Source: Pseudomonadota bacterium
GTDB taxonomy: Bacteria; Pseudomonadota; Gammaproteobacteria; Acidiferrobacterales; Acidiferrobacteraceae
Assembly (NCBI GenBank): GCA_021794275.1
Contig: JAJYRD010000054.1
Location: 1-38,143, forward strand
Direction: 5' to 3'
Length of the DNA: 38,143 nucleotides
The notes beneath the pieces were generated by a model that saw nothing but the letters and a program-made list of their open reading frames with translations, did no database searches and was not told where the DNA came from. The position numbers were made by a program, and so were the translations under genes. Of the stretch, positions 1 to 38,143 are shown one piece after another. Within the stretch, counting starts at the first letter, position 1. The number at the start of each line of letters is the position of its first letter.

Positions 1-119
1 GTGATCACCGATTCCGGCGCACGGACCCAAAGTGATCACGATCGATCAGAATCCGTGATCACCATCAACCAGAACGGGTGATCACGAGCAATCAGAATGG
101 GTGATCACGAGAGGCCAGA
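1..119. repeat. 23-bp direct repeats, probable end of an IS21-type insertion sequence
   Basis: The palindrome GTGATCAC begins at positions 1, 32, 55, 78 and 101. The last four copies are spaced exactly 23 bp and share the pattern GTGATCAC, seven variable bases, CAGAA, then two or three variable bases. The first copy is offset by 31 bp. From memory, multiple GTGATCAC-containing repeats of this kind occur near the ends of IS21-family elements; no transposase gene is inside the window, so the body would lie beyond the left edge. The repeats stop just where mazF coding sequence begins at about 120, which fits an element terminus inserted into that gene. A plasmid-type iteron array is the main alternative. 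The repeat is certain; the family is a guess. Confidence 0.5.
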
Positions 120-446
120 AAACGCAGGCGCGGGGATATCGTTACCGTGGCGGCCCCTGGCGATTTTGGGAAGCCTCGCCCTGCGCTCGTCGTGCAAGCC
201 GATGCTTTCTCCGGGCATCCTACGGTTACGGTCTGCCTTCTCACGAGCGCATTGCGCGATGCGCCTTTGTTCCGCCTGGACATTGCGCCCGCGTCGGAAA
301 ACGGCCTGCGCGTTCCCTCACAGATTCAAATCGACAAGCTTTTAACCATCTACCACGACAAGGTGGGGCCGCTCATTGGGCATCTGGACGACCATAGCGT
401 GCAGCGCGTGGACAAGGCCTTGGCGCGGTGGCTGGGGCTGGAGTGA
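120..446 (+). pseudogene. mazF: MazF/PemK-family toxin, start codon lost
   Basis: The reading frame encodes a nearly complete MazF-type endoribonuclease, a toxin that cleaves mRNA and is normally held by a MazE antitoxin. Visible family features are RGDIVTV at the beginning, the GDFGKPRPALVVQ motif, a TVCLLTS strand, ENGLRVPSQI, and a C-terminal DKVGPLIG and AL..WLGLE. The frame is open from the stop at 102-104, but there is no ATG, GTG or TTG until a GTG at 147, which lies inside the first beta strand. Position 120 reads Lys-Arg-Arg-Arg-Gly-Asp, exactly where a MazF protein would follow its initiator Met, so the start codon seems to have been replaced by the repeat-bearing element on the left. 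No antitoxin gene is present between the element and the toxin. Probably inactive, unless GTG 147 yields a shortened product. Confidence 0.75.
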
Positions 447-1054
447 ACGGGGACCGTGTTGCGAGCTATCAGGACTGGCGAGACGATCTGCTGAGGGGCG
501 TGGGGCCCGTTATAGGCCTGCCATACGCTCTCGCAGACCTTCTCACGGCCGCTTGGATCAATCCCGAAACATACAGCGTCGCACGCGGCAGCATTGATAT
601 GTCGCCGTGGGGCTTCCCGACTGACCGAGACGGAACAGTGTCCGCCATTAGGGAGCGGGCGGCTTTGCTCGGAGACGTGTGGACCGCCCAAGCGACGAAG
701 ATTCCACAAAACGTCCCCGACCGCGAAGGCCGCCACGTCATTCCCGTGCGTTGGTGGAACATTGATGGATATCGGCTTGTACCCGGACAACATTCCGGCA
801 AATTTACCGGGAAGTTCCGGCGAAACCCGCGACGCTCTTGCCGACATGGCCGGCGTCTCTGGCCGCACCCTGGAGAGGGTGGAGCGCATCGAGCGGAGGG
901 GGTGCCGGAGGTCCGAGAGCTGGCGCAAAGGGAGGTAATTTCCCCACTACAAAAAGCGTTCCCGTGAGGCTTGCGCAGAGCCCCATCCAGGCCGTCCCGG
1001 AGGCCACTTTAGCTGATGCTCTTGTGGGACAGATTGTGGGACAAAACCGGGGAC
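447..1054. other. Degenerate accessory DNA without an intact recognisable gene
   Basis: About 600 bp lie between the mazF remnant and the ssrA terminator. An open frame on the plus strand (428-967) could encode up to 179 residues, but I recognise no family in its first two thirds, and its end overlaps the frameshifted ParB-like fragment. Several other frames are open only because GC content is high. Around 1010-1073 a frame reads LADALVGQIVGQNRGQIEKPL at intervals and stops at the terminator; it may be the tail of another broken gene. The position against the 3' end of ssrA suggests the decayed edge of an integrated element. No integrase is recognisable. Confidence 0.4.
774..957 (+). pseudogene. 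Fragment of a ParB-like / HTH DNA-binding protein, frameshifted
   Basis: One frame reads LYPDNIPANLPG, then GETRDALADMAGVSGRT and LERVERIER. This resembles the helix-turn-helix segment that follows the ParB-type domain in many plasmid and phage proteins. The match then continues in a second frame as GVPEVRELAQREVISP. The switch falls in the run of five G residues at 898-902, where one extra G would join the two halves into ...IERRGVPEVRELAQ.... Upstream of about 774 and downstream of about 957 the similarity to that family is lost. I read it as a decayed fragment. The family call is by motif memory only; a phage-encoded HTH protein of another family is possible. Confidence 0.35.
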
Positions 1055-1085
1055 AAATAGAAAAGCCGCTATAAATCAGCGGCTT
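1055..1085 (-). terminator. Rho-independent terminator of ssrA
   Basis: The arms AAGCCGCT (1063-1070) and AGCGGCTT (1078-1085) form a perfect 8-bp stem with a 7-nt loop. Read on the minus strand the stem is followed by TTCTATTT. It begins about 9 bp after the mature tmRNA 3' end. Confidence 0.75.
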
Positions 1086-1094
1086 ATAAAGGTG

Positions 1095-1449
1095 TGGTGG
1101 TGGAGACGGCGGGAATCGAACCCGCGTCCGCAAATCCTCGGCCAGTCAGTTCTACATGCTTAGTCTGTCTATTAAATCGCCCACCGCCCTCCGACAGACA
1201 GGATGGCCATGGGTTGAGCCCGCTTAGGTTTAATAACGCGCTAACAGGCACAGCGCGTCACGATCCTGCGTATATGACCGTTTCATCCCAGCCCACAGGA
1301 AGAACCGGGGAAACGGTTAGCGGGGATTAAGCCGCTAAGGCGTAGTTGTCGTCGTTGGCAACTATAGTTTTGCAGTTGGATTTACGAGGAACCCTGCACC
1401 TCGGCATGCCCCGAAGGCGTCGCAATCCACGTCGAAGCCGATCGTCCCC
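1095..1449 (-). ncRNA. ssrA: tmRNA (10Sa RNA)
   Basis: This is the transfer-messenger RNA of trans-translation. It enters stalled ribosomes with SmpB, encodes a degradation tag and releases the ribosome. On the minus strand the 5' end GGGGACG (1449-1443) pairs over 7 bp with CGTCTCC near the 3' end, forming the acceptor stem. A T arm with GGGTTCGATTCCC and an encoded CCA (1097-1095) complete the tRNA-like domain. The tag frame at 1359-1327 reads ANDDNYALAA followed by TAA, giving the usual YALAA protease signal. Length is 355 nt, normal for a one-piece tmRNA. smpB lies just upstream on the same strand. A hairpin terminator follows. The 3' end borders degenerate mobile DNA, in keeping with ssrA being a common integration site. 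Confidence 0.97.
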
Positions 1450-1460
1450 AAGGACCGCAC

Positions 1461-1490
1461 AGCATGCCATGACCGGGAGGGTGCTGGCAA
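1461..1490 (-). promoter_or_regulatory. Candidate sigma70 promoter of ssrA
   Basis: On the minus strand TTGCCA (1490-1485) and CATGCT (1466-1461) are separated by 18 bp. A TG two bases before the -10 gives an extended -10 pattern. The tmRNA 5' end lies 11 bp downstream of the -10. The -10 itself is weak. A MITE-like element ends only 15 bp upstream of the -35. Confidence 0.4.
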
Positions 1491-1505
1491 GTTGTTGGCC
1501 TGGGC

Positions 1506-1687
1506 GGCAGCAATTCTCAATGTGAAGCTGTAAGGCCTCGGAGCTATGGTGGGAGAACCAGAAACGCCCGGTGACGGCATCGGGACAAGGGTGTTTGAGG
1601 GCGCCCATACCGGACGTTGGCGCTCATTAGCACACCCCAAGCCACCGGATACTCATTGGCGCCATTGCCACATTGAGAATTGCTGCC
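1506..1687. mobile_element. 182-bp MITE-like element with terminal inverted repeats
   Basis: The sequence GGCAGCAATTCTCAATGTG at 1506-1524 is repeated as its exact reverse complement at 1669-1687, giving perfect 19-bp terminal inverted repeats. The element is flanked directly by TGGGC at 1501-1505 and TGGGC at 1688-1692, a 5-bp direct repeat that looks like a target-site duplication. The 144 bp between the repeats carry no convincing gene. This is the structure of a miniature inverted-repeat transposable element, presumably mobilised by a transposase encoded elsewhere. I cannot name the parent IS family. It lies between smpB and the ssrA promoter. Confidence 0.75.
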
Positions 1688-1730
1688 TGGGCGTGCGTGC
1701 GCTGGCTCTTTGGGTGGGCCACGATAGCGA

Positions 1731-2201
1731 TTAGTGCTGCTTGATGGCGCGCTCCTGTTCGCGGGCGGATTCGCGCTCCTTTACGGCCGCACGTTTGTCG
1801 TGCTGTTTTTTGCCCTTCACGAGAGCGATCTCGACTTTGGCGCGCCCGAACTTCCAATATAGGGAGAGTGGCACGAGTGTGAAGCCGCGTCGTTCGACGG
1901 CCCCTATGAGGCGGCTGATTTCAAGTCTGTGCAGGAGCAGCTTGCGGGTTCGCGTGGGGTCGGCCTTCACGTGCGTCGAGGTCGTCTTGAGCGGTGAGAA
2001 ATGCGCCCCGAACAGGAAGATCTCGCCCTTCTGGACGATCACGTAGCTTTCCTTCAGCTGGGCGCGCCCGTCCCGCAGGCTTTTGGCCTCCCACCCCTGC
2101 AATACGAGCCCAGCCTCAAAGCGCTGCTCGATGAAGTAGTCGTGCCAAGCCTTCTTATTCTGAGCGATGATGCGCGGTTCGGTTTCCTTAGAGCGGCCCA
2201 T
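1731..2201 (-). CDS. smpB: SsrA-binding protein SmpB
   Basis: SmpB binds the tRNA-like domain of tmRNA and delivers it to stalled ribosomes. The 156-residue product has the normal family length. Recognisable segments are [29 protein letters not shown] near the N-terminus (given here in two halves of the beta-barrel), the ESYV and LFGAHFSPL strands, RTRKLLLH, and the basic tail GKKQHDKR that follows the tmRNA along the mRNA channel. The start is ATG at 2201. Its RNA partner ssrA is the next gene on the same strand, with a MITE-like element between them. The start region faces the divergent SNF transporter gene. Confidence 0.97.
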
Positions 2202-2281
2202 GGTCGGGCATGGTGCCCAAGGACGGCCGGCGGCGCAAGACCTATTCGCCCGGAGGGATGATTCGTTTAGAGTTGAGCCTT

Positions 2282-3640
2282 ATGTCGAGCCCGCCCGCGA
2301 AGTCTGCCGCCTTATGGTCATCCCCGTCGCGATTTTTCCTTGCGGCCCTAGGGGCGCTCGCCGGCATGGACACCTTCTCAGAGTTTCCTTATCTGCTCGC
2401 GCACTATGGCGGCGGGACCTTCGTGGCCGTCTACGCCCTGGCCTTGCTCATGATCGCCTGGCCGCTCTTGGCGGCCGAGCTTGCCCTCGGGCAGCGGGTG
2501 AGCGGCGATGGTGGCCCAGGGGTCACTATTACCCGGGCGATCGGCGGCCAGCCTTGGCGATGGACGCTAGGGGCGGCGGCGCTCGGCGGGTTTGTGATGT
2601 TCTGTTATGTAGCCGTGGTCGCGGGCTGGATCCTGTCCTACCTGCATACGGCGCTCGCAGGGGGCTTCCGGGCCGCGACGCCGGCCTATGTCGAGACCCA
2701 TTTTACGCATCTCGCGGCGCGCCCCGCGCCGGCCTTGGCGTGGGAGACCCTGTTTTTGGTGTTGGTCTTTTCGGTCGTGGCCGGAGGGGTGCGCGCGATC
2801 GAGAACCTGTCGTATCTCGTCATGCCGGGTTTGCTCGGGCTCTTCGCGGCGCTCCTGGTCTTTGCCGCGACCTTGGGAAGCTTCTTCGTGGCGGCCCCGG
2901 CCTTGCTCGTGCCACAAACCGTGCCTTCGGGTGGCATGCTGGTTCTGGTCGCCTTGTCCCAGGCCTTTTTCGGACCCGGGCTTGGCACGGCCTCGCTCCT
3001 GGCCTACGGGGTCTCGCTCAGGAGTTCGGCATCCGCCGGGCGGACGGCGCTTGCGCTGGTGCTCGCGCAGGCCTTTGTGGCCTGGCTCGGGGGCTTCGCC
3101 CTGGCCTCCTTGGTTTATGCTACGGGCTTGCGCCCGCTCGCGGGTGGCGGTTTCCTGTTCGAGACCTTGCCGCTCATGGCCGCGCGTCTGCCGCATGGCG
3201 CGCTCGTGGCAGCGCTTTGCTATCTCGGCCTCATATCCGCAGTCTGGGTGTCGGGGGTCGCGTGGCTCGAGCCTGCCATGCAGCTTTTGACGGCGCGCGG
3301 CAGGTCTCGCGGGTGGACCGCCCTGGGCCTTGGGCTCGCCGCGTTCGTCACGGGCGCGATCCTGACGCTATCTTTGAAGTCCTGGGCCTTTTCGTTTACC
3401 TTCTTCGGACGATTGAAGACGCTCGGTCTGCTCGATGTCGTCATGATCATCGCCGTGAACGTCTTGTTGCCCTGGGGGGCAGGGGGTTTGAGCATTCTCA
3501 TGGGGTGGGCGTCGGATGGGCCTTTCGGCCGCCGCGAGGCGCAGCGCGGCGCGCGGTTTTTGTGGCTATGGACCCTGCGCCTGCTCGTGCCGGCGGCGGT
3601 CTTGGCGATAATCTTGAGCGCACCTAGGTTGGTATTGTGA
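2282..3640 (+). CDS. Divergent sodium:neurotransmitter symporter (SNF/NSS) family transporter
   Basis: This is a hydrophobic protein of 452 residues with about eleven to twelve membrane segments and the overall layout of the LeuT-fold SNF family: W-S-S-x-x-x-R-F near the start, then G-G-G-T-F and E-L-A-L-G-Q after the first two helices, and a VRAIENLSYLVMPGL segment in the middle. The signature in the first helix is altered. Where LeuT has GNAVGLGNFLRFP, this protein has GALAGMDTFSEFP (about residues 24-36). By eye that changes the sodium-site Asn to Thr and the gate Arg to Glu. The substrate is unknown. I placed the start at ATG 2282, close to the first helix as in the family; ATG at 2210 and 2258 are in frame, and 2258 has GGAGG too near it. 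ratA follows with a 4-bp overlap. Confidence 0.75.
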   Translation: MSSPPAKSAALWSSPSRFFLAALGALAGMDTFSEFPYLLAHYGGGTFVAVYALALLMIAWPLLAAELALGQRVSGDGGPGVTITRAIGGQPWRWTLGAAALGGFVMFCYVAVVAGWILSYLHTALAGGFRAATPAYVETHFTHLAARPAPALAWETLFLVLVFSVVAGGVRAIENLSYLVMPGLLGLFAALLVFAATLGSFFVAAPALLVPQTVPSGGMLVLVALSQAFFGPGLGTASLLAYGVSLRSSASAGRTALALVLAQAFVAWLGGFALASLVYATGLRPLAGGGFLFETLPLMAARLPHGALVAALCYLGLISAVWVSGVAWLEPAMQLLTARGRSRGWTALGLGLAAFVTGAILTLSLKSWAFSFTFFGRLKTLGLLDVVMIIAVNVLLPWGAGGLSILMGWASDGPFGRREAQRGARFLWLWTLRLLVPAAVLAIILSAPRLVL

Positions 3641-4071
3641 CGACGATCAGCAAAAGCGCGCTCGTTCCTTACAGCGCAGAAGAGATGTACGAACTCGTGG
3701 CCGATGTCGAGAGCTACCCGCGTTTCCTGCCGTGGTGCGCAGGCGCCCGGGTCCTCGCACGCGATGATGCTGGCCTCATTGCGGAGATCGACATGGCCTT
3801 CGGCGGCATCCGTAAGACATTCACGACCCGTAATCACCATACGCCCGGCCGCATGGACATCCGCTTGGTCCGGGGCCCGTTCAGCCGCCTCGAGGGTTCT
3901 TGGCGCTTCGATCAGGTGGGAGATATCGGAAGCCGGATCAGTCTTGATCTCGAATTCGATTTCGCGAACCGCCTGCTCGCGCTCGCCGTGGGGCCCGTGT
4001 TCTCGACGATCGCCAACAGCTTGGTGGACAGCTTCAAAAAGCGTGCCCGTGAGGTCTATGGTCCGCGCTGA
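3637..4071 (+). CDS. ratA: RatA/Coq10-type START-domain protein
   Basis: The 144-residue protein belongs to the ribosome association toxin RatA / Coq10 family (SRPBCC fold). In E. coli RatA (PasT) was reported to inhibit 70S formation; the homologous Coq10 binds ubiquinone. Visible features are the N-terminal ISKSALVPYSAEEMYELV, VESYPRFLPWC, a central EIDMAFGGI, and the C-terminal helix FSTIANSLVDSFKKRA. The start is GTG at 3637, overlapping the transporter stop as GTGA, so the two are likely co-translated. rnfH begins inside its 3' end. The ratA-rnfH pair next to smpB and bamE is a common gammaproteobacterial arrangement. Whether the protein acts on ribosomes or quinones here cannot be told from sequence. 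Confidence 0.92.
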   Translation: MTTISKSALVPYSAEEMYELVADVESYPRFLPWCAGARVLARDDAGLIAEIDMAFGGIRKTFTTRNHHTPGRMDIRLVRGPFSRLEGSWRFDQVGDIGSRISLDLEFDFANRLLALAVGPVFSTIANSLVDSFKKRAREVYGPR

Positions 4072-4411
4072 TTGGACGATTGAGGTGGTCTACGGCGCCC
4101 CCGCGCCTGATGTCCGCTGGGTCCGCGTGGCCCCCGGAAGCACGGTGCTCGACGCCATACGAAGGTCTGGACTGCTCGAGGCTCACCCGGAAGTCGACAT
4201 GCGCAGGCGCGCAGTGGGTATCTTCGGGCGCCCCGTCACCTTGAGCGAGCCCGTCCGGGCCTTCGATCGCGTAGAGATCTACGCGCCCTTGCCCGAGGAT
4301 CCGAAGGAGGCGAGGCGGCGGCGCGCCTCCCTCAGGCGTGCGACTTCCCGTAAATGTGGCGGGGAGTCGGGCGGGGCGTCCCCACGATCCGTGCGAGCTT
4401 GCCGTTCTTGA
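4058..4411 (+). CDS. rnfH: RnfH/RatB family ubiquitin-like protein
   Basis: A small protein (117 residues) of the RnfH family, which has a beta-grasp ubiquitin-like fold and unknown biochemical role. Diagnostic segments are IEVVYGAPAP, the VAPGSTVLDAIRRSGLL loop-helix, VGIFGRPV, and the C-terminal strand DRVEIYAPL followed by DPKEARRRRA. The ATG at 4058 lies 14 bp inside ratA, preceded by GAGG, so translation is coupled. The last 25 or so residues go beyond the usual family end and run antisense through the 3' end of bamE for 80 bp. No rnf electron-transport genes are in the window, so the name reflects homology only. Confidence 0.85.
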   Translation: MVRADWTIEVVYGAPAPDVRWVRVAPGSTVLDAIRRSGLLEAHPEVDMRRRAVGIFGRPVTLSEPVRAFDRVEIYAPLPEDPKEARRRRASLRRATSRKCGGESGGASPRSVRACRS

Positions 4412-4679
4412 AGTACAAGGTGAAGTGTTCGCTGATGAGCGGCTTGTAGTTACGCTTCAGGGAGTAGTAGTAGTCCCAGCGGTTGTGATGGAAGGGGTCG
4501 CGGACCGCGGGCGACCCGAGGTCGTAAGCGACCTCGTTCTTGGTCATCCCCAGATGCAATTGCGCGATCATTCGGGGCGTGATGACGTTGCCTTGCTGGA
4601 CGGTCGGCCGATAGAGCAGATGGCAGCCACTTAGCGCGAGCGCCGCCATTATGGGGAAGAGCACATTCGCTTTTTGCAT
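4332..4679 (-). CDS. bamE: Outer membrane assembly lipoprotein BamE
   Basis: BamE (SmpA/OmlA) is a small lipoprotein of the BAM complex, which folds beta-barrel proteins into the outer membrane. The 115-residue precursor has a short hydrophobic signal ending in the lipobox LSGC, with the acylated cysteine at residue 19. The mature part shows the family core: QGNVITPRMIAQLHLGMTK (strand-helix), EVAYDLGSP, NRWDYYYS and LYFKNGKLARI. The start is ATG 4679. It is transcribed divergently from fur, as in many gammaproteobacteria, and its 3' end overlaps rnfH on the other strand. Confidence 0.95.
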   Translation of the reverse strand: MQKANVLFPIMAALALSGCHLLYRPTVQQGNVITPRMIAQLHLGMTKNEVAYDLGSPAVRDPFHHNRWDYYYSLKRNYKPLISEHFTLYFKNGKLARIVGTPRPTPRHIYGKSHA

Positions 4680-4771
4680 GGGAATCGTTCTAGTTTACAC
4701 TGGCTTTCCGTGGTCGAAGGCGACAAAGTACACTATCGACCTCGTCAAGGCAAAAGCCCGAGGCGGATATC
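4680..4771. promoter_or_regulatory. Divergent bamE-fur promoter region
   Basis: These 92 bp separate two divergent starts and must hold both promoters. Toward fur the best candidate is TTTCCG (4705-4710) with TACACT (4729-4734) and an 18-bp spacer. Toward bamE a TAAACT (4697-4692 region) is the best -10. Both -35 boxes are poor. I see no convincing Fur box. Confidence 0.3.
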
Positions 4772-5242
4772 ATGAGCGACAGCGCGGATCTCAAGAAGGC
4801 CGGTCTCAAGGCGACGCTGCCGCGTCTCAAGATCCTCGGCATCCTCGAGGAACCGCGGGTGCGCCACATGACCGCCGAGGACGTCTATAAGGCGCTGCTG
4901 GACATGGGCGAGGAAGTTGGTCTCGCCACGGTATATCGGGTCCTCACACAGTTCGAAAGCGCGGGGCTCGTCATCCGGCACAACTTCGAGGGCGGTCGTT
5001 CGGTGTTCGAGATCAATCAGGGCGGACACCACGACCATGTCGTGTGCGTGGAGTGTGGGGAGGTCTTCGAGTTCTATGACCCCGCGATCGAGGAGCGGCA
5101 GCGACGCGTGGCCGAGACCTTGGGTTTCCACGTCGACAGCCACTCGCTCTATATGTATGGCAGCTGTCTTGGCATGAAACGCGAAGGGCGATGCTCGAAG
5201 AAGGCGGCCACGGGGACCGTGGAGGCGGCGCAATCCGAATAA
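4772..5242 (+). CDS. fur: Ferric uptake regulator Fur
   Basis: Fur is the iron-responsive repressor that binds Fe(II) and shuts iron-uptake genes. The 156-residue product closely follows E. coli Fur: DLKKAGLKATLPRLKIL, the DNA-reading helix GLATVYRVLTQFE, and HNFEGGRSVFE. The metal sites are visible as HHDH (residues 86-89) and the pair C92-x2-C95 of the structural zinc site. A second pair is spaced more widely than in E. coli (C132 and C141). The start is ATG 4772. It stands alone, divergent from bamE and ending 3 bp from the convergent acetyltransferase gene. Confidence 0.96.
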   Translation: MSDSADLKKAGLKATLPRLKILGILEEPRVRHMTAEDVYKALLDMGEEVGLATVYRVLTQFESAGLVIRHNFEGGRSVFEINQGGHHDHVVCVECGEVFEFYDPAIEERQRRVAETLGFHVDSHSLYMYGSCLGMKREGRCSKKAATGTVEAAQSE

Positions 5243-5245
5243 GTC

Positions 5246-5722
5246 CTAGCCAACTGCGCGGTTCAGGTTCAGGAGGACCGCCACCTCGTCACATTGGTTG
5301 TACTTGTAGCACTTCACGCAGACGTTCCAGACCTTCTCTGGCAACGTATCCATCCCCACCGTGACGAATCCGAGCTTATGGAAGAACGCCGGGACGTAGG
5401 TGAGCGCCATAAGGCGCCTGAGACCCAGTTGCCGGGCCTCGGCCGTGATGCGCTGCACCATGAGCCGCCCGAGGCCGCGACGCTCGTACTCCTCCGCGAC
5501 CACCAGGCTGCGCACTTCGCCCAGATCCTCGGTGAAGATCTCAAGGGCGCCGATCGCCGCTACCTGCCCGTCGATCTCGATCACAAAGAAATCACGCAAG
5601 TGGCGATAGATCTCGTTCATCGTGCGTGGCAAAAGGTTGCCCTTGGCGGCGTAGATTTCGAGAAGGTGGTGGATGATCGGGACGTCGCCGATGCGCGCCG
5701 GCCGTACTTTGGGTGTTCCCAT
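5246..5722 (-). CDS. GNAT N-acetyltransferase, short N-acetylglutamate synthase-like
   Basis: The 158-residue protein is a single GNAT domain. Motif A appears as VRSLVVAEEYERRGLGRLM, with the acetyl-CoA loop RRGLGR at about 81-86, and motif B as YVPAFFHKLGF. The N-terminal LEIYAAKGNLLPRT and the C-terminal PEKVWNVCVKC with CDEVAVL match the stand-alone acetyltransferases related to the catalytic domain of ArgA, so acetylation of glutamate for arginine synthesis is the likeliest role. Cysteines 135, 138 and 144 form a cluster. I chose ATG 5722. In-frame TTG 5761 and GTG codons at about 5743 and 5734 would overlap or abut recN, which ends at 5736. It is last in the nadK-recN operon. Confidence 0.8.
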   Translation of the reverse strand: MGTPKVRPARIGDVPIIHHLLEIYAAKGNLLPRTMNEIYRHLRDFFVIEIDGQVAAIGALEIFTEDLGEVRSLVVAEEYERRGLGRLMVQRITAEARQLGLRRLMALTYVPAFFHKLGFVTVGMDTLPEKVWNVCVKCYKYNQCDEVAVLLNLNRAVG

Positions 5723-5735
5723 TTTCTTGTCCACG

Positions 5736-7388
5736 TTATCCACGGAGCATGTCCCGCGCAAGCGCGCGCGTACGGGCGCTCACTGCGATACCTCCCAGCA
5801 TGCGCGCGATCTCCTCGATGCGGCGCGCCTGCGTCAGCACCTCCACCGAGCTTATGGTGCGGCCTTCGGTCTGCGCCTTTTCGACAAGGAGGTGGGTGTC
5901 GCCTTGGGCGGCCACTTGCGGAAGGTGCGTGATGCAGAGCACCTGACGGGTCTTGGCGAGTTCGTGGAGTCTCAAGCCTACGATCTCCGCGACCGCCCCC
6001 CCTATCCCCACGTCGACCTCGTCGAACACGAGTGCCGGGCCTGCGCAGACATCGGCGAGGACCACTTGTAGTGCGAGGCTGATGCGCGAGAGCTCCCCGC
6101 CGGAGGCGACCCTGGCGAGCGGCTTCACGGGGGCATCAGGCGCCGGTGCCACCAGAAACTCGACGCCCTCATAACCGTTGGCGGACAGTTCTTCCGGGTT
6201 TAGGGTAACCTCGAAGCGTGCCTGCCCAAGCCCTAGCCGCCCCATCTCATCGGTCACGGCGCGCGCGAGTACGGGCGCGGCCTCGCGACGTTTGGCGCCT
6301 AGCGTCTGGGCTAACTCTGTCGCCTCGCGTTCGCGCGCCGCGATCTCCTCCGCAAGTCCTGTGATCGCCTCCTCGTCGTCCTGGAGTGATTCGTGTTCGG
6401 CAGACAAGCGCGCCTGAAACTCCGGCAGCTCCTCAGGCGGGACCCTATGCTTGCGCGCAAGCTCGTGCCAACGAGCGACACGGGACTCGAGTGCGGGGAG
6501 GTCGGCAGGCTCGCTTTCGAGGCTACCCGCGATACGGTTGAGCTCGATTGAGGCCTCGGCGGTCTCGACTGCGGCGCTCTCCAGCAGGCTCGCGATCTCA
6601 GTCAAGCGTGGCTCGTGGCGTGCCAGTTGCCGAAGCGTGTTGCTTGCGTGTTCGAGCCCGGATGACAGCGCTTGGTCCCCTTCGGTAAGCGCGGCCACGA
6701 GATCCGTGATCCCGGACATGAGTTCTTGTGCGTGGGCCAAGCGCCGTTCGGTCGCGTTCAGGTCTTGCCACTCGCCGACCTGTGGTGCCAGACCCTCCAG
6801 TTCGTCCAGCTGATAACGCAAGAGCGACGCTCGCGCCTTGCGTTGTTCGGAGGCCGCCTGCAGGGCCTGATGGCGGGCACGCGCTGACTGGAGGGCGCAG
6901 ACCGCCCCAGCGAGCGCGCGCGCCTCGGGCTCAGCGCGCGCGTAGGCATCAAGGAGCGCGCGTTGCGTGTCTTTACGCATGAGCGCTTGATGTTCGTGTT
7001 GGCCGTGGAGGTCCACCAGGAGCTCCCCGAGTTCGCGAAGCTGTTGCAGGGGCACGGGAGTCGCGTTGATGAAGGCGCGCGATCGGTCCGGCGCGATGAC
7101 CCGCCGCACGATGCATTGGTCCTCTTCAGCCCCAAGGTCCCGTTCCGCGAGCCATCGGCGCGCGGCGCTCTCCGGGCCCATCTCGAACGTGGCGGTCACC
7201 TCCGCCATGTCTGCTCCCGGCCGTACGACCCCACCGTCGGCGCGCGCGCCGAGCACGAGGCCAAGGGCGTCGACCAGCAAGGACTTGCCGGCGCCGGTCT
7301 CGCCGGTCACGACCGACAGGCCCGGTCCCAAAGGGATGCGCAGCTCATCTATGACCACGAACGACCGGATGAGGAGCTCGGACAGCAT
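5736..7388 (-). CDS. recN: DNA repair protein RecN
   Basis: RecN is an SMC-like ATPase that helps repair double-strand breaks. The 550-residue product has the usual length. The Walker A GETGAGKS is at residues 29-36, within LSVVTGETGAGKSLLVDAL. LLVDLHGQHEHQ follows the N-terminal domain, a long charged coiled-coil fills the centre, and the C-terminal half has the ABC signature VASGGELSRI and Walker B ALVFDEVDVGIGG. The ATG at 7388 shares one base with the nadK stop (TGATG), so the genes are translationally coupled. In E. coli recN is LexA-controlled; no clear SOS box is visible, as the start is buried in nadK. Confidence 0.97.
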   Translation of the reverse strand: MLSELLIRSFVVIDELRIPLGPGLSVVTGETGAGKSLLVDALGLVLGARADGGVVRPGADMAEVTATFEMGPESAARRWLAERDLGAEEDQCIVRRVIAPDRSRAFINATPVPLQQLRELGELLVDLHGQHEHQALMRKDTQRALLDAYARAEPEARALAGAVCALQSARARHQALQAASEQRKARASLLRYQLDELEGLAPQVGEWQDLNATERRLAHAQELMSGITDLVAALTEGDQALSSGLEHASNTLRQLARHEPRLTEIASLLESAAVETAEASIELNRIAGSLESEPADLPALESRVARWHELARKHRVPPEELPEFQARLSAEHESLQDDEEAITGLAEEIAAREREATELAQTLGAKRREAAPVLARAVTDEMGRLGLGQARFEVTLNPEELSANGYEGVEFLVAPAPDAPVKPLARVASGGELSRISLALQVVLADVCAGPALVFDEVDVGIGGAVAEIVGLRLHELAKTRQVLCITHLPQVAAQGDTHLLVEKAQTEGRTISSVEVLTQARRIEEIARMLGGIAVSARTRALARDMLRG

Positions 7389-8257
7389 CAGACGCGGCGC
7401 CCCCAGTTCAGTTTGTGGCGCAAGACCTCGTAGTGGTTGCGGCCCTCCGGGTGGAGCAGGGTGACCGGCGTCTCGGATCGACAGACCCCCAGACGGTCGC
7501 CGCTGCGGAGGCCGAAGTTGGATTGGCCGTCGAAGGTCACATGCGCGCTCTGATCGCTCAGCAGCACGATCTCGACGTGGCAGCCGCTGTGTACCACGAT
7601 CGGTCGGTTGCTAAGGGTTTGCGGACAGATCGGGACCAAGACGATGGCCGCGAGCGTCGGATGCAGGATGGGCCCGCCGGCGGACATGGCGTAGGCCGTC
7701 GAGCCTGTAGGGGTCGCCACGATGAGGCCGTCGGCGCGCGAGCCGCTCACTAGCTGGCCATCGATGTAGGTCTCGAATTCGATCAGTCGGGCGAGTTCGC
7801 CCTTATTCACGACCACATCGTTCAGCGCAAGGCGTGTCAGGAGAGTCTGGCCGTCGCGTACGATGGCTGACGACAGAAGGAATCGCTCCTCCGCCAGGTA
7901 ATGGCCGTCGAGAATGTGATCGATCATGCCGATGTTGTCTGTGGAGACATCGGCCAGGAAGCCCAGGCGCCCGGCGTTGACGCCGATCAAGGGGACGTGG
8001 TGGGGCGCGAGCATGCGCGCTACCCCAAGCAGTGTGCCATCTCCCCCAAGGACGATGGCGAGGTCTATCGTGTCACCGATGCGATCGAGCGGGCAGGTGG
8101 TGACACCTGTGAGGTCGAGGACCGCGGCCGTATCGGCTTCAACGGTGATCTCGAGGGCCCGCGCCTGCAGGAGCCCATAGAGACGTTGCAGCAATTCGCG
8201 GCCGCCCCGATCACCGTATTTTCCGAACAAGCCAACGCGCCTTATGGCCGTCTGCAT
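7388..8257 (-). CDS. nadK: NAD kinase
   Basis: NadK phosphorylates NAD to NADP. The 289-residue protein has the diagnostic GGDGT motif at 71-75 (VLGGDGTLLG), then GVNAGRLGFLAD, LALNDVVVNKG, and SRADGLIVATPTGSTAYA with SAGGPI, all lining the nucleotide site. The ATG at 8257 is preceded by GAGAAA and gives a normal N-terminus (VGLFGKYGD). The frame stays open upstream to 8470 but that sequence is arginine-rich and unlike NAD kinases. It heads a minus-strand operon with recN and the acetyltransferase and is divergent from hrcA, an order seen in many gammaproteobacteria. The 278 bp to the hrcA promoter hold no promoter I can defend for nadK. Confidence 0.96.
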   Translation of the reverse strand: MQTAIRRVGLFGKYGDRGGRELLQRLYGLLQARALEITVEADTAAVLDLTGVTTCPLDRIGDTIDLAIVLGGDGTLLGVARMLAPHHVPLIGVNAGRLGFLADVSTDNIGMIDHILDGHYLAEERFLLSSAIVRDGQTLLTRLALNDVVVNKGELARLIEFETYIDGQLVSGSRADGLIVATPTGSTAYAMSAGGPILHPTLAAIVLVPICPQTLSNRPIVVHSGCHVEIVLLSDQSAHVTFDGQSNFGLRSGDRLGVCRSETPVTLLHPEGRNHYEVLRHKLNWGRRV

Positions 8258-8535
8258 AGATTTCTCGCAAGGAAACCCGCGTTCATGATCGCGGGGGGCG
8301 GACCGCCAAGCCGTTTGCGGCCGCATGCGGCCCCGTCGCCACGCGGCCGCGCGGCCCAATGGCGACCCGCGTCTTGGCGGCCAGTCTTTTGAAGTAGGGC
8401 TGTCGTTCTGACCATACAGCTTCTGATTTCGATCGGGAGTTGATTGACCGCCCGATCCCCATGATCGCAAACACTAGCATGGGTACCCCCGCGCGGCCAG
8501 AGAGCCCCACTCCTTCGTGGCTGCACTCCGCTCTG

Positions 8536-8564
8536 TTGACACCCAAAGCCGCTATTGATAGCGT
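8536..8564 (+). promoter_or_regulatory. Sigma70 promoter of hrcA
   Basis: A perfect TTGACA (8536-8541) and TAGCGT (8559-8564) are separated by 17 bp. Transcription would start inside the CIRCE operator just downstream, which fits repression by HrcA. Confidence 0.65.
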
Positions 8565-8568
8565 GCCC

Positions 8569-8595
8569 CTGGCACTCAGAAAGCGGGAGTGCTAA
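8569..8595 (+). promoter_or_regulatory. CIRCE operator for HrcA
   Basis: CTGGCACTC (8569-8577), nine bases, then GAGTGCTAA (8587-8595). The consensus is TTAGCACTC-N9-GAGTGCTAA: the right half matches 9 of 9 and the left half 7 of 9. It lies between the -10 box and the hrcA start, so hrcA is probably autoregulated. No second CIRCE is seen upstream of grpE, dnaK or dnaJ. Confidence 0.9.
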
Positions 8596-8609
8596 GAGGA
8601 GGGGTAGCT

Positions 8610-9653
8610 ATGGTGTCGTTAACGCCTCGTGCCGAACGGCTCCTCAAGGCGCTTATCGAGCAGTATATAGCCGATGGCCAGCCCGTCGGGTCCCGGACAT
8701 TGGTGAAGCAGGCGGGATTGGAGTTCAGTCCCGCCACCGTGCGCAACATTATGTCCGATCTCGAAGAGCTGGGCCTCATCCGGTCTCCACACACCTCGGC
8801 TGGGCGCGTCCCGACCGAGCGTGGTTATCGATTTTTCGTCAACACCTTACTCGCGGTCAAGCCGCTGAATACCCAGGACGTCGCCTCCTTGGAGGATCGG
8901 TTCCTTACGGATCAGGACCCTCAGCAACTCATAGAGTCCGTGTCGGGTCTCCTGTCACAGGTGACCAGGCTTGCCGGTATCGTGCGCGTCCCGCGCCGCG
9001 CAGGCGTGGGGTTCCTTCAGCTAGACTTCCTCTCGCTGTCGCCCACCCGTGTTCTGGTGATCCTCGTGGCCCAGGACGGCCAGGTTATGAACCGGGTCAT
9101 CCATCCCAAGCGGCCTTACTCGCCTGCGGAGCTCCAGCAGGCCGCCAATGTCTTCAATGGTGCCTACTCCGGCCGCTCCCTCGAGGACGTCCGGCGCTCG
9201 CTCGTCAAGGCCTTGCGGCGCGATAGCGAGGACATGCAGCAGATTTTGCGCTCGGCGGTGGAGATGGCCCATCAGGTCTTTGCCGGGGACGAGCGAGGCG
9301 AGTCGCCACTCTTTGTGAGCGGGGAATCCAATCTGCTCGCCTTTCCGGAGCTGAGCGACACGGAGAAGCTACGTCGCCTCTTCGACGCGTTTACCGCCAA
9401 GCAGGACCTGTTGCATCTCCTGGATCAAAGCATGGTGTCGCAGGGGGTGCAGATCTTCATCGGCGCGGAGTCGGGCTACGAGGCCCTGGAGTCGTGCAGC
9501 GTTGTCACAGCCCCCTACGAGGTGGATGGCCAGATCGTGGGGACCGTAGGTGTCGTCGGGCCGAAACGGATGTCTTACGACCGCGTGATCTCCATCGTCG
9601 ACTTGACCGCCCGCCTTCTGAGTGGCGCCCTGAGTCACGGCCAGGCGGGCTAG
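8610..9653 (+). CDS. hrcA: Heat-inducible transcription repressor HrcA
   Basis: HrcA binds CIRCE operators and represses chaperone genes; its folding is assisted by GroE. The 347-residue product has the winged-helix N-terminus (RAERLLKALIEQYIADGQPVGSRTLV in sense, then FSPATVRNIMSDLEELGLI and the HTSAGRVPTERGYRFFV wing). A central GAF-like domain and a C-terminal IGAESGY and VGPKRMSYDRVI segment follow. I chose ATG 8610, which has a strong AGAGGAGGGG five bases upstream; an earlier in-frame start at 8589 lies inside CIRCE. A promoter and CIRCE precede it and grpE follows. Confidence 0.96.
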   Translation: MVSLTPRAERLLKALIEQYIADGQPVGSRTLVKQAGLEFSPATVRNIMSDLEELGLIRSPHTSAGRVPTERGYRFFVNTLLAVKPLNTQDVASLEDRFLTDQDPQQLIESVSGLLSQVTRLAGIVRVPRRAGVGFLQLDFLSLSPTRVLVILVAQDGQVMNRVIHPKRPYSPAELQQAANVFNGAYSGRSLEDVRRSLVKALRRDSEDMQQILRSAVEMAHQVFAGDERGESPLFVSGESNLLAFPELSDTEKLRRLFDAFTAKQDLLHLLDQSMVSQGVQIFIGAESGYEALESCSVVTAPYEVDGQIVGTVGVVGPKRMSYDRVISIVDLTARLLSGALSHGQAG

Positions 9654-9667
9654 AGGTAGCTCGCCTG

Positions 9668-9696
9668 CTTGATTTGATGCGCCGCCGTCCCCACAT
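9668..9696 (+). promoter_or_regulatory. Candidate sigma32 promoter of grpE
   Basis: CTTGATT (9668-9674) and CCCCACAT (9689-9696) are separated by 14 bp, close to the heat-shock consensus CTTGAAA / CCCCATnT. It begins 15 bp after the hrcA stop and 32 bp before the grpE start. Confidence 0.6.
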
Positions 9697-9727
9697 GGCC
9701 GCGTGTGCATTCAACGCGGAGTGACCG

Positions 9728-10297
9728 ATGGTAGAGAACGACACGACGGTGGACGAGAAACAGAGGCAGGCTGAGAGCGGCGTTTCCGGGGAGGGACAGC
9801 CCCAGGGTGAGCCCGGGGATGCGGCCGTGCTCGCCTCCGAACTCGAGGAAGTCCGCGCCGAGCTTGCCGATAGCCGCGAACGTCTCCTGCGGGTGGCTGC
9901 GGAGGCCGAGAATGCCCGGCGTCGCGCCGAGCAGGACGTGGCCGCGGCCCGTAAATTCGCCCTTGAACGTTTTGCCGGAGAACTTCTACCGGTGCGCGAC
10001 AGCCTGGAGCGCGCCCGTGCCGTGGATCGGAGCGTCGCCGCAGCTGCGACCGAGGCGCTTTTCACCGGGGTAGACCTTACCCTGCAGTTGATGGATTCCG
10101 TGTTCGAAAAGTTCTCGATCACGGTGGTCGATCCGGCCGGAGAGCGGTTCAATCCGGATCAGCATCAGGCCATGTCCATGGTCGAAAGTGCCGATGTGCC
10201 CGCCAATCATGTCGTCGAGGTCGTGCAAAAGGGCTTTTTGCTGAACGACAGGCTTCTTCGGCCGGCGCTGGTCGTCGTGGCCAAGCCTAAGGCCTGA
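9728..10297 (+). CDS. grpE: Nucleotide exchange factor GrpE
   Basis: GrpE drives ADP release from DnaK. The 189-residue protein has an acidic, variable N-terminus, a long helical region (about residues 35-100) containing [18 protein letters not shown] and [15 protein letters not shown], and the C-terminal beta domain with [35 protein letters not shown] and V-V-V-A-K. The ATG at 9728 is preceded by GGAG. It lies between hrcA and dnaK with its own sigma32-like promoter, so heat could raise it independently of hrcA. Confidence 0.96.
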
Positions 10298-10299
10298 CC

Positions 10300-10327
10300 C
10301 TTGAAAAGCGCCCCCTAGCCCCCATCT
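10300..10327 (+). promoter_or_regulatory. Sigma32 promoter of dnaK
   Basis: CTTGAAA (10300-10306), 13 bp, then CCCCATCT (10320-10327). This is a full match to the E. coli sigma32 consensus CTTGAAA-N13-CCCCATnT. A small hairpin, TCCCG-AAAC-CGGGA, lies in the leader at about 10356-10369, before the dnaK ribosome-binding site. Confidence 0.88.
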
Positions 10328-10386
10328 GGGGAACTAGCGACCTTACAACAGAGCTTCCCGAAACCGGGAGTAAGAGGACAAAAGCG

Positions 10387-12318
10387 ATGGCAAAGATTAT
10401 CGGGATCGATTTGGGAACCACGAATTCGTGCGTGGCCGTGATCGAAGGCGGGAAGCCGCGCGTCATTGAAAATAGCGAAGGCGACCGCACGACGCCCTCG
10501 ATCGTCGCGTATGCCAGCGACGGCGAGGTGCTGGTCGGTCAACCGGCCAAGCGTCAGGCGGTCACCAATCCCCAGAACACGCTGTACGCGGTGAAGCGTC
10601 TGGTGGGCCGGAAGTTCGATGATGAGATCGTTCAGCGCGACATCAAGATGGTGCCCTACAAGATCGTGCGCGCGAAGAACGGTGACGCCTGGGTTGAGGG
10701 GAATGGCAAGCAAATGGCGCCGCCGGAGGTGTCGGCGCGTGTCCTGCAGAAGATGAAGAAGACGGCCGAGGATTATCTCGGAGAGGAAGTGACCGAAGCG
10801 GTCATCACCGTTCCGGCCTATTTCAACGACGCCCAGAGGCAGGCGACCAAGGATGCCGGTCGGATTGCGGGCTTGAACGTCAAGCGCATCATCAATGAGC
10901 CAACGGCGGCGGCCCTGGCCTTCGGTCTCGACAAGAAGGAAGGGGATCGCAAGATCGCGGTCTACGACCTCGGCGGCGGCACTTTCGATATCTCGATCAT
11001 CGAGATCGCGGAGGTCGACGGCGAGCACCAGTTCGAGGTGTTGTCCACCAACGGGGATACCTTCCTGGGCGGCGAGGACTTCGACCTTAGGTTGATCGAC
11101 TACTTGGCCGAGGAATTCAAAAAGGATGCGGGCATCGATCTGCATAAGGATCCGCTCGCGCTTCAGCGCCTGAAGGACGCGGCCGAGAAGGCCAAGATCG
11201 AGTTGTCTTCGCGTACGCAGACCGACGTGAATCTCCCGTACATCACGGCCGATGCGAGCGGGCCGAAGCATTTGAACGTGAAGATCACACGCGCCAAGCT
11301 CGAGAGCTTGGTGGAGGACCTGATCCGTCGCACTATCGAGCCTTGCAAGATCGCCTTGAAGGATGCGGGGCTGAAGGTCACCGAGGTCGATGACGTCATC
11401 CTCGTGGGCGGTCAGACGCGTATGCCCAAGGTCCAGGAGGCGGTGCGGGACTTCTTCGGGAAGGAGCCACGCAAGGACGTGAATCCCGACGAGGCAGTGG
11501 CGATCGGCGCGGCCGTCCAGGGCGGCGTGCTGGGCGGTGACGTGAAGGACGTTCTGTTGTTGGACGTGACGCCCCTGTCTCTCGGCATCGAGACCATGGG
11601 TGGGGTAATGACCAAGCTCATCCAAAAGAACACCACCATACCGACCAAGGCGGCGCAGGTGTTCTCGACCGCCGAGGACAGCCAGACTGCGGTAACGGTG
11701 CATGTCCTGCAGGGCGAGCGCGAAATGGCAGCCGGCAACAAGTCGCTTGGTCGTTTCGATCTCACGGACATCCCGCCCGCGCCGCGCGGCGTGCCGCAGG
11801 TCGAGGTGACCTTCGATATCGACGCCAACGGCATCTTGCATGTGTCGGCGCGCGACAAGGCGACCGGCAAGGAGAATCGCATCGTCATCAAGTCGAGTTC
11901 CGGTCTGAGCGAGGCCGAGATTCAGCGCATGGTGCAGGATGCCGAGGCGCACGCGGAGGAGGACCGGAAGGCTCACGAGTTGGTGGATGCCCGTAATCAG
12001 GCCGAGGCGCTCATCCATGGCACGCGTAAGTCTTTGAAGGACCTGGGGGATAAGGTCGCGGCCGGTGACAAGAGTGCTGCCGAGGCGGCGATCCGTGATT
12101 TGGAGACGGCCCTGAAGGGCGACGACCGAGCGGAGATCGCGTCCAAGACCGAGGCCTTGGCCCAAGCGAGCCATAAGCTGACTGAGCAGATGTACGCACA
12201 GGCGCAGGCCGGCGCGACACCAGGTGCCGAGGGGCAACAAGGGGGGGCACAGCAGGGCTCGGATAATGTAGTCGACGCGGAATTCGAAGAGGTCAACGAG
12301 AACCGTCGCGAAAAGTAA
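10387..12318 (+). CDS. dnaK: Chaperone DnaK (Hsp70)
   Basis: DnaK is the ATP-dependent Hsp70 that folds and disaggregates proteins with DnaJ and GrpE. The 643-residue product is full length. The ATPase domain shows [15 protein letters not shown] at the start, the phosphate loop [13 protein letters not shown], and [13 protein letters not shown]. The linker [15 protein letters not shown] leads to the substrate domain, and a helical lid and a Gly/Gln-rich tail end in DAEFEEV. The ATG at 10387 is preceded by AAGAGGAC. A consensus sigma32 promoter lies 60 bp upstream and a strong terminator follows, so it can form its own heat-shock transcript. Confidence 0.99.
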
Positions 12319-12334
12319 GCATGAGTGATATGGG

Positions 12335-12379
12335 GGCGCGGGCGGGAACTTCGGTTGACGCCCGTGCCTTTTTTCTTTT
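12335..12379 (+). terminator. Rho-independent terminator after dnaK
   Basis: The arms GGCGCGGGCG (12335-12344) and CGCCCGTGCC (12359-12368) pair over 10 bp with one G-U, and are followed by TTTTTTCTTTT. Confidence 0.9.
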
Positions 12380-12384
12380 AAGGT
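12356..12384 (+). promoter_or_regulatory. Candidate sigma70 promoter of dnaJ inside the dnaK terminator
   Basis: TTGACG (12356-12361) and TAAGGT (12379-12384) are 17 bp apart. The -35 lies in the terminator loop and right arm, and the -10 directly after the T tract. A start near 12391 would leave a leader of about 16 bases before dnaJ. Confidence 0.45.
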
Positions 12385-12406
12385 CGGGCTTTTACAGTGC
12401 AGGCTT

Positions 12407-13558
12407 ATGACGACGCGACGCGATTACTATGAGATCCTCGGTGTGGCCCGCGGGGCCGACGACACCGAGATCAAGAAGGCCTATCGCCGGATGGCGATGA
12501 AGTATCACCCTGACCGCAATCCCGACGACAAGAGCACGGAGACGCTGTTCAAGGAGTGCCAAGAGGCCTACGACGTCCTAAGCGACCCGCAAAAGCGGGC
12601 CGCCTATGATCACTTTGGGCACGCCGGTGTGCAAGGCGGTGCGGGCCCGGGAGCCGGCCCGTTCGGCGCCGGCGGGGGCTTCGCCGACATCTTCGACAAT
12701 GTGTTCGGGGATATCTTCGGGGGGGGCGGTGGCCGTCGCGGAAATCAGGTTTATCGCGGCGCGGACGTCCGCTTCGCCCTGGATCTGTCCTTGGAGGATG
12801 CGGTTTTCGGGACCGAGGCCCGCATCCGCGTGCCGACCCTGGCGACCTGCGATCTCTGCAAGGGGACTGGGGCCCGCGCAGGGAGTGTGCCCGCGAGCTG
12901 TCCCACCTGCGGTGGCCATGGGCAAGTCCGCATGCAGCAGGGCTTCTTTTCGATTCAGCAGACTTGTCCCAATTGCCGCGGCAGCGGGCGGGTGATCACG
13001 CAGCCCTGCGTCGAGTGCCGTGGCGAGGGCCGCGCGCGGCGCGCCAAGACCCTGTCGGTCACGATCCCAGCCGGGGTCGACGAGGGTGACCAGATCCGGG
13101 TCAGCGGACAGGGAGACGCCGGTGAGAGCGGTGGGCCGGCCGGGGACCTTTATGTCCAGATCAAGTTAAAACCCCACCCCTTGTTTCGCCGCGAACAGGA
13201 CGACCTGCATTGCAAGGTGCCGGTGCGCTTCGGTACCGTGGTTTTGGGCGGCGAGATCGAGATCCCGAGCCTGGATGGGCGCATGACCCTCAAGATCCCG
13301 CCGGAGACGCAGACCGACAAGGTCTTCCGGGTGCGGGGGAAGGGCGTCAAGAACGTCCGGACCGGGCACGTCGGCGATCTTTTCTGCCAGATCACGGTCG
13401 AGACCCCGGTAAAGTTGACGCGTGCACAGCGCGAGCTTCTCGAGGCCTTCGAGACCTCCCTCCGGGAGGGCGGGGACCGCCATAGTCCGGTCGAGCACTC
13501 ATGGCTCGACAAGCTGCGCGGCTTCTTCGAACCCAAGGCGCGAAGCTCCGGGGAATAA
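12407..13558 (+). CDS. dnaJ: Co-chaperone DnaJ (Hsp40)
   Basis: DnaJ delivers clients to DnaK and stimulates its ATPase. The 383-residue protein is a type I Hsp40. The J domain carries HPD ([11 protein letters not shown], about residues 32-35), followed by a Gly/Phe-rich linker. Four zinc-finger repeats [24 protein letters not shown] and CVECRGEG are all intact, and then comes the C-terminal client-binding domain ([13 protein letters not shown]). The ATG is at 12407; its ribosome-binding site is weak (AGG). It is separated from dnaK by a strong terminator, and a promoter overlapping that terminator probably serves it. Confidence 0.98.
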
Positions 13559-13607
13559 AAGCGCAAGGCGACCGTCCTTTGGGAATAACCGCAAAGAGGG
13601 GCTCGCC

Positions 13608-14105
13608 ATGGGAGAGAAACGCAGATTCGATCCGGCGCGCCGCCGGATCATCGTCGCCGCCGGGGGTGTTGCGGCGGCGATCGGCTCCGGCGCCGCGCTC
13701 GCCGATTCGGCGGACAGCCTGAATCTGAGCTTTCCGGGTCAGAAGGCCCGGCACCACATCGTCTATCAGTTAAACCAGGCCGATCACGGCTATCAGCAGC
13801 ACATCCTGTCTTCGGTCCAGGCGATGCTGCGTCGTTATGGGAGCTCGATCCATATCGTGGTAACCTGTTTTGCCGAAGGGATCAGTGTGGTCCTGAAAAA
13901 GCCCGTCCGTCCGGTCGCCAAAAGCATCCGCGAGGGCGTGGCGAGCCTCCACGACTACGGCGTGGAGTTCCATGGGTGCGGCAACACCTTGCGGACGCTC
14001 AAGCTGACGAAAACCGCTTTGTTGCCGCTTGCGACCTACGTCCCCATGGGGGCTGCTGACCTGATGGAGCTTCAGCACAAGGGTTACGCCTATATTGCCT
14101 GGTAG
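13608..14105 (+). CDS. Tat-exported DsrE/DsrF-like protein
   Basis: The 165-residue precursor starts with a twin-arginine type signal: RRR at 11-13 followed by IIVAAGGVAAAIGSGAA and a likely cleavage site ALA-D at 32/33. The mature part has the DsrE-like alpha/beta fold signature: HHIVYQLNQAD, HIVVTCFAEGISVVL, GVEFHGCGNTL, and a C-terminal VPMGAADLMELQHKGYAYI. Cysteine 124 in HGCGNTL is the conserved position of this family, and C87 is also present. Members act in sulfur-transfer chemistry or are uncharacterised; the exact reaction here is unknown. The ATG at 13608 follows AAAGAGGGG. It sits alone between dnaJ and dapB, with no other sulfur-metabolism gene nearby. Confidence 0.82.
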   Translation: MGEKRRFDPARRRIIVAAGGVAAAIGSGAALADSADSLNLSFPGQKARHHIVYQLNQADHGYQQHILSSVQAMLRRYGSSIHIVVTCFAEGISVVLKKPVRPVAKSIREGVASLHDYGVEFHGCGNTLRTLKLTKTALLPLATYVPMGAADLMELQHKGYAYIAW

Positions 14106-14165
14106 GGAGGAGCCGTGGGCCACGCCCTTGTCGGCCCCGAGAACCTAATCATTGAGAGGAAGTTC

Positions 14166-14963
14166 ATGAGGATAGCCGTGGCCGGGGCCACAGGTCGCAT
14201 GGGGCGGGCGGTGCTCGGCGTGCTGCGTGATCAAGCCGGGCTCGAGCTCTCGGGCGCGCTTGCCCGCACAGGTGACGCGGCGTGCGGGCAAGACGCGGCG
14301 ACGTTGGTTGGCGGCGCCCCTTTCGGCGTGCTGGTGTCGGATGATGCCGAGGGCGTCATCGCCGGTTGCGACGTCCTGATCGACTTCACCCGGCCGGAGG
14401 CGAGCGACGCCTATGCGGCGGCTTGCGCGCGCCTCGGCAAGGGGGCGGTCATTGGCACCACGGGCTTTCCCCCGGCGATCCTCGAGCGGCTGCGAAAGCG
14501 GGCCGAGGAGGGCCGTTTCGTCGTGGCCGCCAATATGAGCGTCGGCGTGAACCTCGCCTTGCATCTCCTGGAGATCGCCGCCCGCATACTCCCGGACGCC
14601 GATATCGAGATCCTGGAGGCTCATCATCGGCACAAGGTCGACGCGCCCTCGGGGACCGCGCTGCGTCTGGGCGAGGTGGCTGCCGCCGCACGCGGACGGC
14701 GCTTGGCCGATGTGGCCGTCTATGACCGGCACGAGCAGCGTGCGCCGCGCGCGCCCGGGACCATAGGCTTCGCCACGCTACGCGCGGGCGAGATCGTGGG
14801 CGAGCACCGCGTCTATCTGGCATCCCCCAGCGAACGCCTCGAGATCGCCCATATCGCCGACAATCGCCAAGTGTTCGCCGAGGGCGCCTTGCGCGCAGCG
14901 CGCTTTTTAATGACGCGCCCCGCCGGCCTCTACGATATGCAGGATGTGCTCGGCCTGCGTTGA
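14166..14963 (+). CDS. dapB: 4-hydroxy-tetrahydrodipicolinate reductase DapB
   Basis: DapB performs the NAD(P)H-dependent reduction in the diaminopimelate/lysine pathway. The 265-residue product has the Rossmann motif VAGATGRMGRAV at the N-terminus, DFTRPEA, IGTTGFP, and the catalytic segment EAHHRHKVDAPSGTAL, followed by GTIGFATLRAGEIVGEH and the C-terminal ALRAARFL. The ATG at 14166 is preceded by GAGAGGA. It is first in a row with carA, carB and greA, though a hairpin terminator lies between it and carA. Confidence 0.97.
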   Translation: MRIAVAGATGRMGRAVLGVLRDQAGLELSGALARTGDAACGQDAATLVGGAPFGVLVSDDAEGVIAGCDVLIDFTRPEASDAYAAACARLGKGAVIGTTGFPPAILERLRKRAEEGRFVVAANMSVGVNLALHLLEIAARILPDADIEILEAHHRHKVDAPSGTALRLGEVAAAARGRRLADVAVYDRHEQRAPRAPGTIGFATLRAGEIVGEHRVYLASPSERLEIAHIADNRQVFAEGALRAARFLMTRPAGLYDMQDVLGLR

Positions 14964-15024
14964 TTTCAGGCCGCCATCTCGTTACAATCTCGCAACAAAT
15001 CCTTGTGAATAACTCGTTTTCCGG

Positions 15025-15055
15025 GCGGGAGCGGCGAAGAGCGGCTCCCGCTTTT
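15025..15055 (+). terminator. Hairpin with T run between dapB and carA
   Basis: GCGGGAGC (15025-15032) and GCTCCCGC (15044-15051) form a perfect 8-bp stem with an 11-base loop, followed by TTTTGT. It can end dapB transcripts. A possible promoter just upstream would put it in the carA leader instead. Confidence 0.7.
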
Positions 15056-15083
15056 GTATGTAAACCCTGAGGCGGGAGGTACC

Positions 15084-16216
15084 GTGGCGCAACCGGCATT
15101 GCTTGCTCTCGCCGACGGCACTGTGTTCGTCGGCGAGTCCATCGGGGCGGCCGGGGCTTCCCAGGGCGAGCTCGTCTTCAACACCGCCATGACCGGCTAC
15201 CAGGAGATCCTCTCGGATCCTTCGTACGCCAGCCAGATCGTTACGCTCACTTATCCCCATATCGGCAATACCGGCGTAAATGCCGAAGATATGGAGGCGT
15301 CACGCGTTCATGCCGCAGGCCTCGTCGTCCGGGACGCCCCGAGCCACTTCAGCAATTTTCGCGCTAATGGGGACCTAGGGGCCTTTCTTCGGGGCCACGG
15401 CGTGGTGGCCATCGCCGGAGTCGATACGCGCGCGCTCACGCGCCGGTTACGCGAGCACGGTGCCCAGAATGCGGCCCTGGTGGCAGGGGATATGGCGCAG
15501 GATCGGGCGGCGGCCGTCGCCCTGGCGCGTGCCTTCCCGGGGCTCGACGGCTTGGATCTCGCTCGGGTTGTGTCGACCTCGAAGCCCTATACCTGGGAAG
15601 AGGGGCTTTGGGAGGTGTCGCCCCGGGCGCCGCAGTACCATGTCGTGGCCTACGATTATGGGATCAAGCGCAATATCCTGCGTAGCTTGGTAGATGTGGG
15701 GTGTCGCGTGACGGTGGTGCCGGCGCGGACCACGGCCGTGGATGTGCTGGCCATGAAGCCTGACGGTGTATTTCTCTCCAACGGGCCCGGCGATCCGAAG
15801 GCCTGTGATTACGCCATCAAGGCCGCGCAGGAGTTCATCGAGTCGGGCGTACCGCTCTTTGGGATCTGTCTTGGCCACCAGCTGCTCGGGCTTGCCGCGG
15901 GCGGGCGTACGGTGAAGATGAAGTTCGGCCATCACGGAGCCAATCACCCGGTCCTTGACGTGGACTCGGGGCGTGTCTTCATCACGAGCCAGAACCACGG
16001 CTTTGCGGTCGATGAGTCAAGCCTACCCTCGGGCCTGCGTGTGACGCACCGCTCGCTCTTCGATGGCTCGATCCAGGGAATTGCATTCGTCGATCGGCCG
16101 GTATTCTCTTTTCAGGGGCACCCCGAGGCGAGCCCGGGACCGCATGATGTTTCGCCCCTGTTTTTGCAGTTCGCGGCGCTGATGGATGCGGCGCGCGACG
16201 GGGTTCCGAGGTCCTG

Positions 16217-16217
<1 letters not shown>
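15084..16217 (+). CDS. carA: Carbamoyl-phosphate synthase small subunit
   Basis: CarA is the glutaminase subunit, which feeds ammonia to CarB for carbamoyl phosphate, the precursor of pyrimidines and arginine. The 377-residue product has the N-terminal domain ([31 protein letters not shown]) and a class I glutamine amidotransferase domain. The nucleophile Cys is at about residue 262 in [10 protein letters not shown], and the catalytic His-Glu lies in [15 protein letters not shown]. The start is GTG 15084, five or fewer bases after GGGAGGT. It overlaps carB by one base (TGATG). Confidence 0.97.
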
Positions 16218-19451
<3,234 letters not shown>

Positions 19452-19459
<8 letters not shown>

Positions 19460-19928
19460 GGTTCCTCTCACGGTAAGCGGCGCCGAGAAGCTGAAGCAGG
19501 AGCTCCATCGCCTGAAGACCGTGGAGCGGCCGCGTATCATTCAGGCGATCGCGGAAGCTCGGGCGCACGGTGATTTATCGGAAAACGCCGAATATCACGC
19601 CGCCAAGGAACAGCAGAGTTTTATCGAAGGCCGGATCAGCGAGGTCGAGGCCAAGCTCGGGAACGCCCAGGTCATCGATCCGTTGACCGTAAACGCGGGT
19701 GGCCGCATCGTGTTTGGCGCGACCGTCGATCTGTTCGAGGAAGACGGGCAGCGCGAGGTGACCTACCAGATCGTCGGCGATGACGAGGCTGATATTCAAG
19801 AGGGGAAGATATCGATCAGCTCCCCCATCGCGCGCGCCTTGATTGGTAAGGAAGGCGGGGATGTTGTGGAGGTCATGGTCCCTGACGGGACCCGCCAATA
19901 TGAAATCCTGGGCATCCGCTACGTCTGA
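19452..19928 (+). CDS. greA: Transcription elongation factor GreA
   Basis: GreA rescues backtracked RNA polymerase by stimulating transcript cleavage. The 158-residue product has the N-terminal coiled coil ([38 protein letters not shown] with the catalytic acidic D-x-x-E tip) and the C-terminal FKBP-like domain ([32 protein letters not shown]). The ATG at 19452 overlaps the carB end by 8 bp and is preceded by AAGGAG with good spacing. The order carB-greA is common in gammaproteobacteria. Confidence 0.97.
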
Positions 19929-19941
19929 GGGGCGGTCCTCC

Positions 19942-20343
19942 GTGCCCGGCGTGGCGCGGGTGGCCGCCGTGCTTTGGATGGGTAGCCTCTGGACCACGGC
20001 CTGCGTGGTCCCGCTCTTATTCTGGCGGCTCCCGCAGGCGGTCGCCGGGGCGCTTGCGGGCGATCTATTCGCTGCAGGCCAGGGCCTCGGGCTCATCCTG
20101 GGTGGGGTAGTCGCGCAGGCGGTGGCTCCCGGCCGCTATCGGCGCCTGGCCCAGGTCGCCTGGGCCTTCGATGGCGTCTTTGCGCTCCTTATCCTGCCGG
20201 TCATGGCCTATCTGCGTAACACACCCCAATTCGGCCCCCAGAGCCCCACCTGGAGCCTCTTCATGGCTTTGCACGCCGTTTCTACCACAATCTACTTGAT
20301 CGAAGGTGTCCTGGGTCTCGTGGTCGTGGCCCGCGCCCTTTAG
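19942..20343 (+). CDS. DUF4149-like integral membrane protein
   Basis: A small hydrophobic protein of about 133 residues with four probable membrane segments. The first, AAVLWMGSLWTTACVVPLLF, and the FDGVFALLILPVMAYLRNT and STTIYLIEGVLGLVVVA segments resemble DUF4149 proteins, often encoded between greA and rlmE/ftsH in gammaproteobacteria. Function is unknown. Start choice is uncertain: GTG 19942, with GAGGGG about ten bases upstream, or GTG 19951. No yhbY, which often occupies this place, is present. Confidence 0.7.
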   Translation: MPGVARVAAVLWMGSLWTTACVVPLLFWRLPQAVAGALAGDLFAAGQGLGLILGGVVAQAVAPGRYRRLAQVAWAFDGVFALLILPVMAYLRNTPQFGPQSPTWSLFMALHAVSTTIYLIEGVLGLVVVARAL

Positions 20344-20360
20344 GCCAAAGAGTAAAGACG

Positions 20361-20987
20361 ATGGCACGCAACCGGTGGATGGATGAGCATTTCGCCGATC
20401 CCTACGTGAGACGCGCCCAGACAGAGGGCTATCGCTCGCGGGCGGCCTATAAGCTCATGGAGATCGACGCCCGGGACCGCCTCATACGCTCCGACAGTGT
20501 GATCGTCGATCTGGGCTCTGCCCCGGGGGGCTTCTCTCAGTACGCGGCTCGTAGGCTCGGGCCCGCCGGTCGTCTGGTGGCAGTCGACGTCTTACCCATG
20601 GATCCCTTGCCCGGCGTGACGTTTATTCAGGGCGACTTTACTGAGCCCGAATGCTATGAACAGGTCCAGCTGGCGCTTGGGGACCGTGTGGACCTTGTAA
20701 TTTCCGATATGGCCCCCAATATGAGCGGTGTGGGCGTATCGGATCAGGCCCGGGCCGTTGGGCTTGCCGAGATTGCCCTGGATTTTGCCGTCTCATGCTT
20801 GACCGGGGACGGCAGTTGTCTTATTAAGGTCTTTCAGGGTGCCGGATTTACGGAGCTTTTAGCCGACATGCGGCGCCGCTTTCAACGGGTGGCTACGCGC
20901 AAACCGCCGGCGTCGCGCCCCCGTAGCCCCGAGGTCTACCTCCTCGGTACCGGGTTACGGCCTGTTGTGTCGGGACCGGAGTCGTAG
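20361..20987 (+). CDS. rlmE: 23S rRNA (uridine-2'-O-)-methyltransferase RlmE (FtsJ)
   Basis: RlmE methylates U2552 of 23S rRNA, a heat-shock-linked maturation step of the 50S subunit. The 208-residue product has the SAM-binding motif VDLGSAPGGFSQYAA and the catalytic tetrad K31, D116 (ISDMAPNMSG), K156 (LIKVFQG) and E191 (SPEVYLLG). The ATG is at 20361. It lies directly before ftsH, as in E. coli, where both belong to the sigma32 regulon. No clear sigma32 promoter is seen here. Confidence 0.97.
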   Translation: MARNRWMDEHFADPYVRRAQTEGYRSRAAYKLMEIDARDRLIRSDSVIVDLGSAPGGFSQYAARRLGPAGRLVAVDVLPMDPLPGVTFIQGDFTEPECYEQVQLALGDRVDLVISDMAPNMSGVGVSDQARAVGLAEIALDFAVSCLTGDGSCLIKVFQGAGFTELLADMRRRFQRVATRKPPASRPRSPEVYLLGTGLRPVVSGPES

Positions 20988-21032
20988 GAGAATGGCGGCA
21001 GGCGCGTCTTTTGGGGCGCACGAGGTCACACC

Positions 21033-22946
<1,914 letters not shown>

Positions 22947-22953
22947 TATCGCG

Positions 22954-23802
22954 ATGGGCGAGGCGCGTAAGGCCGCGGCGTCCTGGCTGCGGCCCGATGG
23001 CCGAGTCGCCATCATGGGTATCTTGAACGTGACTCCCGATTCCTTTTCGGACGGGGGTCTTTTTTTGGCTCGCGATAAGGCGCTCAAGCATGTCGAGGCC
23101 TTGGTCGGTGCGGGAGCGGATATCATCGATGTCGGCGGGGAGTCGACCCGCCCGGCCGCAACCCCCGTGGGTGCCGAAGAGGAGTGCGAGCGTGTCATCC
23201 CCATCCTGGAGGCGCTACGCGGCCGGCTCGCCGTGGCGCTTTCGGTGGATACCTCTGAGCCTTTGGTCATGGCCGAGGCGGTCGCGGCAGGGGCCTCGCT
23301 GATCAATGATGTCCGTGCCTTGACGAGGCCTGGAGCCCTGGATATGGCGGCGAGTCTCGGCGTACCGGTTTGTCTGATGCATGAGCCGGGCGGTTCATCC
23401 ATGATGGGTGCGCGCACCGTCCCGGGGGACATCGTGGACGAGGTGAAGACCTATCTTGCCCGGCGTCTGGAGGCGGCGCGGTCGGCCGGTATCGCGGATG
23501 ATCATATCATCGTCGACCCGGGCTTTGGTTTTGGCAAGGATCTGGCAGAGAACCGCAGTCTCTTACGCCGGTTGCCGGAGATTGTGGCGCTTGCGCCGGT
23601 ACTGGTCGGTGTGTCGCGTAAAAGGTTGACGGGGGAGCCCTGGGGCTTGCCCGTCGGCGGCCGGCTTCAGACGAGTATCGCGCTGGCGTTAGCCGCGATC
23701 CAGGGCGGCGCAAGGGTGGTCCGTGTGCATGATGTGCGCGAGACGCGGGAAGCGGTGCGTGCATGGGAATGGGTGTTCGAACCTAAGGAGTGGGTAGCGT
23801 GA
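22954..23802 (+). CDS. folP: Dihydropteroate synthase
   Basis: FolP condenses p-aminobenzoate with the pterin diphosphate in folate synthesis and is the sulfonamide target. The 282-residue TIM-barrel protein has all family motifs: [68 protein letters not shown], and a C-terminal [14 protein letters not shown]. The ATG is 22954, 7 bp after the ftsH stop. It overlaps glmM by 4 bp. ftsH-folP-glmM is the E. coli order. Confidence 0.97.
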
Positions 23803-25166
23803 AACGTCAGTATTTTGGTACGGACGGCATGCGGGGACGAGTCGGCGAGGAGCCGATTACGCCCGAGACCGTCTTGAAATTGGGTTGGGCCGCCGGGCGC
23901 GTACTCTTGGCGAAGGGTGATGACCGCGGTAGCGTCCTGATTGGGAAAGATACGCGAATCTCGGGATATCTGCTCGAGTCCGCGCTTGAGGCGGGTCTTT
24001 CGGCGGCAGGCGCCGACATACGTTTGATCGGCCCGATGCCCACGCCCGGCATCGCCTATCTGACGCGCACCGCGCGCGCGCAGGCAGGGATCGTCATCAG
24101 TGCCTCACACAACCCCTACGAAGACAATGGAATAAAGTTCTTCTCGTCGCTTGGCACCAAGTTGCCCGATGAAGTCGAATGCGCGATAGAGGCCATGATG
24201 CGCAAACCCATGCGCACGGTGCCATCGGCCGAGCTTGGGAAGGTGCGCCGTTTCCCGGACGCGGCCGGCCGTTATATCGAGTTTTGCAAGAGCACCTTCC
24301 CTTATCGCCTTGGGCTTGAGGGTCTGAAGATCGTGGTCGACTGCGCCCACGGCGCCGCCTATCAGATCGCCCCCCATGTCTTCGGCGAACTCGGGGCGGA
24401 TGTCGTGCCAATCGGCAATGCGCCGGACGGGTTCAATATCAACCGCGCCTGCGGGTCGACGTGCCCGGAGACGCTGCGGCAGGCCGTCTTGGCGGCCCAC
24501 GCCGACCTCGGTATCGCCCTTGATGGCGACGGCGACCGCGTGATCATGGTTGACCGACGCGGTAATACGGTCGACGGAGATCGCATTCTGTACATCATCG
24601 CCGCCCACCGGAAGCGTTCAGGTGTCCCGGTGCCGGGTGTGGCGGGTACCCTTATGAGTAACGTGGGCCTCGAGCATGCCTTGACGCGGATAAACGTGCC
24701 CTTCGGGCGCGCCGCAGTGGGCGACCGCTACGTGATGGCCCTGTTGGCGGAACAGGGATGGGATCTGGGTGGAGAGGCGTCGGGGCACGTGATCTGTCTC
24801 GATAAGAGCACGACCGGAGACGGCGTCATCGCTGCCTTGCAGGTGCTCGCTGCGATGCGTGAATCCGAACGCAGCCTTGCGGAACTGGCCGAAGGGATGC
24901 ACGTTTACCCGCAGACGCTCGTGAACGTCACGTTGAGTCGCGGGGTCTCGGCGCGCGAGGTGGTAGGGACTCCTGAGGTCGTCGCCATCCTTCACGAGGT
25001 TGAGCGTCTTCTGGGGAATGCCGGTCGGGTAGTCTTGCGGCCATCTGGCACCGAGCCCGTTGTGCGCGTCATGGTCGAGGCGGCCGATGCTCAGACCGTG
25101 GCCGACCTCACAGAACAGCTCGCCGCCGCTGTCACCAAAGCGGCCGCCGGGGCGGCGGTCGCCTGA
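23799..25166 (+). CDS. glmM: Phosphoglucosamine mutase
   Basis: GlmM interconverts glucosamine-6-P and glucosamine-1-P on the way to UDP-GlcNAc for cell wall and LPS. The 455-residue product has [12 protein letters not shown] at the start, the active-site serine at about 103 in [16 protein letters not shown], the metal loop [10 protein letters not shown], the sugar loop GGEASGHVI, and the phosphate-binding [12 protein letters not shown] near the end. The start is GTG 23799, eight bases after AAGGAG and overlapping the folP stop (GTGA). GTG 23790 is in frame but lies on the ribosome-binding site. Confidence 0.97.
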
Positions 25167-25222
25167 CGTCAGTAAGTTGTACGCGGCGCGAAACGAGAGT
25201 CGGATTTTTCCGGGCCCGAAAA

Positions 25223-25251
25223 TTGCTTTCCACCGGGCTTGCCGGTAACAT
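25223..25251 (+). promoter_or_regulatory. Candidate sigma70 promoter of tpiA
   Basis: TTGCTT (25223-25228) and TAACAT (25246-25251) are separated by 17 bp. They lie in the 117-bp gap between glmM and tpiA. Confidence 0.5.
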
Positions 25252-25283
25252 CTGCGCGCGTTTCAGAAGAATGTGGGGGGGCC

Positions 25284-26045
25284 ATGCGGCAGCCGTTGGT
25301 GATGGGTAACTGGAAGATGAATGGCCGCCGCTCCATGGTCGAGAACTTGCTGAAGGCCGTCATGATCGACGTCGGCGATCTGGCCGGGGTCGACATCGCC
25401 GTATGCCCCCCTTATCCGTACCTGGGCTTGGTAACGGATAGGCTCGCAGTGAACGGTATCGTAGCCTGCGGGGCCCAAGACGTGAGCGCCTATACGGACG
25501 GGGCCTACACGGGCGAAGTGTCGGCCGAGATGGCGCGCGATGTCGGTTGTCGATTTGCTATCATAGGGCACTCGGAGCGTCGGACCCTGTTTGGGGAGAC
25601 CGATGAGGTGGTGGCCCAGAAGTTCGCGCGCGCGGTTGCCGCCGATCTGACGCCGGTCCTATGCGTGGGGGAGACGGCAGCGGATCGCGATGCCGGACGT
25701 ACGCAGGAAGTCGTTCTTCGGCAGCTTTCCGCAGTCTTCAAGGAATGCGGAAGCGGCGCCTTTACGCGCGCCGTGGTCGCCTATGAGCCAGTCTGGGCGA
25801 TCGGCAGCGGGCGGGCTGCGAGCCCTGAAGAGGCGCAAAAGGTTCACCGGTTCATCCGGGATGTCGTCGCACAGAAAAGTGCTCAGGCGGCAGCGCACCT
25901 ACGCATATTGTATGGTGGTAGCGTCAAGGCGCAGAATGCGCGCGAACTATTCGGACAGGACGATATAGATGGCGGCCTGATAGGGGGCGCATCGCTTGCA
26001 GGCGCCGACTTCGTCGGTATTTGTCGGGCGGCATGCATCGGGTAA
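25284..26045 (+). CDS. tpiA: Triose-phosphate isomerase
   Basis: TpiA interconverts dihydroxyacetone phosphate and glyceraldehyde-3-phosphate. The 253-residue barrel keeps every catalytic residue: K11 in GNWKMNG, H96 in AIIGHSERR, and E168 in [12 protein letters not shown], plus the phosphate-binding ILYGGSVK and [11 protein letters not shown]. The ATG at 25284 follows a G-rich ribosome-binding site. It has its own candidate promoter and is followed by secG 10 bp later. Confidence 0.98.
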
Positions 26046-26055
26046 GAAGGGCATC

Positions 26056-26430
26056 ATGACGGTTTTTTTGGTGGTCCTACAGGTCTTGGTTGCGCTCGCG
26101 CTGATCGGCGTCGTGCTGCTGCAGCACGGCAAGGGGGCGGATATGGGGGCCTCTTTCGGCGGTGGATCGTCGCAGACCTTGTTTGGGGCGCGGGGTTCGG
26201 CGACTTTCTTGAGTCGTATGACCGCCGTGCTCGCGACCCTGTTTTTCGTAACGAGTTTAGGGCTTGCCTATCTTTCGGCGCACCCGCGTTCTTTGCGAAG
26301 TGTGACTGAGATCGTGAAGCCTGCGGCCCCGGCCGCGCCGGTACCGCAAACCAAGCCTGCGGCCCCGGCTGCGCCGGTACCGCAATCCCCGTCCACTGTC
26401 CCGGGCATACCGGGCCACAAGGCCCCTTAG
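26056..26430 (+). CDS. secG: Preprotein translocase subunit SecG
   Basis: SecG is the small auxiliary subunit of the SecYEG channel. The 124-residue product has two membrane helices (residues 3-22 and about 55-75) around the family loop [28 protein letters not shown] (family core, seen as [10 protein letters not shown] and SQTLFG). The C-terminal tail is Pro/Ala-rich and contains two copies of a 12-residue repeat, [11 protein letters not shown] plus T or S. The ATG at 26056 is preceded by AAGAAGGG. tRNA-Leu follows, as in E. coli and relatives. Confidence 0.93.
26317..26385 (+). repeat. Tandem 36-bp repeat in secG
   Basis: Two copies of a 33-base unit at 26317-26349 and 26353-26385 differ at one base, giving a 36-bp period. 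They encode [11 protein letters not shown] twice in the SecG tail. Confidence 0.85.
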
Positions 26431-26467
26431 TGCGGGGTCTTGAAAACGACGGGATAGAGTCGAGTTC

Positions 26468-26552
26468 GCCGAAGTGGTGGAATTGGTAGACACGCCGTCT
26501 TGAGGGGGCGGTGGCGCAAGCTGTGCGGGTTCGAGTCCCGCCTTCGGCACCA
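26468..26552 (+). tRNA. tRNA-Leu (anticodon GAG)
   Basis: The 85-nt gene has the acceptor stem GCCGAAG paired with CTTCGGC, an encoded CCA (26550-26552), a long class II variable arm and a T arm with GGGTTCGAGTCCC. The anticodon stem CCGTC (26495-26499) pairs with GGCGG (26507-26511). The loop TTGAGGG gives anticodon GAG at 26502-26504, reading CUC and CUU. It lies between secG and nuoA. Confidence 0.97.
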
Positions 26553-26628
26553 GATTTTCCTCCAGCCAACCTCTCTCGAGGGCGGCTAACCGCTTGAAAT
26601 AGAATAAAACTATGGGGTGCGCGATCGC

Positions 26629-26658
26629 TTGACTTGCGCGCGCAGGGGTGTCTAGACT
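26629..26658 (+). promoter_or_regulatory. Sigma70 promoter of the nuo operon
   Basis: TTGACT (26629-26634) and TAGACT (26653-26658) are 18 bp apart, in the 158-bp gap between tRNA-Leu and nuoA. A start near 26665 would leave a leader of about 46 bases. Confidence 0.65.
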
Positions 26659-26710
26659 AACCAACCCGGCGGCTTTCGGCCACGCCCGAGGTCCATCTCG
26701 AGGAAAGCGG

Positions 26711-27067
26711 ATGTTACAAAATTATCTGCCTATTCTGATATTCATAGGCGTCGGCGTCGTGGTCGGCGTCTTGCCGATGGCTCTAGGTCGCCTTCTCGCT
26801 CCTTACCGTCCCGATTCTGCGAAGCTCTCGCCCTACGAGTGTGGCTTCGAAGCCTTCGAGGATTCGCGCATGAAGTTTGATGTGCGTTACTACCTCGTCG
26901 CTATTCTGTTCATCGTCTTCGATCTGGAAATCGCGTTTTTGTTCCCCTGGGCAGTGGCCCTGAAGCAGATCGGGCGCGCCGGGTTTCTGGCCATGGTCTT
27001 ATTCCTGGGAATTCTGGTTGTGGGATTTGTCTATGAGTGGATGAAAGGGGCGCTCGAGTGGGAGTAG
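26711..27067 (+). CDS. nuoA: NADH-quinone oxidoreductase subunit A
   Basis: NuoA is a small membrane subunit of complex I next to the quinone site. The 118-residue product has three helices (about 5-25, 62-80 and 88-108) and the conserved loop [27 protein letters not shown] (core YECGFE at about 38-43). It continues with [12 protein letters not shown]. The ATG at 26711 is preceded by GAGGAAAG. It is the first gene of the operon and overlaps nuoB by 10 bp. Confidence 0.97.
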
Positions 27068-27534
27068 AAGGCATTCTCGACAAGGGGTGGGTCGTCACAT
27101 CCGCAGACAAGGTGATCAATTGGACGCGGACCGGATCGCTTTGGCCCATGACCTTCGGGCTCGCCTGTTGCGCGGTTGAGATGATGCACGCGGGCGCCGC
27201 TCGGTATGATTTGGATCGGTTCGGTGTGGTGTTTCGGCCAAGTCCGCGGCAGTCGGACGTGATGATCGTGGCGGGCACCCTAGTCAATAAGATGGCCCCG
27301 GCCTTGCGCAAGGTCTATGACCAGATGGCGGAGCCACGCTGGGTCATTTCGATGGGGTCCTGCGCTAATGGAGGCGGGTACTATCACTACTCATATGCCG
27401 TGGTGCGCGGTTGCGACCGGATCGTGCCGGTGGACGTCTATGTTCCCGGGTGCCCGCCCACAGCCGAAGCCCTGCTCTACGGGGTCATTCAGCTTCAAAA
27501 CAAAATTCGACGCACGAACACGATCGCGCGCTGA
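27058..27534 (+). CDS. nuoB: NADH-quinone oxidoreductase subunit B
   Basis: NuoB carries cluster N2, the last iron-sulfur cluster before quinone. The 158-residue product has the ligands C37-C38 ([10 protein letters not shown]), C102 (MGSCANGGG) and C132 (VPGCPPTAE). The start is GTG 27058, inside the end of nuoA, giving [12 protein letters not shown], the normal N-terminus. Confidence 0.98.
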
Positions 27535-27559
27535 ACCCGACATAAGGCTCCTTTAAGTC

Positions 27560-28156
27560 ATGACCACGCAAGAGGCCTTCCTCGACTACGCCCAAAAAAC
27601 CTTCGCAAGTGCGCTTGCCTCGATTAAGGTGGAGCACGGCGAGGTGACATTCGAGGTGTTGCGGGAACAGTGGCTTTCAACCTGCCATACCTTGCGCGAT
27701 GAGCCTGCGTTCCGTTTCGAGCAGCTTATCGATCTTTGCGGCGTGGATTATCTGACTTATGGGGAAAGGGAACGGCACGGGCCCCGGTTCGCGGTTGTGG
27801 CGCACCTTCTGTCGCTCGCTCACAACCAGCGCTTGAGGGTTCGGGCATTCCTCGACGACGAGCAGCCGTCGATCGCTTCCTTGACGGGCGTCTGGAATTC
27901 CGCCGATTGGTATGAGCGCGAGGCCTTCGATCTGTTCGGTTTCATCTTCGAGGGCCACAAGGACCTGCGTCGCCTGCTGACGGACTACGGGTTCGTAGGT
28001 CACCCTTTTCGGAAGGACTTTCCGATATCGGGGCGCGTGGAGATGCGGTACGACCCCGAAAAGCGACGCGTTGTGTACGAACCTGTCAGCATAGAACCGC
28101 GCGTGCTCGTGCCGCGCGTGATCCGAGAGGAGGGCTACGGTGGCAGAGATTCGTAA
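27560..28156 (+). CDS. nuoC: NADH-quinone oxidoreductase subunit C
   Basis: NuoC is the 30-kDa subunit of the hydrophilic arm. The 198-residue product has [15 protein letters not shown], the signature [29 protein letters not shown] (core [17 protein letters not shown]), and a C-terminal tail VIREEG. It is not fused to NuoD, unlike E. coli. The ATG at 27560 has a poor ribosome-binding site. It overlaps nuoD by 17 bp. Confidence 0.97.
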
Positions 28157-29393
28157 TTACACGATGAACTTCGGGCCGCAGCATCCGGCGGCCCATGGCG
28201 TGCTGCGGCTCGTTCTTGAACTCGATGGCGAGGTTATCGAGCGCGCGGACCCGCATATCGGGCTTCTCCATCGCGCGACCGAGAAGCTTGCCGAAACCAA
28301 GCCCTACAATCAGTCCATCCCCTACATGGACCGGCTCGATTACGTCTCCATGATGGCCAATGAGCATGCCTACGTCATGGCCTTGGAGAAACTTCTTAAG
28401 GTCGAGGTGCCGATTAGGGCGCAGTATATCCGCGTGATGTTCGACGAGCTCACGCGAATATTGAACCACTTGCTTTGGCTCGGCGCGCACGCGCTCGACA
28501 TCGGCGCGATGACGGTTTTCCTCTATGCCTTCCGCGAGCGCGAGGACCTGATGGACGCCTACGAGGCCGTGTCGGGGGCGCGCATGCACGCCACTTATTA
28601 CAGGGTCGGCGGGGTCTACCGCGATCTGCCCGATAGCATGCCCCGCTACAGCGTGTCGCGTTGGCACGACGACAAGGACGTGGCGCGAATGAACGCTAAT
28701 CGGGAGGGGAGTCTCCTCGATTTCCTCGCCGATTTTTGCAGGCGGTTCCCGGGCTACGTGGATGACTACGAGACCTTACTCACCGATAACCGCATTTGGA
28801 AGCAGAGGACCGTGGGCATTGGTGTTGTGAGCCCCGAGCGGGCCTTGCAGCTCGGCTTTACGGGTCCCATGCTGAGGGGCTCTGGCATCGAGTGGGATCT
28901 GCGCAAGAAGCAGCCCTACGAGGTCTACGACAGGCTCGATTTCGATATACCGGTCGGGGTCCACGGGGATTGCTATGACCGCTACCTCGTGCGCGTCGAG
29001 GAGATGCGCCAGTCCAACCGGATCGTGGCGCAATGTATTGACTGGCTGCGCAAGAACCCGGGCCCCGTGATTGCTGATGACCATAAGTTCGTGCCGCCCT
29101 CGCGCGAGGAGATGAAGGCCGACATGGAAGCCTTGATCCATCACTTCAAGCTGTTTACCGAAGGTTACTCGGTGCCTGTGGGCGAGGCCTACGCGGCGGT
29201 CGAGCACCCCAAGGGCGAGTTCGGTATCTACCTCGTGTCGGACGGCGCCAACAAGCCGTTCCGCGTAAAGATCAGGGCACCTGGTTTTGCCCACCTCTCG
29301 GCCTTGGACGAAATGAGCCGCGGCCATATGATCGCTGATGTCGTGGCCATTATAGGGACCCAGGACATCGTCTTCGGCGAAGTGGATAGGTGA
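28140..29393 (+). CDS. nuoD: NADH-quinone oxidoreductase subunit D
   Basis: NuoD is the 49-kDa subunit that, with NuoB, forms the quinone pocket. The 417-residue product has [15 protein letters not shown] with the quinone-site [31 protein letters not shown], and the C-terminal [18 protein letters not shown] and FGEVDR end. The start is GTG 28140 after GAGAGGAGGG, inside nuoC. Confidence 0.98.
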
Positions 29394-29397
29394 GCGC

Positions 29398-29868
29398 ATG
29401 TTGACGAAGGAGTCGCGCGAAAAGATCGATCGGGAGATCGCCAAATATCCGCCGGAGCACAAGCAGTCGGCGGTGATGGCTGCTTTGCACATCGCCCAGG
29501 ACGAGCACGGGTGGCTTAGCGTGACGCTCATGGATCATATCGCCGAGCTGCTCGGGATGCGACCTATCCAGGTCTACGAGGTGGCGAGTTTCTACACCAT
29601 GTATGATCTGGAGCCGGTGGGACGCCATAAGGTCAGTGTCTGCACGAATATCTCCTGTCTCCTGCGTGGCAGTGACGATATCGTCGCGCATTTGAAGAAA
29701 CGGCTCGGGATCGGATTCAATGAGACGACGCCCGACGGCCGCTTCACACTGAAAGAGGTGGAGTGCCTGGCGGCGTGCGGGGGCGCGCCCATGTTTCAGA
29801 TCGGCAAGAGTTACTACGAGAATCTGACGCCCGACCGCATCGACGAGATTCTGGCGGGCCTGGAGTAA
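29398..29868 (+). CDS. nuoE: NADH-quinone oxidoreductase subunit E
   Basis: NuoE is the 24-kDa subunit with 2Fe-2S cluster N1a. The 156-residue product has the four ligands C82, C87 ([11 protein letters not shown]) and C123, C127 ([11 protein letters not shown]). It also has the helical bundle [24 protein letters not shown] at the N-terminus (core [12 protein letters not shown]) and [11 protein letters not shown]. The ATG at 29398 is 4 bp after nuoD. Confidence 0.97.
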
Positions 29869-29870
29869 TC

Positions 29871-31148
29871 ATGGCGAACGAGGTCTGTTTTCGGAACTTG
29901 CATCGCGATCGGCCATGGACGCTCGACGTCTACGAAAGCGATGGCGGCTATCAGGCATGGCGACGTATCCTGAGTGAAAGGACGCCGCCGGACGAGATAG
30001 TGAACGAAGTCAAGAAGTCGGTCCTGCGCGGCCGTGGCGGCGCAGGGTTTCCGACCGGCCTTAAGTGGAGCTTCATGCCGCGTAACGCGCCCGGTCAGAA
30101 ATACATCGTCTGCAACTCCGATGAGGGTGAGCCCGGAACTTTCAAGGATCGCGACATCCTGCGCTTCAACCCCCATGCCTTGATCGAGGGCATGGCGATT
30201 GCGGGCTACACCATTGGCGCGACCATGGGTTACAACTATGTCCGTGGCGAGTTCTACGAGCCGATCGCGCGCTTCGAGGAGGCCCTCGTCGAGGCGCGGG
30301 CGGCGGGTTATCTCGGCAAGAATATTCTGGGCTCGGGCATCGATTTCGAGTTGCACGTCCATAGAGGGGGTGGGGCTTATATTTGTGGCGAGGAGACCGC
30401 GCTCCTCGAGTCACTCGAGGGCAAAAAGGGCCAGCCGCGATTCAAGCCACCATTTCCGGCGAGTTATGGCCTCTACGGACGCCCGACCACGATCAATAAT
30501 ACCGAGACTCTGGCCTCTATTCCCGCGATCATGCGCAATGGGGGCCAGTGGTTTTTGGAGATCGGCAAGCCCAATAACGGGGGCTCAAAGATCTTTTCCG
30601 TGTCAGGTCATGTGAATCGACCCGGGAACTACGAGGTACCATTGGGGACACCTTTTGCCAAGCTGCTCGAAATGGCAGGCGGCGTGTGGCGCGGTCGTAA
30701 GCTTAAGGCCGTCATCCCGGGCGGCTCCTCGGTACCGGTCGTGCGCGGCGAGATCATGATGGACGTGACCATGGACTACGATGCGTTGTCCAAGGCCGGC
30801 AGCATGCTGGGCGCGGGCTCAGTGATCATCATGGATGACACGACCTGCATGGTGCGCGCGCTCGAACGCATCTCACATTTCTATTATGAAGAATCGTGTG
30901 GCCAATGCACCCCATGCCGTGAAGGCACTGGCTGGCTTGCGCGGGTCTTGCACCGCATAGAGCACGGCGAGGGCCGGATGGAGGATCTGGACCTCTTGAC
31001 AGATATGGCGAAGAAGATAGAGGGGCGGACCATCTGCGCCTTGGGGGACGCGGCGGCACTGCCGGTCGTAAGCTTCATCAAGAATTTCCGGGAAGAATTC
31101 GAGGCCCATATTAAGCGTGGCCACTGCCCGACGGCGGCGGCAGCGTGA
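29871..31148 (+). CDS. nuoF: NADH-quinone oxidoreductase subunit F
   Basis: NuoF is the 51-kDa subunit that binds NADH, FMN and cluster N3. The 425-residue product has the nucleotide motif [13 protein letters not shown] at 54-66, [15 protein letters not shown], and the 4Fe-4S ligands C343, C346, C349 ([10 protein letters not shown]) and C389. The ATG at 29871 is preceded by GGAG, 2 bp after nuoE. Confidence 0.98.
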
Positions 31149-31165
31149 AGGCCGAGGAGGCGACG

Positions 31166-33520
31166 ATGCTGCATATCGAGATCGATGGCAAGCAGCTTGC
31201 CGTGGAAGAGGGCGCCATGGTCATCGAGGCGGCTGAGGCGGCGGGGATCTACATCCCGCGGTTCTGCTATCACAAGCACCTATCGGTCGCCGCCAATTGC
31301 CGCATGTGTCTCGTGGACGTGGAGCGCGTCGCAAAGCCCGTGCCGGCCTGCGCCACACCCGTGACCGAAGGAATGAAGGTGTCGACGCGTTCGGAGAAGA
31401 CCCGGACCGCGCAGAAGGGTGTGATGGAGTTCCTGCTCATAAACCACCCCCTCGATTGCCCCATCTGTGATCAGGGTGGGGAGTGCGATCTACAGGATCT
31501 GGCGGTGGGATATGGGCGCGACGTTTCCCGCTTCACCGAAGCCAAGCGCATCGTCAAGGATCAGGACATAGGGCCCTTGATCTCGACCGAGATGACCCGC
31601 TGCATTCATTGCACACGCTGTGTGCGTTTCGGCCAGGAGATCGGCGGCATCATGGAATTGGGCGCGACCGGCCGTGGTGAGCATATGCGCATCGGCACCT
31701 ACGTCGAGGCCACCGTTGACTCGGAACTCTCGGGCAACATGATCGATCTCTGCCCGGTGGGTGCCTTGACCTCGAAGCCGTTCCGCTACACGGCGCGCTC
31801 CTGGGAACTGATCGCGAAGCCCTCGGTGAGCCCGCACGATTGCGTAGGCACCAATATCTTGGTCGAGACGCGTCGCAACAAGGTGATGCGTGTGTTGCCG
31901 CGCGAGAACGACGCACTGAACGAGACCTGGATCTCGGATCGTGATCGGTTCAGCTACACGGCGCTGGACGCTGAGACTCGCCTTTCGGTCCCGCTTGTCC
32001 GGGACGGCGACGGCTGGCGCGAGGTCGATTGGGATGTGGCGATCGAAAAGGCCGCCCATGGGCTTCGTGACGTGATAGCGCAGCATGGCCCGGGGGCATT
32101 TGCGGGGCTTGCATCCGCGCAGGCAACCGTGGAGGAAGGCTATCTCTTGCAGCGCCTTGTGCGCGGCCTTGGGTCCGACAATGTCGATCACAGGCTTCGC
32201 GAGCGTGATTTCCGCGACGACACCGGCGCTCAAAGCTATCCCTCACTCGGACTCGAGGTCGCCGAACTCGAGAGCCTGGATGCCGTGATCCTGATTGGCA
32301 GCAATGTCCGCAAGGAACAACCCTTGCTGGCCCATAGGCTGCGCAAGGCCTTCCTTGAGGGCGCCAGGATTGCGGCCATCAATCCCATGGATTTCTCCTT
32401 CACCTTCGACCTTGCGGCCAAGACAATAGTTACCCCAAGTGGGCTTCCCGAGGCGGTGGGAAGGCTGCTGGTCGCGGTGGCGGCCTGTACGGGGACCGCT
32501 CTGCCGCCCCGGGTTGCGGGGTGGACAAAAGGCCTATCCGCGGGCGAGACCGAGGCCAAGATGGCCGCGTGGCTGTGTGTGGCCGAACGTCCGGCGATCC
32601 TGCTCGGGGCGCTTGCCGATGCCCACCCTGAGGCCGCCGTGCTGCGATCGCTCGCCGCCGCTTTGGGCGAGATCACCGGTGCCACAGTGGGCCGCTTGCC
32701 GCCCGGCAATTCGCCGGGTCTCTGGCTTGCAGGCGTGGTTCCGCATCGCGAGGCGCGTGGTGCCTCACGCGCAAAGTTGGGCCGTCCGGCGCATGCGATG
32801 TGGGATGGCAGTCAGAAGGGCTTCCTCCTAGTCGACGCCGAGCCCGTGATCGACAGCGTGGACGGTGGCCGCGCCCAAGTGGCCTTGCGTGAGGCCGGTT
32901 TCGTGGTGGCCTTGTCGGCCTTTCGTTCCGAGGCGCTGGATTACGCGCACGTGATCCTGCCCATGGCTCCATTCACGGAGACCGACGGATCATTCGTGAA
33001 TGCCGCGGGGCGTTGGCAGACGTTCGAGGCGGCAGTCGCCCCGCGCGGCGACGCTCGCCCCGGCTGGAAAATCCTGCGGGTATTGGCCGACAAATGCGGG
33101 GTGTCGGGGCTCGCTTTCGATTCCACGGCCGCCATCCGCGCCGCGGTCGGCGATCTGCCGATGGCCTCTCTGTCACCTTACCAGTCGGCCGTGCTCGAGG
33201 GCCGGAAGCCTTGCGAGGAGGGTCTAGAGCGGATTGCGGAGGTGGGTCTTTATGATTCGGACAGTCTCGTGCGCCGTTCGGGGGTTCTGCACAAGACCGC
33301 AGACCGGGGGCAGCCTGTCTTGCGCTTGAACGAGGCGCAGGCCCTGGGACGCAAGCTTTCCGCAGGCAATATGGTGCGGGTGGCAATGGGGGACGCCGAC
33401 GCGGTCCTCGAAGTCGTGATCGACAACCGAGTCCCGGATGGGGCCGCCTATATCGCCGCCGCCATCGAGGAGACCGCGCGCTTGCCGTGGTCCGGGGTGC
33501 TGAGCGTGAGGCGGATCTGA
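31166..33520 (+). CDS. nuoG: NADH-quinone oxidoreductase subunit G
   Basis: NuoG is the 75-kDa subunit with several clusters. The 784-residue product has a ferredoxin domain with 2Fe-2S ligands C34, C45, C48 and C62, the His-Cys site H94, C98, C101 and C107, and a 4Fe-4S site C146, C149, C152 and C196. A degenerate molybdopterin-oxidoreductase domain follows. The extra N7 cluster motif of E. coli is absent: only C226 remains in that stretch. I chose ATG 31166, five bases after GAGGAGG; an in-frame GTG at 31145 overlaps the nuoF stop and is less likely. Confidence 0.96.
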   Translation: MLHIEIDGKQLAVEEGAMVIEAAEAAGIYIPRFCYHKHLSVAANCRMCLVDVERVAKPVPACATPVTEGMKVSTRSEKTRTAQKGVMEFLLINHPLDCPICDQGGECDLQDLAVGYGRDVSRFTEAKRIVKDQDIGPLISTEMTRCIHCTRCVRFGQEIGGIMELGATGRGEHMRIGTYVEATVDSELSGNMIDLCPVGALTSKPFRYTARSWELIAKPSVSPHDCVGTNILVETRRNKVMRVLPRENDALNETWISDRDRFSYTALDAETRLSVPLVRDGDGWREVDWDVAIEKAAHGLRDVIAQHGPGAFAGLASAQATVEEGYLLQRLVRGLGSDNVDHRLRERDFRDDTGAQSYPSLGLEVAELESLDAVILIGSNVRKEQPLLAHRLRKAFLEGARIAAINPMDFSFTFDLAAKTIVTPSGLPEAVGRLLVAVAACTGTALPPRVAGWTKGLSAGETEAKMAAWLCVAERPAILLGALADAHPEAAVLRSLAAALGEITGATVGRLPPGNSPGLWLAGVVPHREARGASRAKLGRPAHAMWDGSQKGFLLVDAEPVIDSVDGGRAQVALREAGFVVALSAFRSEALDYAHVILPMAPFTETDGSFVNAAGRWQTFEAAVAPRGDARPGWKILRVLADKCGVSGLAFDSTAAIRAAVGDLPMASLSPYQSAVLEGRKPCEEGLERIAEVGLYDSDSLVRRSGVLHKTADRGQPVLRLNEAQALGRKLSAGNMVRVAMGDADAVLEVVIDNRVPDGAAYIAAAIEETARLPWSGVLSVRRI

Positions 33521-33523
33521 CGC

Positions 33524-34570
33524 ATGGGAGAGCTAACGACGCTGTGGGGCAACCTGCCGGTCTGGTCGCAGGTCTTGCTATGGGATCTGGTCAAGATCGT
33601 GGCGATCGTGGCCCCACTCATGTTAAGCGTGGCGTATCTGACCTTCGCCGAGCGCAAGGTCATAGGCTACATGCAGGTGCGCATCGGCCCGAACCGGGTG
33701 GGCCCACGTGGATGGCTGCAGCCCATCGCCGACGGCGTGAAGCTGCTCCTGAAGGAGATCATCGTCCCGTCCGGGGCCAACAAGGCCTTGTTCATTGCGG
33801 CGCCGGTTTTGGCGCTTCTGCCGGCGCTCGTGGCATGGGCGGTCGTGCCGTTTACCAGCACCCTGGTGCTCGCCAATGTCAACGCGGGTCTCCTGTTCGT
33901 GCTCGCAGTGACCTCCATGGGCGTGTACGGCGTGGTCATCGCCGGTTGGGCCTCGAACTCCAAGTACGCCTTCCTGGGCAGTCTGCGCTCGGCAGCCCAG
34001 ATCGTCGCCTATGAGATCGCCATGGGCTTCGCCCTCGTGGGCGTGCTCATGGCGGCCGGCACTCTGAACCTCCGCCAGATCGCGCTGGACCAGGCTGGGG
34101 GGTTCTGGCATTGGCTGTTTCTGCCTCTTTTTCCACTGTTTCTAGTCTATTTCATCTCGGGTGTCGCGGAAACCAATCGGGCGCCCTTCGACGTCGCCGA
34201 GGGCGAGTCGGAGATCGTCGCCGGGTTCCATGTGGAATACTCGGGGATGACGTTCGCGCTCTTTTTCCTCGCCGAATATGCGAATATGATCTTGCTTTCG
34301 GCCTTGACCGCGATCCTGTTCCTGGGCGGTTGGCTTCCTCCTTTCGATTTCGCGCCCTTCACGTGGGTACCGCCGCTCGGTTGGTTCTTGCTCAAGGTCT
34401 CGGTGATCCTGTTCCTGTACCTTTGGCTGCGCGCGACCTTTCCCCGTTATCGCTATGACCAGATCATGCGGCTCGGGTGGAAGGTGCTGATCCCGGTGAC
34501 CCTGGTTTGGCTCGGGGTCATGGGTTTCGTGATGTTTTACACGCCATGGGCTTTCTTGTTTTACCGTTAG
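33524..34570 (+). CDS. nuoH: NADH-quinone oxidoreductase subunit H
   Basis: NuoH links the hydrophilic arm to the membrane arm. The 348-residue product has eight or so helices and the family motifs [21 protein letters not shown] (core [11 protein letters not shown]), [29 protein letters not shown] (core [13 protein letters not shown]), and [13 protein letters not shown]. The ATG at 33524 is 3 bp after nuoG. Confidence 0.98.
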
Positions 34571-34583
34571 CGGGGGGGTTCCT

Positions 34584-35072
34584 ATGAAAGCGATACGGAA
34601 ATACCTGCACAGCTTTCTGCTCATCGAGCTCCTGCAAGGCCTCGCGCTGACGGGCAGGCATTTTTTTGCGCGCAAGATTACGGTGCAATATCCGGACGAG
34701 CGTACGCCACAATCGCCCCGTTTCCGCGGGCTGCACGCGTTGCGGCGCTATCCAAATGGCGAGGAGCGGTGCATCGCCTGCAAGCTGTGCGAGGCGGTCT
34801 GTCCGGCGCTTGCCATCACGATCGAGTCCGAGCAACGCGACGACGGTACGCGGCGCACTACGCGCTATGACATCGATCTCACGAAATGCATATTCTGCGG
34901 GTTTTGCGAGGAGTCCTGCCCGGTGGATTCGATCGTAGAGACCCGCGTGTTCGACTATCATGGTGAAAAGCGCGGTGATCTCGTTTACACGAAGTCCATG
35001 CTGCTTGCCATAGGCGATAAATACGAAAAACAGATCGCGGCCGATCGAGCCGCCGACGCGCGGTATCGATAG
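34584..35072 (+). CDS. nuoI: NADH-quinone oxidoreductase subunit I
   Basis: NuoI holds clusters N6a and N6b. The 162-residue product has the two 4Fe-4S motifs C63, C66, C69, C73 and C102, C105, C108, C112, and the N-terminal amphipathic helix typical of the proteobacterial form. A G-rich ribosome-binding site precedes ATG 34584. Confidence 0.98.
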
Positions 35073-35084
35073 GGGCGGGGGACC

Positions 35085-35696
35085 ATGACGTTCGAGAGTG
35101 CGATCTTCTACTTTTTTGCGGCCGTACTGCTGGGTTCGGCCGCCATGGTCGTTACCATACGCAATCCCGTGAAGTCCGCGCTGTTCCTGGTGCTGGCCTT
35201 CGTGAGCGCCGCCTGCCTCTGGATGCTCTTGAAGGCGGAATTCCTCGCGATCGTCCTGGTGCTTGTCTATGTCGGGGCGGTCATGGTGCTGTTTTTGTTC
35301 GTCGTGATGATGATCGACGTGAACCTGGCGGTCTTGAGGCAGGGGTTCGGCGATTATCTTCCGGTGGGCGGCCTTGTGGCGGTCCTTATGGTTGTAGAGA
35401 TCGCGCTCGCGGTGGGTCCAAAGCAATTCGCGGCCGACCATTTGGCCCACGCTGCCGCCAATGCCGCGCATCCCCATTACAGTAATACGCGTGCGCTCGG
35501 TCTGCTTTTGTATACCACCTACGTCTATCCGTTCGAGATTGCCGCGGTCATTCTCCTGGTCGCCATCATTGCAGCCATCGCGCTCACCATGCGCCGACGA
35601 CCGGACACGAAATACCAGGATCCGGCCCGGCAGGTCGAGGTGAGGGCCAAGGACCGAATGCGAATCGTAAAGATGCGGGCAGAGCCGAAGGCTTGA
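35085..35696 (+). CDS. nuoJ: NADH-quinone oxidoreductase subunit J
   Basis: NuoJ is a membrane subunit with five helices. The 203-residue product shows the conserved third-helix segment FLAIVLVLVYVGAVMVLFLFVVMM (core VYVGAVMVLFLF) and ends in a charged tail. ATG 35085 follows GGGGCGGGGG. Confidence 0.97.
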   Translation: MTFESAIFYFFAAVLLGSAAMVVTIRNPVKSALFLVLAFVSAACLWMLLKAEFLAIVLVLVYVGAVMVLFLFVVMMIDVNLAVLRQGFGDYLPVGGLVAVLMVVEIALAVGPKQFAADHLAHAAANAAHPHYSNTRALGLLLYTTYVYPFEIAAVILLVAIIAAIALTMRRRPDTKYQDPARQVEVRAKDRMRIVKMRAEPKA

Positions 35697-35729
35697 TGCC
35701 GCACATTCTAATAAATGGGGGAGGGGTCT

Positions 35730-36035
35730 GTGGTTTCACTGTCGCAGTATCTGATCTTGGCTGCCGCGTTATTTGCGGTCGGCGTCGTCGGCGTATTCCT
35801 AAACCGCAAGAACCTCGTGGTGTTGCTGATGGCGATCGAGCTCATTCTGCTCGCCGTCAACCTCAATTTCGTGGCCTTCTCGCACTACCTCTGGGGGATG
35901 TCGGGGCAGGTCTTCGTGTTCTTCATCCTTACGGTCGCCGCCGCCGAGTCGGCCATCGGGCTTGCCATCCTGATCGTCTTGTTCCGTAATCGTCGTACGA
36001 TCAACGTCGACGATTTCGATACCTTGAAGGGCTGA
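35730..36035 (+). CDS. nuoK: NADH-quinone oxidoreductase subunit K
   Basis: NuoK is a small three-helix membrane subunit. The product has exactly 101 residues, the usual length, if it starts at GTG 35730 (reading [15 protein letters not shown]), five bases after GGAGG. An in-frame ATG at 35715 lies on that ribosome-binding site and would add five residues. The buried acid is in [23 protein letters not shown] (core MAIELILL), and the second acid lies in [12 protein letters not shown]. Confidence 0.97.
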
Positions 36036-36040
36036 GCGCC

Positions 36041-38002
36041 ATGGCCTCCACGCTTTCGTTGTATGTGGCGATTCCCTTGGCGTGCCTCGCGGGCGCGCTG
36101 GTCGCCGGAATCTTCGGCCGGGCCTTGGGGCCCGCGTGGTCACACCGCGTGACAATTCTCGGGGTTGCGGTGGCCTTTGCCTTGTCGGCGGGATTCGCCT
36201 TGCCGCAGGTGATGTCGGGGCACGACCTCAATGCGACCGTCTACACCTGGGGCTATGCTGGCCACCTCCCGCTTGTCGTGGGCTTCCTGGTCGATCCGCT
36301 CACAGCCCTCATGATGGTGGTGGTGACCTTCGTCTCCCTCATGGTGCATATCTACACCATCGGCTACATGCGCGGCGACCCGGGTTACCAACGCTTCTTC
36401 AGTTATATCTCGCTTTTCACGTTCGCCATGCTAATGCTGGTCATGGCCAACAACTTCATGCAGCTCTTTTTCGGTTGGGAGGGCGTGGGTCTCGTCTCTT
36501 ATCTCCTGATCGGCTTTTGGTACACCCGGGAGTCGGCGATCTTCGCGAGCCTCAAGGCCTTCCTCGTCAATCGGTTGGGTGACTTCGGCTTCATTCTCGG
36601 CATCGCCGCCATCTACACGGTGTTCCATAGTCTCGATTACGCCACGGTATTTTCGCAGGCGTCCGCTGCGGCCCATGCAAGATTGTGGCTCGGCGGACAC
36701 GATTCCTGGAACATGCTCACCGTAATTTGCATCCTTCTGTTCATCGGCGCCATGGGGAAGTCGGCGCAGATGCCGCTCCACGTCTGGTTGCCGGACTCCA
36801 TGGAGGGTCCCACGCCGATATCGGCCCTGATCCACGCCGCCACCATGGTCACCGCCGGCATCTTCATGGTCGCGCGGATGTCGCCGCTTTTCGAGCTATC
36901 CCCCGTGGCGCGTGACGTGGTGCTGCTGGTGGGGGCATCGACCGCCTTTTTCATGGCCTTGCTAGGTATGGTGCAGACCGACATCAAGCGGGTCATCGCT
37001 TATTCGACACTTTCGCAGCTCGGTTACATGACCGCGGCGCTCGGCGCGTCGGCCTACGCGGCAGCCATTTTCCATCTCGTCACGCATGCGTTTTTCAAGG
37101 CCCTGCTTTTCCTCGCGGCGGGCTCCGTCATCATCGCCCTGCATCATGAACAGGATCTCCGCAAAATGGGTGGCCTGCGGCGCTACATGCCCATCACCTT
37201 CGCCGCCACCTGGATCGGTTCGCTAGCGCTCGTGGGCATCCCCCCCTTTGCGGGCTTCTTTTCCAAGGATGCGGTGATAGACGCCGTGGCGCGATCGGCA
37301 CTTCCGGGCGCCGACTATGCGTTTGCGGCGGTGCTCGCAAGCGTGTTTGTGACGGCCTTCTACACTTTTCGCATGCTGTTTATGGCCTTTTATGGTGAGC
37401 CACGCATGGATGCCCACGCCCGCCATCATTTACGTGAGTCGCCGTGGGTGGTCACCTTGCCGCTTGCGCTGCTCGCGATCCCTTCGATCCTGGCCGGCAT
37501 GGTGCTCATGCAGCCTCTGCTGTTTGGGCACTTCTTCCGGGGCGCCATTTACGTGCAGCCCGCGGACAACCCCCTGGCGCGTATGGCCCCCCACTATCAT
37601 GGGGTGTTGGCCTTCATCGGGGCGGCCTTCGTTTCGCCGCCCCTTTATCTCGCGCTCGCAGGCATTGCGACCGCCTGGTACATGTACATCCATAGGCCCG
37701 AGCTCCCTGAGCGGGTGGCGCGCCGCCTGCATACCCTCTACGCGATCCTGCGAGCCAAATACGGGTTCGACGAGATTTATGAGGGAGGGGCGGCCCGTGC
37801 CGCGCTCGCCGTGGGCCGTTTTCTTTGGCGGGTCGGTGACGTGCGGATCATAGACGGCGCCGTGGTGAATGGCACGGCGCGACTCATTGGACGCATCGCG
37901 GTCTGGGGGCGGCGCCTCCAGTCCGGTTACATCTATCATTACGCGTTTGCGGTCATTCTGGGCCTCTTCGTGTTAATGACGTTTTTCTTGCACCACGGAT
38001 AG
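36041..38002 (+). CDS. nuoL: NADH-quinone oxidoreductase subunit L
   Basis: NuoL is the distal antiporter-like proton-pumping subunit. The 653-residue product has the family motifs FFGWEGVGLVSYLLIGFW (core WEGVGLVSYLLIG), GAMGKSAQMPLHVWLPDSMEGPTPISALIHAATMVTAG (core HVWLPDSMEGPTP, LIHAATMV), and a C-terminal lateral helix region. ATG 36041 is 5 bp after nuoK. Confidence 0.98.
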   Translation: MASTLSLYVAIPLACLAGALVAGIFGRALGPAWSHRVTILGVAVAFALSAGFALPQVMSGHDLNATVYTWGYAGHLPLVVGFLVDPLTALMMVVVTFVSLMVHIYTIGYMRGDPGYQRFFSYISLFTFAMLMLVMANNFMQLFFGWEGVGLVSYLLIGFWYTRESAIFASLKAFLVNRLGDFGFILGIAAIYTVFHSLDYATVFSQASAAAHARLWLGGHDSWNMLTVICILLFIGAMGKSAQMPLHVWLPDSMEGPTPISALIHAATMVTAGIFMVARMSPLFELSPVARDVVLLVGASTAFFMALLGMVQTDIKRVIAYSTLSQLGYMTAALGASAYAAAIFHLVTHAFFKALLFLAAGSVIIALHHEQDLRKMGGLRRYMPITFAATWIGSLALVGIPPFAGFFSKDAVIDAVARSALPGADYAFAAVLASVFVTAFYTFRMLFMAFYGEPRMDAHARHHLRESPWVVTLPLALLAIPSILAGMVLMQPLLFGHFFRGAIYVQPADNPLARMAPHYHGVLAFIGAAFVSPPLYLALAGIATAWYMYIHRPELPERVARRLHTLYAILRAKYGFDEIYEGGAARAALAVGRFLWRVGDVRIIDGAVVNGTARLIGRIAVWGRRLQSGYIYHYAFAVILGLFVLMTFFLHHG

Positions 38003-38010
38003 GGCCTGCC

Positions 38011-38143
38011 ATGATCGACGTCTACCGACACATAGCCCTCAGTATCGCGATCTGGCTGCCTATCGCCACAGGCCTCGTCATCCTGGGCCTGGGCCGGAGT
38101 GCCCCTGCTCTCGTGCGCCCCTTGGCCGCAGCGGGCGCGGGTG
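38011..38143 (+). CDS. nuoM: NADH-quinone oxidoreductase subunit M, 5' end only
   Basis: The window ends after 44 codons. The start is ATG 38011, 8 bp after nuoL. The visible N-terminus contains LSIAIWLPIATGLVILGLGR, the expected first membrane helix of NuoM. Position after nuoL supports the call. Confidence 0.85.
   Translation, partial: MIDVYRHIALSIAIWLPIATGLVILGLGRSAPALVRPLAAAGAG

What the first reader, a model, noticed from the sequence alone, without database searches (positions are those of the whole stretch)
1506..1687. MITE-like element inserted between smpB and the ssrA promoter
Perfect 19-bp terminal inverted repeats enclose 144 bp without a gene, flanked by a 5-bp direct repeat (TGGGC at 1501-1505 and 1688-1692). 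Inserted 15 bp upstream of the candidate ssrA -35 box, it has displaced the region where an UP element or activator site would lie, in a gene needed for ribosome rescue. It may alter or supply tmRNA transcription signals.
Basis: seen in the sequence. Interest (0 to 1): 0.7.

Follow-up and report, generated by a model that had tools for sequence, protein, structure and literature searches.

The report
Small mobile element beside tmRNA gene
A 178-base mobile DNA element that carries no recognised gene has inserted between smpB and the tmRNA gene of an unnamed bacterium; it is a genuine but ordinary insertion in a stretch that other mobile elements have also entered, and nothing in the sequence shows that it changes the gene.

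The parts
1508..1685 (.). MITE, 178 bp, no recognised gene
   Evidence: 8 copies in the own genome, 7 others identical to each other and 97.2% to this one; no Pfam match over cut-off in overlapping frames
1508..1524 (+). left terminal inverted repeat, 17 bp
1669..1685 (-). right terminal inverted repeat, 17 bp, perfect complement of the left
1499..1507 (.). target-site duplication, left copy CCTGGGCGG
   Evidence: 8 of 9 with the right copy
1686..1694 (.). target-site duplication, right copy CCTGGGCGT
1485..1490 (-). candidate ssrA -35 box TTGCCA (5 of 6)
   Evidence: counterparts TTGCNN at 17-bp spacing in 7 of 8 relatives
1461..1466 (-). candidate ssrA -10 box CATGCT (3 of 6, spacer 18)
   Evidence: weakest -10 of the nine genomes compared
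1098..1449 (-). ssrA (tmRNA), tag ANDDNYALAA, intact by model
   Evidence: ARAGORN; RF00023 237.4 bits
1731..2201 (-). smpB, 156 aa; 45 bp lie between its stop codon and the element

Best explanation
It is a MITE: the two ends of an insertion sequence with a Tn5-like transposase around a short core. A transposase supplied by a longer relative cut it out elsewhere and pasted it here by a 9-bp staggered cut. It landed in the permissive gap between smpB and ssrA, just beyond the ssrA -35 box, and is tolerated there because the core promoter, the nearest 17 bp upstream and both genes are intact. Shown here: the anatomy, the copy number, the 9-bp duplications, and longer elements with matching ends in relatives. 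Inferred: trans-mobilisation, cut-and-paste, and near-neutrality for tmRNA expression.
Against: No transposase of this type was found in the own assembly (92.7% complete), only a DruA-like frame at 37% identity, so the mobiliser here is not shown. The window copy differs from the other seven by 3 substitutions and a 2-bp insertion, and its duplication has one mismatch, so it is older or of another lineage. The target motif CTGGGCG recurs upstream of the -35 in 3 of 8 relatives, 9, 5 and 27 bases from the -35 edge in G012, G002 and G013 against 9 here; it could be a real upstream site, now duplicated and followed by the element. The -10 box is weaker than in all eight relatives. No significant alignment of the joined flanks to any relative's gap. 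No expression data.
Confidence: 0.75

Rival explanations
1. The insertion alters ssrA transcription: it separates or duplicates an upstream activating site (perhaps the CTGGGCG motif), or supplies a new promoter or protein site that compensates for the poor -10 box.
For: It sits 17 bp beyond the -35 box. The -10 box scores only 3 of 6 against 4-5 of 6 in the eight relatives. CTGGGCG recurs upstream of ssrA in 3 of 8 relatives. MITEs elsewhere carry promoters or IHF sites (PMC10969869, passages), and TIME1 shows weak promoter activity (PMC4133298, section 25).
Against: No promoter called in 1400-1800 (a strict scan); no IHF-like match in the element; TIR TTGAGA has at best a 3 of 6 -10. The 20 bp upstream of the -35 are 15-55% AT in the nine genomes, with no consistent AT-rich block. 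5 of 8 relatives lack CTGGGCG in the gap, and G001 has a 3,065-bp insertion at nearly the same place.
Confidence: 0.17
2. The element acts at RNA level: transcribed as the 3' tail of smpB, its long hairpin stabilises the smpB mRNA or reduces read-through into ssrA.
For: Both strands fold better than dinucleotide shuffles, z -3.4 and -3.9. The element begins 45 bp after the smpB stop codon.
Against: Any long inverted repeat folds this way. No U-tract terminator was called, and no transcript is known.
Confidence: 0.07
3. Chance inverted repeat or an assembly artefact.
For: The assembly is a draft of 89 contigs, and identical repeats can be mis-joined.
Against: Eight copies with different flanks, six of them simple copies each with an 8/9 or 9/9 duplication, and the same smpB-ssrA order in eight relatives.
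Confidence: 0.01

Closest known systems
Prokaryotic MITEs in general; MITEAba12 of Acinetobacter (PMC6382973, abstract and section 12 seen)
   Same: Short non-autonomous element with a proposed autonomous parent and several host genomes, found near or in important genes.
   Different: Ends, length and host differ. That paper reports a recent movement into hns; movement was not observed here.
TIME / TIME-COMP elements (PMC4133298, abstract and section 25 seen; PMC13367494, listing only)
   Same: Two miniature elements can bracket a segment and move it like a composite transposon, as the C65 pair appears to have done.
   Different: TIMEs are Tn3-derived with 38-bp ends and 5-6-bp duplications; here ends are 17 bp, duplications 9 bp, and the parent is Tn5-like by fold.
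Tn5/IS50 transposase (solved folds 4dm0, 1mus)
   Same: Predicted fold over most of the protein, and the 9-bp duplication (the Tn5 value is recalled).
   Different: About 12% identity. Long elements of this genus also carry a downstream DruA-domain gene.
ISAs1-like elements (Pfam DDE_Tnp_1_assoc)
   Same: 8 of 22 aligned homologues match DDE_Tnp_1_assoc, best 3.1e-6. That this domain marks ISAs1 is recalled.
   Different: The genus transposase P0001 itself has no such match at 0.01.

Membership tests
MITE | Short, no transposase gene | tested here: met
   178 bp; the four overlapping frames of 60 aa or more run out of it and have no Pfam match over cut-off
MITE | Perfect or near-perfect terminal inverted repeats | tested here: met
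   17 of 17 bp
MITE | Target-site duplication of fixed length | tested here: met
   9 bp; 19 of 23 simple elements of the genus at 8/9 or better, window copy 8/9
MITE | Several dispersed copies | tested here: met
   8 copies on 7 contigs
MITE | Longer element with transposase and the same ends | tested here: met
   In G005 and G009, and with both ends but no duplication in G001 and G006; not in the own genome
MITE | Actual transposition in trans | not testable with these tools
   Needs a transposition assay
Tn5/IS4-like DDE transposase (for the partner) | Tn5-like fold | tested here: met
Tn5/IS4-like DDE transposase (for the partner) | Conserved D, D, E residues | tested here: inconclusive
   D144, D233 and E357 are invariant in 22 sequences, but their assignment as the catalytic triad was not checked by superposition
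ISAs1 family (for the partner) | DDE_Tnp_1_assoc domain | tested here: inconclusive
   8 of 22 homologues match, P0001 does not at 0.01

The most novel reading that the evidence does not exclude
A MITE family driven by a DruA-carrying, Tn5-like insertion sequence captures and moves host genes. In this genome two inverted copies have carried a toxin-antitoxin-like operon to a new site as one 1,058-bp unit, and this and other elements repeatedly enter the stretch just upstream of the ssrA -35 box, making that gap a recurrent landing site whose occupant may tune tmRNA supply.
Probability: 0.2. Interest if true: 0.45.

Novelty: new member of a known kind. Interest (0 to 1): 0.25.

Why it matters
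It adds a MITE family with its longer parent in the same genus and shows that the gap upstream of ssrA accepts insertions down to about 15 bp from the candidate -35 box. That argues against a needed distal activating site there. If the tmRNA level did change, it would be a natural case of a mobile element tuning ribosome rescue, but nothing here shows that.

Tried and rejected
Chance repeat: rejected by the copies and shuffles. A 5-bp duplication: rejected in favour of 9 bp by the other copies. Promoter, terminator or IHF site supplied by the element: none found; one search is strict and misses the candidate ssrA promoter too. The G003 element beside smpB as an orthologue of this one: rejected; it is a different 153-bp subfamily, 91.6% identical to a G010 copy and 67% to the window copy, with no duplication (1/9). 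No tmRNA was found on its locus, nor over the cut-off anywhere in that 85%-complete assembly. A decayed MITE in the longer G005 gap: suspected by eye, but blastn gave only a 10-base match; dropped. A significant alignment of the joined flanks with relatives' gaps: none of 8; shuffles scoring as high, of 500: G013 208, G012 378, G002 160, G004 222, G009 306, G010 380, G005 312, G001 151 (for G001 and G002 only the first 120 bp of the gap). A solved-structure relative by sequence profile: only one chance match, E 0.73. Papers: no paper holds ssrA, smpB and 'miniature inverted-repeat' together. In the 15 of 18 papers listed for DruA, DUF4338 and insertion sequence I saw no title on DruA inside insertion sequences. 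Searches listed nothing on this locus. PMC8889020 (passages and section 13) describes ISs of Acidiferrobacter thiooxydans; 'ISNCY' and 'ISAs1' do not occur in its text. On re-checking I lowered the best explanation from 0.78 to 0.75 and raised the transcription rival from 0.15 to 0.17, because the target motif recurs upstream of ssrA in relatives.

Full report
What is there. The window is contig C88 of a 2.68-Mb draft genome in 89 contigs, 92.7% complete. It carries smpB (1731-2201, minus) followed by ssrA (1098-1449, minus; tag ANDDNYALAA). Between them, at 1508-1685, lies a 178-bp element with perfect 17-bp terminal inverted repeats. The true duplication is 9 bp, CCTGGGCGG at 1499-1507 and CCTGGGCGT at 1686-1694 (8 of 9), as the other copies show. 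Frames that overlap the element have no Pfam match over cut-off.

Copies. The own genome has 8 copies on 7 contigs. The other seven are 176 bp and identical to each other; the window copy differs by three substitutions and a 2-bp insertion. A search for the end with up to 3 mismatches (24 hits) led to four more elements of 154-155 bp and one single end on C47 that I did not follow. In the genus, 23 simple elements with both ends at 4 or fewer mismatches were read (10 in G000, 7 in G005, 4 in G003, 1 each in G002 and G010). 19 have an 8/9 or 9/9 duplication; misses are C65:15758 (3/9), L065 (2/9), L069 (7/9) and L257 (1/9). This is not a census: only fetched loci were read. The C65 pair is counted apart. 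Seven loci given to the same script (L019, L025, L030, L265, L266, L270, L271) did not give both ends and are not counted.

Empty site. Of 13 relatives held for the genus, eight have a readable smpB-ssrA gap: 92-295 bp in six, 1,293 bp in G002 and 3,151 bp in G001. Three of the eight (G002, G012, G013) have one CTGGGCG in gap bases 31-90; 1 of 20,000 mononucleotide shuffles had as many. It lies 5, 9 and 27 bases from the -35 edge, against 9 in the window; G002 has a second copy further off, and 5 of 8 have none. The motif was chosen after viewing the sequences. Aligning the joined flanks gave no significant match in any of the eight. The empty site is therefore suggested, not proven.

Effect on ssrA. 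The candidate promoter is TTGCCA-18-CATGCT. Seven of eight relatives have TTGCNN with spacer 17, and all eight have a -10 of 4 or 5 of 6, so the window's -10 is the weakest. The element begins 17 bp beyond the -35 edge. In G001 a different, 3,065-bp element with an 8/8 duplication begins 15 bp beyond the -35 edge, and in G002 a stretch with ISAs1-like and DruA-like parts lies in the gap. G003 has a MITE of another subfamily next to smpB, but no tmRNA on that locus. The 20 bp beyond the -35 are 15-55% AT in the nine genomes. No promoter, terminator or IHF-like site was found in the element, by scans that can miss weak sites. Both strands fold well, as any long inverted repeat would. The recurring CTGGGCG motif is the one hint of a conserved upstream site; the insertion left its proximal copy in place. 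I prefer a tolerated, near-neutral insertion. This is inference; no expression was measured.

A by-product. On contig C65 two identical copies in opposite orientation (574-749 and 1456-1631) bracket a Gp49/HigB-like toxin gene (PF05973, 3.7e-24) and an HTH antitoxin-like gene (PF01381, 4.5e-12). Neither copy has its own duplication (1/9 and 2/9), but CCGGGTAAC lies on both outer sides, 9/9. An inversion between two separate insertions would not leave the same 9 bp outside, so the 1,058-bp unit probably moved as one. The same two genes occur in G005 at 92% identity over 692 bp, with no such ends (up to 5 mismatches) in the 3.7-kb locus. TIME-COMP elements are the closest described parallel (PMC4133298, abstract and section 25 seen). 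A listing also showed a paper on a segment flanked by two MITE copies (PMC3934969, listing only).

Host. No call names the host. I suspect an acidophile near Acidiferrobacter, which is a guess.

Noticed in passing
L076:574-1631 (own genome, contig C65): Two inverted MITE copies bracket a Gp49/HigB-like and HTH antitoxin-like gene pair, with one 9-bp duplication only outside the pair: a probable composite unit of 1,058 bp.
   Followed up: partly
L255 (G001 gap), L256 (G002 gap), L257 (G003): The smpB-ssrA gap holds other insertions: 3,065 bp with an 8-bp duplication in G001, and a stretch with ISAs1-like and DruA-like parts in G002. G003 has a different MITE subfamily beside smpB.
   Followed up: partly
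L072:15-2439: The long element carries a DruA-domain gene (PF14236, 4.3e-43) after its transposase. Of 79 loci with related transposases (64 with 1.2 kb or more downstream), 5 have such a gene downstream.
   Followed up: partly
L077, L078, L079, L080 (own genome): A second MITE set of 154-155 bp with the same ends; duplications 9/9, 3/9, 8/9 and 9/9.
   Followed up: partly
window 1461-1466 and 1499-1507: The candidate ssrA -10 box (CATGCT) is weaker than in all eight relatives compared, and the CTGGGCG motif just upstream of the -35 recurs in 3 of 8 relatives.
   Followed up: partly
G005 (L061-L071): G005 gave 36 transposase matches, many of them partial, and seven 154-236-bp MITEs were read there: an expanded and partly decayed family.
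   Followed up: no
L052 (own genome, C47:11097-11115): A single MITE-like end with 2 mismatches and no partner within 3 mismatches.
   Followed up: no
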